From Chryseobacterium glaciei (lineage in GTDB: Bacteria; Bacteroidota; Bacteroidia; Flavobacteriales; Weeksellaceae), in NCBI RefSeq assembly GCF_001648155.1, contig NZ_CP015199.1, positions 558,001 through 622,000 on the forward strand: a DNA stretch of 64,000 bases, in the 5' to 3' direction. The position numbers and the translations under genes are program-made. This document shows, in pieces, positions 1 to 64,000 of the stretch (position 1 is the stretch's first letter; the number at the start of each line of letters is the position of its first letter). Under the pieces are notes generated by a model. The model had not been told where the DNA came from. It was given only the letters and a program-made list of their open reading frames with translations, and made no database searches.

Positions 1-309
1 ATCAATAATATTAATCAAAATCGTAAAGTGTCTGCTGTATTTATATAAAAACATGGCGATCATACCTGCAAGAAAAATACTTAAAAGATATCTATAATCC
101 AACAGAGGAGCCGGTACCCCGTGTTGTAGCAAGATATCTCTTATTAGGCTACCGCCGGTACTTGTCACCATAGCAACAATGAAAACTCCCACAAAATCAT
201 ACCCTTTTTCAATAGCCTTAATCGATCCGGAAAAGGCAAACAAAAACACTGCAAAAAGATCGAAGAAAACAGGAAGTAAATAACTTCCATTCAAACTGAC
301 ATGTCCCAT
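1..309 (-). CDS. TRIC/UPF0126 family membrane channel, partial
   Basis: The first 103 residues read without a stop and run off the window edge. The sequence has hydrophobic segments at about residues 10-28, 38-55 and 80-95 and the motif TGGSLIRDILL, which matches the GGGxxRD signature of the UPF0126 (YicG/YadS) family. Members have seven membrane segments in two repeats and are related to trimeric intracellular cation (TRIC) channels; the physiological role in bacteria is unclear. Only the first repeat is present here. The ATG is preceded by a good promoter box. The family call rests on the motif and membrane pattern. Confidence 0.72.
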   Translation of the reverse strand, partial: MGHVSLNGSYLLPVFFDLFAVFLFAFSGSIKAIEKGYDFVGVFIVAMVTSTGGSLIRDILLQHGVPAPLLDYRYLLSIFLAGMIAMFLYKYSRHFTILINIID

Positions 310-335
310 ATTTAAAAATTGTATAATCTTAAAGC

Positions 336-343
336 CAAAGTTA
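336..343 (-). promoter_or_regulatory. Promoter box for the TRIC gene
   Basis: On the minus strand this reads TAACTTTG, a full match to the Bacteroidetes -7 box TAnnTTTG, about 27 bp before the start codon. I see no clear -33 box. The rest of the stretch from 344 to 560 is A+T-rich with no gene that I can support. Confidence 0.45.
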
Positions 344-560
344 TATTTTTATTATAACCAATTGGTATTTAATAATATAATCGTAAAACATATGTTTTTT
401 TGGAAAATAATTAATTAGAATAGTCTAATTGCAAAATTTAGTTACTTAAAATTATTTTTATGATTAAAATAACAACTCATCCTTTTTTCTTCTTTACTAT
501 GAAATTGATTATTTTTATTGATATTCCGCAACTTAGAATCTAATTTTACTTATTTTTAAT

Positions 561-1667
561 TTAAATCATTTCAGCAACAATTTCTCCAATTTTCGGAGCC
601 AGAGCAACGCCCATTCCGGAAAGCCGTACCGCGCAAAACTGTCTGTCGGAAAGCTGTTTTACAATCGGAGTTTTTTCAGAACCCATTGCCATAATTCCCG
701 ACCATCGCAGGGAAATTTTAAAATGATGATTGGGAAGAATAACTTCTTTGAGGAAATTTTCTAAATGATCTTGCAGAAATTCTGTCGTTTCAAAATCGGT
801 TGTTTCTTCGGTTTTAAAATCCTGATTTCTTCCGCCACCCAATAAAATTCTGTTTCCAAAATTTCTGAAATAATAAAATCCTTCATCGTAATGAAAAGTT
901 CCTTTTAATTTTAAATTTTCAATAGGTTCGGTTAATAAAATCTGTCCGCGAGCCGGAATAATATTTTCTTTTTCTAAAAATTTTGAACTGAAAGCATTTG
1001 TACAATGAATAATTTGATATGATTTAATTGATAAGTTTTCAGAAAGCTGAACTTCAATTTCATCAGGCTTTTCAATAATATTTTCAACTTCGGTTCCAAA
1101 AAGGAATTCAACTTTTAATTCCTGACATTTTTCTAAAAGTTTATGCAACAATTTCCCAGAATGCAAACTGCCTTCACATGGATTTTCAATTAAAAATTCA
1201 GATTTTCCCAATCCGAATTCTTTGATTTTTTGCTGTTGTAAAGAATATGTTTTTGCGATTCCTGTTATGGGTTTCAGTTTTTCATTAACCTCATCAATTT
1301 TCAGTAAAGGTTGATCGTTGTTAAGAATTTCATAACCTCCGCTTAATTCAAAATCAATTTCAGAATTTTTAAAATAGTGTTGAATTTTTTGAAGTCCGTC
1401 AAACCTCATCTTTACCAATTCCAACGTTTTTCCCCAACCCATTTTTTCAGAATCAGCTATGATTTCGGTTAAACTTCCAAAACATGCAAAACCGGCATTT
1501 CTTGTTGAAGCACCCAACGGAACAGAGTTTCTTTCGATAATTAAAATCGACTTTTCGGGATATTTTTCTTTAATGGAAATAGCAGTCCAAAGTCCTGTCA
1601 AACCACTTCCGACAATGATAATATCCCGTTTTCTGTAAAATGTTTCAAGCTCCCAAACGCTGTTCAT
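561..1667 (-). CDS. FAD-dependent oxidoreductase (DAO family)
   Basis: A 368-residue flavoenzyme of the D-amino-acid oxidase/glycine oxidase fold. The dinucleotide-binding motif VGSGLTG lies at about residues 19-25, followed by a second FAD contact (IIERNSVPLGASTRNAG) and, near the C-terminus, the LSGMGVALAPKIGE segment typical of DAO proteins. The substrate cannot be named; likely a secondary amine or amino acid. The reading frame is open further upstream, but that extension overlaps the next gene and is made of a short intergenic repeat (AATAAGTAATTGG), so I place the start at 1667. It lies downstream of the AAA ATPase in the same direction. Confidence 0.8.
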   Translation of the reverse strand: MNSVWELETFYRKRDIIIVGSGLTGLWTAISIKEKYPEKSILIIERNSVPLGASTRNAGFACFGSLTEIIADSEKMGWGKTLELVKMRFDGLQKIQHYFKNSEIDFELSGGYEILNNDQPLLKIDEVNEKLKPITGIAKTYSLQQQKIKEFGLGKSEFLIENPCEGSLHSGKLLHKLLEKCQELKVEFLFGTEVENIIEKPDEIEVQLSENLSIKSYQIIHCTNAFSSKFLEKENIIPARGQILLTEPIENLKLKGTFHYDEGFYYFRNFGNRILLGGGRNQDFKTEETTDFETTEFLQDHLENFLKEVILPNHHFKISLRWSGIMAMGSEKTPIVKQLSDRQFCAVRLSGMGVALAPKIGEIVAEMI

Positions 1668-1782
1668 GAATAATAAGTAATTGGTAATAAGTAATTTTGT
1701 GAATGGTTTATTTAGTGAATGGTCAATTTGCTTCGCTTGTGAATTTTTTATGCGTGAAAATATTTCACAATTGACCTTTTCA

Positions 1783-3138
1783 TCAGCCTTTACTTTTCTC
1801 GTCCTCGTTATGCTGAAAACCAATTTCTCTTCTTGGTTCTTCAACGATTCTATAAGATTCCAGCTCAACTCTTAAAGATTGAATTCTATATTGAAAATCG
1901 TCTGAATTATTGATAATTACATCACTTAAAAATCTTGCGATCTGCTCAAGATATTCTTCTGTAAGTTTTCCTTTGGCATCTCTTAAAGCGCCATTCAGAA
2001 GCGTTTCATCGATCTTTAAATTTTCATTTCGTGTTCTCTGATAAAGGTTTTTGATACGTTTTTTTAAGCTTTGCGTAAAATCGATCAACATTGTATTGCT
2101 GAAAACCTTCATTTTGGATGAAATATCCTGCCAGAAAGGAATTTTGTCAGCTTTGTTATTTTTAAGAATTTTATATAGTAAAGAATCCTGTTCAAGCCCT
2201 CTTGTCATCGCATACAGAATGATTTCCGAACGTTCCGAAGCATTGGGTGGAAAAACGGGAATCATCACATCAAATCTTCCCGGAGCCAAGATTTCTTCAT
2301 CAATTTCTGACACTGTATTGGCAGAACCTACCATCAAAATATCTTCTTTTTCGAACTTTCCAATGTGGTGAAGAATAATTTCCTGAGTTTCAAGGTTGCA
2401 GGAAGCGATGTCTGTTTCTGCTTTTCGTTCCATCATTATTTCGTCAAAATCTTCAAGGAAAAGTAAAACTTTATCTTCTTTCATCATTTCTAAAAGAAAA
2501 TCGTTGAAATTGGTCTTGTTTCCATCCACGAAAGAGGTTCCCAAGTAGTGTTTTTTAACTTCTTTGAATTGATAATTAATGATTTCGGCAATTTTATTAG
2601 CCCAGAAAATTTTCCCACTTCCGGGAGGGCCGTAAAGAATCATTCCGGCAGGTTTATTAATTCCCCAGTCTTTTATTTGTTGCGGATTTAAAAATGGTTC
2701 CAAAACACTTGAAATGTAAAAGAACAAATCTCTATATCCAATAAAATCTCTATGTTCAAGACTCGTTTTATGTCCAAAATAATTATAGACAAATTGATAG
2801 TTTCCACCTAATTTATTATCAATTCCATAACTTGAAATAGAGGATTTAAAGAAACCATTATCAAAAATATTCGGATTGGATTCCTTTATGGCTTGTTCTA
2901 CTTTTTGCTTTGATTTATTAATGGTTTCCGCGATTTGCTCGGAAGTTTTGTTTTCATCAAGATCTTTTTCATACTCTTTTAAAAAATCTAAATTTTCGCG
3001 GGCAAATTTTTCAAAATCCTTCTTCACTTCAAAATTGGTGCTGATGCACACTCCAAGCTCAAGATCAAAATCCTGTATAAATCGTTTTATAGCTTCTGCA
3101 GAAACGTTGAGCTCCTTTGCCAAATCAATTAACTTCAT
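1783..3138 (-). CDS. AAA family ATPase with altered Walker A
   Basis: A 451-residue AAA ATPase. The first 30 residues resemble the small helical N-domain of translation factor IF-2 (MKLIDLAKELNVS). Residues about 40-160 are helical linker, then comes the AAA core: GPPGSGKI at 170-177, Walker B LLFLEDFDE at about 226-234, sensor GSANT, and an arginine-finger-like APGRFD near 290. The residue after the Walker A lysine is Ile where Ser or Thr normally coordinates magnesium. The C-terminal lid region is present. It resembles single-copy flavobacterial ATPases of unknown function. Substrate unknown; possibly a remodelling factor. Confidence 0.75.
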   Translation of the reverse strand: MKLIDLAKELNVSAEAIKRFIQDFDLELGVCISTNFEVKKDFEKFARENLDFLKEYEKDLDENKTSEQIAETINKSKQKVEQAIKESNPNIFDNGFFKSSISSYGIDNKLGGNYQFVYNYFGHKTSLEHRDFIGYRDLFFYISSVLEPFLNPQQIKDWGINKPAGMILYGPPGSGKIFWANKIAEIINYQFKEVKKHYLGTSFVDGNKTNFNDFLLEMMKEDKVLLFLEDFDEIMMERKAETDIASCNLETQEIILHHIGKFEKEDILMVGSANTVSEIDEEILAPGRFDVMIPVFPPNASERSEIILYAMTRGLEQDSLLYKILKNNKADKIPFWQDISSKMKVFSNTMLIDFTQSLKKRIKNLYQRTRNENLKIDETLLNGALRDAKGKLTEEYLEQIARFLSDVIINNSDDFQYRIQSLRVELESYRIVEEPRREIGFQHNEDEKSKG

Positions 3139-3157
3139 AATTACCGATTAATTCTAT

Positions 3158-3165
3158 CAAATTTA
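3158..3165 (-). promoter_or_regulatory. Promoter box for the AAA ATPase gene
   Basis: Minus strand TAAATTTG, a full match to TAnnTTTG, 20 bp before the start codon. Farther out, 3195-3230 holds a direct repeat of GGCAGTAAGC. Confidence 0.42.
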
Positions 3166-3315
3166 GTATTTAAAATGTGAATGAGCAATACCTTATGGCA
3201 GTAAGCTATAAGCTTTAGGCAGTAAGCAGAAAAATTCACATTCATAAGTTATAATTTATAAATTTTTGTAACAATTTCTAATTTATATAGACTACTACTA
3301 TGTAAAACAAATTAC

Positions 3316-4224
3316 ATGGAAAAAATCTTATCAGTAAAGAATCTCACCAAAAAATTCAAAAGAGTTGTGGTAAACAATATATCTTTTGATGTTGAGAAAG
3401 GCAATGTTTATGGTCTTTTAGGGCCTAACGGAAGCGGAAAATCAACCACTTTTGGAATGTTGTTATCAACAATAAATCCTACAAGCGGCGATTGGTTTTG
3501 GTTTGGAAAAAAGGGAACTGATTCTGATACTCTGAAAAAAATAGGAGCAATTATCGAACAGCCTAACTTTTATCCTTATCTAAGCGCAGAAACCAACCTG
3601 AAAATTGTTGCCGAGATCAAAGGAACGCCTTATGAAAGAATTGATGAAGTCTTAAAAACCGTCAATCTTTATGAAAGGAAAAAAGACACTTTCAAAACGT
3701 TCTCATTGGGAATGAAACAGCGTCTGGCAATAGCTTCAGCGATTTTAAACAATCCTGAAGTTCTTATTTTAGACGAGCCTACCAACGGACTTGATCCTGA
3801 GGGAATCATCCAGATTAGAGATATCATCAATAATATTGCAAAACAGGGAATTACCATCATCATTGCAAGTCACCTTTTAGATGAAATTGAAAAAATATGC
3901 AGCCATGTTATTGTTTTAAAAGAAGGAAATGCCATCTATTCCGGAAGAGTAGATGAAATGACCAGTAATACAGGATATTTTGAACTTAAAGCAGATAATA
4001 ATCCTCAACTTTTAGGTGCATTGGAAGAACTTCAATGGTTTTCTTCTGTGAGAATAGACGGTGAAATTATTAAAGCTCAAATTCGTGATGATGCTTCAAT
4101 TTCCGCTTCAGCTTTAAATCAAAAACTGGCAGAAAAAGGTATTTTCTTATCTCATCTGAATAAGAAAAAATTATCTCTTGAAACTCAATTCCTTGAACTT
4201 GTAAAAAACACGAATCATGCTTAA
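3316..4224 (+). CDS. ABC transporter ATP-binding protein
   Basis: A 302-residue ABC ATPase of the CcmA/drug-export type. Walker A GPNGSGKST is at about 36-44, the signature SLGMKQR near 134, Walker B LILDEPTNGLDPEG near 155, and the switch histidine in ASHLLDE. A C-terminal extension of about 80 residues after the core is usual for this subfamily. The stop overlaps the start of the permease gene by 8 nt, so the two are translated together. The pair probably forms an exporter with two copies of each subunit; cargo unknown. Confidence 0.9.
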   Translation: MEKILSVKNLTKKFKRVVVNNISFDVEKGNVYGLLGPNGSGKSTTFGMLLSTINPTSGDWFWFGKKGTDSDTLKKIGAIIEQPNFYPYLSAETNLKIVAEIKGTPYERIDEVLKTVNLYERKKDTFKTFSLGMKQRLAIASAILNNPEVLILDEPTNGLDPEGIIQIRDIINNIAKQGITIIIASHLLDEIEKICSHVIVLKEGNAIYSGRVDEMTSNTGYFELKADNNPQLLGALEELQWFSSVRIDGEIIKAQIRDDASISASALNQKLAEKGIFLSHLNKKKLSLETQFLELVKNTNHA

Positions 4225-5062
4225 ACTATTAAAACTCGAATATTACAAAAACCTGAATTATAGACCATTCAAGGTTTTCACCATCCTTTATTTTGCTATT
4301 TTGGTAGCACTTCTTTTTATTGGACTCGTAGATTTGGATGTTTTTGGAGCTACTATTAATTTAAAACAGCAGGGAATTTATAATTTCCCGGAAATCTGGA
4401 ACTTTACCACTTGGATTGTTGCTTTATTAAAGATATTTCTAGGATTGATCATTGTTTTTTCAATCTCGCAGGAATTCAGCAACAGGATGTTTAAACAAAA
4501 TACGATTGACGGACTGAGCAGAAAAGAATTTATTGCTTCAAAACTATTAACGATTGCGGTTTTTACGATTGTTTCTACTCTTCTTGTATTTATCATCACT
4601 TTATTTTTAGGTCATACTTATTCAAAGAACACAGATTCTGAGATGGTTTTCAAGGAAATATTCTTTATTGGGAACTATTTTGTAAAGCTTTTTACTTTTT
4701 TCTGCTTCCTAATGTTTCTTTCTGTTTTACTGAGAAAATCGATGTTTGTCTTCCTTGGTTTCTTTGTCTATTGGATCTTTGAAGGAATATTAACGGCTGT
4801 AGAAATATTTCAAAAAGTTCGCGGTACGCAGGAATTAGAAAGAATGAAGATCATGAAAGATGATTTTTTCCTTACTCATCTTCTCCCGTTAGAAAGTATG
4901 TCGAGCCTTATTCCTAATCCGATGATGAGATTAGATATGGCTAAAATGATGGGATTAAAATACGAATTCACCTATCCTACAGAAAGTTTAATTGCCTGTA
5001 TCATTTGGTGTGTGATTTTCATATTCGGATCTTATTGGATCTTGAAAAAGAGAGATTGGTAA
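4217..5062 (+). CDS. ABC transporter permease
   Basis: A 281-residue membrane protein with about six hydrophobic segments (near residues 20-40, 65-85, 115-135, 155-170, 175-195 and 255-275), the layout of ABC-2 type permeases. The segment SNRMFKQNTIDGLSRKEF after the second helix is the usual conserved cytoplasmic loop of this family (N/R...G.sR...f). It overlaps the preceding ATPase gene and is followed by a terminator, so the operon has two genes. Confidence 0.85.
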   Translation: MLKLLKLEYYKNLNYRPFKVFTILYFAILVALLFIGLVDLDVFGATINLKQQGIYNFPEIWNFTTWIVALLKIFLGLIIVFSISQEFSNRMFKQNTIDGLSRKEFIASKLLTIAVFTIVSTLLVFIITLFLGHTYSKNTDSEMVFKEIFFIGNYFVKLFTFFCFLMFLSVLLRKSMFVFLGFFVYWIFEGILTAVEIFQKVRGTQELERMKIMKDDFFLTHLLPLESMSSLIPNPMMRLDMAKMMGLKYEFTYPTESLIACIIWCVIFIFGSYWILKKRDW

Positions 5063-5092
5063 GTCAATATAACTTTTACATTATAAAAAATT

Positions 5093-5123
5093 AAAGTGGT
5101 TCATGTTTTGAATCACTTTTTTG
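5093..5123 (+). terminator. Terminator after the ABC operon
   Basis: Arms AAAGTGGTTC and GAATCACTTT (one G-T pair) around a 7-nt loop, followed by a run of T. Confidence 0.75.
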
Positions 5124-5149
5124 TTTAATTTTAATTTTCTTTGAATCTA

Positions 5150-5824
5150 ATGATGAAAAACCTTTCCTTATTTTTTATAGCACCTTTTTTAATATTATCA
5201 TTAATTGCAATTACCTCATGTAATCAAAAAGTTGAAAATTTTGTTGAAAAAACAGCTTCAATTCTAAAACCAAAGCCTGTTACAAAGCCCACTTTTGACG
5301 TTAATAAAACTGATAAAAAAGGAGAAGAAGCTATTAAATTTTGTAAGAAAAATAAGTTTAATACAGAGTTTTGTATCTTAATTGATATGAGTTTACATTC
5401 AGGAATAAATCGGTTTTTTATTTATGATTTTAAACAAAAGAAAATTACACAGAAATATTTGGTTGGCCACGGATGCGGAAATAATATCTGGAGTTGGGAT
5501 CAATCAAAAGATAGCCCAGATTTCAGCAATGAAGATGGAAGCCATCTTTCAGCTTTAGGAAAGTATAAAATCGGAGAAAGAGGAAGAAGCGAATGGGGAA
5601 TTAATGTAAAATATTTAATGCACGGTTTAGAAGAAACAAATAATAATGCGCTAAAAAGAACCATCGTTTTTCACTCATGGGATAAAATGAGTAATGATGA
5701 AGTTTTCCCAAAAGGTTCACCCGAGGGTTGGGGTTGCCCGACAGTTTCTAATGATGCATTGAAAAAGATTGATCCTATATTGCAGAGTTCTGGCAAGCCT
5801 GTTTTGATGTGGATTTATAATTAA
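5150..5824 (+). CDS. Murein L,D-transpeptidase-like lipoprotein (YkuD_2 type)
   Basis: About 224 residues, beginning with a lipoprotein signal (hydrophobic stretch ending LIAITSC), so it is probably anchored facing the periplasm. The C-terminal half carries the pattern of the YkuD_2 transpeptidase family: a conserved HGLE, VFHSW, then GSPEGWGCPTVS, where the cysteine is the expected nucleophile. Such enzymes form peptidoglycan cross-links or attach proteins to the wall. An in-frame TTG lies 9 nt upstream, but tandem ATGs at 5150 and 5153 fit the signal peptide better. The frameshifted gene follows 4 nt after the stop and is probably co-transcribed. Confidence 0.8.
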   Translation: MMKNLSLFFIAPFLILSLIAITSCNQKVENFVEKTASILKPKPVTKPTFDVNKTDKKGEEAIKFCKKNKFNTEFCILIDMSLHSGINRFFIYDFKQKKITQKYLVGHGCGNNIWSWDQSKDSPDFSNEDGSHLSALGKYKIGERGRSEWGINVKYLMHGLEETNNNALKRTIVFHSWDKMSNDEVFPKGSPEGWGCPTVSNDALKKIDPILQSSGKPVLMWIYN

Positions 5825-5828
5825 AAAT

Positions 5829-6475
5829 ATGCGAAATAGTAAGAAAATATATTATTTTCCGGAATTGATAAGTGCCTTGTTGATTCCGATTTTGTTTTGG
5901 TATTATGCAAGTCAAAGAGTTTATCCACCCTATACTGTAATGGATTTAGGGCTTCCTGCAAAAATAAAAAAAAAGGAATGAAAAATTCAAATTCCTCCTT
6001 TGAATCTTTTAGAAATTGGAACTATAAAAAGATTATTGTAGAGCCTAATACTGCATTACAAAATCAACAATATTATGTTTCAGAATTAAAAAAACTGCAG
6101 GCAAAAAATGAGAAGGAAACAGGAATCGAATTTGTAATTGATGATAAAAATAATTATCAGGACTTCATAGCTTTAATGGATGCTATGAAATTGGCTGATC
6201 AAGAAAACTATGGAGTTGATGTAGAGAAAACCAATCATTTTTTCGCAATTCATGAGTATAAAGCCCCAAATAGCATTGAAAAAAAATATGATGGAATTAC
6301 AGGGTGTATCGTTTGGCAATATGAGAATAAAAAAGAATATATTAATTTTTTCAATATTGAAACACTTATAGACAATCTACCCAAGCAATCCTATTTTATC
6401 ATCTTCGGATTCTTATTATTTCTAAACATCTCCATGTTAAGCATTAAAGAAAGATTTCAATTAAATTTAAAATAA
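5829..6475 (+). pseudogene. Two-helix membrane protein, interrupted by a -1 frameshift
   Basis: Starting at ATG 5829, the frame encodes an N-terminal membrane helix (residues about 10-27) and stops at 5981. The frame one base back continues through a run of nine A (5966-5974) to 6475. Joined, they give about 215 residues: N-terminal helix, soluble domain, and a C-terminal helix near 185-205. The soluble part (GIEFVIDDKNNYQDFIALMDAMKLA) loosely resembles the periplasmic domain of ExbD/TolR. Neither half alone makes a sensible protein. The break could be a sequencing error, a real mutation, or slippage on the A-run. Function unknown. Confidence 0.6.
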
Positions 6476-6478
6476 AAA

Positions 6479-6500
6479 AAGGTTGCCTTTCGACAACCTT
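6479..6500. terminator. Bidirectional terminator
   Basis: Perfect 7-bp stem AAGGTTG/CAACCTT between two convergent genes, with an A-run on its left that serves the minus-strand msrAB transcript and T-rich sequence on its right. Confidence 0.7.
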
Positions 6501-6509
6501 CCTTTCAAA

Positions 6510-7637
6510 TTACTTTTTATCTAACAGAGAAAGATATTCTCCATACCCTTTTTTCTCCATTTCCCCTTTTGGAACAAACTTTAGAGAAGCACTGTTGATA
6601 CAGTAACGAAGTCCGCCTTTGTCTGCCGGACCGTCATTGAAAACGTGTCCCAAATGGGCATCTCCGGTTTTGCTTCGCACTTCTGTTCTATCCATTCCGG
6701 CTGATGTGTCTAATTTTTCGTCAATCAATTTTTTAGTAATTGGTTTTGAAAAACTTGGCCATCCACAACCTGATTCAAATTTATCCGTTGAAATAAATAA
6801 CGGTTCGCCAGTTGTGATATCTACATAAATACCTTCACGGGTTTCGTCCCAATATTCATTTTTGAAAGGCATTTCTGTACCGTTCTCCTGAGTCACTTTA
6901 TATTGTTCAGCCGTTAGTTTTTCTTTTAAGACTTTTTTATCCTCTTTTTGATATTTTGGTTTTGCATCTTTCTTTGGAAGAGGGTTTGCATTTTTTGCCA
7001 TTTCAAAAAGTCCCGGCTCGATATGACAATATCCTCCCGGATTTTTATCCAAATAATCTTGGTGATAATCTTCTGCTTTATAGAAGTTTTTAAGAGCAAT
7101 CGTTTCTACAACCAAAGGTTTGCTGTAATTTTTAGCTAATTTCTGAACTTCTTCTTTCACAATAGCCTCAGTATCTTTATCTGTTGAATAAATCCCTGTT
7201 CTGTATTGATCTCCTCTGTCATTTCCTTGTTTGTTTAGACTTGTAGGATCAATCGTTTTGAAATAAAGATCGATTAATAGTTTTAAATCAACTTGTTCAG
7301 GGTCATATTTCACTTTTACAGTTTCAGCAAAACCTGTTGTATGACTTACCACTTCTTCATAAGTAGGATTTTGAGTTTTTCCGTTAGCATAACCAACTTC
7401 CGTTCCTACTACTCCGCGAACCTGTTGAAAAAAATGTTCTGTTCCCCAAAAACATCCACCTGCAAAATAAACTTCTTTTAAATTTTTGTCGTTCATAACT
7501 GTCTCATTCTCTTTTTTAGTTTCTATTGGTTTCTTTTTTAAAGAATCTCCGCAACTTGTCGCAAATACTGCGATGCCCAGCACCATCCCGAGCAATACTA
7601 ATATGTTTCTCATTTTTATTTTTTTATTATTATTCAT
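6510..7637 (-). CDS. msrAB: Bifunctional peptide methionine sulfoxide reductase MsrA/MsrB, lipoprotein
   Basis: A 375-residue fusion that repairs both epimers of methionine sulfoxide, probably at the cell surface or in the periplasm, since it starts with a lipoprotein signal ([11 protein letters not shown]). MsrA is at about 50-205 with active site [10 protein letters not shown]. MsrB is at about 230-365 with [17 protein letters not shown] and the catalytic cysteine in RYCINSASL. The zinc-binding CxxC of many MsrB proteins is absent ([10 protein letters not shown]), as in PilB-type MsrB. The start overlaps the DUF417 stop as ATGA; ATG 7613 is an alternative start nearer the signal peptide. 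Confidence 0.93.
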
Positions 7638-8083
7638 TTTTTGTCATTTTGAAGTATCATTAATCCAAATCCTAAAAACAGTAGGTCTTTTAATATAAAA
7701 AAGTCCGTTACGGGTATTCCGTCCACTACTTTCCAAATTCCGAGAGTTGTAAATAAATAACTCAGCGTTGTAAGGAAAGTTACGATCATTCCTATCGCGG
7801 CATACCTTCTTAAGTATGCAAATTTCGCACTAAATATGAGTAGTAATGCAATGATAATTTCTATCGCTCCGATAGCATTTGACACTGCCTGAACGCTCAT
7901 GATATCATATACGTAAAAAGTAAGGAAGTGGTTTTCTACAAGGCTTTTTATTCCGGCAGCTTCGGTGGGTGTAAATTTGAAAATTCCGATCCAGAGCAAA
8001 ATAAGAGCCGTACCGAAAAGCGAAATATAATAACCCGTTTTGTACGTTGGTAATTCTTTGTTGATTGATGTTGTTCCGTTCAT
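7634..8083 (-). CDS. DUF417/YkgB family membrane protein
   Basis: A 149-residue protein with four hydrophobic segments (about 17-37, 58-82, 93-113 and 122-143), consistent with the DUF417 (YkgB) group of DoxX-like proteins. Related E. coli proteins respond to reactive chlorine. It is translationally coupled to msrAB by a 4-nt overlap, which supports a shared oxidative-stress role. It has its own promoter box 80 nt downstream of the anti-sigma gene. Confidence 0.78.
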
Positions 8084-8117
8084 TTTTTAAGATTTTGAAT
8101 TAATACTTTGTTATTTT

Positions 8118-8125
8118 CAAAAGTA
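8118..8125 (-). promoter_or_regulatory. Promoter box for DUF417-msrAB
   Basis: Minus strand TACTTTTG matches TAnnTTTG and lies 35 bp before the DUF417 start, so this pair can be transcribed apart from the sigma factor operon. Confidence 0.42.
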
Positions 8126-8162
8126 TAGTCGGAACAATTTCAAAATCCTGACAAAATTTCTT

Positions 8163-8435
8163 TTAAATATCTAAATTTTTAACCATTTTATCTTTAAATG
8201 ATTGAATTTCAGAATCATTAATTTCAACTTTTTCTTCTCGAGAAAGTTTTCTTTTTAAAATATCATCTAAAATTTCCAACTTTTCTTTATAAGCTCGGCA
8301 CCATTTGCAGATCTTTAAGTGCATGGATAGTTTCCAATTCTCTTTTGGAGAAATGGAATTGGCGTTTCTTTTTTCCATCAGCAAAGTTGCTTCACTGCAT
8401 GGTAAAAATAAAATATGAATAATTTTTTTCAACAT
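8163..8435 (-). CDS. Small anti-sigma factor (zinc-finger type)
   Basis: A 90-residue protein with an LPCSEATLLMEKR start and HLKICKWC near residues 45-52, the HxxxCxxC pattern of zinc-binding anti-sigma domains. No membrane segment, so it is cytoplasmic and may sense redox state through its cysteines. The frame could extend upstream only through a TTG overlapping the sigma gene; ATG 8435 leaves an 11-nt gap and is preferred. It follows its likely target sigma factor directly. Confidence 0.68.
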   Translation of the reverse strand: MLKKIIHILFLPCSEATLLMEKRNANSISPKENWKLSMHLKICKWCRAYKEKLEILDDILKRKLSREEKVEINDSEIQSFKDKMVKNLDI

Positions 8436-8446
8436 ATTTTTACTCG

Positions 8447-9001
8447 TTACGATTTTGCAAACCAATTAAAATCCAGACATTCTCTCAGCTGCATTCTACT
8501 CCTTTGCAAGATCTTCCAAAGATTAGTCGTAGAAATATTTAATTCCTGACTTACTTCCGGTGCTTTCTTTTCTTGAAGATAATACATTTTCATGGGAATC
8601 TTCCATCTGGAGGGCAAATCTTCGAGACAATCTTCCAATGTTTTATTAAAATCATCATTATCCAGAAGTTCAGATTCTTTATTGGAAGCGTCCCAATCAT
8701 TCAGTACATCGTTATTTTTCCATGATCCTGTTTCATCAAAAAAATGATCAAGTCTTATTTCCGGTTCGGATTTATACTTTTTACGGTAAAAATCAGCAAC
8801 TTTATTATTGAGAATTGTATTCAACCAAGTTAAAGGTTTACTTTTCCCTTCAAAAGAATCATACGACGAAAAAGCAGCAATAAAAACCTCCTGAACAATA
8901 TCTTCCGCCTCTATCCTATCTGAAAGTACATAAACCGCTCTTTTCAGCAAAGGTTCGGAGTATTGTTCTATCCAGTTTTTCAGTGTTTCGTTTTTCGTCA
9001 T
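8447..9001 (-). CDS. RNA polymerase sigma-70 family factor (ECF-like)
   Basis: A 184-residue sigma factor with region 2 (AEDIVQEVFIAAFSSYDSF and LTWLNTILNNKVADFYRKK at about 32-76) and region 4 (LPSRWKIPMKMYYLQ, then the helix-turn-helix VSQELNISTTNLWKILQRSR at about 150-170). It pairs with the anti-sigma gene just downstream. The DUF417-msrAB genes that follow in the same direction suggest an oxidative-stress regulon; this is inferred from position only. Confidence 0.88.
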   Translation of the reverse strand: MTKNETLKNWIEQYSEPLLKRAVYVLSDRIEAEDIVQEVFIAAFSSYDSFEGKSKPLTWLNTILNNKVADFYRKKYKSEPEIRLDHFFDETGSWKNNDVLNDWDASNKESELLDNDDFNKTLEDCLEDLPSRWKIPMKMYYLQEKKAPEVSQELNISTTNLWKILQRSRMQLRECLDFNWFAKS

Positions 9002-9030
9002 TTTCTATTTAATATTAACCACGGATTACA

Positions 9031-9038
9031 CAAATTTA
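9031..9038 (-). promoter_or_regulatory. Promoter box for the sigma factor operon
   Basis: Minus strand TAAATTTG, a full match to TAnnTTTG, 30 bp before the start codon. Confidence 0.4.
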
Positions 9039-9153
9039 CACAGATGTTTGAGTGTAAAATCTGCAAGAGTTTTTATTTAATATTAAAACGAATATAGAAA
9101 GTTAAATTCTAAAGTGCAAAAAATTCATGATAATCATACTTTTATACATCAAG

Positions 9154-9297
9154 TTTGTCATCCTGGAAGGATCTCAACAGTCGAAAAATGAAGAGTTCAA
9201 TATTATTTTTTTTGAGGTTGCTTCCTCACTTCGCTCTGCGCAATGACCTAAATTTGATCTATAATAGTTATTGTTGAGGCCCTTTCAGGATGACAAA
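9154..9297. repeat. 144-bp palindromic intergenic element
   Basis: Its ends form an imperfect 25-bp inverted repeat (TTTGTCATCCTGGAAGG... against ...CTTTCAGGATGACAAA), and the interior contains CTTCGCTCTGCGCAATGAC. Short pieces of the same family (TTTGTCGAAATGAC, CGTCAGAATGAC) also flank both Flavo-1-like RNAs in this window. No coding frame. Looks like a MITE or REP-type dispersed repeat. Confidence 0.6.
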
Positions 9298-9339
9298 GTT
9301 TGTGGGTAATTAGTGCTTCTAATTTTGAAAATAATGGCT

Positions 9340-9424
9340 ACAACCCTAGCCCCGATTGAAGAGAAAATCCTTTTTTGAAAAAAAAAGATTGCAACGGAAA
9401 GCGGGAAATAGCTCCTAAAAAGAA
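9340..9424 (+). ncRNA. Flavo-1-like small RNA, copy A
   Basis: Begins ACAACCCTAGCCCCGATTGA and ends GCGGGAAATAGCTCCTAAAA. The same framework (ACCCTAGCCC, GAT.GAA, then GGA.AGC.GGA, AGCTCCT) recurs at 26531 with a quite different interior, as expected of an RNA with conserved ends and a variable hairpin. CTAGCCC can pair with GGG.AATAG near the 3' end. I recall this pattern as the abundant flavobacterial Flavo-1 RNA motif, but could not check it against a model. It stands alone between divergent genes. Confidence 0.5.
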
Positions 9425-9564
9425 AGGAAGTTAGAAGCGGGGTGATGGGAGTTTACATGATTGAAATAATAGATTTCTCCTTTGTCGAAATGACAATATT
9501 CACACTATAAGTCTACAAATAGCTTAAAACGTAAAACTATGTTTTTACATTGCTTTAAAAACAT

Positions 9565-9572
9565 TAAATTTG
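9565..9572 (+). promoter_or_regulatory. Promoter box for alaS
   Basis: TAAATTTG followed by CAT, a full match to TAnnTTTG, 43 bp before the alaS start. A TTTTTACATTGC segment just upstream resembles part of the shared rtcB/rlaP promoter. Confidence 0.45.
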
Positions 9573-9615
9573 CATTTATCGAAAATTTGTAAAAAGCAAA
9601 GCAATATATATCATT

Positions 9616-12219
9616 ATGACATCACAAGAGATACGTCAAAAATTTTTAGATTATTTTAAAAGTAAAGAACACCTTATCGTTCCTTCGGCTCCAATTGTGC
9701 TGAAAGACGACCCTACCCTAATGTTTTCCAACTCTGGAATGACGCAGTTTAAGGATTTTTTCTTAGGCTACAAAACGCCTACCGCCCCAAGAATTGCCGA
9801 TACACAGAAATGTTTGAGAGTTTCAGGGAAGCATAATGACTTGGATGATGTAGGTAGAGATACTTATCACCACACCATGTTTGAAATGTTAGGAAACTGG
9901 TCTTTCGGTGATTATTTTAAAAAAGATGCTATTGCTTTTGCCTGGGAATTATTGACGGAAGTTTACGGAATTCCGAAAGAAAATTTATACGTAACCATTT
10001 TTGAAGGAGACGCTTCCGAGAACCTTGAAAGAGATCAGGCTGCTTATGATTACTGGAAAGCAGTAATTTCTGAAGACAGAATTATCAACGGAAATAAAAA
10101 AGATAACTTCTGGGAAATGGGAGCAAGCGGACCTTGTGGACCTTGTTCTGAAATCCATGTGGACTTAAGAACTCCGGAAGAAAAAGCTAAAGTTTCAGGA
10201 CTTGAATTGGTGAACAATGATCATCCTCAAGTTGTGGAAGTTTGGAATCTTGTATTCATGGAATTCAACAGAAAAGCTGACGGTTCTCTGGAAAAACTTC
10301 CTGCACAGCATGTGGATACAGGAATGGGCTTCGAACGTCTTTGTATGGCACTTCAAGGGAAGTCTTCCAACTATGATACAGATGTTTTCACTCCATTAAT
10401 TGCTAAAGTTGAAGAACTTTCAGGTAAAAAATATACCGGAATTTTAGAAGATGAAAAAGATATTGCCATCCGTGTTATAGTAGATCACATCAGAGCGGTT
10501 TCTTTTGCGATTGCAGACGGACAATTGCCTTCAAACGGAGGTGCAGGTTACGTGATCAGAAGAATTTTAAGAAGAGGAATTTCTTATTCTTACAGATTCT
10601 TAGATATGAAAGAACCTTTCCTTTACAAATTGGTTGCTGTTCTTAAAGATCAAATGGGATCAGTTTTCCATGAATTAGAAAAACAAGGAAAATTAGTTAC
10701 TGATGTTATTAAAAGTGAAGAAGAATCTTTCTTAAGAACAATTGAAACAGGATTAATTAGAGTTGATAAATTAATTCAGCAAACGATTGCAAATAATTCT
10801 AAGGTTTTACCAACTCAGGAAGTTTTCGAATTATACGATACTTACGGTTTCCCTGATGATTTAACAAGAATTATCGCTGAAGAAAAAGGTTTAACGATCG
10901 ATGAAAAAGGTTTTGAAGTTGCTTTAAATGAACAAAAACTTCGTTCAAAAGCGGATTCTGCTCAAAAAGTATACGATTGGGTAACATTAGAAGAAGGAGA
11001 AGAGAACTTCGTTGGTTACGATCAAATTGAAGCTGAAACACACATTACAAGATACAGAAAAGTAGAAAATAAAGACGGCGAATTTTATCAGGTTGTGTTG
11101 AGCAACTCTCCTTTCTACCCAGAAGGTGGTGGACAGGTTGGTGATAAAGGTGTTCTTGAAAATGCAACTGAAAGTTTCGAAGTATTAGAAACTAAAAAGG
11201 AGAACGGGTTAATTATTTCATTAATTAATGGTCTTCCGAAAGATGCAAGCGCTATTTTCTATGCTAAAGCAGATGCAACAGACAGAAAAAACTCTCAGGC
11301 TAATCACTCGGTGACTCACCTTTTGCATGAGGCTTTAAGAGATGTTTTAGGAACTCACGTTGAGCAAAAAGGTTCTTATGTTGGTCCTGAATATCTTCGT
11401 TTTGACTTCTCTCACTTCAATAAAATGACGGAGGAAGAATTGGCTTTGGTTGAAGAAAAAGTGAATGCAAAAATCAAAGAAAGCATTGCTTTACAGGAAT
11501 TTAGAAATATTCCGATCCAAGAAGCAATTGACAAAGGTGCAATGGCTTTGTTTGGTGAAAAATATGGTGACAGCGTGAGAATGATCCAGTTTGGAAGTTC
11601 AAAAGAACTTTGCGGTGGAACTCACGTTAAGAACACAAGCGAAATCGGTCATTTTAAATTGACTTCCGAAAGTTCTGCAGCAGCAGGAATCAGAAGAATT
11701 GAAGCGATCTCAGGTGATAAATCTGATGAATATTTCAAGAATTTAGAAAAGCAGGTTCTTGAGCTTTCTCAATTGTTGAAATCTAAAGATGTTGTACGAT
11801 CTATCGAGAAATTAATTGAGGAAAACGCATCATTGAAAGCTGAGGTTGAAGCATTCAAAAAAGAAAAAGCAAAAGGCGAAATCGGCGACTGGAAAGGTGC
11901 TTATGAGCAAAAAGGCGACAAATTACTTTTAGTGAAAAAAACTTCATTGGATTCCGGTTCAGTGAAAGATATCGTCTTCCAGTTGAAGAAAGAAATCCCA
12001 ACTTCTATAACGATTATCTTGTCAGACGCAGACGGAAAACCAATGATTACCGTTGGCGTTTCTGATGATTTAGCAGGAATTTATCAGGCTGGAGCACTTA
12101 TTAAAGAATTAGCAAAAGAAATCCAAGGCGGTGGTGGTGGAAACCCAGGTTTCGCAACTGCTGGAGGTAAAAACCTTGATGGCTTGGAGAATGCTTATCA
12201 AAAGGCTTTAAATATTTAA
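9616..12219 (+). CDS. alaS: Alanyl-tRNA synthetase
   Basis: An 867-residue class II synthetase that charges tRNA-Ala; length is normal. The catalytic domain occupies about 1-400 (RQKFLDYFKSKEH, HTMFEMLGNWSFGDYFK, GPCGPCSEIH). The editing domain follows, with the zinc ligands HSVTHLLHE near 567 and CGGTHV near 671. A coiled region (about 705-760) and a glycine-rich C-Ala domain ending GGGGGNPGFATAGG complete it. All expected parts are intact. It is transcribed alone, with a strong terminator after the stop. Confidence 0.98.
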   Translation: MTSQEIRQKFLDYFKSKEHLIVPSAPIVLKDDPTLMFSNSGMTQFKDFFLGYKTPTAPRIADTQKCLRVSGKHNDLDDVGRDTYHHTMFEMLGNWSFGDYFKKDAIAFAWELLTEVYGIPKENLYVTIFEGDASENLERDQAAYDYWKAVISEDRIINGNKKDNFWEMGASGPCGPCSEIHVDLRTPEEKAKVSGLELVNNDHPQVVEVWNLVFMEFNRKADGSLEKLPAQHVDTGMGFERLCMALQGKSSNYDTDVFTPLIAKVEELSGKKYTGILEDEKDIAIRVIVDHIRAVSFAIADGQLPSNGGAGYVIRRILRRGISYSYRFLDMKEPFLYKLVAVLKDQMGSVFHELEKQGKLVTDVIKSEEESFLRTIETGLIRVDKLIQQTIANNSKVLPTQEVFELYDTYGFPDDLTRIIAEEKGLTIDEKGFEVALNEQKLRSKADSAQKVYDWVTLEEGEENFVGYDQIEAETHITRYRKVENKDGEFYQVVLSNSPFYPEGGGQVGDKGVLENATESFEVLETKKENGLIISLINGLPKDASAIFYAKADATDRKNSQANHSVTHLLHEALRDVLGTHVEQKGSYVGPEYLRFDFSHFNKMTEEELALVEEKVNAKIKESIALQEFRNIPIQEAIDKGAMALFGEKYGDSVRMIQFGSSKELCGGTHVKNTSEIGHFKLTSESSAAAGIRRIEAISGDKSDEYFKNLEKQVLELSQLLKSKDVVRSIEKLIEENASLKAEVEAFKKEKAKGEIGDWKGAYEQKGDKLLLVKKTSLDSGSVKDIVFQLKKEIPTSITIILSDADGKPMITVGVSDDLAGIYQAGALIKELAKEIQGGGGGNPGFATAGGKNLDGLENAYQKALNI

Positions 12220-12242
12220 TACCACATAAATACACAAAACTA

Positions 12243-12273
12243 AAACAGAAACTTTCGAGTTTCTGTTTTTTTA
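12243..12273 (+). terminator. Terminator after alaS
   Basis: Perfect 11-bp stem AAACAGAAACT/AGTTTCTGTTT with a stable TTCG loop and a T-run. Confidence 0.88.
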
Positions 12274-12294
12274 TTATCTTTCAAAAAAATTACC

Positions 12295-13047
12295 ATGAAA
12301 AAACTCTTAATTATTGGCTTTACATCACTTTTACTATGGTCTTGTAAATCAAAGAATGACAAAATTCAGGATTTTGTTAAAACATATAATGCATCCTCTT
12401 CTATGATCAGCAATTATATGATAAAATCTACAAAAGCCATCTCTTCAGGTCCAGACGAAATAACAATTGAGATCAATACCAACAACCAGGAATCTGACGA
12501 ATTGGAATCCGGAATGATCACTTCATCTCTACCCGAACTTATTGGCCAGGGTATTAAAAGTGAACGTTCAGGAAACGAACTTCTTGAAAGTGGAGTAAAA
12601 TTTAAATTAAAAATCATCAATGCCGACGGAAAGGTTATTGCTAACCAGACAGTAGATAAAAACAACCTTAAAGGTAATGCTTCGGATAGTTTCAAATCTG
12701 TTGTAGCCGGAAATCCTAAAGCTTCGGAACTGAATACCATCCTTGAAGTATTCAACAAAAACCTTCCGATGGAAGATAAAGCAACAGGAACAAAGGTGAT
12801 GAGCATTAAAGCCGATGAACAAAACAATATTGTATATACTACCGAAGTTCCGGACAGCTATAAGACTATGCTAGAAGCAGAAGGAGCAGATCAGGTTTTA
12901 AAAGATGAAATGCTAAGAATGCCTCAGGTAAGACAAATATTGACTAAAACTGAAGCTCTTGGTGTGAAAAATCTTAAGTATAAGTATATAGATACAAAAG
13001 GTAAAACCGTTAAAGAAATTACAATTTCAAAAGAAGACTTGAAATAA
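12295..13047 (+). CDS. Lipoprotein of unknown function
   Basis: A 250-residue protein with a lipoprotein signal (LLLWSCKSK, Cys near 17). The remainder is rich in Asn, Lys and Glu with no motif that I recognise; two segments (VKFKLKIINADGKVIANQTV and LKYKYIDTKGKTVKEITI) are alternating polar/hydrophobic and probably beta strands. The stop shares a base with the start of the next gene (TAATG), so the two form an operon. Probably outer-membrane or periplasmic. Confidence 0.75.
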   Translation: MKKLLIIGFTSLLLWSCKSKNDKIQDFVKTYNASSSMISNYMIKSTKAISSGPDEITIEINTNNQESDELESGMITSSLPELIGQGIKSERSGNELLESGVKFKLKIINADGKVIANQTVDKNNLKGNASDSFKSVVAGNPKASELNTILEVFNKNLPMEDKATGTKVMSIKADEQNNIVYTTEVPDSYKTMLEAEGADQVLKDEMLRMPQVRQILTKTEALGVKNLKYKYIDTKGKTVKEITISKEDLK

Positions 13048-13733
13048 TGGATAATAAACCTGTTTGGCGAACGATTTTAAGTGTTGCCTTTGGTCTTTTT
13101 GCGCTTGTAAGACTTGCAATGACTTGTAATAAAATGTCTAGCAATTCCTCTTCTTCAAGTAATTATCAGACGCAAACGTATCAAAATATGACTAGCGCAA
13201 TTGAAGATAGTAAAAATAATTACCAAAATAATATTCAGGATCTATCGAATGATATTTTTTATGAAAGCTATGACAGCATCAGTAAATTAGGTGATTCAGA
13301 AATGGCTATTTATCGTATAAAAAAGGTAAAAAAAGATACTCTTTTGCCATTAGATCTTACCGCTAAAATAAATATTGATGCTAATAGTTATATTCAAAAG
13401 AACTTTGATGACTCCTTAAAACTTGCCGTAAAATTACCTGATAACACTTCTATTTTCATGCATAGTTATGAATCTAAGAACGGCGATGTATTGGACAATT
13501 TGAAATCTCTGAAAAAGAAAAAAGATATTCAGAATATATCATTAAAACTTGATGAACCTAATTCTAAGTTTGTAAGCTACAATTACAAACAGAACGGAAA
13601 AAAATATAATGGATATGCACTGATCTCCAAAGAGGACGGACAATACACATCTATAGAATTTGAAAATAATAAGCTCTCGAAGGACGAACTTGAAATGAAA
13701 ACATTTGTTTTTCTATCACAACTTACAAAATAA
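13047..13733 (+). CDS. Single-helix membrane protein of unknown function
   Basis: A 228-residue protein with one hydrophobic segment at about 8-27 (ILSVAFGLFALVRLAMTC), a Ser/Asn/Gln-rich linker, and a soluble domain from about 70. It is coupled to the lipoprotein gene by a one-base overlap and followed by a terminator. No recognised domain. Confidence 0.72.
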   Translation: MDNKPVWRTILSVAFGLFALVRLAMTCNKMSSNSSSSSNYQTQTYQNMTSAIEDSKNNYQNNIQDLSNDIFYESYDSISKLGDSEMAIYRIKKVKKDTLLPLDLTAKINIDANSYIQKNFDDSLKLAVKLPDNTSIFMHSYESKNGDVLDNLKSLKKKKDIQNISLKLDEPNSKFVSYNYKQNGKKYNGYALISKEDGQYTSIEFENNKLSKDELEMKTFVFLSQLTK

Positions 13734-13740
13734 TAAAAAT

Positions 13741-13766
13741 GCTCGAAAATTTCGGGCGTTTTTCTT
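13741..13766 (+). terminator. Terminator after the two-gene operon
   Basis: Stem GCTCGAAA/TTTCGGGC (one G-T pair), then a T-rich tail. Confidence 0.78.
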
Positions 13767-13820
13767 TTTCATCCAAGATTTTCTCTATTAAAAATCATTT
13801 GAATATCAATGATTAAAACT

Positions 13821-13850
13821 TTTCCAACACAATAAATATTATTACTTTTG
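13821..13850 (+). promoter_or_regulatory. Promoter of the DUF5686 gene
   Basis: TTT at 13821-13823, 19 bp spacer, then TACTTTTG at 13843-13850. This is the Bacteroidetes -33/-7 arrangement with the expected spacing, and the start codon follows 16 bp later. Confidence 0.55.
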
Positions 13851-13866
13851 ACGTAGTTTTTTTTAC

Positions 13867-16281
13867 ATGAAAAGGGTTTTACTGTTTATATTTTTCTTGA
13901 TCTCTATTTTTGGTTTTTCACAATCAAAAATTAAGGTAGTAGATGATGCTAGTAAAATTCCCGTTCCCAATGCCAAAGTGTTTTGTAATGACAAATTATT
14001 GGGAGAAACAGACGCTCAAGGTATTTTAGAATTTAAGTCAAAATGCAAAAGCATTACCGTTCAAGCATCTCAATATCAAAAAGAAACATCCGTTGTTGAA
14101 AATGATATGACCGTTTCTTTGATCAAAAAATCTTCAAAAACCACAGCCATTGAAGAAATTATTATTGAAGATAAAAGTGATCCGAGAGCTTTAGAAATCC
14201 TTAAAAAAGTCAATCAGTTATTTACAAAAAATTCACCGAAAAGTTTAGAATCTTACACCTACAAATCCTACGAAAAAATTTCATTGGATATTGATGAAGA
14301 CAGTATTTCTCAGTTCAATCAGTTCTTTGAAGAAAATAACTTATTCAAGAAAAAAAGAGAAAAAGATTCGTTAAATAATATTTCGGCAAGACAGATATTT
14401 TCAAAAAGTAAATTATTCCTTTGGGAAAGGGCTCAGGAATTTTTATTTTCAAAAAAATATGGTGAAAAGATCAATATTCTGGATAACAGAATTTCGGGTC
14501 TTAAACAACCCATTTATGAGATGATCGCCCTGCAGCAAAGCAATAGAGATAAAATTCCCAATCAGCTTAAACAGGAAAACAGAGGATTATACAGATTCTT
14601 TTTAACGGATACTCTTGAGATGGATGGGAGAAAAAATTTCGTCATCCGTTTTCGTGAAGTGAATTACAAAAAACCCGATAAAAAAAGAAAATACAACGGA
14701 GCTATTTATATTGATACTGAAACTTACGGGATCAAAAAAATAGAAAACTTCAGCAAGAATAAAAACGACGGAATCATTACCAGCACATGGATTTTCTATA
14801 ACAACAAGTGGTTTTTGGCTCACGAAACCGTAAAACTCCGAATGAATAAAATGGCAATGCAGGAAGACAAAAAAAGTCATTCTGAAGACGAGCCAGAGAA
14901 AATTGATAAAAGAAGTTTCGGGACTTATGCCTTTCTATCTTCAAAATATTTTGATTTTAAATCGCCTATTGAAGAGGATTCCAAAGATTTTAAAGGGTAT
15001 ACTTTCGCTGTGAAAAATGCAGACGGAAGGTCGCTTGATTTATACAGAACAGAGCCTTTGACAGATAGAGAAAAAAACACCTATACTACGATCGACAGTC
15101 TTGGGAAAAAATACAATATTGATAATAAAGCAAGAATATTAACAGGCTTAATTAATGGACAGATCAGAGCAGGAATTGTAGATTTTGCCGTTGACGAAAT
15201 CGTTAATTTTAATTCTTATGAAGGTTTCAGATTTGGGTTAAAAGCAAAACTTAATGAAAATTTTAATCCCTATTTTTCTCCTGATTATTACTTTGCGTAT
15301 GGTCTTAAGGATGACAAATGGAAATACGGTATCGGACTGGATATTAAAACTACTTTAGATAAAAATTCTTTTTTCAGGATCGATTATTATAACGATGTTA
15401 CCGCTTCGGGAGAATTCTACAGAAGACTCTGGAACTTTAAAATGAGGATGATGAACTATGGAAATAATATTAATAATGATAAATATTTCCATTACCGAGG
15501 TGCTTCCGTTTCTTATCTGAATGATGTTACCAACGGACTGACGCTGGTTTTCGCAGCAAAAAGAAATTATGAAGAAGCATTGTTTGATTATCAGTTCAGA
15601 AACAGCGGTCCGGCTTTTGAAAATTTCAACACGTTATTTACCTTAAAATATTCTCCGAATTCAACTAATATTATGACTCCGCAAGGAAAATCTATTGTTG
15701 ATCAAAAATATCCTGAACTGTATTTCAATTATGAACAAAGTTTTAAAATATTAGGTGGAGACTTTAATTATACCCGTTTTGATGCTCTTTTTGTTCATAA
15801 TTTTAAGACAATGCTCGGAACTACTGGTGTAAGATTTTATGGCGGAATGGTTTTCGGTGAAGCTCCCATCTGGAAGAATTTCACGATGAACGGTCTGGCC
15901 TCGCCAAGAAGAGATTTTAATTTCAACTTAACTTCTTTCCTAGGTTTCGCCACTTTGGAAGGCGGAAAATACTATAACGATAAATTCGTAGCCTATTATT
16001 TCACACACAAACTTCCTTGGTATTTTAAAAGTTTCGGGCAGAATGTTTCAAGCTTTGATTTTGTGTTAAGAGGAACCATCGGAGACATGAAACACCCTGA
16101 ATATCATCAGTTCAACTTCAGAAAGTTAGATCATTTGTATCAGGAAGTTGGCTTGGAGTGGACAAATTTCCTTTCCAGCTATTTCAATTTAGGAATATTC
16201 TACAGAGTCGGTTACTATACAACTCCGAATTTTAAACAGAACTTTGCGATACAGTTTAAACTTAAATTATTAGAGTTTTAA
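13867..16281 (+). CDS. DUF5686 outer-membrane protein with carboxypeptidase-like regulatory domain
   Basis: An 804-residue exported protein with a signal peptide ending FGFSQS. Residues about 20-90 form a CarboxypepD_reg-like beta domain (IPVPNAKVFCNDKLLGETDAQG), common at the start of Bacteroidetes outer-membrane proteins. The rest matches the DUF5686 family, and its second half is rich in aromatic alternating strands ending FAIQFKLKLLEF, as expected of an outer-membrane barrel. Role unknown. No TonB box is evident. Confidence 0.8.
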   Translation: MKRVLLFIFFLISIFGFSQSKIKVVDDASKIPVPNAKVFCNDKLLGETDAQGILEFKSKCKSITVQASQYQKETSVVENDMTVSLIKKSSKTTAIEEIIIEDKSDPRALEILKKVNQLFTKNSPKSLESYTYKSYEKISLDIDEDSISQFNQFFEENNLFKKKREKDSLNNISARQIFSKSKLFLWERAQEFLFSKKYGEKINILDNRISGLKQPIYEMIALQQSNRDKIPNQLKQENRGLYRFFLTDTLEMDGRKNFVIRFREVNYKKPDKKRKYNGAIYIDTETYGIKKIENFSKNKNDGIITSTWIFYNNKWFLAHETVKLRMNKMAMQEDKKSHSEDEPEKIDKRSFGTYAFLSSKYFDFKSPIEEDSKDFKGYTFAVKNADGRSLDLYRTEPLTDREKNTYTTIDSLGKKYNIDNKARILTGLINGQIRAGIVDFAVDEIVNFNSYEGFRFGLKAKLNENFNPYFSPDYYFAYGLKDDKWKYGIGLDIKTTLDKNSFFRIDYYNDVTASGEFYRRLWNFKMRMMNYGNNINNDKYFHYRGASVSYLNDVTNGLTLVFAAKRNYEEALFDYQFRNSGPAFENFNTLFTLKYSPNSTNIMTPQGKSIVDQKYPELYFNYEQSFKILGGDFNYTRFDALFVHNFKTMLGTTGVRFYGGMVFGEAPIWKNFTMNGLASPRRDFNFNLTSFLGFATLEGGKYYNDKFVAYYFTHKLPWYFKSFGQNVSSFDFVLRGTIGDMKHPEYHQFNFRKLDHLYQEVGLEWTNFLSSYFNLGIFYRVGYYTTPNFKQNFAIQFKLKLLEF

Positions 16282-16326
16282 ATATGAGTAATCCGTAATT
16301 AGTAATGAGCAATTAATAAAATTTAA

Positions 16327-16563
16327 ATGAAAACAATACAAATAAAAGCAGAGCAGTTTTTTGAATTATTAAGATTAAAAGACACGCCAATGTGGGAGAT
16401 TTTTGCACAAATGATTGATGGAGAAGAAAAAGAGATCGTCTTTTTAGATAACGAAGACAAAGTACTTTTCAACTATGTTTTACCTTCAAATAAAGAAAAA
16501 TTAGAAGAAGACAGAAAAGAATTCTCAAAGCAGTTTTCTGAAAAATTGGCTAACTTTAATTAA
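16327..16563 (+). CDS. Small acidic protein of unknown function
   Basis: A 78-residue protein, strongly charged, with no signal peptide or membrane segment (KAEQFFELLRLKDTPMWEIF at the start, a Lys/Glu-rich C-terminus). It sits 15 nt before the M28 peptidase gene and is probably co-transcribed with it. No recognised family. Confidence 0.62.
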   Translation: MKTIQIKAEQFFELLRLKDTPMWEIFAQMIDGEEKEIVFLDNEDKVLFNYVLPSNKEKLEEDRKEFSKQFSEKLANFN

Positions 16564-16578
16564 AATTAAAAAAGCACG

Positions 16579-18048
16579 ATGAAAAAACAGTATTTATTAT
16601 CAATTTTAAGTTTGATCATTTTCGGTTTGGGAAATGCTCAAAACTACAAAAAACCTTTGGTTTCAGCCATTAAAGAAACAGATCTTAGAAAAGATATGTA
16701 CGAATTGGCCGCCGATCAATTCTGGGGACGTGAAGCCGGAACTTTAGATGAATTAAAAGTTTCCATGTGGTTGGCCGACAAAACCAAGGAAGCAGGAATG
16801 AAACCCGCCGGAGACAACGGAACTTTCTTCCAGTTTTTTGACATGTACAGACATCTGATCATCCCGCAAAGCAGCTTGAAAATTGGTGATAATCAATTAA
16901 AATTATGGAAAGATTTCCTTGTAGCAGAACCCGTAAATGCGAATATCGATTCTGAAATTGTCTATGCAGGAACAACCGAACCTGAAGATTTATCTAAATT
17001 AAATATAAAAGGAAAAATTCTTGCGATCAACGCATCCGATAAGAACATCGACAAAGAAATGACTCTTTTCATAAGAAGGTATCCCGGATTTGTAAGGACT
17101 AAATATTACAACAAAGCACTTGAATTAGGCGCAAAAGCAATCATTTTCATCACAGACGATATTTCTGAGAAAAGCTGGGTTGAAGTTCTTCCTCAAATGA
17201 CAAGAGGAGCTTACGGAGTTGAAGGCTTAAGAGAAAAAGTAACGAATAATATTCCTGTTCTTTGGATTAAAAAAGAAAATGCAAATTGGGTAAAAAACAA
17301 TCCTAAAATTTCTTTAAACCTCATCACAGAAACCTATAAATATCCTTCTGTAAACATCATCGGAAAAATCGACGGAACCGATCCGAAATTAAAAGATGAA
17401 TATGTCTTACTCAGTGGTCACCAAGATCATGACGGAATAAGACATCCCGTAAAAAATGACACGATCTACAACGGAGCCGATGACAATGCAAGTACTTGTG
17501 TTGCGATGTTAGCAATGGCTAGAGCTTACAAAAAACAGCCGGGAAAAAGAAGTATTTTATTTGTTTTCCACGGAGCTGAAGAAAGAGGATTATTGGGTTC
17601 AAGATGGCACGCCGTTCACCCTGTTGTTCCGAAAGAAAAGATTGTTGCTGTTTTGAATGGCGATATGATCGGAAGAAATGATAATAATGAAGCCGCTTTA
17701 TTAGGAGGAAATGCGCCTCATAAAAACTCCGAAGAATTAGTTAAAATGGCCGAAGATGCCAATAATGAAAGTACAAAATTTAAATATCTGAAAGATTGGG
17801 ACTCTCCTAGTCATGCTGAATATTTTTATTTCAGAAGCGATCATCTTCCTTATGCGAAAGCGGGAATTCCTGCGATATTTTTCACGAGCGTTTTGCACGA
17901 TCAATATCACACTCCACAAGACGAATCTGAAAACATCAACTATAAAAAACTCTATAAAATGACCGAATGGATGTACAGAACTTCTTGGAAAGTAGCCAAT
18001 GAAGCGGAACGTCCGAAAGTGATTTCTAATTTTACCTTAGAGAGATAA
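16579..18048 (+). CDS. M28 family zinc aminopeptidase, exported
   Basis: A 489-residue peptidase with a signal peptide ending LGNAQN. The C-terminal half carries the two-zinc site of family M28: SGHQDHD, GADDNAS, GAEERG, NGDMIG and the final HDQYHTPQDE. A PA-domain-like insert lies between, at about 110-250. Such enzymes release N-terminal residues from peptides, here probably in the periplasm or outside. One divergence: GADDNAST has Thr where most have Gly. A terminator follows the stop. Confidence 0.92.
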   Translation: MKKQYLLSILSLIIFGLGNAQNYKKPLVSAIKETDLRKDMYELAADQFWGREAGTLDELKVSMWLADKTKEAGMKPAGDNGTFFQFFDMYRHLIIPQSSLKIGDNQLKLWKDFLVAEPVNANIDSEIVYAGTTEPEDLSKLNIKGKILAINASDKNIDKEMTLFIRRYPGFVRTKYYNKALELGAKAIIFITDDISEKSWVEVLPQMTRGAYGVEGLREKVTNNIPVLWIKKENANWVKNNPKISLNLITETYKYPSVNIIGKIDGTDPKLKDEYVLLSGHQDHDGIRHPVKNDTIYNGADDNASTCVAMLAMARAYKKQPGKRSILFVFHGAEERGLLGSRWHAVHPVVPKEKIVAVLNGDMIGRNDNNEAALLGGNAPHKNSEELVKMAEDANNESTKFKYLKDWDSPSHAEYFYFRSDHLPYAKAGIPAIFFTSVLHDQYHTPQDESENINYKKLYKMTEWMYRTSWKVANEAERPKVISNFTLER

Positions 18049-18072
18049 TTCAACGCTAATAAGGTCAATAAT

Positions 18073-18099
18073 AAAAGCTGAGTTTTTTACTCGGCTTTT
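18073..18099. terminator. Bidirectional terminator
   Basis: Stem AAAAGCTGAG/CTCGGCTTTT with one G-T pair, lying between the convergent peptidase and ACT-domain genes. Confidence 0.88.
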
Positions 18100-18103
18100 A
18101 TTA

Positions 18104-18517
18104 TTATACATCAAATAAATGTGCTGTTTTAGAAAGCTTTTTAAGTTCTGTCATTGTATTATCCGCATCATCCACAGAAACAAAAATATGGTCATGAAAA
18201 TATCCTGCAATCACATTACAGCTAATATTTTTAGAAGTAAGTGCTTTGGAAAATGCAGCCGTTAAACCCACTGCTTCAAGCGAAGAATGAATTTCTAAAG
18301 TAATCCACGAAGCGACAAATTCATATTTGAAATGTAGCTGATCGGCCAATTCTTTTTTAATAATCAAAGTAATACTCTCTTGTTCTTTAAAGAAACAAAT
18401 GATTTCATTCAGATCAATATTGGGTAATTTTTCTACGGTACAGAAAACATATTCACCTTCATTTAAATGAGGTTTCATGGATTGCAATAATGTTTTGAGA
18501 TCTTTTTCTCCTGTCAT
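18104..18517 (-). CDS. ACT-domain protein
   Basis: A 137-residue cytoplasmic protein. Residues about 60-130 (SWITLEIHSSLEAVGLTAAFSKALTSKNISCNVIAGYFHDHIFV) match the C-terminal ACT-like fold of the small ACT_7 group; the first half is a related beta/alpha unit. ACT folds usually bind amino acids, but this one is not attached to an enzyme and its ligand is unknown. It follows folP by 23 nt in the same direction. Confidence 0.75.
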   Translation of the reverse strand: MTGEKDLKTLLQSMKPHLNEGEYVFCTVEKLPNIDLNEIICFFKEQESITLIIKKELADQLHFKYEFVASWITLEIHSSLEAVGLTAAFSKALTSKNISCNVIAGYFHDHIFVSVDDADNTMTELKKLSKTAHLFDV

Positions 18518-18540
18518 AATATGTTTTTATTAATTGTTTT

Positions 18541-19407
18541 TCAAAAGTTACGAATTGTTTGTGAAGCTTCTGCAACATCATGAACTCTTAAAATTTTAGC
18601 GCCCTGCTTTAAAACTTTTATATGCAATTTTTGAGTTTCTTCATTAATATCCAAAGCTGATTTTCCGAGAGGTTTGTAAATAAATGATTTTCTGGAAATT
18701 CCGATTAATAAAGGAAATTTTTCAAATCCGAAATACTTAACTTCATCAATCATTTTCATTTGATCTTCAACTGTTTTTCCAAAACCGAAGCCGGGATCGA
18801 GAATAATATCATTAACTCCCTTTTGTAAAAGTTCGTTTGTTTTTTCAGAAAAATAACGATTGATTTCTAGCGTAATATCTTCAAACTTAATTTTATCATG
18901 CATCGTTTCATAAGACGGATTTACATGCATCAAAATATAAGGAAGCTTAGTTTCTGCCGCTGTATCAAACATTTTCTTATCATATTGTCCACCAGAAATA
19001 TCATTAATAATATCAATTCCTTCATTAAAACCAAATTTCACAGTTTCAGCATAAAAAGTGTCTAATGAAATTAATGCTTCCGGAAATTCTTTTTTAATCT
19101 GAGAAATTAAAGTCCCGATTCTCTTTATTTCCTCATCACTACTCAAAAACTCAGCGTTTGGACGTGTAGATTGTGGGCCAATATCAATAATTTCAGCTCC
19201 GTCTTTCAATAATTTTTCTGCATGAAGTAATGCTGATTTTTCATTATTAAATTTTCCTCCGTCTGAAAAAGAATCCGGAGTAAGATTTAAAATTCCCATG
19301 ATTTTAGGAGCCGTTAAATCGACAAGTCTTCCGTTGCAGTTTATGGAGTGGTTGGGTTTGAGGGTCGGAGGGTATGAGTGTTGGAGAGTCTGAGAGTCTG
19401 AGAGCAT
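18541..19407 (-). CDS. folP: Dihydropteroate synthase
   Basis: A 288-residue TIM-barrel enzyme that joins p-aminobenzoate to the pterin diphosphate in folate synthesis; the sulfonamide target. Signature segments are GILNLTPDSFSDGG (about 38-51), GAEIIDIGPQSTRP, DIINDISGG, LDPGFGFGKT and the C-terminal ILRVHDV. All core residues seem present. The first 20 or so residues (LQHSYPPTLKPNHS) come from an intergenic repeat that recurs inverted at 19581, so they are probably not conserved; the only convincing ATG is still 19407. Confidence 0.95.
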   Translation of the reverse strand: MLSDSQTLQHSYPPTLKPNHSINCNGRLVDLTAPKIMGILNLTPDSFSDGGKFNNEKSALLHAEKLLKDGAEIIDIGPQSTRPNAEFLSSDEEIKRIGTLISQIKKEFPEALISLDTFYAETVKFGFNEGIDIINDISGGQYDKKMFDTAAETKLPYILMHVNPSYETMHDKIKFEDITLEINRYFSEKTNELLQKGVNDIILDPGFGFGKTVEDQMKMIDEVKYFGFEKFPLLIGISRKSFIYKPLGKSALDINEETQKLHIKVLKQGAKILRVHDVAEASQTIRNF

Positions 19408-19605
19408 GGAAGTTGGGGTTGTAATTTTAAATTTGTTAATTAAGGTGCTTACAAAAATAAGTCTTTACGTTTTACAAAGATAAAACTATAAATTATCCAT
19501 TCAATATAAAACAAGTTCTTATTAAACTCCCAACTCACTCTAAAACCCTAAAACTCTCCGACACTCAAACCCTCCAAACTCTCATACCCTCCGACCCTCA
19601 AACCC
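19354..19605. repeat. 25-bp perfect inverted repeat around the folP start
   Basis: The arms are 19354-19378 and 19581-19605, with core CTCATACCCTCCGACCCTCA on the right arm. The sequence between and around is low-complexity CTCAAACCCT/ACTCTCC. The left arm lies inside the folP coding region and encodes part of its N-terminus. Confidence 0.85.
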
Positions 19606-19655
19606 TAAAACTCAAAAAACCTTTCCCTGATTCCCGCTACCTAAAACCTAATTCG

Positions 19656-19663
19656 TATATTTG
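19656..19663 (+). promoter_or_regulatory. Promoter box for the DUF1599 operon
   Basis: TATATTTG, a full match to TAnnTTTG, 17 bp before the start codon. Confidence 0.45.
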
Positions 19664-19680
19664 GGCTATTAAGAGAATTT

Positions 19681-20247
19681 ATGCTAAAAACTTCAATACA
19701 GTTCGAGAAAGTTATCAATGAATGCCGCGAATTATTCAGCAAAAAATTACAGGATTACGGTGCTGCTTGGAGAGTTTTAAGACCGAGCTCAATTACTGAT
19801 CAGATTTACATTAAAGTCAACAGAATCCGTACGTTACAGATGACTGATGTAAAAATGGTAGACGAAAGTGAAGAAAGTGAGTTTATCGCAATCGTAAACT
19901 ATTCCATCATCGGATTGATACAGCTTGAAAAAGGCCTTTCTAACGATTTTAACGAAAATAAAGAAGAGATTTTAAGTCTTTACGATAAATATTCCACCGA
20001 AGCTAAAGCTTTAATGGAAAGAAAAAACCATGATTATGGAGAAGCTTGGAGAGATATGAGAATTTCTTCAATTACAGATCTTATTTATCAAAAAGTTTTA
20101 AGAACAAAACAAATTGAAGATAATCAAGGTGTTACTATCGTTTCTGAAGGTTTAGATGCCAATTATTTTGATATGCTGAATTATGCCGTTTTCTGTCTGA
20201 TAAAATTCTCTGAAAAACAAGACAACTTCCAACCTAAAACAAGTTAA
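19681..20247 (+). CDS. DUF1599 (Nmad1) protein with duplicated domain
   Basis: A 188-residue protein made of two copies of the same unit: KKLQDYGAAWRVLRPSSITDQIYIK at about 22-46 and ERKNHDYGEAWRDMRISSITDLIYQK at about 115-140. This matches DUF1599, also called nucleotide modification associated domain 1. Family members occur in Bacteroidetes chromosomes and in phages; the catalytic activity is not established. It lies 2 nt before the BT_3928 gene. Confidence 0.82.
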   Translation: MLKTSIQFEKVINECRELFSKKLQDYGAAWRVLRPSSITDQIYIKVNRIRTLQMTDVKMVDESEESEFIAIVNYSIIGLIQLEKGLSNDFNENKEEILSLYDKYSTEAKALMERKNHDYGEAWRDMRISSITDLIYQKVLRTKQIEDNQGVTIVSEGLDANYFDMLNYAVFCLIKFSEKQDNFQPKTS

Positions 20248-20249
20248 TT

Positions 20250-21362
20250 ATGATCAAAGGTTTATTACGTTTCGTTATTGCTGTTATTTTTATCCTTTCG
20301 GGTTTTGTAAAAGCGGTAGATTTGGTAGGTTTTTCCTTCAAAATGGAAGAATACTTCTCTCCTACTGTTTTCAACATGCCATTTTTGGAAAAATTCGCTT
20401 TATTATTTTCGATCATTGTCGTTGTTTTAGAACTTTTGCTTGGATTTATGCTTTTATTAAAATTAAAACTTAAATTCACTCTTTCAGCATTGATCGCGCT
20501 TTGTATATTCTTTGGTTTCCTTACTTTTTATTCGGCGTATTTCAATGTAGTAACAGATTGTGGCTGTTTTGGAGATGCAATAAAATTCACGCCTTGGCAA
20601 AGCTTCATTAAAGATGTTGTGCTTTTAGTTGGATTAATCATCGTATTTATCCTTTACAGAAAAGAATTTAAGAAAAAAGACAGTTATACTTTCAGTTCTA
20701 AAAAAGAACCTTCCAATACATTTAAATATATTCTTTTAGTGATATTTTCTTTGGGAATGATCTACATTATGGCTCAGGGAATTATGCATGAACCATTAAT
20801 CGATTTCCGTGATTATAAAGTAGGAACTGATATTAAAAGTGAAAAAGAAAAAATTAATAAAAATCCATCCGAATACAAAACTTTTTACTCTCTTAAAAAT
20901 CAAAAAACAGGAGAAATTTTAAAGGTAAATCAGGACGATTATATTAAAGAAACAAAATACTGGGCAGAAGGTTCTCCTTGGAAAATCGAGGAAGGGAAAA
21001 ACGAATCTGTTTTGATAAAAGAAGGTTACAAATCTGAGATCGTGAAGTTTAAAATTGAAGATCCTACAGGTCTTGAAGTAACTGATGAAGTGATTAACGC
21101 ACCGAAAGCAATTTTGGTTTTCTCTTATCATCCAAAAGAAGTTTCAGCAGATTTGCTTCAAAAAGTTGAAGCTAAAGTGAAGGCTCAAAAAGGAGCGGTT
21201 ATTTACGGAGTTTCAACAGATCCGAACACTTTTAAAACCATTAAAAATGCAATGATGGACGGCACTGCCATTAAGACCATTGCAAGAAGTAATCCTTTTG
21301 TATTGATTTTAGAAAAAGGAAAAATTGTAGACAAAATTCCTGCAAAAGACTACGTGAAATAA
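20250..21362 (+). CDS. BT_3928 family membrane protein (DoxX/MauE-like)
   Basis: A 370-residue protein. The first 140 residues hold four membrane helices and a conserved DCGCFGD loop, as in MauE/DoxX proteins. Another helix is near 155-173, and the C-terminal part (about 255-370) is a soluble thioredoxin-like domain without a CxxC. The family is widespread in Bacteroidetes next to DUF1599 and tpiA. Possibly an electron-transfer or disulfide-related role; unproven. Confidence 0.78.
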   Translation: MIKGLLRFVIAVIFILSGFVKAVDLVGFSFKMEEYFSPTVFNMPFLEKFALLFSIIVVVLELLLGFMLLLKLKLKFTLSALIALCIFFGFLTFYSAYFNVVTDCGCFGDAIKFTPWQSFIKDVVLLVGLIIVFILYRKEFKKKDSYTFSSKKEPSNTFKYILLVIFSLGMIYIMAQGIMHEPLIDFRDYKVGTDIKSEKEKINKNPSEYKTFYSLKNQKTGEILKVNQDDYIKETKYWAEGSPWKIEEGKNESVLIKEGYKSEIVKFKIEDPTGLEVTDEVINAPKAILVFSYHPKEVSADLLQKVEAKVKAQKGAVIYGVSTDPNTFKTIKNAMMDGTAIKTIARSNPFVLILEKGKIVDKIPAKDYVK

Positions 21363-21439
21363 AAAATTGTGAATGGTGAATTGTCAATTTAACAATCAAC
21401 CGTCAACCATAAACTATCAACAAACTATACATTTATATA

Positions 21440-21790
21440 ATGCAAAAATCAAATAAATCTATCGCCGGTTACCATTTGCTGATGATCCTTTCATCTGTAG
21501 ACGGAGAATTTGCACCTGAAGAAGGAATGCTTGTTCAACAGTATTTAGCAGATGAATTTCCTTTTAAAATGGATCTGGATAATGAGTTGGATGTAATCGC
21601 TTTATTAAAGCCGGAAGAATGGAAAAGTCACTTCGAATTTCACGCTCAATGTTTCTTAGATGATTCTACGGAAGAAGAGCGTTTAAGCTTTGTACAATTT
21701 GCTAAAACATTGATTAAGGCTGATAATAAAGTAACTGACGAAGAACATACTTTCTATATTCTTTTAAAAAATATCTGGAAAATAAATTAG
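21440..21790 (+). CDS. TerB-like helical protein
   Basis: A 116-residue all-helical protein. MILSSVDGEFAPEEGMLVQQYL (about 14-35) and TLIKADNKVTDEEHTFYILL (about 90-110) are two EF-hand-like acidic segments with the spacing of the TerB (tellurite resistance) family. No metal site is proven. It is probably the last gene of the DUF1599 operon, just before the inserted ATPase cassette. Confidence 0.72.
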   Translation: MQKSNKSIAGYHLLMILSSVDGEFAPEEGMLVQQYLADEFPFKMDLDNELDVIALLKPEEWKSHFEFHAQCFLDDSTEEERLSFVQFAKTLIKADNKVTDEEHTFYILLKNIWKIN

Positions 21791-21836
21791 GCAATTTTCT
21801 TATTAAAATTATTTATAGGTAATATTTTATAAAGCC

Positions 21837-21844
21837 TATATTTG
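21837..21844 (+). promoter_or_regulatory. Promoter box for the ATPase/TOPRIM cassette
   Basis: TATATTTG, a full match to TAnnTTTG, 34 bp before the ATPase start. The cassette therefore probably has its own promoter. Confidence 0.5.
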
Positions 21845-21878
21845 TTTTAAATCTCATATAATAATATATTCTTATAAA

Positions 21879-23264
21879 ATGATTACACAGATTAAAATAA
21901 ATGGATTTAAATCATTTCATAATTTTGAAATGACTTTTACTCCATTTACAATAATCGCAGGTACAAATGCTTCTGGAAAAAGTAATCTTTTTGATGCTTT
22001 AGAATTACTTTCAAAACTTGCAGATTCAGATAATATTAAAAAAGCTCTTCAGAGTCAACGAGGAGACTTTTTAGAATTGTTTAGTATGTATGATAAAGGA
22101 ATTTATGCAGATATAATGGAGTTTGAAGTAGAAATGCTCATAAATCAAAAAGTAAAAGATGCCTGGGGAAATGAAGCTAATCTAAAATATACAAGATTAC
22201 AATATCAATTACATATTAGAAGATTTATTAATAATTCAGGTCTCGAAGATGTTGAAGTAATTCATGAAAAATTAGTAAATCTAAAAAAGGATAATGAAGA
22301 TAGATGGATAAAAATAATTCCTAAAGATAAAATAGAATTATGGAGACCTAAAGTAGAAGGAAATAGAGGTGGAAAACCATATCTTGATACCATAAAAAAA
22401 AATGAAATTGACACAGTAGTAATTCATCAGGATGGATCTAAAGGAACTTTTCGGCAAATACCAATTGTAAATGCAAATAGAACTGTATTAAGTAGTATTG
22501 ATAATGTTGACTTTAAACATGTTTTAGCCGCAAAAGAGGAAATGAAATCTTGGAAGTTTCTTCAATTGAATCCTGACGATTTGCGAGAGCCAACTAATAA
22601 AAATAATGGAGAAGATCAAATAACAAGCTCTGGTAAAAATATAGCAGCTGCATTGTATAGAATTTCTCTTACTAATGATATTGCTTTGAAAGAGATTTCA
22701 AGAAAATTAAATAGATTTCTTTCCCAATTTATAGAAGTAAAGATTTTTGATGATAAGGAGAATCGCCAGTTTATTATAAAATTAATTGATGTTGACAAAA
22801 AGGAATACACTTCAAGAGTACTTTCTGAAGGGACTTTGAGAATCCTAACATTATGTATTTTAGAATATGATGATAATTTTGGAAGTCTATTATGCTTTGA
22901 AGAACCTGAAAATGGCATACATCCAGCTAGAATATCAACTATGCTAGATTTATTGGCTGATTTAAGCACAGATTTCTCGGACAATGAACTACCTTTAAAA
23001 CAAGTAATTGTAAATACTCACTCTTCTGTTCTGGTTGGAGAATTTTGGAAAAATTTCAACCAAGATAACAATAAATCGCTTTGGTTTAGTAAAATGGTAA
23101 CTAAAACAGATGTTTATAAAAATGAAAAAATCAAATTCGAAACCACTAAACTCTCACCAGTAGATAAAAACTTTATTGCAGATTTATTTTCAGATAGAAA
23201 AGTATCTATTTTGAATGTTAAAGATTATTTAGATAATGGTAATTTTTCTTTAGAAAATGAGTAA
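21879..23264 (+). CDS. OLD/RecF-like AAA_21 ATPase, probable defence protein
   Basis: A 461-residue ABC-type ATPase that begins with the usual IKINGFKSFHNFEM and Walker A GTNASGKSN at about 30-38. The signature LSEGTLR, Walker B LLCFEEPENGIHP and the switch VIVNTHSS lie at about 310-390, separated from Walker A by a helical insert. There is no TOPRIM domain at the C-terminus, unlike class 1 OLD proteins; the TOPRIM-like part is instead the next gene. The split is like that of PARIS (AriA/AriB). The sequence is richer in A+T than its neighbours. Likely anti-phage; not proven. Confidence 0.82.
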   Translation: MITQIKINGFKSFHNFEMTFTPFTIIAGTNASGKSNLFDALELLSKLADSDNIKKALQSQRGDFLELFSMYDKGIYADIMEFEVEMLINQKVKDAWGNEANLKYTRLQYQLHIRRFINNSGLEDVEVIHEKLVNLKKDNEDRWIKIIPKDKIELWRPKVEGNRGGKPYLDTIKKNEIDTVVIHQDGSKGTFRQIPIVNANRTVLSSIDNVDFKHVLAAKEEMKSWKFLQLNPDDLREPTNKNNGEDQITSSGKNIAAALYRISLTNDIALKEISRKLNRFLSQFIEVKIFDDKENRQFIIKLIDVDKKEYTSRVLSEGTLRILTLCILEYDDNFGSLLCFEEPENGIHPARISTMLDLLADLSTDFSDNELPLKQVIVNTHSSVLVGEFWKNFNQDNNKSLWFSKMVTKTDVYKNEKIKFETTKLSPVDKNFIADLFSDRKVSILNVKDYLDNGNFSLENE

Positions 23265-23931
23265 TAAACAGCTATATATAGGATTAATTTCTGAAGGTTC
23301 AACCGATACAAGATTTCTATTTTCTGTTGTAGACAGAACTATTAAACAGCTAGTTTTTAATTTTGGAGGTTCTATTGAGATATATATAGAAGAATTAAAA
23401 AAAGATTCGGGCAAAAAATTTGTAAATCAAATTATAGACGCTAATCTAGCTCATCAAAAAGAAAATTTCATCAATATTCTTTTAATTCATAGTGATGCAG
23501 ATTTTAAAGATGATTCTAAAGTTTTAAAGGAAAAATATATACCTTTAATAGAAAACATTAAATCTAATAATGATATGATTTGTAAAGAAATCGTACCAAT
23601 AATTCCTATTTACATGATAGAAGCATGGATGCTAGCTGACATTCATTTATTTTTAGACGAAATTTCTACTAAGAAAACTAAGACTGAACTTGGAATAAAT
23701 GGTAATCCTGAATCTTTTACAAATCCAAAAAACAAAATAAAAGAAGCATTATTAATTATCAATCAAGAAAAACCAAAAAAAAGAAGAAAGGATTTACAAA
23801 TTAATGATTTATATCAAATTATTGGTCAAAAAATCGAAATCGAAAAACTTTTAGAGTTAAATTCTTTTACTAAGTTTTATGATCAAATTTCTGATTCTTT
23901 GATAAAATTACAATTTATACATAAAAAATAA
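23257..23931 (+). CDS. DUF4276-like TOPRIM-fold partner protein
   Basis: A 224-residue protein overlapping the ATPase gene by 8 nt. It shows the acidic pattern of TOPRIM-type nucleases: EGSTD at about 14-18, SDAD near 80-83, and IEAWMLAD near 125, a motif I associate with DUF4276. Together with the ATPase it makes a two-gene defence cassette in which the ATPase senses and this protein is the probable effector. It ends 4 nt before tpiA. Confidence 0.7.
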   Translation: MSNKQLYIGLISEGSTDTRFLFSVVDRTIKQLVFNFGGSIEIYIEELKKDSGKKFVNQIIDANLAHQKENFINILLIHSDADFKDDSKVLKEKYIPLIENIKSNNDMICKEIVPIIPIYMIEAWMLADIHLFLDEISTKKTKTELGINGNPESFTNPKNKIKEALLIINQEKPKKRRKDLQINDLYQIIGQKIEIEKLLELNSFTKFYDQISDSLIKLQFIHKK

Positions 23932-23935
23932 AACT

Positions 23936-24697
23936 ATGAGAAGAAAAATAGTTGCAGGAAACTGGAAAATGAATAAAAATATAATTGACGCTCAGCAATT
24001 GATGGTTCAATTATTAAGTTATAAAAACAACAATACGACGAACTGCGAAGTTTGGATCGCACCTCCATCTTTATACTTAATGATGGCGAAAGATATTTTC
24101 GAAAAGGATGAAATCGGTGTATTTTCTCAAGATATGAGCGAGCATGAAAGTGGTGCTTACACAGGAGAAATTTCTGCTGAAATGCTAGAATCTATAGATG
24201 CAACAGGTTCTTTGATCGGTCACTCTGAAAGAAGACAATATCACGGGGAAACAGATTCTCACTGTAATGTAAAAGTAAAATTAGCTTTAGATAAAGGTTT
24301 GATTCCTGTTTACTGTAATGGTGAAACTTTAGAGCAAAGAAAAGCAGGACAACATTTTGAAGTGGTAAAAAACCAAACTGAAGTTGCACTTTTCACGCTT
24401 TCTGCAGAAGAAATTAAAAAAGTAGTAATCGCTTACGAACCTGTTTGGGCAATCGGAACCGGAGAAACTGCAAGTCCTGCACAAGCTCAGGAAATCCACG
24501 CACACATCAGAAGCATTATCGCTGCAAAATACGGACAGAAAGTTGCTGACGAAGTTTCTATCCTTTACGGAGGTTCTGTAAAGCCTGACAATGCTAAAGA
24601 GATTTTCTCTCAACCAGATATCGACGGTGGTTTGATTGGTGGAGCTGCTTTGAAATTAGAAGATTTTTCTAAAATTATTGAAGGATTTAATTCATAA
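23936..24697 (+). CDS. tpiA: Triosephosphate isomerase
   Basis: A 253-residue TIM-barrel glycolytic enzyme interconverting dihydroxyacetone phosphate and glyceraldehyde 3-phosphate. GNWKMN (Asn and Lys near 11 and 13), the catalytic His in IGHSERR, the catalytic Glu in AYEPVWAIGTG and the phosphate loop YGGSVKPDN are all present. It starts 4 nt after the DUF4276-like gene, so it can be transcribed from the defence-cassette promoter as well as from farther upstream. Confidence 0.98.
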   Translation: MRRKIVAGNWKMNKNIIDAQQLMVQLLSYKNNNTTNCEVWIAPPSLYLMMAKDIFEKDEIGVFSQDMSEHESGAYTGEISAEMLESIDATGSLIGHSERRQYHGETDSHCNVKVKLALDKGLIPVYCNGETLEQRKAGQHFEVVKNQTEVALFTLSAEEIKKVVIAYEPVWAIGTGETASPAQAQEIHAHIRSIIAAKYGQKVADEVSILYGGSVKPDNAKEIFSQPDIDGGLIGGAALKLEDFSKIIEGFNS

Positions 24698-24718
24698 TAA
24701 TAGAAATAAAAAATATCG

Positions 24719-24746
24719 AAAACCACCAGATTTGGTGGTTTTTTTA
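24719..24746 (+). terminator. Terminator after tpiA
   Basis: Perfect stem AACCACCA/TGGTGGTT with a GATT loop and a T-run. Confidence 0.88.
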
Positions 24747-24749
24747 TTG

Positions 24750-24971
24750 TCAGAATATTTTAAAGTTAAAAATAAAATAATGGACTTGGTAATTAAAAGC
24801 TTTTCCGGATAGAAAATAAACGTAAAGTTCTTTTTTATAAATCCCTGAAAAAGATTTAGAAAGGGGATAAATAATCTTTTCTTCTTCAGTATAATCCGGA
24901 ATTGTAATTCCGTGAAACCTTTCAATCTCAACCGCAATCAGATCTATTAAATTATTTTTGGATAATGACAT
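24750..24971 (-). CDS. Small protein of unknown function
   Basis: A possible 73-residue protein. The first half (NNLIDLIAVEIERFHGITIPDY) looks like real protein; the second half is aromatic-rich. An 81-residue reading frame overlaps in another register and looks less protein-like. No ribosome-binding site or family is evident, so this is tentative. Confidence 0.38.
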   Translation of the reverse strand: MSLSKNNLIDLIAVEIERFHGITIPDYTEEEKIIYPLSKSFSGIYKKELYVYFLSGKAFNYQVHYFIFNFKIF

Positions 24972-25101
24972 AGTCAGCCTATTATTTTAGTATTAAAAAA
25001 TTATATACGAAGAATTTTTATTTTCGGATTTGAAAACTTGAAATTCTTTATGAAAATTTATCAACTAATTTTGTACACTAACAAATAACGCCATTTAAAA
25101 C

Positions 25102-25131
25102 AAAAAGTCCCCCAAAACTGAGAGACTTTTT
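25102..25131 (-). terminator. Terminator after the esterase-like gene
   Basis: Arms AAAAAGTC and GACTTTTT; the gene on its right is read toward it. Confidence 0.72.
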
Positions 25132-25150
25132 CTTGTAAATAAATTAAAAA

Positions 25151-26413
25151 TTATTGAATATCGACTACATACATTGTTCCTTTGTCTACTTTTCCTGTTT
25201 TAGGAAGAATTTTGGCTTTTGGAGTTCCATTTCCGTTATCAACTACGCCAAAATCGTCGTCATTAAAAATGGCTAATTTATTTCCGCCTAAATAAACAAT
25301 TCCCTCGAATTTATCGTGTTCATAGCCTATTTTTGAAACCAGATCAACGGCTAATGTTTTAGAAACAGGCTTTAATCCTGCGGTATTTATTTCATCCCAA
25401 GTAGATTGCTCAAGGGTTTTATTATTTATTTTTAAACCGTCAACGGCTGTAAGATCAGATCCTGTCACATCAGAAGCGCCTGTTAAATTTATTCTGTAAA
25501 CCTTTTTAGTTCCGCCTTGTGAACCAAAGTTTCCGTCTCTTTCTATTACCAGAAACTCAGAGTTGCTGATTGCCGTAATATCACAAACAGAATCGGAAGC
25601 GCCTCCATCTTGTTTGTATAAATATTGTTTTGTCTGTCCTGTGGCAAGATCAAAAGTCACAATTCTTGTCAATGTTGTATTGGTTGCCAACACTTTTGTA
25701 GGAACATACATTGTAGACTGCATGGTGCCTACCAGCATTTTTCCGTCCGGCGTCATACACATTCCTTCCATTCCTCTGTTTGGTCTTCTTTTGGCTAAAA
25801 CGGCAGGTAATTTTCTTGTTCCTGTATTTACTCCGATTGGGCTTATCCTTTCAATTTCAACTCCTTCTGCGCTATAATGAACGATGTGAGGGCCGTATTC
25901 ATCCGAAACCCAGAATGTACCGTCTGCTGCTACAACAATACTTTCACTGTCTAAACCATAATTGTCAGTTGGCAAAACACTTCCATCAACTCCGTAGGCA
26001 ATTTCACCTGTACTTCCCATTCCGATAGGGTTTGGAAGTCCTGTGATGGGTTGTCCTGAAGGATTTTTAAGTTTAATATATTTTAGCACTTCAATATTTC
26101 CGTCTGCATTGATCTTAAAATGCATAATTGTAGGTGTGAAGTTTGGAATTAAAAATTTTATTCCGTTTGAATAAGCTGTATTGGGACCACGATCGGTAAT
26201 AACATAAAACTCTCCTTTTCTTGTTGGATGAGCCGTTGCTCCTGAACCGAAACCTCCGTTGATAACATCTACTCCATTTACAGTTGCCAAAGTTGCGAAC
26301 GGAAATTCCTGCGGAAGTTTAGAATAATTGATATCCTGATTATTTACATTATCATCATTGTTACAAGCCGTTAAAGCCATGAAGGCAAGAACAGGTAATA
26401 AGATTTTTTTCAT
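25151..26413 (-). CDS. Esterase-like phytase-family lipoprotein
   Basis: About 420 residues with a lipoprotein signal (LAFMALTACNND). The body matches the esterase-like activity of phytase family: FYVITDRGPNTA, WVSDEYGPHIVHY, GMEGMCMTPDGKML and a C-terminal FEGIVYLGGNKLAIFNDDDFG, a propeller-like repeat pattern. Substrate unknown; phosphate release is sometimes proposed for the family. The frame opens 15 codons earlier, but the signal peptide starts at ATG 26413. Confidence 0.85.
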   Translation of the reverse strand: MKKILLPVLAFMALTACNNDDNVNNQDINYSKLPQEFPFATLATVNGVDVINGGFGSGATAHPTRKGEFYVITDRGPNTAYSNGIKFLIPNFTPTIMHFKINADGNIEVLKYIKLKNPSGQPITGLPNPIGMGSTGEIAYGVDGSVLPTDNYGLDSESIVVAADGTFWVSDEYGPHIVHYSAEGVEIERISPIGVNTGTRKLPAVLAKRRPNRGMEGMCMTPDGKMLVGTMQSTMYVPTKVLATNTTLTRIVTFDLATGQTKQYLYKQDGGASDSVCDITAISNSEFLVIERDGNFGSQGGTKKVYRINLTGASDVTGSDLTAVDGLKINNKTLEQSTWDEINTAGLKPVSKTLAVDLVSKIGYEHDKFEGIVYLGGNKLAIFNDDDFGVVDNGNGTPKAKILPKTGKVDKGTMYVVDIQ

Positions 26414-26530
26414 ATTTACTTTTATGGTTGCGAATGTAAGTATTGAATGTAAACTCATCTTGAATGGAATGATAAATCTGTTTTAAATCTTTTTCGTTTG
26501 TCGCAATGACCGAATTTTGTAATGACGACA

Positions 26531-26629
26531 AAAACCCTAGCCCAGATAGAAACGGTTACCCCACAGCAAGCGTTGGGAAAGAAATGGCGCGAGGAGTAAT
26601 AGTGGATAGCTGGATGAAGCTCCTGAAAA
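26531..26629 (+). ncRNA. Flavo-1-like small RNA, copy B
   Basis: Begins AAAACCCTAGCCCAGATAGA and ends AGCTCCTGAAAAT. It shares with the copy at 9340 the 5' block ACCCTAGCCC.GAT.GAA and the 3' block GGA.AGC.GGA...AGCTCCT, while the middle differs and forms its own hairpin. The GTAATTGGTAAT repeat and a CGTCAGAATGAC fragment follow. The rest of 26414-26759 shows nothing else that I can name. Confidence 0.5.
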
Positions 26630-26708
26630 TGAGTAATTGGTAATAAGTAATGATTGATTATTTAGATTCTTCCTTCGTCAGAATGACAAACTACATGCAT
26701 ATAAAACG

Positions 26709-26736
26709 AAAAACGCGCCAAAATTGACGCGTTTCT
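26709..26736 (-). terminator. Terminator after clpP
   Basis: Perfect stem AAACGCG/CGCGTTT with an A-run on the side that serves the minus-strand transcript. Confidence 0.8.
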
Positions 26737-26759
26737 CTTAATTATCCTTTTAAAGAAAA

Positions 26760-27449
26760 TTATTTCTTTTCTTTAGTTGCTCTCTGTAAAACCTCATCTA
26801 CCATTCCGAATTCTTTCGCTTCGGTAGAAGTCATCCAGTAATCTCTATCTGACGCTTTTTCTACCCATTCGTAGGTTTGACCAGAATGTTCAGAAATAAT
26901 GTCATATAATTCTTTTTTCAGCTTCAACATTTCTCTTAAGTTGATCTCCATATCAGAAGCAACACCTTGTGCACCTCCTGAAGGCTGGTGAATCATTACT
27001 CTTGAATGCTTCAACGCAGAACGCTTCCCTTTTTCCCCTGCAACCAACAATACAGCTCCCATTGAAGCAGCAATACCTGTACAGATTGTTGCTACATCAG
27101 GCTTAATGATCTGCATGGTGTCATAAATTCCTAACCCAGCATATACACTTCCTCCAGGAGAGTTGATGTAAATCTGGATGTCTTTTGAAGGATCTGAACT
27201 CTCCAAGAACAAAAGCTGTGCAGTAACAATATTCGCCACCTGATCATCAATTCCTGTTCCCAGGAAGATAATTCTGTCCATCATCAAACGAGAAAAAACG
27301 TCCATCTGAGCTACGTTCATTCTTCTTTCTTCCATGATGTACGGTGTAAGATTGGTTGGCCCATACATTCCCATATACTGATCGGTAACAAGACCGCTAT
27401 TTCCTAAATGCTTTACAGAGAAATCTCTGAATTCTTTTTTAATGTCCAT
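26760..27449 (-). CDS. clpP: ATP-dependent Clp protease proteolytic subunit
   Basis: A 229-residue serine protease subunit, forming the two-ring chamber that works with ClpX/ClpA-type ATPases. The nucleophile serine is in GIAASMGAVLL and the histidine in RVMIHQPSGG; the aspartate follows near DREYWM-type sequence (here SDRDYWM). Length is slightly above average because of an N-terminal extension of about 30 residues. It lies 55 nt downstream of dnaG. Confidence 0.97.
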   Translation of the reverse strand: MDIKKEFRDFSVKHLGNSGLVTDQYMGMYGPTNLTPYIMEERRMNVAQMDVFSRLMMDRIIFLGTGIDDQVANIVTAQLLFLESSDPSKDIQIYINSPGGSVYAGLGIYDTMQIIKPDVATICTGIAASMGAVLLVAGEKGKRSALKHSRVMIHQPSGGAQGVASDMEINLREMLKLKKELYDIISEHSGQTYEWVEKASDRDYWMTSTEAKEFGMVDEVLQRATKEKK

Positions 27450-27504
27450 ATTTCTATTGGTATTATTTTAAATTTATTTGAGATTTAAATTACAACTTTT
27501 GTTC

Positions 27505-29481
27505 CTAAAATTTTATAGGACTTTTTGTCACAGGCGACCAACCTAATTTATCAATAATCTGCTTCGAAAAGTCATTAAGCATCATAATTTTCTTGATAGA
27601 ATCGAAATATTTCTCCTGATCTGTGTCACGATAACTTTCAAGATCGGCAGTTGTCTGCTTGATGATAACGTGAATGTAATAATATTTGTGAATTAAAATG
27701 TTATTTTCCACCTCTTCCGCGATATGATCTCCCATATTTGGCGGGAAAATATTTCTGGTCGTCCAATCGCTTAATTCATTTGGATTCATCAGCGCGTCTG
27801 CTACTTTTAAGGTAATATCAGCGTCCATTAAAGTGATAAAAAAGCTTCCTGATCTTAATTCATCATGCTCAATACCTTCTTTAATGCTACTGATGATCTT
27901 TTGATTGGTTTCGATCTGAAATTCGTATTGTTCTTCCTCAAAATGATTAAGAATTTCCTCAATTACCGTTACTTCATATTCTTCATTCTTTTCATTTTCT
28001 CTGTGAAGAACTACGTCACCGAACATCAACATCGTATCAATCAACTTATTTTCCTGATGAAGGATATTAAATTGAACGGAATCTATTTCCTTTTCAGGTT
28101 TCGGAACAATTTCTAGCTTTGTAGGCTTCTGTTCTTTCTGTTGCTGAACATGCTGCGTCTGATTTTGCGTAACCTGTCTCTGAACATCCAATTCATTAAA
28201 CAAACTCTGCTCAGACAATCCAAATTTATTGGAAACTTCCTTTAAATAAACCTCCCTCTTAAGCGCATTCTGAACAAAAGAAACTGATTTTACGATGTTT
28301 CTGATGGCATCCGCTTTCTTAATCGGATCACTTCCTGCATCTTTTAGAAGAATTTCTGCTTTAAAATCAATAAAATCCATCGCTTCATTTTCGATGAATT
28401 TTTCTACATAATCCTGCGGATGTTTTCTTGCAAAAGAATCGGGATCATCACCTTCTGGGAACAAGAGAACACGAATATTCATGCCTTCTGTCAGCAACAT
28501 ATCGATGCTTCGGAAACTGGCTTTAATTCCGGCATTATCTCCATCAAAAAGAATGGTAACGTTTTCCGTCAGTCTTTTGATAAGCTTGATTTGCTCGGTC
28601 GTTAAAGAAGTTCCAGAACTTGCCACAACATTTTCGATACCCGACATATGAAGTGAAATCACATCCATATATCCTTCTACCAAAAGACAGATATTTTTTC
28701 TTGAAATCGCCTGTTTTCCTTGGTTTAAACCATAAAGAACATTTGATTTATGATAAATTTCTGTTTCTGGCGAGTTGAGATATTTCGCTGTTTTGACATT
28801 ATTTCTAAGGATTCTGGCTCCAAAACCAAGAACTCTGCCTGAAAAACTGTGGATTGGGAAAATTACTCTTTCACGGAAACGGTCGATTCCTGCAGGAGAA
28901 TTTTCAGGGAAAATGGAAAGTCCGGATTTTTCTAAAATTTCTTTTGAATAACCTTTATCTAAAGCAAAAGCCGTGAAAGCATTTTTCTTTTCAGGAGAAT
29001 ATCCCAATTGGAATTTTTTGATAATATCATCCTTTAGTTCGCGCTCTTTGAAATAGGCTAAACCAATTGATCTTCCTTCATCAACTTCCCAAAGAAAATT
29101 CTGATAATATTCATTAGCAATTTCATGAATTTTATAGAGTAAATCTCTTTCAGATTGGGCATTTTTTGCTTCTTCTGAATATTCACGCTGATCTTCTTCA
29201 ATTTCGATCCCGTATTTTTTTGCCGCATGGCGAAGTGCTTCCGGATAAGTGAAATTTTCGATTTCCATTAAAAAAGAGATTGCTGTCCCTCCTTGTCCGC
29301 TTGAAAAATCTTTCCAGATCTGCTTACTTGCCGAAACTACAAAACTTGGTGTTTTTTCTTCATGAAACGGGCTCAGCCCTTTATAATTAGACCCTGCCCT
29401 CTTCAACTGCACATATTCGCCCACGATCTCTTCTACTCTGATCGTGGAAAATATTTTATCTATGGTCTGTTTAGAAATCAT
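27505..29481 (-). CDS. dnaG: DNA primase, zinc ligands replaced
   Basis: A 658-residue primase that makes RNA primers for replication. The N-terminal CHC2-type domain is recognisable (YVQLKRAGSNYKGLSPFHEEKTPSF), but three of four zinc ligands are gone: GLSPFH has Ser for Cys and KDFSSGQGG has Asp and Ser for the final CxxC. The catalytic TOPRIM core is intact (LLVEGYMDVISLH, ILFDGDNAG). A Gln-rich linker (about 435-460) precedes the helicase-binding C-terminal domain. From memory, other flavobacterial DnaG proteins show the same change. Confidence 0.95.
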   Translation of the reverse strand: MISKQTIDKIFSTIRVEEIVGEYVQLKRAGSNYKGLSPFHEEKTPSFVVSASKQIWKDFSSGQGGTAISFLMEIENFTYPEALRHAAKKYGIEIEEDQREYSEEAKNAQSERDLLYKIHEIANEYYQNFLWEVDEGRSIGLAYFKERELKDDIIKKFQLGYSPEKKNAFTAFALDKGYSKEILEKSGLSIFPENSPAGIDRFRERVIFPIHSFSGRVLGFGARILRNNVKTAKYLNSPETEIYHKSNVLYGLNQGKQAISRKNICLLVEGYMDVISLHMSGIENVVASSGTSLTTEQIKLIKRLTENVTILFDGDNAGIKASFRSIDMLLTEGMNIRVLLFPEGDDPDSFARKHPQDYVEKFIENEAMDFIDFKAEILLKDAGSDPIKKADAIRNIVKSVSFVQNALKREVYLKEVSNKFGLSEQSLFNELDVQRQVTQNQTQHVQQQKEQKPTKLEIVPKPEKEIDSVQFNILHQENKLIDTMLMFGDVVLHRENEKNEEYEVTVIEEILNHFEEEQYEFQIETNQKIISSIKEGIEHDELRSGSFFITLMDADITLKVADALMNPNELSDWTTRNIFPPNMGDHIAEEVENNILIHKYYYIHVIIKQTTADLESYRDTDQEKYFDSIKKIMMLNDFSKQIIDKLGWSPVTKSPIKF

Positions 29482-29816
29482 GGTGTAAAAATAAGCAATA
29501 AGTTTTTTATTCTTAGTACAAAATCCACAGACAGTTTAGCTATAATTCTAAATTTCTATTGTCAAAAAATCCTTACAAAAAGCTCATTATTATTGAAAAA
29601 ACCAATCCCAATCTCAAAAATCAATAGACTTTATTAATAATATAAATATGAATCATTTCCATTATATATCAATTAAGTAAACATAAAATAGCTATTATAC
29701 CTAAATTTAATTATAATATTTTAAACATAAACGTTTATTTATAACATTAATATAAAAACAAAACACAAATTAATTGATTTATCCGAGCCTTAATTATTAA
29801 TCATAAATCAAAAAAG
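29482..29816. other. A+T-rich intergenic region
   Basis: This 335-bp stretch separates divergent genes. It is strongly A+T-rich and has no repeat or coding frame that I can support. It must hold the promoters of dnaG and of the metalloprotease, but no full TAnnTTTG match stands out. Confidence 0.5.
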
Positions 29817-31595
29817 ATGAAAAAAAATCAAACCTTAAAAAGTTGGGTATTCGTAATTATTTATTTTATTACAACAGGTAATAATTATGCCCAAACAAGT
29901 ACAGAAAAACAAAATCCCTATCCTTTGGGAACAAGCAGCGAATTTTTAAGACAAATCGAAGCACAATTATCCAAAACACCTAAAGATAACCAAGAAATAA
30001 AACTGATGGTATCAAATTCTGAAACATTGGATGCAAAAGTAAATTATCAACAAGAAAAATCCGCTTCGGAAATCCATCTGGAAGGAGAAATATTGGGTAA
30101 AGATGCAGGAAGTTTTAGCATTATTCTAAAAAACAAAAAACTAGATGGAAGGATATTTTTTTTAAAAGACAAAAAAGCCTATTCCTATTATTCTAACAAT
30201 AAAGGAGATGCTTTTATAAAAGAAATCGACATCAATAAGATGATGTGTGTCGATTTTATTAAAACTTCGATTTTCAATACAGAAAAAGTGTCAAACCATT
30301 CCATCAAAGAAGCTAAAAATGTTAATACGTCAACTCTTCAGAGCTTTCCGGGAGCGGCAGGATGTCTGTTATTAGATTTCAATGGACATACCGTCCCCGC
30401 CGGCAGTGGCTGGAATGGAGGAAATGCTATTAATGCAGCACCTTCTGGCATGACAGATGATCAAATTCTGGAAGCCTGGGAAATTACGGCAGAAGATTAT
30501 CGTCCGTTCAACTTAAATGTGACAACAGATGAAGAGGTCTTTAATAGTTATCCGCAAAACAAAAAAAGAAGATGTATTATTACGCCTACAGACGTTGCAT
30601 CTCCGGGAGGTGCCGGGATTGCTCTTATCAACAGTTTTTCTTCCAACAGCGATCTGCCATGTTGGGCATTTACTTCAGGAGCTGGAACTTCAGGGAAGAT
30701 TATAGGCGAAATCGCTTCTCATGAATTAGGTCATACCTTAGGATTAAACCATGATGGACAGGGTCAATACGCTTATTACAGCGGACATGGAGACTGGGCA
30801 CCGATCATGGGAGCAAGCTATTACAAAAGCATAACACAATGGAGCAAAGGCGATTACACAAACGCCACAAATCATCAAGATGATCTTACTATAATTACGA
30901 ATACAACAAATAATGTCGGATACAGAGCGGATATTCATGGGAGTACCATCAGCACGGCAACGACTTTAAATCTATCCGGATCAGCAGAAAATAAAGGTGT
31001 TATTGATCATACTGACGATGTTGACCTGTTTCAATTCAATACCGCCGGAGGAAATATTATTTTAAATATACAAACCACAGAAAGACATAGTAATTTACTT
31101 TTAAAAGCATCATTATATGATAGCAAAAACGAATTAATAGGCACTTATAAAGGAACTCCTTCCAATCTAAGTGCTCCAATTACCATCAATACCAATCTTA
31201 ATGCAGGAAATTACTATTTAGCCATCACAGGCATCGGAGACGGAACCGTAGATACGGGATACACAAGTTATGCTTCTCTAGGAGCTTACAATATTACCGG
31301 AGCTACTCCATCTCTGAATTCAACATTAGGCGTAACCAGAACAAATAATAACGGCAGTATGATTTACATTTACCCTAATCCGGTTAAAAATAAATTAAAT
31401 ATTGATTTTGGTCCCGTTAAAAATAATTATCATGTAGAAATCATCAATACTTTAGGACAATTAATACATAAAACCACTACATCAGAAAAAGTTTTAACCA
31501 TTCCTTTTTCAGATAAACCTTCCGGGTTTTACCGTTTAATTATAAAAGATAGCCGAAACATTATAGTCAAAGCATTTAGTTTAATAAAACAATAA
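29817..31595 (+). CDS. Secreted zinc metalloprotease with T9SS sorting domain
   Basis: A 592-residue exported protease. After the signal peptide (ending NNYAQT) comes a propeptide, then a metzincin-type catalytic domain with HELGHTLGLNH at about 301-311 and the Met-turn PIMGASYY. A pre-peptidase C-terminal (PPC) beta domain follows (about 375-490; DHTDDVDLFQF), then a type A sorting domain (about 515-592; IYPNPVKNKLNI ... GFYRLIIKD) that directs secretion by the type IX system. Similar to reprolysin-like flavobacterial proteases. Probably degrades external protein. Confidence 0.93.
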   Translation: MKKNQTLKSWVFVIIYFITTGNNYAQTSTEKQNPYPLGTSSEFLRQIEAQLSKTPKDNQEIKLMVSNSETLDAKVNYQQEKSASEIHLEGEILGKDAGSFSIILKNKKLDGRIFFLKDKKAYSYYSNNKGDAFIKEIDINKMMCVDFIKTSIFNTEKVSNHSIKEAKNVNTSTLQSFPGAAGCLLLDFNGHTVPAGSGWNGGNAINAAPSGMTDDQILEAWEITAEDYRPFNLNVTTDEEVFNSYPQNKKRRCIITPTDVASPGGAGIALINSFSSNSDLPCWAFTSGAGTSGKIIGEIASHELGHTLGLNHDGQGQYAYYSGHGDWAPIMGASYYKSITQWSKGDYTNATNHQDDLTIITNTTNNVGYRADIHGSTISTATTLNLSGSAENKGVIDHTDDVDLFQFNTAGGNIILNIQTTERHSNLLLKASLYDSKNELIGTYKGTPSNLSAPITINTNLNAGNYYLAITGIGDGTVDTGYTSYASLGAYNITGATPSLNSTLGVTRTNNNGSMIYIYPNPVKNKLNIDFGPVKNNYHVEIINTLGQLIHKTTTSEKVLTIPFSDKPSGFYRLIIKDSRNIIVKAFSLIKQ

Positions 31596-31619
31596 TTTTT
31601 TTTATAGTTAATTTATGGA

Positions 31620-31650
31620 AGCGAGAATTTCAAAGTTCTCGCTTTTTGTT
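31620..31650 (+). terminator. Terminator after the T9SS metalloprotease
   Basis: Perfect stem AGCGAGAA/TTCTCGCT with an 8-nt loop and T-run. Confidence 0.88.
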
Positions 31651-31717
31651 TTTAGCATAAATCGCAATACTAAAAACATTACCTTTTTCACAATGTCTTT
31701 TCAAGTTTTATTTTACT

Positions 31718-31725
31718 TATTTTTG
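31718..31725 (+). promoter_or_regulatory. Promoter box for tsaE
   Basis: TATTTTTG, a full match to TAnnTTTG, 31 bp before the start codon. Confidence 0.42.
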
Positions 31726-31756
31726 AACATTAATTATAGTAAATCATTCATTAAAA

Positions 31757-32164
31757 ATGGAAGTTATTATCAATAAATTAGAAGACTGGCAGGGAGTTGT
31801 AGATCAAATAATACCGCAACTACAACATAACATCTTCTTATTAAAAGGAAATTTGGGAGCAGGAAAAACTACTTTTACCCAGTTTTTGCTTAAAAATTTG
31901 GGAAGTCAGGATGAAGTCAACTCTCCTACTTATTCTATTGTCAATGAATACAATACACCCAAAGGAAAAATTTTTCATTTTGACCTTTATCGCTTAAAAA
32001 ACATTGAAGAAGTCTATGATATTGGCATCGAAGAATACCTCGACAACGCTTTTTTATGCATTATTGAATGGCCAGAAGTGTACGAAGATGAACTTTACGG
32101 ACTCAAGTACCACACAATGAGCATTAACAATACGGGCGAACACCGAGAAGTTACATTCGACTAA
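31757..32164 (+). CDS. tsaE: tRNA threonylcarbamoyladenosine synthesis ATPase TsaE
   Basis: A 135-residue P-loop ATPase needed for the t6A modification at position 37 of ANN-decoding tRNAs, acting with TsaB and TsaD. Walker A is GNLGAGKTT (about 33-41), followed by the family motif VNSPTYSIVNEY and the HFDLYRL segment. C-terminal WPE is typical. Length is normal. Confidence 0.95.
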   Translation: MEVIINKLEDWQGVVDQIIPQLQHNIFLLKGNLGAGKTTFTQFLLKNLGSQDEVNSPTYSIVNEYNTPKGKIFHFDLYRLKNIEEVYDIGIEEYLDNAFLCIIEWPEVYEDELYGLKYHTMSINNTGEHREVTFD

Positions 32165-32172
32165 ATATTATG

Positions 32173-32180
32173 TATCTTTG
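32173..32180 (+). promoter_or_regulatory. Promoter box for alanine dehydrogenase
   Basis: TATCTTTG followed by C, a full match to TAnnTTTG, with TTA 19 bp farther up. It lies 54 bp before the start codon. Confidence 0.5.
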
Positions 32181-32234
32181 CTTCATCAATCAACAGCAAA
32201 ATAATTATCTGTAAGACATAATTGAGTTTAAAGA

Positions 32235-33428
32235 ATGAGTACTACAAATATTTTTACTCCATTTACTGAGGAAGAATTAATGCCGCAAGAGGAAAAATTG
32301 GAGGTTATTAAAAAAGGAAAACAATTCAGTATTGGAATTCCTAAAGAAACCTGTCTTCACGAAAGAAGAACATGCATCACACCCGATGCAGTACAGGTAT
32401 TGGTAGAGCACGGCCACGAGATCATTATTGAAGCCGGAGCTGGACAAGGTTCATTTTTTACAGACCTACAATATTCTGAATCCGGAGCAAAAATAACGAA
32501 CGATCCCAAAGAAGCTTTTTCACAGGATCTTATTCTGAAAATCAACCCTCCTACAGAAGACGAGATTGATTTTATGAAGCCCAACACTTATTTGGTTTCG
32601 GCGCTTCAAATTAATTTAAGAGAGAAAGATTATTTCATAAAATTAGCCGAGAAAAAAATCAACGCCATCGCGTTTGAATTTATCGTTGATGAATACAAGC
32701 AACTGGCATTGGTACGATTAATAGGCGAAATTGCAGGAACCGTTTCTATTTTATACGCTTCCGAATTATTAGCTCTATCAAATGGCTTAATGTTAGGTGG
32801 AATCACAGGAGTTCGACCTTCCGAAGTTCTTATTTTAGGAGCAGGAATCGTTGGTGAATTTGCAACCAAAGCAGCCATCGGTCTTGGCGCAAGTGTAAGA
32901 GTTTTCGATAATTCTTTATCTAAATTAAGAAGACTTCACAGTATTGTTGACAGCCGAGTTCCTACCTCGATCATTGATCCAAAGGAATTAAGCAAAGCAT
33001 TAAGACGTGCAGACGTAGTTATCGGAGCTCTTCCAAGGTTAAATATGCAGCCGATCGTTACCGAAGACATGATTATGAAGATGAAAAAAGGCAGCGTCAT
33101 CATCGATATCACCATCGATAACGGAAAAGTAATTGAAACTTCTGAGCTTACAACAATGGAAAATCCTTACATTATCAAACATGGTGTAATCCATTGCGGA
33201 CTTCCGAACCTGACCTCAAAAATGCCGAGAACCACTACAAAAGCGATCTCAAACTTTTTCCTTTCTTACATTTTAAATTACGACGAAGAAGGCGGTTTTG
33301 AAAACATGCTGACCCGGAAAAATGAGATGAAGCAGAGTTTATATATGTACAAAGGAAGACATACTAAAAAAGTAATCTGCGATCGTTTCGGACTTACTTA
33401 TCACGATATCAATCTTTTAATTTTCTAA
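32235..33428 (+). CDS. ald: Alanine dehydrogenase
   Basis: A 397-residue enzyme interconverting L-alanine and pyruvate with ammonia and NAD. IGIPKETCLHERRTCITPDAV is the family start, the Rossmann motif is LILGAGIVGEFATKAAIGLGASVRVFD (about 195-225), and NLTSKMPRTTTKA is the C-terminal signature. It carries an extra 30 residues at the N-terminus compared with the classic enzyme, as in other Bacteroidetes. The next gene starts on its stop codon. Confidence 0.93.
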   Translation: MSTTNIFTPFTEEELMPQEEKLEVIKKGKQFSIGIPKETCLHERRTCITPDAVQVLVEHGHEIIIEAGAGQGSFFTDLQYSESGAKITNDPKEAFSQDLILKINPPTEDEIDFMKPNTYLVSALQINLREKDYFIKLAEKKINAIAFEFIVDEYKQLALVRLIGEIAGTVSILYASELLALSNGLMLGGITGVRPSEVLILGAGIVGEFATKAAIGLGASVRVFDNSLSKLRRLHSIVDSRVPTSIIDPKELSKALRRADVVIGALPRLNMQPIVTEDMIMKMKKGSVIIDITIDNGKVIETSELTTMENPYIIKHGVIHCGLPNLTSKMPRTTTKAISNFFLSYILNYDEEGGFENMLTRKNEMKQSLYMYKGRHTKKVICDRFGLTYHDINLLIF

Positions 33429-33799
33429 TGAAAAAGCTTAAGTTTTATATGATTGGTCTTATTCCAGGACTGATTCTTGTATTTTTTATATTAAACAAAA
33501 AAGGAGCAAGCTGCAGCGGTTATTTACCCAACAGCCGTGTAATTGCAGAAACTCTTTCTAAAGATTTTAAGTATTCTGACAGCGCCAAAAGCGAAATGAG
33601 CACTTACAAAATCAACGAGAAATTCTTAAAAGATGAAATCATCACCAATGGTAAGGTAGATTTTGACAAAAGTCATGCTCAGAAAAAACCTTGTCCGGAC
33701 TACGTATTGGTTTACCCAAAAGACAATCCTACTTACGAGGTTACATTTGAAAAATGTGAGGAAATTGTAACGCTGAATAGCCTGAAAAAACTTAAATAA
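33428..33799 (+). CDS. DUF4258 family membrane-anchored protein
   Basis: A 123-residue protein with one membrane helix (about 7-22) and a soluble domain (PNSRVIAETLSKDFKYSDSA ... YVLVYPKDNPTYEVTFEKCEE) that I recognise as DUF4258-like. One-base overlap with alanine dehydrogenase shows they are co-transcribed. Function unknown. Confidence 0.65.
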   Translation: MKKLKFYMIGLIPGLILVFFILNKKGASCSGYLPNSRVIAETLSKDFKYSDSAKSEMSTYKINEKFLKDEIITNGKVDFDKSHAQKKPCPDYVLVYPKDNPTYEVTFEKCEEIVTLNSLKKLK

Positions 33800-33810
33800 T
33801 ATAATTTTTA

Positions 33811-33926
33811 AACGCAAAGAATAAGTATTGACACCAAAATTTAAGATAATAAAGGCATAAATGCTTCGCGAAGCAGAGCGTCTTCGCTTTCTTAAAGTTT
33901 AATATATCTTTCATTAACTTTGCGTT
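33811..33926. repeat. Palindromic dispersed repeat with a promoter at its right end
   Basis: Outer arms AACGCAAAG and CTTTGCGTT, inner TTTAAGA/TCTTAAA-like arms, and a central palindrome GCTTCGCGAAGC at 33863-33874. The layout resembles the elements at 54021 and 55997. Its right edge forms TAACTTTG (33915-33922), a match to the TAnnTTTG promoter box, 24 bp before the histidine kinase gene. Confidence 0.6.
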
Positions 33927-33946
33927 AAATAAAAACTTACCATAAA

Positions 33947-34717
33947 ATGGAAGGCAATTACTACATGATTCATGATTATCTGATATTCATTGGAGTTTTT
34001 GCTATTTTCTTTTTTTTAACGGTGGGTATTTATTTATTCAGTCAGAATCAGAAATTTAAGATTCGAAATGCTAAACTTTCAGAAGCTAATAAAATAATCG
34101 AACAAAGATTAAACGAAGTTCAGTTGGAGCATATTGGTACAAAACTGAATCCGCATTTGTTTAAAAACATTCTTAATTCTGTTCAGTCTCATGCCTATCA
34201 AACGTATATGTCGTTGGATAAGTTGGCGAATGTTCTGGATTATATTTTATACGAAAGCAACAACAAATTCGTCAGTCCAAAAGAAGAGTTAACCTTTGCC
34301 TTAAGTTTAATTGAAATCAATAAAATAAAAATAAATCCACTTTTTGACTTTAGAATTAAATCCAAAATTGATAAATCGGATGAGCTTTTTGAAGAAAAAG
34401 TTTTCGCACCATTAATTTCTGTTGATCTTATTGAAAACGCTTTTAAACATACCGATTTCTTAGCACAGGATTCATTTATTTCCATTCAATTAGAATTGGA
34501 AGACCGAATTTTCACCATGAAAGTAAGCAATAAAGCTTCCTTAAAAAACGTGTTGGAAAAAGAGAAAAGCGGATTTGGAAGTCAGTCTTTAGATCAAAGA
34601 TTAAAAATGATCTACAACAATTATTATCAGCTTACTAAAAGTTCAAAAAACGGTATCTTCACAGCCGAATTAGTAATTAATTTAGGTGAATTCTATGATA
34701 AAATGCGTTATTCTTGA
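33947..34717 (+). CDS. LytS-type sensor histidine kinase
   Basis: A 256-residue kinase with one N-terminal membrane helix (about 9-30) and no periplasmic sensor. The phosphoacceptor region is GTKLNPHLFKNILNSVQSH (PF06580 type); the ATP-binding part has LIENAFKHTDF and GFGSQSLDQRL. It overlaps the response regulator gene by 23 nt. The signal is unknown. Confidence 0.88.
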   Translation: MEGNYYMIHDYLIFIGVFAIFFFLTVGIYLFSQNQKFKIRNAKLSEANKIIEQRLNEVQLEHIGTKLNPHLFKNILNSVQSHAYQTYMSLDKLANVLDYILYESNNKFVSPKEELTFALSLIEINKIKINPLFDFRIKSKIDKSDELFEEKVFAPLISVDLIENAFKHTDFLAQDSFISIQLELEDRIFTMKVSNKASLKNVLEKEKSGFGSQSLDQRLKMIYNNYYQLTKSSKNGIFTAELVINLGEFYDKMRYS

Positions 34718-35405
34718 TGATGAATTACTGGCAATCAGCTATTTAAAACTTCTATGCGAACAAATTGAGAATGTAGAAGTTGTAAAAGCATTCAACGATC
34801 CTAAAATTTTTCTGAACGAAATTGATAATCTCGATTGCAATCTCTGCATTTTAGACATTGAAATGCCGGGAATGACAGGCCTTCAGGTTGCAGAACTCAT
34901 TTCAGATTCAAAAAAAATCATCTTCACAACCGCTTATAAAGAATATGCAGCAGAAGCATTTGATTTAAATGTGGTGGATTATGTAAGAAAACCAATCAAA
35001 AAAGAAAGGTTGATCCAGGCTTTTGAAAAAGCTAAAGAATTGGTTTCGGCACCACAAAAAAAGGATTTCATCGAATGGAATACCAACATCGGAAAAACTA
35101 TCCTATTCACAGAACAGATCGCTTACATCAAAACATCAGAAATCGACAGCCGAGACAAAGACATTATTCTGAATGACGGGACAACTATCGTTCTTAAAAA
35201 TCTTAGTTTTAAATCACTTCTGGAAATGCTTCCAACGAAAGATTTCGCTCAGGTCAATAAAAAAGAGATCATCGCATTATCTTCCATTAAAATATTTTCT
35301 ACCAACGAAATCATTACATCAATATCTGTAGACGGAGAAAATTTCATCAAACTTCAAATCGGAGACACTTATAAAAATTCATTATTAGAGATGTTTGGAA
35401 AGTAG
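34695..35405 (+). CDS. LytTR-family response regulator
   Basis: A 236-residue two-component regulator. The receiver domain has DDE near residues 7-9, the phosphorylated Asp in CILDIEMPGM and the conserved Lys in VRKPIKKE. The C-terminal LytTR DNA-binding domain spans about 135-236 (KTILFTEQIAYIKTSEID...). The frame can start at GTG 34686, but ATG 34695 gives the standard MIKCVILDDE start. Probable targets are the genes just downstream; inferred. Confidence 0.9.
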   Translation: MIKCVILDDELLAISYLKLLCEQIENVEVVKAFNDPKIFLNEIDNLDCNLCILDIEMPGMTGLQVAELISDSKKIIFTTAYKEYAAEAFDLNVVDYVRKPIKKERLIQAFEKAKELVSAPQKKDFIEWNTNIGKTILFTEQIAYIKTSEIDSRDKDIILNDGTTIVLKNLSFKSLLEMLPTKDFAQVNKKEIIALSSIKIFSTNEIITSISVDGENFIKLQIGDTYKNSLLEMFGK

Positions 35406-35515
35406 ATTTTTCATACGTTTTCTATTTCATTACAGATTTAATCCATTTCATTACATCACCTTTATTTAAAATATTTAGTCAACGTACTTTAGCGCCTTGA
35501 TTAAATGATTTGATA

Positions 35516-35905
35516 ATGAAAAAACTTCTTTATGCTTGTGGAATTCTCATGTCCGGACTTTGTTTTTCTCAGGAATCAGTTCCTAAAATAAAGGCAACTT
35601 TTTTTGACGGAGTGGCAGTGGCCGGATATGTAGATCATGGAGCTTTTATCAATTTTACAGGGCCAAATATCAGCTTAACCCACAAAGACGTTAAATTCAT
35701 TCTGGGAATGCTTCCTTCATTAAGAATTAAAAACGATAAATCTCCGGGAACTAAAAACAGTGCAATTACACCAAATTTAGGAGCAGGTCTTACGGTCATT
35801 TATAGAAAATTTGCACTGCAGCTTCCGGTTTATTATAACTCTAAAACAGCGACAGAAAACGGCTCCTGGAAAATGGGAATAGGTCTTGGCTATTCTTTCA
35901 AATAA
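35516..35905 (+). CDS. Small exported beta-rich protein
   Basis: About 129 residues with a signal peptide (ACGILMSGLCFSQ). The rest has alternating strands and ends GIGLGYSFK, like a small outer-membrane barrel. No family recognised. It lies between the response regulator and the antiporter. An in-frame TTG 6 nt upstream is not needed. Confidence 0.68.
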   Translation: MKKLLYACGILMSGLCFSQESVPKIKATFFDGVAVAGYVDHGAFINFTGPNISLTHKDVKFILGMLPSLRIKNDKSPGTKNSAITPNLGAGLTVIYRKFALQLPVYYNSKTATENGSWKMGIGLGYSFK

Positions 35906-36003
35906 CTTTTCATTACATTATTGAGGACATTTATTACATTTTAAAAAGAATAGTATTTAAGATAACTTTATTCTTATCAACTTTGCATTTAAATATTGGA
36001 ATT

Positions 36004-38283
36004 ATGAATTTGGGGAAGTATAGAAATCTAATTTTTTACGTTGTTACAATTGCCGTTTTCTCTTGTTTGATGTACTACTTCATTATAGAAGGACAAACAT
36101 TGGAAGCTGGAGAAAATATTGTCGTAAAAACTAGCACGGGCTCTACTTGGGAAAACTTTATAGAGTCTTTTAAGACCAATCTGCATCATCCGCTGGCTTT
36201 ATTATTGGCACAGATCGTCACCATAATTCTTGTCGCAAGATTATTCGGATGGATCTGTATGAAAATAAAACAACCTACCGTAATTGGAGAAATGATTGCA
36301 GGTATTGTGTTAGGGCCATCACTTTTAGGAATGTATTTTCCTGAATTTTCAACATTTCTTTTTCCTAAAGAATCATTGGGTAACTTACAGTTTTTGAGTC
36401 AGATAGGACTAATCCTTTTCATGTATATTGTTGGAATGGAGCTGGATTTGAGCGTTTTAAGAAAAAAAGCTCACGATGCTGTCGTAATCAGTCACGCAAG
36501 TATTATTATTCCATTTGCATTAGGAATCGGACTTTCATATTTTATTTATAAAGAATTTGCTCCGGACGGAATTCAGTTCACTTCCTTTGCTTTATTTATC
36601 GCGATAGCAATGAGTATCACTGCATTTCCGGTATTGGCGAGGATTGTTCAGGAGAGAAATCTTCAAAAGACAAAACTGGGAACCATCGTAATTACCTGCG
36701 CTGCAGCCGATGATATTACAGCTTGGTGTATTTTGGCAGCCGTAATTGCTATTGTAAAGGCAGGATCTTTTGCAAGTTCTATCTACGTGATTATCATGGC
36801 GATTGGTTATGTATTTTTAATGATTAAAATTGTACGACCATTCCTTAAAAGAATCGGAGATTTGCAGGCTGGAAAAAACACCATCAACAAACCGATGGTC
36901 GCTATTTTCTTTCTTACATTAATTCTTTCTGCATACGCAACAGAAGTTATCGGTATTCATGCTTTATTCGGAGCTTTTATGGCAGGAGCAATTATGCCTG
37001 AAAATGCAAAATTCCGTACCATGTTTATCGACAAGGTAGAAGATGTTGCATTGGTACTTTTACTTCCATTATTCTTTGTATTTACGGGACTTCGTACACA
37101 AATAGGATTATTAAATGACAGTCATTTATGGATTATCACAGGATTTATTATTCTAACAGCCGTTTTAGGGAAGTTCGCTGGAAGTGCATTAGCTGCTAAA
37201 TTCCTCGGAATCAATTGGAAAGAAAGCTTAACTATCGGAGCCTTAATGAATACCAGAGGTTTGATGGAATTAATTGTTCTGAATATTGGATATGATCTGG
37301 GAGTTTTAAGTCCAGAAATCTTTGCAATGATGGTTATTATGGCCTTATTCACCACTTTTATGACAGGACCCGCTTTAGATTTCATTAATTATGCTTTTAA
37401 ATCTAAAAAAAATGAAGAAGAAAAGCATGATGAAAACGATACTAAATACCGCGTTCTCCTTTCTTTCGACAATCCGGAATCCGGAAGTACATTATTGAAA
37501 TTGGCGCATGATTTCACCAATAAAATGAACGGAAACAAGAGCATCACCGCAATGAATATCGCTCCCGTAGACGAAATGCATGCTTACGAAATCAATGAAT
37601 ATGAAAATGAACAGTTTAAAAACGTTATTGAAACTTCTCACGACCTTCAATTAGAGGTAACTACCCTTTTCAAAGCTTCAACAGATATTGAAAACGACCT
37701 TACTCACATTACGAATAAAGGAAATTATGATCTTCTTTTGATCATGCTGGGAAAATCAATGTATGAAGGAAGTTTACTAGGAAGATTATTAGGTTTTACA
37801 ACTAAAATTATTAATCCTGAAAAACTTTTAAATACCGTAAAAGGCAAAGGTTACATCTTCAACAACTCTCCTTTTGACGATTTTACATTGCAAATATTAG
37901 ATAAAACAAATATTCCGGTTGGAGTTTTGGTTGAAAAAGATTTTCAGTCTGCCGACAGAGTTTTTGTTCCGATTTTTAATTTAAGTGATTTTTATTTGCT
38001 TGAATATGCGAAAAGATTGATCAATAATAACAATTCCCAGATCATTATTCTTGATGCCGGAGGACAGATAAGAAGTAATATTGAGGTTAAAGAACTGATC
38101 AGAAGTATTGAACAGGTTGCACCCAATCACATCACACTATATAACGAGAAGAAGATTGAGAAAGAATTTCTGGATTCTCAAGATTTAATGTTGATCAGCA
38201 GCAAAAGCTGGAAAAGCCTGATTGACACGAAAAGCCTTTGGTTATCGGATATCCCATCGACACTTATCATATCCAACCCTTAA
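36004..38283 (+). CDS. CPA2-type cation/proton antiporter with C-terminal Usp-like domain
   Basis: A 759-residue membrane protein. After a first helix and a short outside loop, the exchanger domain spans about 60-440 with roughly twelve helices and motifs such as PTVIGEMIAGIVLGPSLLG and LMNTRGLMELIVLNIG. Residues about 460-759 are cytoplasmic and look like two universal-stress-protein-like units. This layout is that of Na+(K+)/H+ antiporters common in Bacteroidetes. The start at ATG 36004 is preferred over an in-frame TTG 21 nt earlier. Confidence 0.9.
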   Translation: MNLGKYRNLIFYVVTIAVFSCLMYYFIIEGQTLEAGENIVVKTSTGSTWENFIESFKTNLHHPLALLLAQIVTIILVARLFGWICMKIKQPTVIGEMIAGIVLGPSLLGMYFPEFSTFLFPKESLGNLQFLSQIGLILFMYIVGMELDLSVLRKKAHDAVVISHASIIIPFALGIGLSYFIYKEFAPDGIQFTSFALFIAIAMSITAFPVLARIVQERNLQKTKLGTIVITCAAADDITAWCILAAVIAIVKAGSFASSIYVIIMAIGYVFLMIKIVRPFLKRIGDLQAGKNTINKPMVAIFFLTLILSAYATEVIGIHALFGAFMAGAIMPENAKFRTMFIDKVEDVALVLLLPLFFVFTGLRTQIGLLNDSHLWIITGFIILTAVLGKFAGSALAAKFLGINWKESLTIGALMNTRGLMELIVLNIGYDLGVLSPEIFAMMVIMALFTTFMTGPALDFINYAFKSKKNEEEKHDENDTKYRVLLSFDNPESGSTLLKLAHDFTNKMNGNKSITAMNIAPVDEMHAYEINEYENEQFKNVIETSHDLQLEVTTLFKASTDIENDLTHITNKGNYDLLLIMLGKSMYEGSLLGRLLGFTTKIINPEKLLNTVKGKGYIFNNSPFDDFTLQILDKTNIPVGVLVEKDFQSADRVFVPIFNLSDFYLLEYAKRLINNNNSQIIILDAGGQIRSNIEVKELIRSIEQVAPNHITLYNEKKIEKEFLDSQDLMLISSKSWKSLIDTKSLWLSDIPSTLIISNP

Positions 38284-38467
38284 TTTGATTTATAATATTT
38301 TTTTAAATAGAAAAATTTTCAGTCTTATTTTATTTATATATTAAATAAATCTATAATTAAAAATTACAATCCATTTATAAACTACATAACTTATTAAGAC
38401 ATAAATAATTTTAATTAGTGACTTTTTTTCATGCATTTTCCTTTTATTACTTTTACAGAAAAAATGT

Positions 38468-39310
38468 ATGAAAAAAAGTTTTTTAATTATTCTCATCCTT
38501 CTAATCTCTTGTCATAGAGATAATTCAGTGCAAGAAGATGATAACTCAAATGCTCAAAAAATAAAAATTCCCGTTGTTGTTAATGTTCTATATGAAACAC
38601 CAGCAGGGAATATTTCAGAAGAACAAATACGATCTCAAATTGCAGTTTTGAATGAAGATTTTAATGCTAAAAATTCTGACTTTAATTCTGTACCTGCAGT
38701 ATTTGCAGGGGTAAAAGCAGATGTTGGAATAGAGTTTGTCCTGACAGCTATCCATAGAGCTAAAATGGACATGAGCAAATGGGACAATTCTGATGCAGGT
38801 GGAGGTATGAAGGAAACCGCCAAAGGAGGGCTAGATTCTACCGATCCTTCTTCAAAATTAAACATTCATGTCGTAGAGAAATTAAAAAACGACTCAATAA
38901 CAATTGGCTTTGCAGATGATCCCAATGGTGATATAAAAATTAATGGAGTCGTAGTATTATCAAAAGCTTTTGGTCGCATCGGAACCGTTGTTGCTCCTAC
39001 CAATAAAGGCCGTGTAGCAGTACATGAAATAGGTCATTGGCTAGGTCTTACCCATCTCTTTAATGGAGATAAAGACGGAGACTGCGTAGATGACGGCGTG
39101 GAAGACACACCAATACATTCATCTGATGTTCAAGGAAACCCCTCTTTTCCTCGTCATGGAACATGCCCAAATTCACCTATAGAAATGACTATGAATTACA
39201 TGTGCATCACAGATGATGTTGCAAAGTATATGTTTACCAACGGACAAAAAAAACTTATGCTTTCTAAATTTACAGTAGGCAGTCCATGGTATAACTTCAG
39301 AATGAAATAA
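38468..39310 (+). CDS. M43-family (cytophagalysin-like) zinc metalloprotease, lipoprotein
   Basis: A 280-residue protein with a lipoprotein signal (ILLISCHRD). The M43/pappalysin motif VHEIGHWLGLTHLF is at about 188-201, followed by the cysteine-bracketed loop (CVDDGVEDTP ... GTCPN) and the Met-turn MTMNYM. Probably outer-membrane attached, cutting external proteins. A terminator-like hairpin lies 150 nt after the stop. Confidence 0.9.
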   Translation: MKKSFLIILILLISCHRDNSVQEDDNSNAQKIKIPVVVNVLYETPAGNISEEQIRSQIAVLNEDFNAKNSDFNSVPAVFAGVKADVGIEFVLTAIHRAKMDMSKWDNSDAGGGMKETAKGGLDSTDPSSKLNIHVVEKLKNDSITIGFADDPNGDIKINGVVVLSKAFGRIGTVVAPTNKGRVAVHEIGHWLGLTHLFNGDKDGDCVDDGVEDTPIHSSDVQGNPSFPRHGTCPNSPIEMTMNYMCITDDVAKYMFTNGQKKLMLSKFTVGSPWYNFRMK

Positions 39311-39412
39311 TACAGTTAAATAATCCGTTGTGTATTTTAATTTCAAACAACTTAAAAATTGACATTTTTAATTAAAATTAATCTCTTTGGCACGATTATT
39401 TAATATAGACAA

Positions 39413-39480
39413 GCAACTCATGTTTAATTTGAGTTTTCATGGTTATTAGTTTTTATCCCTGGTTAACCCCAGGGATTTTT
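39413..39480 (+). ncRNA. Candidate small RNA or 3' end of the protease mRNA
   Basis: A hairpin AACTCA/TGAGTT (39415-39420, 39430-39435) is followed by a strong terminator, ATCCCTGG/CCAGGGAT at 39455-39476 with a T-run. A TGGCACG sequence at 39388 looks like the upstream half of a sigma-54 promoter, but the -12 half (TTTA) is poor. A 9-codon frame (MFNLSFHGY) ends just before the terminator. It may simply end the protease transcript. Confidence 0.4.
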
Positions 39481-39553
39481 ATTTTAAAACATATTTTTAA
39501 CAAATCTGTAATTATTAACTGAAAATCATATTTACATTTTAAGAAATATTTTA

Positions 39554-39561
39554 TACCTTCG
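39554..39561 (+). promoter_or_regulatory. Probable tyrA leader promoter
   Basis: TACCTTCG followed by C, one mismatch from TAnnTTTG, with TTA 19 bp upstream. It would start transcription just at or before the putative leader peptide. Confidence 0.4.
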
Positions 39562-39565
39562 CTTT

Positions 39566-39622
39566 GTGATTATAAACAAAAGAACATATTATTATAGAAT
39601 TTTAACCTCAAATTTGGGATAG
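39566..39622 (+). CDS. Putative tyrosine leader peptide for tyrA
   Basis: An 18-codon frame from GTG to TAG reads (V/M)IINKRTYYYRILTSNLG. Three consecutive TAT tyrosine codons (39587-39595) lie about 52 nt before a terminator hairpin and upstream of a tyrosine-synthesis gene, the layout of ribosome-mediated attenuation. The weak points are the GTG start, which lies very near the expected transcription start, and the lack of a clear antiterminator stem; GGG.TAGG at 39617-39624 can pair partly with CCTCGTCC. Confidence 0.45.
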   Translation: MIINKRTYYYRILTSNLG

Positions 39623-39646
39623 GGATTCTTGTAAACATAACATAAA

Positions 39647-39670
39647 CCTCGTCCTTGGACGGGGTTTTTT
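39647..39670 (+). terminator. Attenuator-type terminator before tyrA
   Basis: CCTCGTCC/GGACGGGG with a T-run, ending 18 nt before the tyrA start codon. No other gene lies between it and the preceding terminator at 39455, so it acts on the tyrA leader transcript. Confidence 0.72.
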
Positions 39671-39688
39671 ATTTTAAAATTTAAAAAG

Positions 39689-40534
39689 ATGAAAATAAGT
39701 ATTATAGGCGTAGGTCTTATTGGAGGGTCGATTGCTTTAAAATTAAGACAAAAAGGAATTACAGATTTCATTTATGGAATCGACAATAATAATGAACATC
39801 TTAACCAAGCATTAGATTTAAAAATAATTGATGCTAAAGTTGATCTTGAATACGGAATAAAAAATTCTGATCTTATCATCGTAGCTATTCCCGTAGATTC
39901 TGCAAGGAAAATTTTGCCTAATATTTTAGATCTGATTTCAGAAAACCAAACCGTAATGGATGCCGGTTCTACCAAAGCTGGAATTGTTGTTGCCGTAAAA
40001 GATCACCCAAAACGTTCAAGATTTGTAGCCTTTCACCCAATGTGGGGAACGGAAAATAATGGCCCAAAATCTGCTGTTTCAGAAAGTTTTTCAGGAAAAG
40101 CAGGGGTTATTTGTAATAAAGAAGAATCTGCAGAAGATGCTTTACATTTAGTTGAAAAAATCGTTGAAAGTCTTGATATGCATTTGATTTACATGAATGC
40201 AGAAGCTCATGATGTTCACACCGCTTATATTTCACATATTTCACACATTACATCTTATGCTTTAGCAAATACAGTATTGGAAAAAGAGCGTGAAGAAGAA
40301 ACTATTTTTCAATTGGCGAGTTCCGGTTTTTCGAGTACGGTTCGTTTAGCAAAATCTCATCCTGAAATGTGGGTTCCGATCTTTAAACAAAACAAAGAAA
40401 ATGTTTTGGATGTTTTGAATGAACATATTTCTCAGTTAAGGAAATTCAAAGTTGCCTTGGAAAAAGAGAATTATGAATACTTAGGAGAATTGATTTCTAA
40501 TGCTAATAAAATACGAGGAATACTTGATAAATAG
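39689..40534 (+). CDS. tyrA: Prephenate dehydrogenase
   Basis: A 281-residue enzyme of the tyrosine branch, oxidising prephenate to 4-hydroxyphenylpyruvate with NAD(P). The Rossmann start is IIGVGLIGGSIALKLRQKG, followed by DAGSTKAGI, the catalytic-region HPMWGTEN and TAYISHISHITSYALA. The C-terminal dimerisation helices are present; no ACT or chorismate mutase domain is fused. It is transcribed alone from a leader with a probable tyrosine attenuator. Confidence 0.93.
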   Translation: MKISIIGVGLIGGSIALKLRQKGITDFIYGIDNNNEHLNQALDLKIIDAKVDLEYGIKNSDLIIVAIPVDSARKILPNILDLISENQTVMDAGSTKAGIVVAVKDHPKRSRFVAFHPMWGTENNGPKSAVSESFSGKAGVICNKEESAEDALHLVEKIVESLDMHLIYMNAEAHDVHTAYISHISHITSYALANTVLEKEREEETIFQLASSGFSSTVRLAKSHPEMWVPIFKQNKENVLDVLNEHISQLRKFKVALEKENYEYLGELISNANKIRGILDK

Positions 40535-40540
40535 CATTAT

Positions 40541-40740
40541 TTTCTTTTGTCTTAACACAAAAGAAACAAAAAGTCAAGACTGGAAACTTCGGCTAAAAAT
40601 TAAAATTTAATCCTAAAATCCCCAAAACTCACGCGAATTTAAAATAGATTTATTATCAAATTTTATCTCGCGCTCAAACAGTGGGAATTTTTTAACGGAT
40701 TAAGTTTTAATTTTCTTAACGCCGAAGTTTCCTAAGTCGT
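40541..40740. repeat. Dispersed repeat, copy 1
   Basis: Starts TTTCTTTTGTCTTAACACAA, contains GTCAAGACTGGAAACTTCGG and CTCGCGCTCAAACAGT, and ends AACGCCGAAGTTTCCTAAGT. Two closely related copies lie in tandem at 60975 and 61246. Its first 25 bp form a hairpin (CTTTTGT/ACAAAAG). No coding frame. Confidence 0.75.
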
Positions 40741-40810
40741 TTTTTAAACATAATCAGAATTTGTATCCGTAATGAAATATTACTCATTACCAATTACTTA
40801 TTATTCATAA

Positions 40811-42232
40811 TTAGCATTCTGGGACGTTTACAGCAATCGCCAACCCACCTTCAGAAGTTTCTTTAAATCTATCGTTCATTGATAATGCCGTTTCCCACAT
40901 GGTTTGAACAACCTGATCTAAACTTACCTTTGCTTTTGCAGGATCACTTTCAAGAGCGATATTTGCTGCTGTGATTGCTTTTATAGCGCCCATTGTATTT
41001 CTTTCAATACAAGGAATTTGTACCAACCCTTTGATCGGATCACAGGTTAAACCTAAATGATGCTCCATTGCAATCTCAGCAGCCATTAAAACCTGACCAA
41101 CACTTCCGCCAAGAATTTCCGTCAAACCTGCCGCAGCCATAGCCGAAGAAACGCCGACCTCAGCCTGACAACCTCCCATTGCTGCGGAAATTGTTGCATT
41201 TTTTTTGAATAATGTTCCGATTTCTCCTGCAACCAATAAAAATCTTGCAATATCGTCTTCACTATTGAATGGCGTAAAAGCCTGAGAATAGATTAACACA
41301 GCAGGAATAACCCCACTCGCTCCGTTGGTAGGAGCTGTAATTATCCTTCCAAAAGCTGCATTTTCTTCATTTACAGCCAATGCAAAACACGCAATCCATT
41401 TATTGATATTGGTAAAGTTTTCTTCGGCATCTATAACCATTTGGAACCATTCATCCTTATTTTTATAAATCTTATCTTCACCTAATAATTTTCTGTTGAT
41501 TCCGGCAGCTCTTCTGGTAACATTCAGTCCACCAGGGAGAATGCCTTCTTTGTTTACGCCTTTATAGATACATTCTTTAATCTGCTTCCAAATGTAAAGT
41601 GCTTCAGCTCTTGTTTCTTCCTGAGTTCTCCAGCTTTCTTCATTAATTAAAATTAAATCTGACATCTTGCTAAAGCCTAATTTATCACAGTATTTTACAA
41701 TATCTGCAGCTTTATGACAAGGATACAAAGTACGTACACACTGCTTTTCTATCGAGTTTTTTTCCTGACTTGCGATAAAACCTCCTCCAACAGAATAAAA
41801 ATCCTGAACAAGCTCGGTTCCGTCTTCAAAAATAGCTTTGAAAATCATTCCGTTTGGATGAAAATCAAGAGATTTCTGCATATTTAAAACCAAATGATGC
41901 CCGTAAATAAATGGAATTTTCTTTTCACCTCCCAGATTTAAGATCTGAGTATCTTTTATTTCTCCTATTTTTTCATCAATTTTTGACGTATTGATTGTCT
42001 TAAAATCTTCGCCATTCAAACCAAGCATTCCGGCAATATCAGTACCGTGACCGATTCCCGTTTTAGCTAATGAACCGAAAAATTCAAGAAAAACTTCCTT
42101 CACCTCAGCAATTGATTTTTCCCTCTTAATAATCCTGATAAATGCAGACGCTGCATTCCAAGGTCCCATCGTATGCGAACTTGACGGACCTATTCCTACT
42201 TTAATAATCTCAAAAACCGATATTGATTCCAT
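40811..42232 (-). CDS. sdaA: L-serine ammonia-lyase (iron-sulfur type)
   Basis: A 473-residue single-chain enzyme that deaminates serine to pyruvate using a 4Fe-4S cluster. The N-terminal beta domain begins SVFEIIKVGIGPSSSHTMGPW; the C-terminal alpha domain has GATNGASG-type sequence (APTNGASGVIPAV), GGCQAEVGVSSAMAAAGL and the cluster region LTCDPIKGLVQIPCIERN. Length is normal. Expressed from its own promoter box. Confidence 0.95.
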   Translation of the reverse strand: MESISVFEIIKVGIGPSSSHTMGPWNAASAFIRIIKREKSIAEVKEVFLEFFGSLAKTGIGHGTDIAGMLGLNGEDFKTINTSKIDEKIGEIKDTQILNLGGEKKIPFIYGHHLVLNMQKSLDFHPNGMIFKAIFEDGTELVQDFYSVGGGFIASQEKNSIEKQCVRTLYPCHKAADIVKYCDKLGFSKMSDLILINEESWRTQEETRAEALYIWKQIKECIYKGVNKEGILPGGLNVTRRAAGINRKLLGEDKIYKNKDEWFQMVIDAEENFTNINKWIACFALAVNEENAAFGRIITAPTNGASGVIPAVLIYSQAFTPFNSEDDIARFLLVAGEIGTLFKKNATISAAMGGCQAEVGVSSAMAAAGLTEILGGSVGQVLMAAEIAMEHHLGLTCDPIKGLVQIPCIERNTMGAIKAITAANIALESDPAKAKVSLDQVVQTMWETALSMNDRFKETSEGGLAIAVNVPEC

Positions 42233-42261
42233 ATAAATGATTCATCATTTTTTCCTAAACA

Positions 42262-42269
42262 CAAAGATA
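42262..42269 (-). promoter_or_regulatory. Promoter box for sdaA
   Basis: Minus strand TATCTTTG, a full match to TAnnTTTG, 30 bp before the start codon. Confidence 0.5.
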
Positions 42270-42288
42270 CACCATAAATCGAAAAGCA

Positions 42289-42320
42289 AAAGCCGGAGAT
42301 GAAAAATCAACTCCGGCTTT
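42289..42320 (-). terminator. Terminator after amt
   Basis: Perfect 10-bp stem AAAGCCGGAG/CTCCGGCTTT, with an A-run on the side read last by the amt transcript. Between it and amt lie short TTGTGAAT/AATTCACAATTCAC repeats. Confidence 0.82.
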
Positions 42321-42468
42321 CAAATTAAAACTATATGAACGCAATATGATTATTTTCAAGATGTCAATTGTGAATAAGTCAATTGCTTTACAGTCAATTT
42401 TTAAAATTCACTTGCGAAGCAAAATTCACTATTGACAATTCACAATTCACAATTCACCTTTCACCTTT

Positions 42469-43812
42469 TCAGCAAATACTTTCTTCGTGTTGAGAAAGAT
42501 CAAGTCCCATATCTTCAGCTTCTTCCGAAACTCTCAACGTAATAATACTGTCTGTGATTTTATATAATAGCAATGATCCAAAAAACGCAAATATTGAAAC
42601 CAAAACCAACGCCATCATATGATGTGCAAAAACTTCAAAACCGCCATGAAGAAGACTCGCATTTTCGCCATGCGCAAATATTGCCGTTAAAATCATTCCC
42701 ATGATACCTCCTACCCCATGACAGGCGAAAACATCTAACGTGTCGTCGATCTTTTTTAAAGCTTTCCAATTCAACATTACATTAGAAACTATAGCCGAAA
42801 TAAAACCTATGAAAAGGCTTTCTGCGATAGAGACAAAGCCACATCCGGGAGTAATTGCGACAAGTCCAACGACTGCGCCTATACAAGCTCCCAAAGCAGA
42901 AACACTTCGCCCATTGATTCTGTCAAAAAATATCCATGTCATCATTGCTGATGCGGAAGCGATTGTTGTTGTTCCAAAAGCAGTCGCAGCAGTTGCATTG
43001 GCAGCCAAAGCAGAACCTGCATTAAAACCGAACCATCCGAACCATAGCATTCCGGTGCCCAGAAGAACGAAAGGAATATTTGAAGGCTCATGATGCGGAT
43101 TTTTCCTGTTACCTAAAACAATCGCTCCAGCCAAAGCGGCAAATCCGGCACTCATGTGAACGACCGTTCCGCCCGCGAAATCTTTAACTCCAAAATATTT
43201 ATTTAAAAGTCCTTCCGGATGCCAAACCATATGACAAAGTGGTGCATAGATGAAAATACTGAAAAGCACCATGAATAGTAAATAGGAAATAAAACGTACT
43301 CTTTCTGCAAATGACCCCGTGATCAAAGCCGGAGTAATCACTGCAAACTTCATCTGAAACAATGCAAAAAGCACAAAAGGTATCGTAGAAGCCATCATTT
43401 TATGAGGCAAAACTCCTACACGACTGAAAAAAGGATAGCTTAACGGATTTCCGATAATGCCATAATGTACCCCATTAATTTCAAAGCCTAAAGAATCTCC
43501 AAAAGATAAAGAAAAGCCAACAACCACCCAAAGAATGGAAATTACACCCAACGCGATAAAACTTTGAAGCATTGTAGAAATTACATTTTTCTTACCAACC
43601 ATTCCGCCGTAGAAAAATGATAAACCTGGAGTCATAAGCAAAACAAGACCTGCCGCCGCCAAAATCCAGGCTACATCGGCACCAACGATTTTATCTTCGC
43701 CTAAGAATTCTCCGTTATTTGGAAAATCAACGATTGGACTCCAAAATAAACCGCCTATTGCAATAAGAGCAATGGTGGTAAATGAGACAATCCATTTTAA
43801 CCCTACTTTCAT
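42469..43812 (-). CDS. amt: Ammonium transporter Amt
   Basis: A 447-residue channel with a cleavable-looking first helix and eleven further membrane segments. The conserved pore histidines occur in VVHMSAGFAALAGA and CHGVGGIMG, with GTGMLWFGWFGFNAGSA between. Length is standard. No GlnK/PII gene is adjacent, which is unusual but not rare. Confidence 0.95.
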   Translation of the reverse strand: MKVGLKWIVSFTTIALIAIGGLFWSPIVDFPNNGEFLGEDKIVGADVAWILAAAGLVLLMTPGLSFFYGGMVGKKNVISTMLQSFIALGVISILWVVVGFSLSFGDSLGFEINGVHYGIIGNPLSYPFFSRVGVLPHKMMASTIPFVLFALFQMKFAVITPALITGSFAERVRFISYLLFMVLFSIFIYAPLCHMVWHPEGLLNKYFGVKDFAGGTVVHMSAGFAALAGAIVLGNRKNPHHEPSNIPFVLLGTGMLWFGWFGFNAGSALAANATAATAFGTTTIASASAMMTWIFFDRINGRSVSALGACIGAVVGLVAITPGCGFVSIAESLFIGFISAIVSNVMLNWKALKKIDDTLDVFACHGVGGIMGMILTAIFAHGENASLLHGGFEVFAHHMMALVLVSIFAFFGSLLLYKITDSIITLRVSEEAEDMGLDLSQHEESIC

Positions 43813-43833
43813 GAAATTTTAATTTAACCCCTT

Positions 43834-43841
43834 CAAAAGTA
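43834..43841 (-). promoter_or_regulatory. Promoter box for amt
   Basis: Minus strand TACTTTTG, a full match to TAnnTTTG, 22 bp before the start codon. Confidence 0.48.
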
Positions 43842-43919
43842 ATAATTAATTTCATTAAAACATAAATTAAAATATACAACCCCTATAAATTTTACATTAA
43901 ATTAAACTAAATGTAATTT

Positions 43920-44564
43920 TTAAAGTAAAAACACCTCATTTAACACTTTTGAAACTTCTTTATATTTCGTGGCAGGAAATAAATGCGTTCCGCCTTTAAT
44001 AATATAATTCGGTTTTGAATTTTTAACAGGAAAAACAATATCCCGATCTCCCAATATCTGAATAACACTTGGGTTTTCCTCAAATTTCCATTCGGAGACT
44101 TTTTCTACCGACCATTTTAAATAATAAGGGTCTCGAACTTTGAAATATTGCAGGATTTTGGGATTTTTAGGATCAAATAACTTTCTGACCACAGAATATA
44201 CATTCGCAGCCCTGTCATTAAAAAGACTCAACGGAAGAACTCTGGGAATCTTAGTAACTTCGCCCGTTCTTATAAATTTTGATTTTTCTTTATCCGATTT
44301 TATACTTCCTAAAATAACTACTTTTTCAGCCGGCTTTATTTTATTGATCTCCTGAACAATAATTCCTCCAAACGAATATCCTAAAAGACAAAAAGGCTCC
44401 GAAACATCTACCTTTTCAGCCATTCTTTCTACATAAAGAGGAAGAGATTCATTTTTTTCAGGAATCAACCAATCAATAAAAACAATTTCGCAATGCTCGG
44501 GAAACTCTAGTCTTTCAAGGACTTTAAAATCTGCACCAAGACCACTTACTACATAAACTTTCAT
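43920..44564 (-). CDS. Alpha/beta hydrolase
   Basis: A 214-residue cytoplasmic hydrolase. It begins KVYVVSGLGADFKVLERLEF, has the nucleophile elbow GYSFGG near 82-87, and late acid/base candidates in ILGDRDIVFP and KGGTHLF. No lid domain. Substrate unknown; small esters are likely. An upstream in-frame ATG (44615) would start before a terminator hairpin, so ATG 44564 is chosen. Confidence 0.82.
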   Translation of the reverse strand: MKVYVVSGLGADFKVLERLEFPEHCEIVFIDWLIPEKNESLPLYVERMAEKVDVSEPFCLLGYSFGGIIVQEINKIKPAEKVVILGSIKSDKEKSKFIRTGEVTKIPRVLPLSLFNDRAANVYSVVRKLFDPKNPKILQYFKVRDPYYLKWSVEKVSEWKFEENPSVIQILGDRDIVFPVKNSKPNYIIKGGTHLFPATKYKEVSKVLNEVFLL

Positions 44565-44580
44565 GTTACTAAAATAAAAA

Positions 44581-44604
44581 AAAAGCATCAAAAAAGATGC
44601 TTTT
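44581..44604 (-). terminator. Terminator after the 44629 surface protein gene
   Basis: Perfect stem AAAAGCATC/GATGCTTTT with a 6-nt loop. Confidence 0.82.
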
Positions 44605-44628
44605 ATCCATATCATTTATATTTTATGA

Positions 44629-45402
44629 TTAATCTTTATGGAAGGAGATGCGTGTGAGACTATCAATAGAAATAGTAGTAATATCATCCGAAGCCACCCA
44701 CTCTAAAATATATCCACCGCCAGTTCCCAAAGGAGCAGGCAAGCTTATTCCATCTGCAATTGTTGTAAAATTATATACCAAAATTCCGCTTGTTTTACCG
44801 GATGGAATCACTCCACTAATTTCAGATCTGAAACCCGACAAAGGATTTCTTAATATAAACCTGATATCCTGGCTCAAAATATTGGAAGATTTAGTATAAT
44901 TCACGATAAGTCTCCATTGGTGAACCTGCCCCAATACTCCGTTTTCAAGAAACTGATTTCCAGCAAAAATTCTTACATCAGAAATCAACGAATTTTCTGG
45001 CCAACTCGTTGTAGGCGCAGTGGCATACACCAATGGCAACGAATAAGTAACCTGCCGCGTTGTATTCGCAGAGACATTAGACCAATTTGGCTTTGTTCCT
45101 GCTCCGGCACCTCCTGCATTAATTTTAACGACACCTTCATTGGGTTTTGTTAATTTTGTCACGATAAGACTACTCCAACTTACCCCGTCATGATAACGTA
45201 AGCTTTTATTGGTAGTATCATAAACCATCATACCTTCAACAGGAGCCAAGATAGTTCCAGGATTAGCCAACCTTGGAATAATGACTCCGGATGTTGTTGA
45301 AACAATATCCAGAACACCTTTAGGATTGGTCGTATTAATTCCGACCTGCCCGCTCATCCTTATAAAAGAAGCAAGGACAAGAATAATAATTTTTTTTTGC
45401 AT
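44629..45402 (-). CDS. Exported surface protein, QVGINTTNP type
   Basis: A 257-residue protein with a signal peptide ending IRMSGQ and the mature start VGINTTNPKGVLDIVS, common in Bacteroidetes surface proteins and tail-fibre-like proteins. The segment GMMVYDTTNKSLRYHDGVSW is also typical of this group. The C-terminal half is beta-rich with no recognised enzyme motif. It shares the N-terminal motif and the leader hairpin with the gene at 45670. Start placed at ATG 45402 to fit the signal peptide. Confidence 0.75.
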   Translation of the reverse strand: MQKKIIILVLASFIRMSGQVGINTTNPKGVLDIVSTTSGVIIPRLANPGTILAPVEGMMVYDTTNKSLRYHDGVSWSSLIVTKLTKPNEGVVKINAGGAGAGTKPNWSNVSANTTRQVTYSLPLVYATAPTTSWPENSLISDVRIFAGNQFLENGVLGQVHQWRLIVNYTKSSNILSQDIRFILRNPLSGFRSEISGVIPSGKTSGILVYNFTTIADGISLPAPLGTGGGYILEWVASDDITTISIDSLTRISFHKD

Positions 45403-45406
45403 AAAT

Positions 45407-45444
45407 GTGTATTTTGTTTTTAAATATTTTAAAACATTATACAC
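45407..45444 (-). promoter_or_regulatory. Conserved leader hairpin, copy 1
   Basis: On the minus strand, GTGTAT and ATACAC (45439-45444 and 45407-45412) flank a loop of 26 nt, ending 4 nt before the start codon. The upstream sequence (AATTACTTAC...AGGTGTAT.ATGTTTTA) is also shared with the next gene upstream. Could be an RNA control element or a shared promoter duplication. Confidence 0.5.
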
Positions 45445-45669
45445 CTGCACAGTAGTAAGTAATTACAAATATGTGAAAAATATTTCAATATTATGATTAA
45501 AACTTAACAATAATTAATTATCGTTAAATAAAAATTAATTTTAGAATTAAAATTAATTAATCCAAAAATTATAATAAATATAAAATATTAACTCAATGAA
45601 GAATTATTTAAAATCAAATTCAACAAAAAGTAAAACTCAACGAATACAAAAAAGTGAAAATTATTACAA

Positions 45670-46386
45670 TCAATTCGAAATTTTATAAACATGAAAAGAA
45701 GTATTACTGGTAGAACCCAAAATACTGGCACTTAAAACACTTGTTCCCGAAAGTCCAAAGTAAAGTTTATCGCCCGCCTGTAAGCTATAAAGAGCACTTA
45801 TTGCAGACTCGGACACCGTGAGTGCCGCAAGACCGAGATTAATACCGCTAAACTGCCGAATATCCAAAGTTGAAAATATACCTCCAGAATTTTTAATAAT
45901 TCCAATACCAGGATTTCCCGTTAACAGAGAAGCCTGCAAGCCACTTCCATATCTAAAATAAAAGTTTACAGCATACACACCGGAAGATGGTACAACATAA
46001 GAATAATCAGTTTCAGAAAATAAAGTAGAAATTCCGACACCTTTATCAGACAAGGTAAAGTTAATCTGCTTCCAATTTGAAAACAAAGACAATCCAAGTA
46101 AAGTAATCCCTCCATTTTTTGCAGCAGAATATACCGAAGTATTCTTGTTAGCCACTGCCGCTGCAGCATCTACTATCATCTGTGGCTCCACTTTCGCAAC
46201 TTCAAAATTCCCTTGATTTACAGCCATAATCTGATAGCCGGGAAGCGCTAAAACCTGCGGAGTTTCCCTAACTTTTAAATTGCCATTAATATCAAGCGTT
46301 GCCGTAGGCGTTGTTGTATTTATTCCGACTTGAGACCCCAATTCTAAAAAAGAGGCAAAAGCGAAAATAATAATTAATTTTTTCAT
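45670..46386 (-). CDS. Exported surface protein with C1q/TNF-like domain
   Basis: A 238-residue protein with a signal peptide ending LELGSQ and mature start VGINTTTPTATLDINGNLKV. Residues about 115-238 look like a C1q/TNF jelly roll: YSYVVPSSGVYAVNFYFRY, then a LQAGDKLYFGLSG strand and final TSFHVYKI. Such proteins usually form trimers at the cell surface. It probably arose by duplication of the promoter and signal region with the gene at 44629. Confidence 0.72.
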   Translation of the reverse strand: MKKLIIIFAFASFLELGSQVGINTTTPTATLDINGNLKVRETPQVLALPGYQIMAVNQGNFEVAKVEPQMIVDAAAAVANKNTSVYSAAKNGGITLLGLSLFSNWKQINFTLSDKGVGISTLFSETDYSYVVPSSGVYAVNFYFRYGSGLQASLLTGNPGIGIIKNSGGIFSTLDIRQFSGINLGLAALTVSESAISALYSLQAGDKLYFGLSGTSVLSASILGSTSNTSFHVYKISN

Positions 46387-46390
46387 AACA

Positions 46391-46423
46391 GTGTATTTCG
46401 TTTTTAATTAAAACATGATACAC
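46391..46423 (-). promoter_or_regulatory. Conserved leader hairpin, copy 2
   Basis: GTGTAT and ATACAC (46418-46423 and 46391-46396) around a 21-nt loop, again 4 nt before the start codon. Flanks match copy 1 (AGGTGTAT.ATGTTTTA, AAAAAC.AAATACAC) although the coding regions beyond the signal differ. Confidence 0.5.
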
Positions 46424-46619
46424 CTTCATAAGTATAAGTAATTTCAAATGTATAAAAAGCATTAAATAAATCAAACCAAAATGAACTATAATTAATTACC
46501 CGTAATTAAAACTCAAAACAAATTAAATTTTAATGAAAAATAACAACAATTACACTCAAAACAATGTAAAATATCAATTCAACAACAACATATTTAAAAT
46601 TCAATTTAAAACAAAAAAA

Positions 46620-46646
46620 ATGAGCGATTAAAAAATCACTCATTCA
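46620..46646 (-). terminator. Terminator after the first YceI gene
   Basis: Arms ATGAGCGATT/AATCACTCAT. The one imperfect pair is C-A on the plus strand but G-U on the minus strand, which fits its use by the minus-strand gene. Confidence 0.8.
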
Positions 46647-46668
46647 TTTATCTATAAAACTGTATGCC

Positions 46669-47295
46669 TTATTTCTTTTTTACAGGAACTCTGTTGTCGT
46701 TATCCAATTTCTCTGTAGAAACTTTGAATTGAATATCCATTTCGTCTTTAATGAAATAATCTTTCAATGAAGACTGATAGAATACTTTGAAATCTCTTCT
46801 GTTTAGAGAAAATTTAGCAGATTCTACCACTACCGTAAACTGAGTAACATATACGTTTGCAGGGAAAGTAATTGTTTTTCTAACTCCTTTTATCGTAATA
46901 TCACCGTAAACCGTTGAATTGTACTGACTGTTTGCCAGAGGAATAATTTTAGTTAAATGAAATTTCGCGATCGGGAATTTTTTAACTTCGAAAAAATTCG
47001 TGCTTTTAAGATCATTTGTCAACTTGATCATGTCTTCATCTGAAACATCACCAGCCATTAAACTCCTCATATCTATCACAAATTCTCCGTCTACTAAGAC
47101 CGTTTTATCAAAGTTGAATTTTCCACTTTTTAATTTTACCGTTCCGGAATGCGATGAAGCCTCAGTTTTTACAACTTTATACCCCCACCATCTGACCTCA
47201 GACGAAGTGACCTTTGATACCTTATCAAATTTCCTTTGAGCAAAAACAAATGATATGCTCGCACACATCATCGCAAACAATAGTAATCTTTTCAT
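46669..47295 (-). CDS. YceI-family exported protein
   Basis: A 208-residue protein with a signal peptide ending SFVFAQ and a lipocalin-like YceI barrel: SSEVRWWGYKVVKTEASSHSGTVKLKSGKF, FPANVYVTQFTVVVESAKFSLNRRDF. YceI proteins bind long-chain isoprenoids in other bacteria. It is a paralogue of the next gene (about half identical by eye), separated by a terminator, so each is probably its own unit. Confidence 0.88.
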   Translation of the reverse strand: MKRLLLFAMMCASISFVFAQRKFDKVSKVTSSEVRWWGYKVVKTEASSHSGTVKLKSGKFNFDKTVLVDGEFVIDMRSLMAGDVSDEDMIKLTNDLKSTNFFEVKKFPIAKFHLTKIIPLANSQYNSTVYGDITIKGVRKTITFPANVYVTQFTVVVESAKFSLNRRDFKVFYQSSLKDYFIKDEMDIQFKVSTEKLDNDNRVPVKKK

Positions 47296-47327
47296 TCTTT
47301 TTTATTTACAATTCAACAAAAATAAAA

Positions 47328-47352
47328 AAAAGTGTAGAACTTCTACACTTTT
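47328..47352 (-). terminator. Terminator after the second YceI gene
   Basis: A perfect palindrome AAAAGTGTAGAA/TTCTACACTTTT with A- and T-runs. Confidence 0.82.
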
Positions 47353-47373
47353 AACAATCTTTTTTTGATTAAA

Positions 47374-47940
47374 TTATTTAGCAGTCACTTTTACAAGCAT
47401 ATCTATTTCATCTTTCACAAAAACATCCTGCATTGTAGACTTGTAAGAAATGTCGAATTTCTGTCTGTCGAAAGAGAATTTATTAGACACTAAACTTACA
47501 ACTCCTTTGCTGTAAGAAATTTTTGCAGGGAAAGAAACTTCGTTTGTTTTTCCTTTAACGGTAAGATTTCCTGTAACCAAAGAGCTATAGATCTTATCGT
47601 TGTTTTTCTTTACAGAAGTGATTTTGAAACTAGCTGTAGGGAATTTTTCAACTTCGAAGAAATCTCCATTCTTAAGGTGACCGTTTAATTTTCCTTGATA
47701 CTCTCCAGTTAAATCAGTTGAAGAGATAGAAGTCATGTCTAAAGTGAAAGAACCACCTACTAATTGGTTTCCTTTCATTACCATATCTCCAGATTTTACT
47801 TTTACAGTACCATCATGAGAGCTAGCCTCAGATTTAGCAACTTTATAACCCCACCAGTGAACGTCAGATGCTACTACTTTTTTTGACTGCCCGAAAGCTA
47901 AACCACCAGCTAAAACTGCTAATAAAAATATTTTTTTCAT
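47374..47940 (-). CDS. YceI-family exported protein
   Basis: A 188-residue protein with a signal peptide ending GGLAFGQ. YceI barrel features: ASDVHWWGYKVAKSEASSHDGTVKVKSG, FPAKISYSKGVVSLVSNKFSFDRQKFDI. Paralogue of the gene at 46669. A longer frame exists (to 47988), but the signal peptide starts at ATG 47940. Confidence 0.88.
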   Translation of the reverse strand: MKKIFLLAVLAGGLAFGQSKKVVASDVHWWGYKVAKSEASSHDGTVKVKSGDMVMKGNQLVGGSFTLDMTSISSTDLTGEYQGKLNGHLKNGDFFEVEKFPTASFKITSVKKNNDKIYSSLVTGNLTVKGKTNEVSFPAKISYSKGVVSLVSNKFSFDRQKFDISYKSTMQDVFVKDEIDMLVKVTAK

Positions 47941-47975
47941 TTTGAATAAGTTATTTACCTTGTTTGTTAATGATG

Positions 47976-47983
47976 CAAATGTA
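47976..47983 (-). promoter_or_regulatory. Promoter box for the second YceI gene
   Basis: Minus strand TACATTTG followed by C, a full match to TAnnTTTG, 36 bp before the start. It lies inside the longer open frame, which supports the later start codon. Confidence 0.48.
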
Positions 47984-48062
47984 GCCAACTTATATGATAG
48001 ATTTCATTGATGTATATCAATAAAAACAATAATTTTTATGAATAATATCAGTCATAAAAAAA

Positions 48063-48080
48063 CTCCGAATTTCTTCGGAG
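48063..48080 (-). terminator. Terminator after glucokinase
   Basis: Perfect stem CTCCGAA/TTCGGAG, with a T-run on the minus strand. Confidence 0.82.
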
Positions 48081-48087
48081 CTTGTTT

Positions 48088-49137
48088 TTATTCTTGGTAA
48101 TAAGCAGTATAGAGTGCTGCACCATTTAATCCTGTCTGATTTTGTTTGATCAGATAGATCGGAATGTTTCTCAGCATATCCTCCATTTTATCACTTATTC
48201 TAAATTTCTCGTAGAATTTGTCTTTATCCATATACTTACTGATCATCTGCGGAATATCTCCTGCAATCAATAATCCTCCTGTAGCTTTTAATTTCAGCGT
48301 CAGGTTGTTTGCTTCTCTTGCTAAAAATTCAAGGAATGTATCTAAAGCTATCTTACAGATCAAAACATCATCTTCAACAGCCGCTTTGTAGATCACCTCA
48401 ACAAAGTTTCCGTTAGCAAGACGTTCTGATAACCATTCCGGCTCAGGATGTCTTTTTACATCTCTTAAGAATCTATAGATATTAAATAATCCTGTCTTAG
48501 AAAGCACGTTTTCCCAACTTACAATTCCGTAAATATTATTTAAGAATTGATAGAACTCAACTTCAACATTGGTTCTTGGAGAAAATTCTGAGTGACCTCC
48601 TTCCGTTGCAAATGGTCTTAAATATTTCCCGTCAAAGAAATATCCAGCTTCACCTAGTCCGTTTCCTGGAGCAAGGATCGCTACGTTACCATTTTCAAGA
48701 TGACCGCTTGTGTAGATATCATCCATATCAGAATCTTCAAGAAGCCCCATTCCGTAGGCAGAAGCCTCCAAGTCATTAAGCATATCCACTTTCTCGAATC
48801 CGAAATCTCTTGTGATCTCTTCCTGATCTAAGTTCCAGCCTAATCTTGCAGGACTACTCTTCCCATTAAGAACAGGTCCCGGGACAGCCATTCCTAAACG
48901 TTTTACATTTCCCAACTCGTTATCCTGAATAAATTTCTTCAAGATATCCGAAAAAGAAGTATATTCTTTCGTTGGGTAATCGCTCTGGATTTTCACCTCA
49001 AGACCTCCGTTACCGGAAACAAAATACCCCAAGGTTGTAGTGTCTTCACGAAGGTTTGCCCCAATGATAGAAACATTATCATTATTACTGTTCTTTACGC
49101 CTGGTAAATAAAGTGGAAATTTTGGGTTCAAAATCAT
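48088..49137 (-). CDS. glk: Glucokinase (Glk family)
   Basis: A 349-residue sugar kinase that phosphorylates glucose with ATP. Motifs of the bacterial glucokinase family: LGMAVPGPV, LNDLEASAYGM, ILAPGNGLGEAG and FATEGGHSEFSPR, with the C-terminal TGGLLIAGDIP. The first 25 residues lack a perfect phosphate-1 loop (IIGANLREDTTTLGYF), as is seen in Bacteroidetes members. Start at ATG 49137, just after its promoter box. Confidence 0.9.
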   Translation of the reverse strand: MILNPKFPLYLPGVKNSNNDNVSIIGANLREDTTTLGYFVSGNGGLEVKIQSDYPTKEYTSFSDILKKFIQDNELGNVKRLGMAVPGPVLNGKSSPARLGWNLDQEEITRDFGFEKVDMLNDLEASAYGMGLLEDSDMDDIYTSGHLENGNVAILAPGNGLGEAGYFFDGKYLRPFATEGGHSEFSPRTNVEVEFYQFLNNIYGIVSWENVLSKTGLFNIYRFLRDVKRHPEPEWLSERLANGNFVEVIYKAAVEDDVLICKIALDTFLEFLAREANNLTLKLKATGGLLIAGDIPQMISKYMDKDKFYEKFRISDKMEDMLRNIPIYLIKQNQTGLNGAALYTAYYQE

Positions 49138-49153
49138 AATCAGCAAATTTTAT

Positions 49154-49161
49154 CAAATATA
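49154..49161 (-). promoter_or_regulatory. Promoter box for glk
   Basis: Minus strand TATATTTG, a full match to TAnnTTTG, 17 bp before the start codon. Confidence 0.48.
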
Positions 49162-49194
49162 ATAATTGTTTTGGTAAATACTATAGGGAAAGAA

Positions 49195-49224
49195 AAAACC
49201 TTTTCAAAAAAACGAAAAGGTTTT
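49195..49224 (-). terminator. Terminator after the 49254 gene
   Basis: Perfect 11-bp stem AAAACCTTTTC/GAAAAGGTTTT. Confidence 0.82.
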
Positions 49225-49253
49225 GGTTAATAATTGTTTATATTTAAATCTAA

Positions 49254-49817
49254 CTACTTCCCTAATGGAATATTGTAAGAAAACCCTACTCCAATGTTCC
49301 CCACATTGTAGTCTTGGTTTGGCAAATCGCCCTTGTCTCCTACAAATACTTTCTGATACTGTACAAAGAAATTCCAGTCTTTGTTATGGTATCCGATCTC
49401 AGGTTTGATGTAAAAACCTCCGTCCGGTCTGTCAACCGTACTGTTGGAAGCCACTTTTTCATCACCCACCAAGAAACCGTAACCTAAATCTGTTCCGAAA
49501 TAAAATCCGGTCTGTTTTGGGTAAATTCTGATCAAAGCACCTACAGGAATTACTCCCACATCATTATTGTTGATCCCGTTGTTATCCTTACCAAAATAAT
49601 GGGTATAACCTGTTGCGATACCTAATCCAAATCCAGGAGTAATCAAGTTTTGATAAGCTACGTCTACACCAGCAGAAGCAGAAACATTATCTGCGGGAAC
49701 AGCTAAACCAGCATTCGCTCCTACCTTAATCATATTATTCATTTGTGAGCTTTGAGCACTTACTACACCAACCGTTAAAATTCCGCCTAGTAAGATGACC
49801 TGTTTAAACATTTTCAT
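49254..49817 (-). CDS. Outer-membrane beta-barrel protein
   Basis: A 187-residue exported protein with a signal peptide ending GVVSAQS. Alternating strands (LGIATGYTHYF, YFGTDLGYGFLVGDEK, GFYIKPEIGYHNKDWNFFVQYQ) and the end IGVGFSYNIPLGK fit an eight-stranded barrel of the OmpW/OmpX size. Function unknown. Confidence 0.8.
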   Translation of the reverse strand: MKMFKQVILLGGILTVGVVSAQSSQMNNMIKVGANAGLAVPADNVSASAGVDVAYQNLITPGFGLGIATGYTHYFGKDNNGINNNDVGVIPVGALIRIYPKQTGFYFGTDLGYGFLVGDEKVASNSTVDRPDGGFYIKPEIGYHNKDWNFFVQYQKVFVGDKGDLPNQDYNVGNIGVGFSYNIPLGK

Positions 49818-50051
49818 AACTCTGATTTTTTAAATTTTACTAATCTGAAGGATGTAAAAATCGTGCCAAGGAAGCCTATTTTTCTCACTTTAACATTAAT
49901 AAAAATCGCAAAATAATGAATATCAATTAATTAAATTAACCAAAAATTAAATACATGTTTAACTTGAGATTAAAAATAACAATATTAATAATTCTTAACC
50001 GTTATAATTTTAACCTTTTTGGTTTTCTATCATCAAAAAATAAATTGTTAT

Positions 50052-51431
50052 ATGATGCTCTCATCCTTATTAAATAATAAACATCTTCTTTGGCGCGCCG
50101 GTTTCGGAGCAGGAATCAATCAATTTGAAGATCTGAAAAATAAAGACATCAAAACTTTACTTAAAGATTTATTTAAAGAAGAAAATTTTGTTGAAGTTAC
50201 ATACGAAACGCCTGATGTAGAGACCATCGACTACATGACCGACAAATCTCCCGCAGAAAAGAAAAAGGAAATCCAGAGGATCAACAGAGAGCAAAACAAC
50301 GAACTGAACCTGAATTTTCTCAACAAAATGATCAACAGCAACGAACAGATGAGGGAAAAAATGGCTTTCTTCTGGCACGGACATTTTGCATCGAGAGTTC
50401 AAAACCCAAAATTCAACAGACAATTATTAAATATTATTCGAAAAAATTCTTTGGGAAATTTCAAAGATCTTTTGTTTGAAGTAAGCCAAGCTCCTGCAAT
50501 GTTGAATTTTCTTAATAATCAACAAAATAAAAAGGATCATCCCAACGAAAACTTTGCCCGTGAAGTAATGGAATTATTCACCATGGGACGCGGAAATTAT
50601 ACCGAAAAAGACATCCGGGAAGGCGCAAGAGCTTTCACAGGCTGGGGTTATGATAAAGAAGGAAATTTTGCAGAAAGAAAAAAACTTCACGACGAAGCCA
50701 CAAAAACCTTCTTAGGAAAAACAGGAAATTTCACCGGAACAGATGCTTTAAATATTATTCTAGAACAAAAAGCAACGGCAAAATTTATTACTTCTAAAAT
50801 CTATAAATTTTTTGTCAACGAAAATGTGGATGAAAGTATTGTTAATAAGCTAAGCGACAGTTTTTACACCTCCAATTATGACATCAAAAAATTGATGAAC
50901 GATATATTTTCAAGTTCATGGTTTTATGACAAAAAAAATATCGGAAACAGAATAAAATCGCCAATAGAATTAATGGTTGGAATGATGAGAACGCTACCAA
51001 TGCATGTTCAAAATCCTGAGAACCTTATCATTTATCAAAAATTATTAGGTCAGATGTTGCTCTATCCTCCCAACGTTTCGGGATGGCCAAATGGAAAATC
51101 GTGGATCGACAGTTCAACTTTGATGCTGAGACTTCAGATTCCTCAAATTTGGTCGGGTTTACGACCTTTAGAATATTCTCCAAGACAAGATGATGATATT
51201 GATATGGGAATGAAATCACGAGAAACTGCCTTAAACAAAAGCTTTAAAAACCCGAATATTACCATCGATTGGGCTCGTGTTGAAAAAGCTTTCACTAATA
51301 AAAATTGTGAAGATTATTTAATTCAAAACTCAACCTCGTTGAGCATGGATTCTGTGAAAAGTTTCTCCGACAACACGGTGAAAATGAATGTAATCAACCT
51401 AATGTCAACACCGGAATATCAGTTAATGTAA
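50052..51431 (+). CDS. DUF1800 family protein
   Basis: A 459-residue protein of the DUF1800 family: HLLWRAGFGAGINQFEDLKN at the start, REKMAFFWHGHFASR, NFAREVMELFTMGRGNYTEKDIREGARAFTGWGYD and PPNVSGWPNGKSWIDSSTL. The family is nearly always next to DUF1501, as here; the pair's role is not established. Tandem ATGs at 50052 and 50055 are better starts than the upstream TTG. Confidence 0.92.
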   Translation: MMLSSLLNNKHLLWRAGFGAGINQFEDLKNKDIKTLLKDLFKEENFVEVTYETPDVETIDYMTDKSPAEKKKEIQRINREQNNELNLNFLNKMINSNEQMREKMAFFWHGHFASRVQNPKFNRQLLNIIRKNSLGNFKDLLFEVSQAPAMLNFLNNQQNKKDHPNENFAREVMELFTMGRGNYTEKDIREGARAFTGWGYDKEGNFAERKKLHDEATKTFLGKTGNFTGTDALNIILEQKATAKFITSKIYKFFVNENVDESIVNKLSDSFYTSNYDIKKLMNDIFSSSWFYDKKNIGNRIKSPIELMVGMMRTLPMHVQNPENLIIYQKLLGQMLLYPPNVSGWPNGKSWIDSSTLMLRLQIPQIWSGLRPLEYSPRQDDDIDMGMKSRETALNKSFKNPNITIDWARVEKAFTNKNCEDYLIQNSTSLSMDSVKSFSDNTVKMNVINLMSTPEYQLM

Positions 51432-51445
51432 ATAAAATACAAGGA

Positions 51446-51510
51446 ATTAGGATTTAGGGCTTGGCAATTAGGCTCCAGACGTCTCTAAAAACTAAGCCCT
51501 AAATCCTAAT
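51446..51510. repeat. 17-bp perfect inverted repeat between the DUF1800 and DUF1501 genes
   Basis: Arms ATTAGGATTTAGGGCTT and AAGCCCTAAATCCTAAT (51446-51462, 51494-51510), followed by more CCTAA repeats. It resembles the CCCTAAA-type intergenic repeat near folP. It could form a large hairpin in the two-gene mRNA; there is no T-run after it. Confidence 0.8.
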
Positions 51511-51527
51511 CCCTAAAACCTAACTTT

Positions 51528-52712
51528 ATGCTAATTAAAAGAAGAGAATTTTTAAAAATAAGTTCATTAGCAACAGCTTCATTAATGGTTCCTAATTTCC
51601 TGAAATCAATGACGCTGGATAATGCTTTGGAACGTAATCAGAAGATCTTGATTGTTCTTCAATTTACAGGTGGAAATGATGGTTTAAACACGATCATTCC
51701 TACAAAAAATGACATTTATTTTAAAGAAAGAAGCAAAATAGCAATACAGAATTCTTTACAGCTTAATGATGAAGCAGGAATCAACCCGTCTTTGTCTTAT
51801 TTTAAAGAATTATTTGATAATGGAGAGCTTTCTGTTATGAATAACGTAGGTTATCCCGATCCTGATAAATCACATTTCCGAAGCATGGATATCTGGCAGT
51901 CAGCAAGTAAAAGTGATGAATTTTTGGAAACTGGCTGGCTTGGACGTTTTCTGGATGAAGAATGTTACAAATGCGACCATCCAACACAAGCTTTGGAAGT
52001 TGATGATATGCTAAGTTTAGCCTTAAAAGGTGAAAATAATAAAGCTTTTGCTTTTAAAGATCCTAAAAGGTTGTATCAAACGAGTCAGGAGAAATATTTT
52101 AAGTCGCTTTACGATCATCATCATGAAGATGAAACAGTATCTTATTTATATCAAACATTGGGGTCAACGATCAATAATGCAGACTATATTTTCGAAAAAA
52201 GTAAAGCAAAAAAGACAGATCAAACGTATCCTAATTCACAATTGGGAAAAGACTTTAAAACCGTTGCATCGTTGATAAAATCTGATATTAACACACAGGT
52301 TTATTACCTTTCCGTTGGAAGTTTTGATACACATGTTAATCAAAATGAAAGACAGCAAAAGCTTTTTGATGACATCAATGAAGCCGTAAAATCTTTCGTT
52401 GCAGATATGAAAAGTAACGGTTTATTCAATGATATTTTATTGATGACATTCTCAGAATTTGGTCGTCGCGTTGCGCAAAATGCCAGTAATGGAACAGATC
52501 ACGGAACAGCCAATCAAATGTTTTTTATCGGCGGAGGATTGAAAAAGAAAGGACTTCTAAACGCACTACCCGATTTACAGAATTTGAATGAAGGTGATTT
52601 AATTTATACCGAAGATTTCAGAAAAGTATACGCTACCATTCTTAAAAACTGGCTAAAAGCAGATTCTTCTAAAGTTCTGGGCTGGAAAAATGGGGTTTAT
52701 GATTTTGTTTAA
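51528..52712 (+). CDS. DUF1501 family protein, Tat-exported
   Basis: A 394-residue protein of the DUF1501 (sulfatase-like fold) family. It starts with a twin-arginine-like signal KRREFLKISS, followed by LIVLQFTGGNDGLNTIIP, GYPDPDKSHFRSMDIWQSA, LSVGSFDTHVNQ and FSEFGRRVAQNASNGTDHGTAN. It pairs with the DUF1800 gene upstream. Export folded through Tat suggests a bound cofactor or metal. Confidence 0.92.
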   Translation: MLIKRREFLKISSLATASLMVPNFLKSMTLDNALERNQKILIVLQFTGGNDGLNTIIPTKNDIYFKERSKIAIQNSLQLNDEAGINPSLSYFKELFDNGELSVMNNVGYPDPDKSHFRSMDIWQSASKSDEFLETGWLGRFLDEECYKCDHPTQALEVDDMLSLALKGENNKAFAFKDPKRLYQTSQEKYFKSLYDHHHEDETVSYLYQTLGSTINNADYIFEKSKAKKTDQTYPNSQLGKDFKTVASLIKSDINTQVYYLSVGSFDTHVNQNERQQKLFDDINEAVKSFVADMKSNGLFNDILLMTFSEFGRRVAQNASNGTDHGTANQMFFIGGGLKKKGLLNALPDLQNLNEGDLIYTEDFRKVYATILKNWLKADSSKVLGWKNGVYDFV

Positions 52713-52715
52713 GAA

Positions 52716-52748
52716 AAAAGAGACCGTTTTAAAAACAGTCTCTTTTCT
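52716..52748. terminator. Terminator between convergent genes
   Basis: Perfect stem AAAAGAGAC/GTCTCTTTT, between the DUF1501 gene and the small minus-strand gene. Confidence 0.85.
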
Positions 52749-52765
52749 ATAATTTTTAATTACTT

Positions 52766-52903
52766 TTAATTTGAAGCAGGAAGCTGTTTTGGTTCAGTTC
52801 CCTGTGGTTTTTTATCCAGCTTTTCTGATATTTTCTTGACGATAAATTCAATTATCAAAGGTGCTACAATAGCAAGTACAGTTTTTAATATTCTTGATTT
52901 CAT
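52766..52903 (-). CDS. 45-residue membrane peptide
   Basis: An ATG-to-TAA frame encoding MKSRILKTVLAIVAPLIIEF, then IVKKISEKLDKKPQ and a polar tail. The first 22 residues form one amphipathic or membrane helix with a positive end. It looks like the small helical proteins often left out of flavobacterial annotations. The reading is protein-like throughout, but no function is known. Confidence 0.6.
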   Translation of the reverse strand: MKSRILKTVLAIVAPLIIEFIVKKISEKLDKKPQGTEPKQLPASN

Positions 52904-52970
52904 ACTATTTATTTTAGAATTTGATTAATACAATTTCTAAGCCACAACATATTTATAGAAAATTTCAACT

Positions 52971-53984
52971 CTAATCAGGAACAATCAAATTTTCATAATT
53001 CTGGCTTCCTGATTTAAATTTTTCTTCCATTCTTAAACGTAATTTTCTAGGTTTATGCACAATCAGACAATTTCCAAATCCCAGTAAAAGTCTTTCCAAT
53101 TCGTTGTTTATTTGCACACAGATCTTAAAAATAGTGCCTTCCTCATTTTCACTGATAATTTCCTGACTTTTATGCAAAGGTTTTGTTTTTACATACGGAG
53201 CGTTAGAAGAATCAACAAAAAAGACAACATTTCTGGGTTCCATCGTTGGCGAAACGGTTACTCCTACGATATCTTTAAAATATTCGTCACCATCCAGATC
53301 TTGGTCAATAAATTTAATTTTTTCATCGGTTTCAATGCTTTCCATTCTATCCAACGCCAGATTGTACATTTTTCCTTTATGGAGACAGATCAGAAACCAG
53401 CGATTATTAAATTCCTTTAATAATTGAGGATGCACAACAAAATTACTCGATTCTCTTGCGTTGAAGCTTTTATATAGAATATTTAAAACCTTTTTATTTA
53501 ATATTCCTTCATACAAAACGTCAATATGCTCCAACCCTTTCAACTGCTCATTTTTATCTAAATGAATTATTGATTTTTGATTGGTTGAATGTATAGAATC
53601 CTCCAATTTTTGAATCACTCCATTCATCTCTTTGAACATTGAAAAATCTTTGAACTGCTTTAAAATCTGCACCGCATTATTCATCGCCTTTAAATCACTT
53701 TCATTCACAGAAATATTATGAATGCTGTAATCCGGATCACTGTAACGATAATATTTTCTTTCGTAGACCTCAATCGGAGCTTCATAACCGAATTTTTCAC
53801 TTCGCATATTTTGCAGATCGAGTTGCACAGTTCGTTTGCTGACAAAAGATTCTTTGCCTTCAAATTCAAACAAAGCTTCAGAACATTCATCAATTAAATC
53901 TTCTAAAGTGTATTGCTTGTATTTGTTTTTAAGACATTTATCAAGCGTTTTGTAGCGGATAAGAGCATTTTTGTTGGATGACAT
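52971..53984 (-). CDS. WYL-domain transcriptional regulator
   Basis: A 337-residue regulator. Residues about 1-80 form a winged-helix region (RYKTLDKCLKNKYKQYTLEDLIDECSE, RTVQLDLQNMRSE). The WYL domain follows (VLNILYKSFNARE ... FVVHPQLLKEFNNRWFLICLHKGKMYNLALDRMESI) and then the C-terminal WCX-like part. WYL domains are thought to bind nucleic-acid or nucleotide ligands and often control defence or RNA-repair genes. It lies next to the rtcB locus, transcribed away from it, and is a candidate regulator of it. Confidence 0.9.
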   Translation of the reverse strand: MSSNKNALIRYKTLDKCLKNKYKQYTLEDLIDECSEALFEFEGKESFVSKRTVQLDLQNMRSEKFGYEAPIEVYERKYYRYSDPDYSIHNISVNESDLKAMNNAVQILKQFKDFSMFKEMNGVIQKLEDSIHSTNQKSIIHLDKNEQLKGLEHIDVLYEGILNKKVLNILYKSFNARESSNFVVHPQLLKEFNNRWFLICLHKGKMYNLALDRMESIETDEKIKFIDQDLDGDEYFKDIVGVTVSPTMEPRNVVFFVDSSNAPYVKTKPLHKSQEIISENEEGTIFKICVQINNELERLLLGFGNCLIVHKPRKLRLRMEEKFKSGSQNYENLIVPD

Positions 53985-54020
53985 GGTGTTTTATTTTGGT
54001 TTTTTGGTTAATTTTTGGAA

Positions 54021-54170
54021 AATCGCAAAGGCGCAAAGATTTTAACAACTATACTTTTTAAGGCGCAAGGATTTTATCTTCGATAAAATTTAGCTGGACA
54101 ATTTGCTGAAAATCTATGATTTTCTTGCGCCTTAAAAACAGCTTATATTAAAAAAATTGCGCCTTTGCGT
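54021..54170. repeat. MITE-like palindromic element, copy 1
   Basis: Outer inverted repeat GCAAAGGCGCAA/TTGCGCCTTTGC (54025-54036, 54157-54168), inner inverted repeat TTAAGGCGCAAG/CTTGCGCCTTAA, and a central hairpin ATTTTATC/GATAAAAT. The same element, better preserved, lies at 55997. The two copies bracket hopJ and rtcB. No coding frame. Confidence 0.82.
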
Positions 54171-54183
54171 TTATAACATAAAT

Positions 54184-54516
54184 TTATTTCTTTGTCAAAG
54201 CTTCACCTTCAAAAGAAATCCCCTCCCAACCGAATTCGATGAAATTTCTGATGTTTTGATGATCTGTTCCTTCAGGATTTTTCAAGACATCTTCTCTGTA
54301 AAATTCTCCGAAAAGGTTTAAAACTTCTTCTTTTGATAAATTATTCAATTTTGCAAAACTGAAAACCTTGCAAGAACCATTATTCTGATCTGCTTCATTT
54401 ACGGTATTTCCGTTGGTGAATTTTGTTGGCGTGAAATCGTAGTTTTTATCAATATATGAGATTACCTCTTTAAATTGAATCGTTTTAGGAGAAGTCTTTA
54501 ATTGTTCTAATAACAT
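54184..54516 (-). CDS. HopJ-family protein
   Basis: A 110-residue protein that matches the HopJ family: FKEVISYIDKNYDFTPTKFTNG, NNGSCKVFSFAKLNNLSKEEVLNLFGEFYREDVL, NIRNFIEFGWEGISFEG. The name comes from a Pseudomonas type III effector, but the family is common as a plain cytoplasmic protein in bacteria without that system, as expected here. Function unknown. It is divergent from rtcB. Confidence 0.88.
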   Translation of the reverse strand: MLLEQLKTSPKTIQFKEVISYIDKNYDFTPTKFTNGNTVNEADQNNGSCKVFSFAKLNNLSKEEVLNLFGEFYREDVLKNPEGTDHQNIRNFIEFGWEGISFEGEALTKK

Positions 54517-54523
54517 TTTTTAA

Positions 54524-55993
<1,470 letters not shown>

Positions 55994-55996
55994 TTG

Positions 55997-56163
55997 TTGG
56001 TCAATCGCAAAGGCGCAAAGATTTTAGTGACTATACTTTTTAAGGCGCGAGGATTTTATCTTCGATAAAATTTCATACTGCATATTTTGCTGAAAATATT
56101 TGATTTTCTTGTGCCTTAAAAGCATAATTAATTTCAAATCTTTGCGCCTTTGCGATTGACCAA
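55997..56163. repeat. MITE-like palindromic element, copy 2
   Basis: A 167-bp element with 28-bp perfect terminal inverted repeats (55997-56024 and 56136-56163; core TCGCAAAGGCGCAAAGATTT). Inner arms TTAAGGCGC/GTGCCTTAA and a central ATTTTATC/GATAAAAT hairpin match copy 1 at 54021. It starts 3 bp after the rtcB stop codon. No transposase. Confidence 0.88.
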
Positions 56164-56241
56164 AAAATAATAAAACTAATAACCAAACCTTGCAGGTGTA
56201 AAAGCTTGCAGGGTTATGAAAACTTTTTAATAATAAAGGTA

Positions 56242-56353
56242 GGAGTAGTAGCTCAGATGGTTAGAGCAACAGATTACTTTTCGCTTTTGGCAAATAAAAG
56301 TTCCTGTAAAACTTCAAAGTTGTGGGTCGCAGGTTCGAGTCCTGCCTACTCCT
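56242..56353 (+). ncRNA. tRNA-like RNA with a helix in place of the anticodon loop
   Basis: Acceptor stem GGAGTAG/CTACTCC (56242-56248, 56346-56352), D arm GCTC/GAGC, and T arm GCAGG-TTCGAGT-CCTGC are those of a normal tRNA. The anticodon arm is not: ACAG (56269-56272) is followed by ATT, then ACTTTT-C-GC, a TTTTG loop, GC-AAAT-AAAAGT and TC-CTGT. There is no 7-nt anticodon loop. An extra AACT-TCAA-AGTT hairpin precedes the T arm. ACAG can alternatively pair with TTGT at 56320-56323. The grafted helix recurs in permuted form downstream. Probably not a translation tRNA; more like a Y RNA or decoy. Confidence 0.8.
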
Positions 56354-56367
56354 CAAAATAAAATTAA

Positions 56368-56528
56368 GGCAAAGAAAGTTCCTATTTGATTTACACATTT
56401 ACTTTCCGCCATTTTACAAATTACTAGGCAAAGGGAGTTCCTATATTTGGATAATTACTCCCCGCTTTTTATAAAACTATAGGTAAAAGGAGTTCCTATA
56501 TACTTCATTAAAAGAACATACTCCTCAC
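56368..56528 (+). ncRNA. Array of three hairpins sharing the grafted helix motif
   Basis: Units start at 56368, 56427 and 56482. Each reads GG(C/T)AAA, a 6-nt arm ending AGT, then TCCTAT, a loop of about 13-20 nt, the matching arm ACT..., C and GC or AC. Arms are GAAAGT/ACTTTC, GGGAGT/ACTCCC and AGGAGT/ACTCCT, so pairing is kept while sequence changes; the outer pair GC/GC becomes GT/AC in unit 3. AAA and TCCTAT are constant. The array ends 22 nt before the 583-residue protein gene, so it may be its leader or separate RNAs. Confidence 0.75.
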
Positions 56529-56550
56529 TTATTTTTTTAAATTAAAAACA

Positions 56551-58302
56551 ATGAAAACATTAAAATTATTCAACGCTGTATTAGCCAAAAAATCTGATGA
56601 AAAGCCATTCATTTCAAATGAGGGTTTTATCATTGAATCTGATGCACTTTGGGCTAAAAAAGAAATTATTTCTTATTATTCAAAAGAAAAACTGAATGGA
56701 AATGATTTAAACAAAACCTTTCATAAATCTTGGCAGAAAATCAAAGAAAGTACTAGAATTGAATTGTTAATTGAGCAAATCAACCACTATATTTCAACGT
56801 ATGGAAGTAATTTTCAGAATGAAATTTATATTCCAAATGAAGTATTGAATGTTCCTGATTTGAAGTTAACTTTTAAAGTAATTAAAGCCTATTCACAAGA
56901 AGAAATGCAGAAAAAATGCCTTTCTCTTTTAAAATCAGGTATTGCTTTGAAAGAAGAAACGATTGATGATTTGCTTTATATTTTGCATACAGAATTGGAA
57001 TATGATTTCACAGGAAAAGAAAATATCCGAAACAAAGAAGCGATTATAAAAATTGCCGATCTATACGATATTTATCCTGAAAATCCGGTTGAGTTTTTCC
57101 GTTACGTGATCTATAAAACGACAAACACAACGCTTTTAATTAAAAACGATGATTTGATTGATTTAATTAAGCAAAGTCATTTTAATCCAACCTACTTATT
57201 TGAAAGTTTTGGATTGGAAAAACAGGCGGAGATCTTTAACAGATTTAAACCTTTATTTTTAGCTTATAAAAAGAGAGCTCCGAAAACAATCAATAAAATT
57301 TCGAAGCTGTCAAAAGTGTATCATCAACCATTAATTTCGAATCCATTAAATAATGCCACTAATATTTTGTTGGAAAACAGCGATTTACACTGGTTGGAAA
57401 ATGCAACGCCTTTTGCTTTGTTTAAAGCTTTATCGGCTTGTTACTCAAGAATGTATGGTCAGGATACTTTTGTCTATAAAATCAGAAACGGAAAATCATG
57501 GACGAAGAAAGGAACTCCTACTTCTGCGAATGAATTAAATTATGATTTTATCTTAAATTATTTAAAATCAAAATATAATCTTTCCGAAAAGAAGATGTAT
57601 TTCCCTAAAGATGTAGAATTTGGTTTACCAACTTCAGAGAAAATGTTTGTTGGAAATATTCCGACCGGAACGAGATTTTATGGAGAAAGACTAGCGATTG
57701 GAATTTATTGGGAAAATGCTTGGGGAGCGAATGATCTCGACCTTTCCGGATTGAATATCGCAGGAAAAATTGGATGGAATGCAGCTTATAATCAAGATAA
57801 CGGACAATTAATGTACTCCGGAGATGTGACCTCTGCTCCAAACGGTGCGGTAGAATATCTTTACTCCAACAAGTATTTAAATACTCCAACGCTTGTGATG
57901 AATAGTGTTTTCTCCGGAGATGCCAATTGTGGTTATAAAATCGTTATCGGAAAAGGAGATGATATTTCCTACGATTATATGATGAATCCTAATAACCTCT
58001 TTGCTGAAGCTAAGTGTAACTCGGTTCAGAAACAGACGATTTTGGGAATGCTATTACCGAAAGATGGAAAACAATGTTTCGTCTTATTGAATTTCGGAGC
58101 AGGAAATTCACATGTTTCGGGAACTTCTGAAGTTTCTACAATGGCGACAAATGCGCTGTATCAGCAATGGTATCAGCCAGTTTCTTTTAATCATTTGATG
58201 GAAGAACTGGGCGCAACGATTACTTCAGAAAAAGAAGAAGCGGACTTTGACTTCTCTTTGGAAACCTTGGAGAAAGATAGTTTTACCAAGATTTTTAAAT
58301 AA
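56551..58302 (+). CDS. 583-residue protein of the rtcB locus, family not recognised
   Basis: The N-terminal half (about 1-330) is largely helical with repeat-like segments and many Lys. The C-terminal half (about 345-560) is beta-rich: GIYWENAWGANDLDLSGLNI, GKIGWNAAYN, YSGDVTSAPNGAVEYL, FSGDANCGYKIVIGKG. The DLDLS...YSGD pattern is reminiscent of TerD-type beta sandwiches, but I am not sure of this. No TROVE or vWA motif was found. Its place after a tRNA-like RNA and hairpin array, next to rtcB, suggests an RNA-binding scaffold comparable to Ro protein. A terminator follows. Confidence 0.8.
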   Translation: MKTLKLFNAVLAKKSDEKPFISNEGFIIESDALWAKKEIISYYSKEKLNGNDLNKTFHKSWQKIKESTRIELLIEQINHYISTYGSNFQNEIYIPNEVLNVPDLKLTFKVIKAYSQEEMQKKCLSLLKSGIALKEETIDDLLYILHTELEYDFTGKENIRNKEAIIKIADLYDIYPENPVEFFRYVIYKTTNTTLLIKNDDLIDLIKQSHFNPTYLFESFGLEKQAEIFNRFKPLFLAYKKRAPKTINKISKLSKVYHQPLISNPLNNATNILLENSDLHWLENATPFALFKALSACYSRMYGQDTFVYKIRNGKSWTKKGTPTSANELNYDFILNYLKSKYNLSEKKMYFPKDVEFGLPTSEKMFVGNIPTGTRFYGERLAIGIYWENAWGANDLDLSGLNIAGKIGWNAAYNQDNGQLMYSGDVTSAPNGAVEYLYSNKYLNTPTLVMNSVFSGDANCGYKIVIGKGDDISYDYMMNPNNLFAEAKCNSVQKQTILGMLLPKDGKQCFVLLNFGAGNSHVSGTSEVSTMATNALYQQWYQPVSFNHLMEELGATITSEKEEADFDFSLETLEKDSFTKIFK

Positions 58303-58308
58303 TATTTT

Positions 58309-58356
58309 AAGCTGTCATTTTGAGTGAAAATCTTGAAATGGCGGCTTTTATTTTTA
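58309..58356 (+). terminator. Terminator after the 583-residue protein gene
   Basis: AAGCTGTCATTT pairs with AAATGGCGGCTT (two G-U pairs), followed by a T-rich tail. Confidence 0.65.
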
Positions 58357-58550
58357 ACGCAAAGATTTATTTTTCTTGATGAAAATTATTAAGGAATAAA
58401 ATATTTTTAAACCATTAAGAAGAGTTAAGTCATTAAGGAAAATTAAGAAAAAATCCATTGATTTTCTTAAGTGGATAAATTTAAAGCTAGGCTCAAACTT
58501 AATATTCTAAAAATCTTAAGAAGCCTTAATGGTGAAAATTTCACAATTTA
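58353..58550. repeat. Degenerate palindromic intergenic repeat
   Basis: Starts AACGCAAAGATT and contains CCATTAAG/CTTAATGG (58412-58419, 58525-58532) and several TTAAG/CTTAA arms. It resembles, in a decayed form, the element types at 33811 and 55997. No coding frame in this stretch. Confidence 0.45.
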
Positions 58551-58564
58551 AGCAAGCTCTTAAA

Positions 58565-59119
58565 CTAAATATTCATTTTTTTAATTGAAATCAAACCATT
58601 TTTAATATCAATAATCGTTTTCATTCCGTAATTGATTTGAATAGTAAACATATTTTCCAAAGGAAACTGTAAAATAGATTGCAAGATTAAACGGATTACT
58701 CCGGCATGGGAAACAATCAAAACTTTGTTGATATTTTCTTTAGAAATTAATTCATTCCAAAATTCGGAAACTCGGGTTTGCATTTCTAACAAATTTTCGC
58801 CGTTTTTTGCTTTTACATTAATAAAATCCTCATACCATGGATTGATTTCATCTTCTGGAATGTCACTCCATTTTTGGAGTTCCCAATCTCCGAAATTCAT
58901 CTCTTTAATTCTTTCATCAGTTTGATAATTTAGCTGAAAATGTTTCGCTAATAACTGACACCGCTGAGACGGGCTTGAAATAATAAGATCAAAATCTTGA
59001 TCGATTGAGATCAATTTAAAATCTTCAACATAATTTTTACGCAAAGACATTTCTGCAAACCCATAACACAGATTGTCTGGATTTTCTACCGCAGTATGAC
59101 GAATCAGATGAATTTCCAT
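58565..59119 (-). CDS. cobC: Histidine phosphatase, probable alpha-ribazole phosphatase
   Basis: A 184-residue phosphatase of the phosphoglycerate-mutase superfamily. The active-site motif is LIRHTAVENP (RHT as in CobC, rather than RHG), with SSPSQRCQLLA, EMNFGDWE and the second histidine in VSHAGVIR. It overlaps cobS by 16 nt, which supports the step that removes the phosphate from alpha-ribazole phosphate or cobalamin phosphate in the late B12 pathway. Confidence 0.88.
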   Translation of the reverse strand: MEIHLIRHTAVENPDNLCYGFAEMSLRKNYVEDFKLISIDQDFDLIISSPSQRCQLLAKHFQLNYQTDERIKEMNFGDWELQKWSDIPEDEINPWYEDFINVKAKNGENLLEMQTRVSEFWNELISKENINKVLIVSHAGVIRLILQSILQFPLENMFTIQINYGMKTIIDIKNGLISIKKMNI

Positions 59120-59886
59120 ACGATGATTGCGCCTAAATAAAATAACACTTCACAAACCTGCTGAACCGTTCCTAAACAATCGCCCGTATATCCTCCGATA
59201 TGTTTTTTGAAATACCAGCCCAAGTATATTTTCCCTGCATAAGCTAAAACAAAAGCCAGAATCAGTCGCCAATCCGGAATCAAAGAAAAAGCTAATAAAA
59301 CGGCTATAAAACTTATCAATAATGACTTGCCATCCAACGCTTTATTCGCCAGCGGTTTTGATTTACTTGAGTCAATATCAGTGACATATTTATGCGTATA
59401 AATCATTGTTCCTGCGATAAACCGACTTGAAGCATGTGCTAAAATAATGACCGTTAATGTTTTTATTAAATCTAAATTTCCTAATTCTTTAATGCTGAAA
59501 AATTTTAACGCAAATAAAAGAACAATCCCAATCGCTCCGTAAGCTCCTACTCGACTATCTTTCATGATGGTCATAATTCTCTCTTTTCCATAACCACCAC
59601 CGAAACTGTCACACACGTCTGTAAATCCGTCTTCATGAAATGCTCCCGTCAATAAAACGTTGGAAATCATCATTAAAACAATAGCAATCTCCAAATTAAA
59701 AAGCTGAAAAGAAACATATAAAATAACAGCATTCATCAATCCTACCAAAAATCCTACCCAAGAAAAATATTTTTGAGATTGGTTCATGATTTCATTGGAA
59801 TACGGAATTTTAAACGGAACCGGAATTCTTGTGAAAAACATCAAAGCCGTCGCAAAATAGATCAATTCGTTTTTTATAATTTTCAT
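59104..59886 (-). CDS. cobS: Adenosylcobinamide-GDP ribazoletransferase
   Basis: A 260-residue inner-membrane enzyme that joins adenosylcobinamide-GDP and alpha-ribazole (phosphate). The conserved cytoplasmic loop is GAFHEDGFTDVCDSFGGG (about 80-97), with RFIAGTMIY and the end GYTGDCLGTVQQVCEVLFYLGAI. Six or seven membrane helices. Its start codon directly abuts the cobT stop. Confidence 0.95.
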   Translation of the reverse strand: MKIIKNELIYFATALMFFTRIPVPFKIPYSNEIMNQSQKYFSWVGFLVGLMNAVILYVSFQLFNLEIAIVLMMISNVLLTGAFHEDGFTDVCDSFGGGYGKERIMTIMKDSRVGAYGAIGIVLLFALKFFSIKELGNLDLIKTLTVIILAHASSRFIAGTMIYTHKYVTDIDSSKSKPLANKALDGKSLLISFIAVLLAFSLIPDWRLILAFVLAYAGKIYLGWYFKKHIGGYTGDCLGTVQQVCEVLFYLGAIIVWKFI

Positions 59887-60924
<1,038 letters not shown>

Positions 60925-60974
60925 TCATTATTATGTTAAATAAGAGTCGTACAATATTAGTGATTTTAAAATTA

Positions 60975-61178
60975 TTTTCTTTTGCCTTGATGCAAAAGAA
61001 AGAAAAAATCAAGACTTGGAAACTTCCGCTAAAAATAATCTATGCTCTCTAAAAATTCTAAAACTTGCGCGATTTCAATATTGGTTCTTCGATTCGAAAT
61101 TGGTCTCGCGCTTCAAACAGTAGAATTTTCTTAACGTTCGCGTAGACTATTTTTTAACGCTCCATTTTCCTATGTCGG
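60975..61178. repeat. Dispersed repeat, copy 2 (first tandem unit)
   Basis: Begins with TTTTGCCTTGATGCAAAA, a perfect hairpin (TTTTGC/GCAAAA), continues GTCAAGACTTGGAAACTTCCG-like sequence and CTCGCGCTTCAAACAGTAGA, and ends TCCATTTTCCTATGTCGG. It is repeated almost exactly 271 bp later; the copy at 40541 is more diverged. Confidence 0.85.
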
Positions 61179-61245
61179 AATATAATTCCTTTTAATCAAA
61201 CAAACTCTACAACATTCAAATCCTAAACATTTGATATTTTAAATA

Positions 61246-61450
61246 TTTCCTTTTGCCTTGATGCAAAAGAAAGAAAAAATCAAGACTTGGAAACTTCCGC
61301 TAAAAATAATCTATACTCTCTAAAAATTCTAAAACTTGCGCGATTTCAATATTGGTTCTTCGATTCGAAATTGGTCTCGCGCTTCAAACAGTAGAATTTT
61401 CTTAACGTTCGCATAGACTATTTTCTTAACGCTTCATTTTCTTATGTCGA
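61246..61450. repeat. Dispersed repeat, copy 3 (second tandem unit)
   Basis: Nearly identical to the unit at 60975 over about 200 bp (a few substitutions near the right end), so the duplication is recent. Low-complexity CTCAAAC-type sequence fills 61490-61545. No gene is seen between cobT and rlaP. Confidence 0.85.
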
Positions 61451-61475
61451 AGTTCAATCCCTTTTAAGCAAGTAA

Positions 61476-62348
<873 letters not shown>

Positions 62349-62372
62349 TAATTTAGAAGTATTTTTTTAAAT

Positions 62373-63020
62373 ATGATAAAACAACTATCTGAAAGAGCCT
62401 TAAATTTTCTAGAGAAGCAAGGAAAAAATAAGGAGTATGAAATAGATTTAAAAATCTTAGAAAAGCATTTAAATTTCTATAATCTTCAGACTCCTTTTGA
62501 AATTTTAAGATTTCAGAAGAATTTTTCTGGCCTTTATATTCAAGATACAATTATTCATATTTTTACTCCAAAACAAGTAAAAGAACATAAAGGAATCAAT
62601 ACCTATCATTGGAAGGTACAAACTTTATTTTCTATAAATGACAGTTTTTATATTGCTGAAAATGGAAAAGTTGCATTGAGAGATTGCGGTTGCGATTCTT
62701 ATGACTTCTATTTCTATTTTGAAAGTTTTGAAACTTTCATAGAACAGCAGGCTTTTTTTGAAGAATATCGACATTACACTCATCTTCCGGGACTTGGAAA
62801 TGATTTATTTTGTAATATTAATATACTGTCGGAGTATTTTTCGGATTATGATTTTATTGATGAATGTTCCGATAAGTATCATCGTATGTGGAAAAATAAT
62901 TTAAATCTCATTCACGCCAGACAATATCCTGAAGGATGGATCATCTTTTTCGATAGTCTATCTGAAAACGAACGTCATAACTTAATAGGAAAATTAAAAA
63001 AAGAAAATATAATTGCATGA
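62373..63020 (+). CDS. Protein of unknown function in the rlaP cluster
   Basis: A 215-residue cytoplasmic protein, rich in Tyr and Phe. The segment PFEILRFQKNFSGLYIQDT followed by FETFIEQQAFFEEYRHY faintly recalls SMI1/KNR4 (SUKH) proteins, but I cannot support that call. It starts 24 nt after rlaP and overlaps the ATP-grasp gene by 4 nt (ATGA). Confidence 0.7.
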   Translation: MIKQLSERALNFLEKQGKNKEYEIDLKILEKHLNFYNLQTPFEILRFQKNFSGLYIQDTIIHIFTPKQVKEHKGINTYHWKVQTLFSINDSFYIAENGKVALRDCGCDSYDFYFYFESFETFIEQQAFFEEYRHYTHLPGLGNDLFCNINILSEYFSDYDFIDECSDKYHRMWKNNLNLIHARQYPEGWIIFFDSLSENERHNLIGKLKKENIIA

Positions 63021-63748
63021 AAAATATAATCGCTCTATCTCCCATGTATACGGAAGATAGTAATAACCTCAAAAAAGCATCGATTAATTCGCTTTACGAA
63101 CTGAACCGTTTTAATGCAAAATGGAACGTTCCCGAAGAGTTTCGTTCAGATGTGATTGCAGTATATGGAGAAGATATTTATGCAGAAATTGTTGCTGAAC
63201 AATGTAATTTGACCTTGACAAAACCAGAAGACGATTGGCTTTCAAAAATTTCAGAAGAATTCACGAAACGCAAAATTTCTTATGGACAATTAAAAGAATT
63301 CGTTGATGAAGAAAATATATTTATTAAATGTTCTGATTTTAAAAGTTTTAAAGCCGGAGTTTTCGACAAAGTGACCAATATCAAAGGTTTTGATACATTG
63401 GATTTGGAAAGTACCGTTTTCACCTCAGAAGTTGTGGAATGGGAGCTCGAAGTAAGATGTTTTGTTTTAAATAATGAAATAAAAACTTATTCTTCTTATT
63501 GGCGAAACGATACTTTCGACACTGATCCACTTTCTGAAACAGAGGAAAAAGATATGCTTGAGTTTTTCAATAATTTCATTCAAAAATATTCATCAACACT
63601 CCCCAATGCTATCGTTATTGACTTTGGAATTATCAAAGAAAAAGGCTGGGCCTTGATTGAGGCAAATCCGGCTTGGTGTTCAGGGTTGTATAATTGTAAT
63701 GCGGAGACAGCTTTGGAGGTGATTGTGGATAGTTGTATTAAAAATTAG
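63017..63748 (+). CDS. ATP-grasp protein (DUF4343/R2K-like)
   Basis: A 243-residue protein that looks like an R2K-clade ATP-grasp enzyme: FIKCSDFKSFKAGVF in the ATP-binding region, EVRCFVLNNEIKTYSSYWRN, and the metal-binding end NAIVIDFGIIKEKGWALIEANPAWCSGLYN. The final DFG and EANP supply the acidic and Asn ligands of the fold. The substrate is unknown. It is coupled to the previous gene and followed by a terminator. Confidence 0.78.
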   Translation: MKNIIALSPMYTEDSNNLKKASINSLYELNRFNAKWNVPEEFRSDVIAVYGEDIYAEIVAEQCNLTLTKPEDDWLSKISEEFTKRKISYGQLKEFVDEENIFIKCSDFKSFKAGVFDKVTNIKGFDTLDLESTVFTSEVVEWELEVRCFVLNNEIKTYSSYWRNDTFDTDPLSETEEKDMLEFFNNFIQKYSSTLPNAIVIDFGIIKEKGWALIEANPAWCSGLYNCNAETALEVIVDSCIKN

Positions 63749-63769
63749 AATTAATTTAATTATAATTGT

Positions 63770-63800
63770 AAAAGTTCCTTTTCAGTAAGGGACTTTTTTT
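63770..63800 (+). terminator. Terminator after the ATP-grasp gene
   Basis: AAAAGTTCC/GGGACTTTT (one G-U pair) and a T-run. Confidence 0.8.
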
Positions 63801-63828
63801 ACTATTCTTAACCACAAAAACATTAGTC

Positions 63829-64000
63829 ATGGAAAAAGAAAATATTATCACCATCAACCAAACCCATCAGGAAGCTGAATTTAATTGGGCAATAAAACGT
63901 TATCTGCCAAATTTCAAAGATGGTAAACCAACGATTATTGGGATGCAATTTCCTTGGAAAAGAATTTTTGACGATGAGAAAAGTTTAGAAGAAACATTAC
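63829..64000 (+). CDS. Protein of unknown function, partial
   Basis: The first 57 residues of a gene cut by the window end (EKENIITINQTHQEAEFNWA, then KRYLPNFKDGKPTIIGMQFP). No signal peptide. Not recognised from this fragment. It lies after a terminator, so it is probably a separate unit. Confidence 0.65.
   Translation, partial: MEKENIITINQTHQEAEFNWAIKRYLPNFKDGKPTIIGMQFPWKRIFDDEKSLEETL

Follow-up and report, generated by a model that had tools for sequence, protein, structure and literature searches.

A tRNA-like RNA with a two-strand hairpin module in place of its anticodon loop, and its proposed docking on a neighbouring TerD-domain protein in Chryseobacterium and other Bacteroidota

Between the RNA ligase gene rtcB and the gene of a 583-aa protein, the genome of Chryseobacterium glaciei (4.87 Mb) contains a 112-nt stretch that has the arms of a tRNA but no anticodon loop, which raises the question of what such an RNA is for. 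The window analysed here, i.e. the whole stretch of DNA, comprises 64,000 nucleotides of this genome; rtcB (54602..55993, plus strand; Pfam RtcB, 117 bits) lies upstream of the RNA and the 583-aa gene (56551..58302, plus strand) downstream, so that the RNA adjoins both genes, as a first-pass annotation of the sequence had noted. The reading that we prefer, with a probability of roughly two in three, is that the RNA is a Y-RNA-type tRNA mimic that binds to the TerD-domain protein encoded beside it, within an RNA-repair regulon, and that bare copies of its module feed back on the mRNA of this protein.

The match to the Rfam tRNA model coincides exactly with positions 56242-56353 of the plus strand (50 bits, E=1e-7 in a 64-kb search). 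The acceptor stem (56242-56248/56346-56352), the D arm (56251-56267) and the T arm (56329-56345) of a decoding tRNA are present, intact as the first-pass annotation had described them, and the RNA ends with a discriminator U (56353). Of the anticodon stem a remnant is left, ACA (56269-56271) paired with TGT (56321-56323); a 7-nt loop with an anticodon is absent, and the two sides of the remnant are 49 nt apart. Among these 49 nt is the proposed docking module (56274..56307, plus strand), which consists of TTACTTTT-C-GC and then GGC-AAA(T)-AAAAGT-TCCTGT, forms direct repeats with hairpins further downstream, and contains the ACTTTT-C-GC / GC-AAAT-AAAAGT arm that had been claimed for this position. 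The window RNA is a tRNA body, with acceptor, D and T arms, in which a two-strand hairpin module replaces the anticodon loop. ARAGORN calls no tRNA anywhere in the 64-kb window, and Rfam at gathering score finds in the whole window tRNA and Flavo-1 only, with no tmRNA and no YrlA match; the Flavo-1 RNA (RF01705) is at 9344-9412 on the plus strand.

The folding energy of the window RNA shows a modest gain over shuffled sequences (z -1.39), as do those of the three downstream hairpins H1, H2 and H3 described below (z -1.76, -2.25 and -1.46), and the case for structure is therefore comparative and not energetic. In an alignment of 24 same-genus sequences, from which a decayed copy (L019) was left out, all 598 cells for the 26 proposed pairs are paired (100%), and four pairs are changed on both sides, three in the acceptor stem and one in the T stem. 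The covariation score was reached by 0 of 500 shuffles and the four both-side-changed pairs by 14 of 500, and all 500 had more pair types than the real alignment; these shuffles take no account of relatedness, and a control with slid columns gave at most one both-side-changed pair. A model built from this alignment (R1), searched against 72 selected loci, gave 74 matches, which were aligned in turn. This wider alignment leans towards the structure because it was fitted to it; the same stem exchanges are visible in the raw sequences. Among its 56 distinct sequences adjoining the 583-aa gene, the first anticodon-stem pair is A-U in 46, G-C in 8, G-U in 1 and unpaired in 1, the second is C-G in 45 and U-A in 10 with a gap in 1, and the third is A-U in 43, G-U in 9, G-C in 1 and unpaired in 3. 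The three pairs of the conserved ACA/TGT stem are formed in 55, 55 and 53 of the 56 rows, with exchanges on both sides from A-U to G-C and from C-G to U-A.

These counts refine the earlier description of the arm. It had been drawn as enclosed by ACAG...CTGT; the ACA/TGT part stands, at the anticodon-stem position and with changes on both sides, but the full ACAG/CTGT does not, its enclosing letters occurring in 9 of the 56 distinct same-genus relatives and TTCCTAT being found there in 42. Likewise, the extra hairpin noted before the T arm (AACTTCAAAGTT) is present in the window, but by eye in only part of the relatives, and is no general feature. Compensatory changes, proposed as a check, are found on both sides in the tRNA stems; in the extended arm, the module stem of the tRNA-like copy is near-invariant within the genus (one one-sided change), but is swapped for a different paired stem in two genomes of a second genus (G238, G361), ACTATT with AATAGT or AATGGT and in one copy ACTGTT with AATAGT. 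These two genomes have two different tRNA bodies in tandem, both bearing the module. A normal tRNA, a tRNA with an intron and a pseudogene are excluded: a 70-78-nt form occurs in 0 of the 56 distinct aligned relatives, and the stems are changed on both sides. The earlier rejection of a decoding tRNA was thus correct, and a search for a normal tRNA at homologous loci found none among the relatives examined. In one relative (L113), the T loop of the tRNA-like RNA is broken by an insert of ~45 nt.

The module is not confined to the tRNA-like RNA. Three further copies, absent from the first-pass annotation together with their reversed order, form standalone hairpins on the plus strand between the tRNA-like RNA and the 583-aa gene: H1 (56368..56410; GGC-AAA-GAAAGT-TCCTAT ... 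TTACTTTC-C-GCC), H2 (56427..56466; GGC-AAA-GGGAGT / ACTCCC-C-GCT) and H3 (56482..56529; GGT-AAA-AGGAGT / ACTCCT-C-ACT), the last ending 21 nt before the start codon. Their strand order, with GGC-AAA-helix-TCCTAT first and TTAC-helix-C-GCC second, is opposite to that of the tRNA-like copy; the latter is closed at its GGC/GCC end and has the TCC/TTA end towards the tRNA, while the converse holds for the standalone hairpins. Such a strand swap keeps the paired site and alters the backbone, which fits the site itself being what a partner recognises. When standalone hairpins were sought by sequence anchors, with three helix positions left free, 134 distinct ones were obtained; the outer three pairs form in 132 and the free positions pair in 122, the three free pairs not all being formed in the other 12. 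Counted by distinct type, 5 of 9 pair fully, a result matched by 39 of 10000 shuffles; an earlier survey that demanded full pairing is not counted as pairing evidence. At two loci (L045, L047), the loop of one standalone hairpin 5' of the 583-aa homologue encloses a stem-loop resembling a T arm (CCGGTTCGATTCCGG in L045), like a partial tRNA mimic.

The RNA and the protein gene go together. The 583-aa protein, whose close named relatives are from Chryseobacterium, has matches in 112 of 173 same-genus genomes, gene fragments included (e.g. G149, G165). In 93 of these 112, the R1 model finds the RNA at 66 bits or more (ordinary 73-nt tRNAs score ~57 bits, down to which R1 matches were listed), always on the same contig and with its nearest edge at most 409 nt upstream of the gene. 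None of the 61 same-genus genomes without the gene has an R1 RNA at 66 bits or more, after setting aside 127-133-nt matches beside Ro60 genes, a match in G107 that goes with the 746-aa family discussed below, and a remnant in G013 (L078), a shortened RNA of 60 bits without the 583-aa gene. The remaining 19 of the 112 have no R1 match at that score in this genome-wide scan, whose stricter filters lose weak matches; of those examined, L020, L021, L023, L026 and L028 keep standalone hairpins. Of the 87 loci checked for the 583-aa gene, among which some genomes appear twice, 85 have an RtcB coding sequence in the flank; the two exceptions are G238 and G361 of the second genus, whose 1.5-kb flanks have no rtcB and where another reading frame seems to end upstream. 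Outside the genus, the 583-aa family was found in these two genomes only (matches in 27 of 296 genomes of the order, weak ones included, and in 7 of 395 of the phylum). Four weak protein matches outside the genus have E values of 3.7e-4 to 8.4e-4; of the three examined, the G327 protein aligns with the 746-aa family at 24-25%, and the ORFs listed for G190 and G236 show by eye no sign of a 746-aa/583-aa-type protein.

We propose that an anticodon-less tRNA body carries, joined to its anticodon stem, a two-strand module on which the product of the neighbouring gene docks. The TerD-domain 583-aa protein would bind this module, as the repeated and co-varying module and its gene linkage suggest, and the tRNA-like RNA would be processed as a tRNA. 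The resulting RNP could present an intact tRNA elbow and acceptor and thereby tether enzymes that act on tRNA, such as RlaP, RtcB, nucleases or modification enzymes, to damaged RNA, in the manner of YrlA with Rsr and PNPase, while surplus protein might lower its own synthesis through the leader hairpins. The computation shows the fold and its conservation, the repeats with their swapped strands, the linkage to the gene, the TerD-like domain and the common operator-like element described below; binding, tethering and autoregulation we infer.

Retention of the tRNA body along with loss of the anticodon loop would also suit a decoy that protects the real tRNAs by engaging anticodon nucleases or other tRNA-directed toxins, the protein only stabilising the RNA; in PMC7790460, YrlA is put forward in the same way as a competitive inhibitor of a nuclease. 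Such a decoy leaves unexplained the module copies without a tRNA body and the genomes that keep those alone, and we consider it unlikely. A purely cis-acting leader, in which tRNA-like RNA and hairpins would only regulate translation of the downstream gene through protein feedback or tRNA-processing enzymes, accounts for modules directly 5' of the gene, the last one 21 nt from its start codon, and for an array that is present also where the flanks showed no rtcB. However, the free acceptor ends, the conserved stems and the discriminator-like base resemble a releasable RNA, and a simple leader has no need of the reversed build of the module in the tRNA-like copy, which makes this explanation a rather unlikely one. 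The first-pass annotation had also considered that the RNA might be a precursor which is cleaved in the extended arm and then rejoined by RtcB. Despite the adjoining rtcB at 85 of 87 loci, this is very improbable: no conserved 7-nt anticodon loop would result, and the aligned sequences show no splice product with one; in G238 and G361, no rtcB was found in the 1.5-kb flanks of the arrays; and the module also stands alone, without any tRNA body.

In the docking model that we prefer, the presumptive binder is the 583-aa protein, which has a helical N-terminus and a TerD-like C-terminus (~residues 377-531) in which the TerD beta-sandwich is found; its structure model has a middling pLDDT of 67.8. 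When the 583-aa and 746-aa models were compared with the PDB by Foldseek, neither had a match at E 0.001 or better, and among the matches listed for the whole-protein model none was structurally convincing for the N-terminal half. The 583-aa protein has no family match, nuclease or other, in Pfam, NCBIfam or an anti-phage library. TROVE was found in it neither by Pfam nor by profile comparison, and the 746-aa protein gives no sequence signal for TROVE either. Although tandem RNA repeats directly 5' of their probable protein binder recall a type III toxin-antitoxin RNA with the 583-aa protein as toxin, the TerD-like domain, the lack of any such family match and repeats that are hairpins with a tRNA body, and not the short pseudoknot units of type III systems, make this hardly credible.

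Among known RNAs, Y RNAs provide the best comparison, as the first-pass annotation had suggested. According to PMC8394870 and PMC7790460, YrlA has D, T and acceptor elements, its basal stem binds Rsr and its tRNA-like part PNPase, and some bacterial rsr and Y RNA genes are located in rtcBA operons. A survey of jumbo phages describes ROT/TROVE as an RNA-repair platform with a tRNA-like partner and RlaP as ligase-associated (PMC7824862). The window RNA has in common with YrlA (RF02553) a tRNA-like domain and, as proposed here, a protein-binding stem on the anticodon side. The Rfam consensus of YrlA runs from protein stem to T arm, capped acceptor, D arm and protein stem again, whereas the window RNA runs from acceptor to D arm, module, T arm and acceptor, so the permuted order of YrlA is not present. 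The two are circular permutations: in YrlA the ends form the protein stem and the acceptor is capped, while in the window RNA the acceptor ends are free and the module is closed. The module sequence is another one too, and the probable cognate protein is TerD-like instead of TROVE. Against the YrlA model, a distant relative (L045) reaches 25.6 bits, with a threshold of 69. Judged by its sequence, the window RNA appears Y-RNA-like in design but no member of the YrlA family, because score, topology and cognate protein all fail.

Closer in build are RNAs of the same genus beside TROVE genes. A 458-aa Ro60/TROVE gene (Pfam TROVE on one) has upstream a tRNA-like RNA of 127-133 nt, at 12 of loci L075-L088, that shares with the window RNA, by eye, an unpermuted tRNA body, an insert in the anticodon arm and a standalone hairpin with the strands of the insert; it differs in its length, in its module (UUACUUCG, GGUGUGA) and in its TROVE protein. 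Sub-threshold YrlA matches (36.6-39 versus 69 bits) lie near TROVE genes of the 505-aa type at L129 769-881 (minus), L130 5278-5391 (plus) and L132 334-439 (minus), and in the copies of L129 and L130 there is a AUACUUCG that resembles the UUACUUCG of the 458-aa Ro60 loci. Flavo-1 RNAs occur at L129 2099-2174, L130 3803-3893 and L131 1053-1139, beside the TROVE gene and on the other strand in these three TROVE loci. Like tmRNA (RF00023), the window RNA has a tRNA-like domain whose anticodon is replaced, but it has no mRNA-like part; two relatives' tRNA-like RNAs match the tmRNA model below threshold (30.3 and 27.7 of 47 bits). The window genome has a locus with Band_7 and TROVE elsewhere, its Band_7 gene ~450 kb from the window. 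Burroughs and Aravind reportedly described in 2016 a tRNA-like RNA with SPFH/Band-7 in RNA-repair systems; such a system would share with ours a tRNA-like RNA linked to an RNA-repair scaffold protein, and differ in having Band_7 and not TerD. In L129 (G000:C1:1061500-1067500), at ~4450-4740 on the minus strand and 3' of the Band_7 gene, a tRNA-like sequence whose anticodon region holds a very long insert (AGCCTTG ... CAAGGTT) can be seen by eye, and a similar one in L132. Among the literature matches listed, no title concerns such an RNA/TerD system; coverage of bacterial Y RNA and RNA-repair genomics was incomplete, so that an earlier description is possible. Matches on Chryseobacterium Y RNA were unrelated by title and by the start of the abstract.

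A comparable arrangement extends beyond the genus with a family of 746-aa RING/TerD proteins, distantly related to the 583-aa protein (E 2.2e-4 over 516 columns). A RING-like Cys motif is kept in 11 of 12 aligned 746-aa proteins and absent from the 583-aa branch; against NCBIfam NF041916 (MXAN_6230/SCO0854 RING family, cut-off 600 bits) the 746-aa protein scores 100.9 bits and the 583-aa protein gives no match, and our literature search found no paper naming SCO0854 or MXAN_6230. The 746-aa loci studied (L137-L216) are the best 80 of 414 relatives from a scan of named genomes; most hosts are Flavobacterium, and the others include Chryseobacterium, Aquimarina, Tenacibaculum, Myroides, Dysgonomonas, Taibaiella and Saprospiraceae. 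The laboratory species Flavobacterium johnsoniae is known to have a 746-aa homologue. At least one GGUCAA-helix-UUACUUC module lies within 1 kb upstream in all 80 of these loci, with 363 modules in total, and a tRNA-like RNA (same-strand R1 match of at least 100 nt) is present in 72. Full pairing of the helix with the bases 5' of AAUUAYC is seen in 141 of the 310 modules that have a partner candidate (control mean 46.6, maximum 61); the other 53 of 363 have no such candidate, and the split into standalone and permuted modules is ambiguous and was left unused. These arrays resemble the window in having module arrays, in the distantly related protein and in the reversed strand order of the module, again seen by eye in the tRNA-like copies inspected; they differ in the module itself (GGUCAA-helix-UUACUUC / helix-AAUUAYC) and in the RING-like Cys motif of the protein. 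At L139 and L192, a standalone module shows, by eye, the YrlA order, with a T arm, then a capped hairpin like an acceptor and a segment resembling a D arm; the L139 fold (z -3.86) agrees in the T arm and the capped hairpin and not in the D arm, and the L192 fold does not stand out (z -1.14). Within the flanking sequence covered, homologues at the 80 loci comprise WYL regulators (51), RtcB (35), RlaP (8), Band_7 (3) and HopJ (1), with TROVE at 0.

We would give even odds to a broader reading of these arrays, in which they constitute a second RNP system of Ro60/Y-RNA design across Bacteroidota: TerD proteins of Ro60-like architecture would bind a two-strand module grafted on tRNA bodies in both circular permutations, sometimes in one transcript, bare copies would feed back on the mRNA, and RtcB, RlaP, Ro60 and Band_7 would belong to the same RNA-repair regulon. 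This touches on why Y RNAs mimic tRNAs and on what bacterial RNA-repair operons repair. The tRNA-mimic design recurs with a protein family that has no sequence similarity to Ro60, and with swapped backbone connectivity; since the tRNA elbow, the acceptor and a module on the anticodon side are constant across both designs, they are likely what matters. Related systems are found in named isolates of Flavobacterium and Chryseobacterium, which makes the question amenable to experiment.

The assignment to an RNA-repair regulon comes from the neighbouring genes and from an operator-like element that they have in common. Besides rtcB, the window contains a gene for the RlaP nucleotidyltransferase, an RNA-repair family (61602..62348, plus strand; Pfam RlaP, 237 bits), and one for a regulator with a WYL domain (52971..53984, minus strand; Pfam WYL), divergent from rtcB. 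Operator/promoter-like elements were located by pattern match on the plus strand before rtcB (54556..54594) and before rlaP (61548..61586). The 39-bp pattern, TACGYAAAAANANTGCRYA-N10-TACTTTGCAT with up to 3 mismatches, was derived from the sites before rtcB, rlaP and the Ro60/TROVE gene; it has four sites in the genome and none in a reversed control, and the fourth, unused in deriving it, lies in the leader of the Band_7 gene, ~0.8 kb before it. No site in the genome was recovered with another, earlier pattern, nor any in the window with two short dyad patterns. A looser expression finds the element in 11 of 12 Ro458, 4 of 5 TROVE, 0 of 2 second-genus, 1 of 80 746-aa and 2 of 44 583-aa loci, the flanks of these 44 not all reaching the rtcB promoter; with another promoter spacing, the counts are 0 of 12, 4 of 5, 0 of 2, 15 of 80 and 0 of 44, respectively, and the reversed control gives 0 in both cases. 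In 11 of 12 458-aa TROVE loci, 12-16 nt separate the end of the element from the tRNA-like RNA, which would allow transcription to begin close to the 5' end of the RNA. As a guess, the WYL protein may be the regulator that binds the element, and control by it is a further part of what we infer. The anti-phage library has no match for the 583-aa, 746-aa, RtcB, RlaP, TROVE or Band_7 proteins; for the WYL regulator, it gives two WYL models, classed there with CRISPR-associated signalling, and a weaker match to one Cas3c model.

Some further features were observed around these genes. In the Band_7 leader behind the fourth element (L221, G000:C1:1066900-1069200, minus strand, ~970-1115), there are, by eye, what seem to be two permuted tRNA bodies in tandem (each with T arm, capped acceptor and D arm), and behind them a hairpin that resembles an anticodon arm and has a GUC triplet; a YrlA match there is below threshold (33.9 of 69 bits). 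Two copies of an inverted-repeat element (CGCAAAGGCGCAAAGATTTT...) flank the rtcB region of the window at 56003-56160 and 54022-54175, by eye, and are absent from the spacers of several relatives. Finally, a gene of the HopJ family (Pfam; 54184-54516, minus strand) lies between the WYL regulator and rtcB, and a homologue is found beside rtcB at L137 too.
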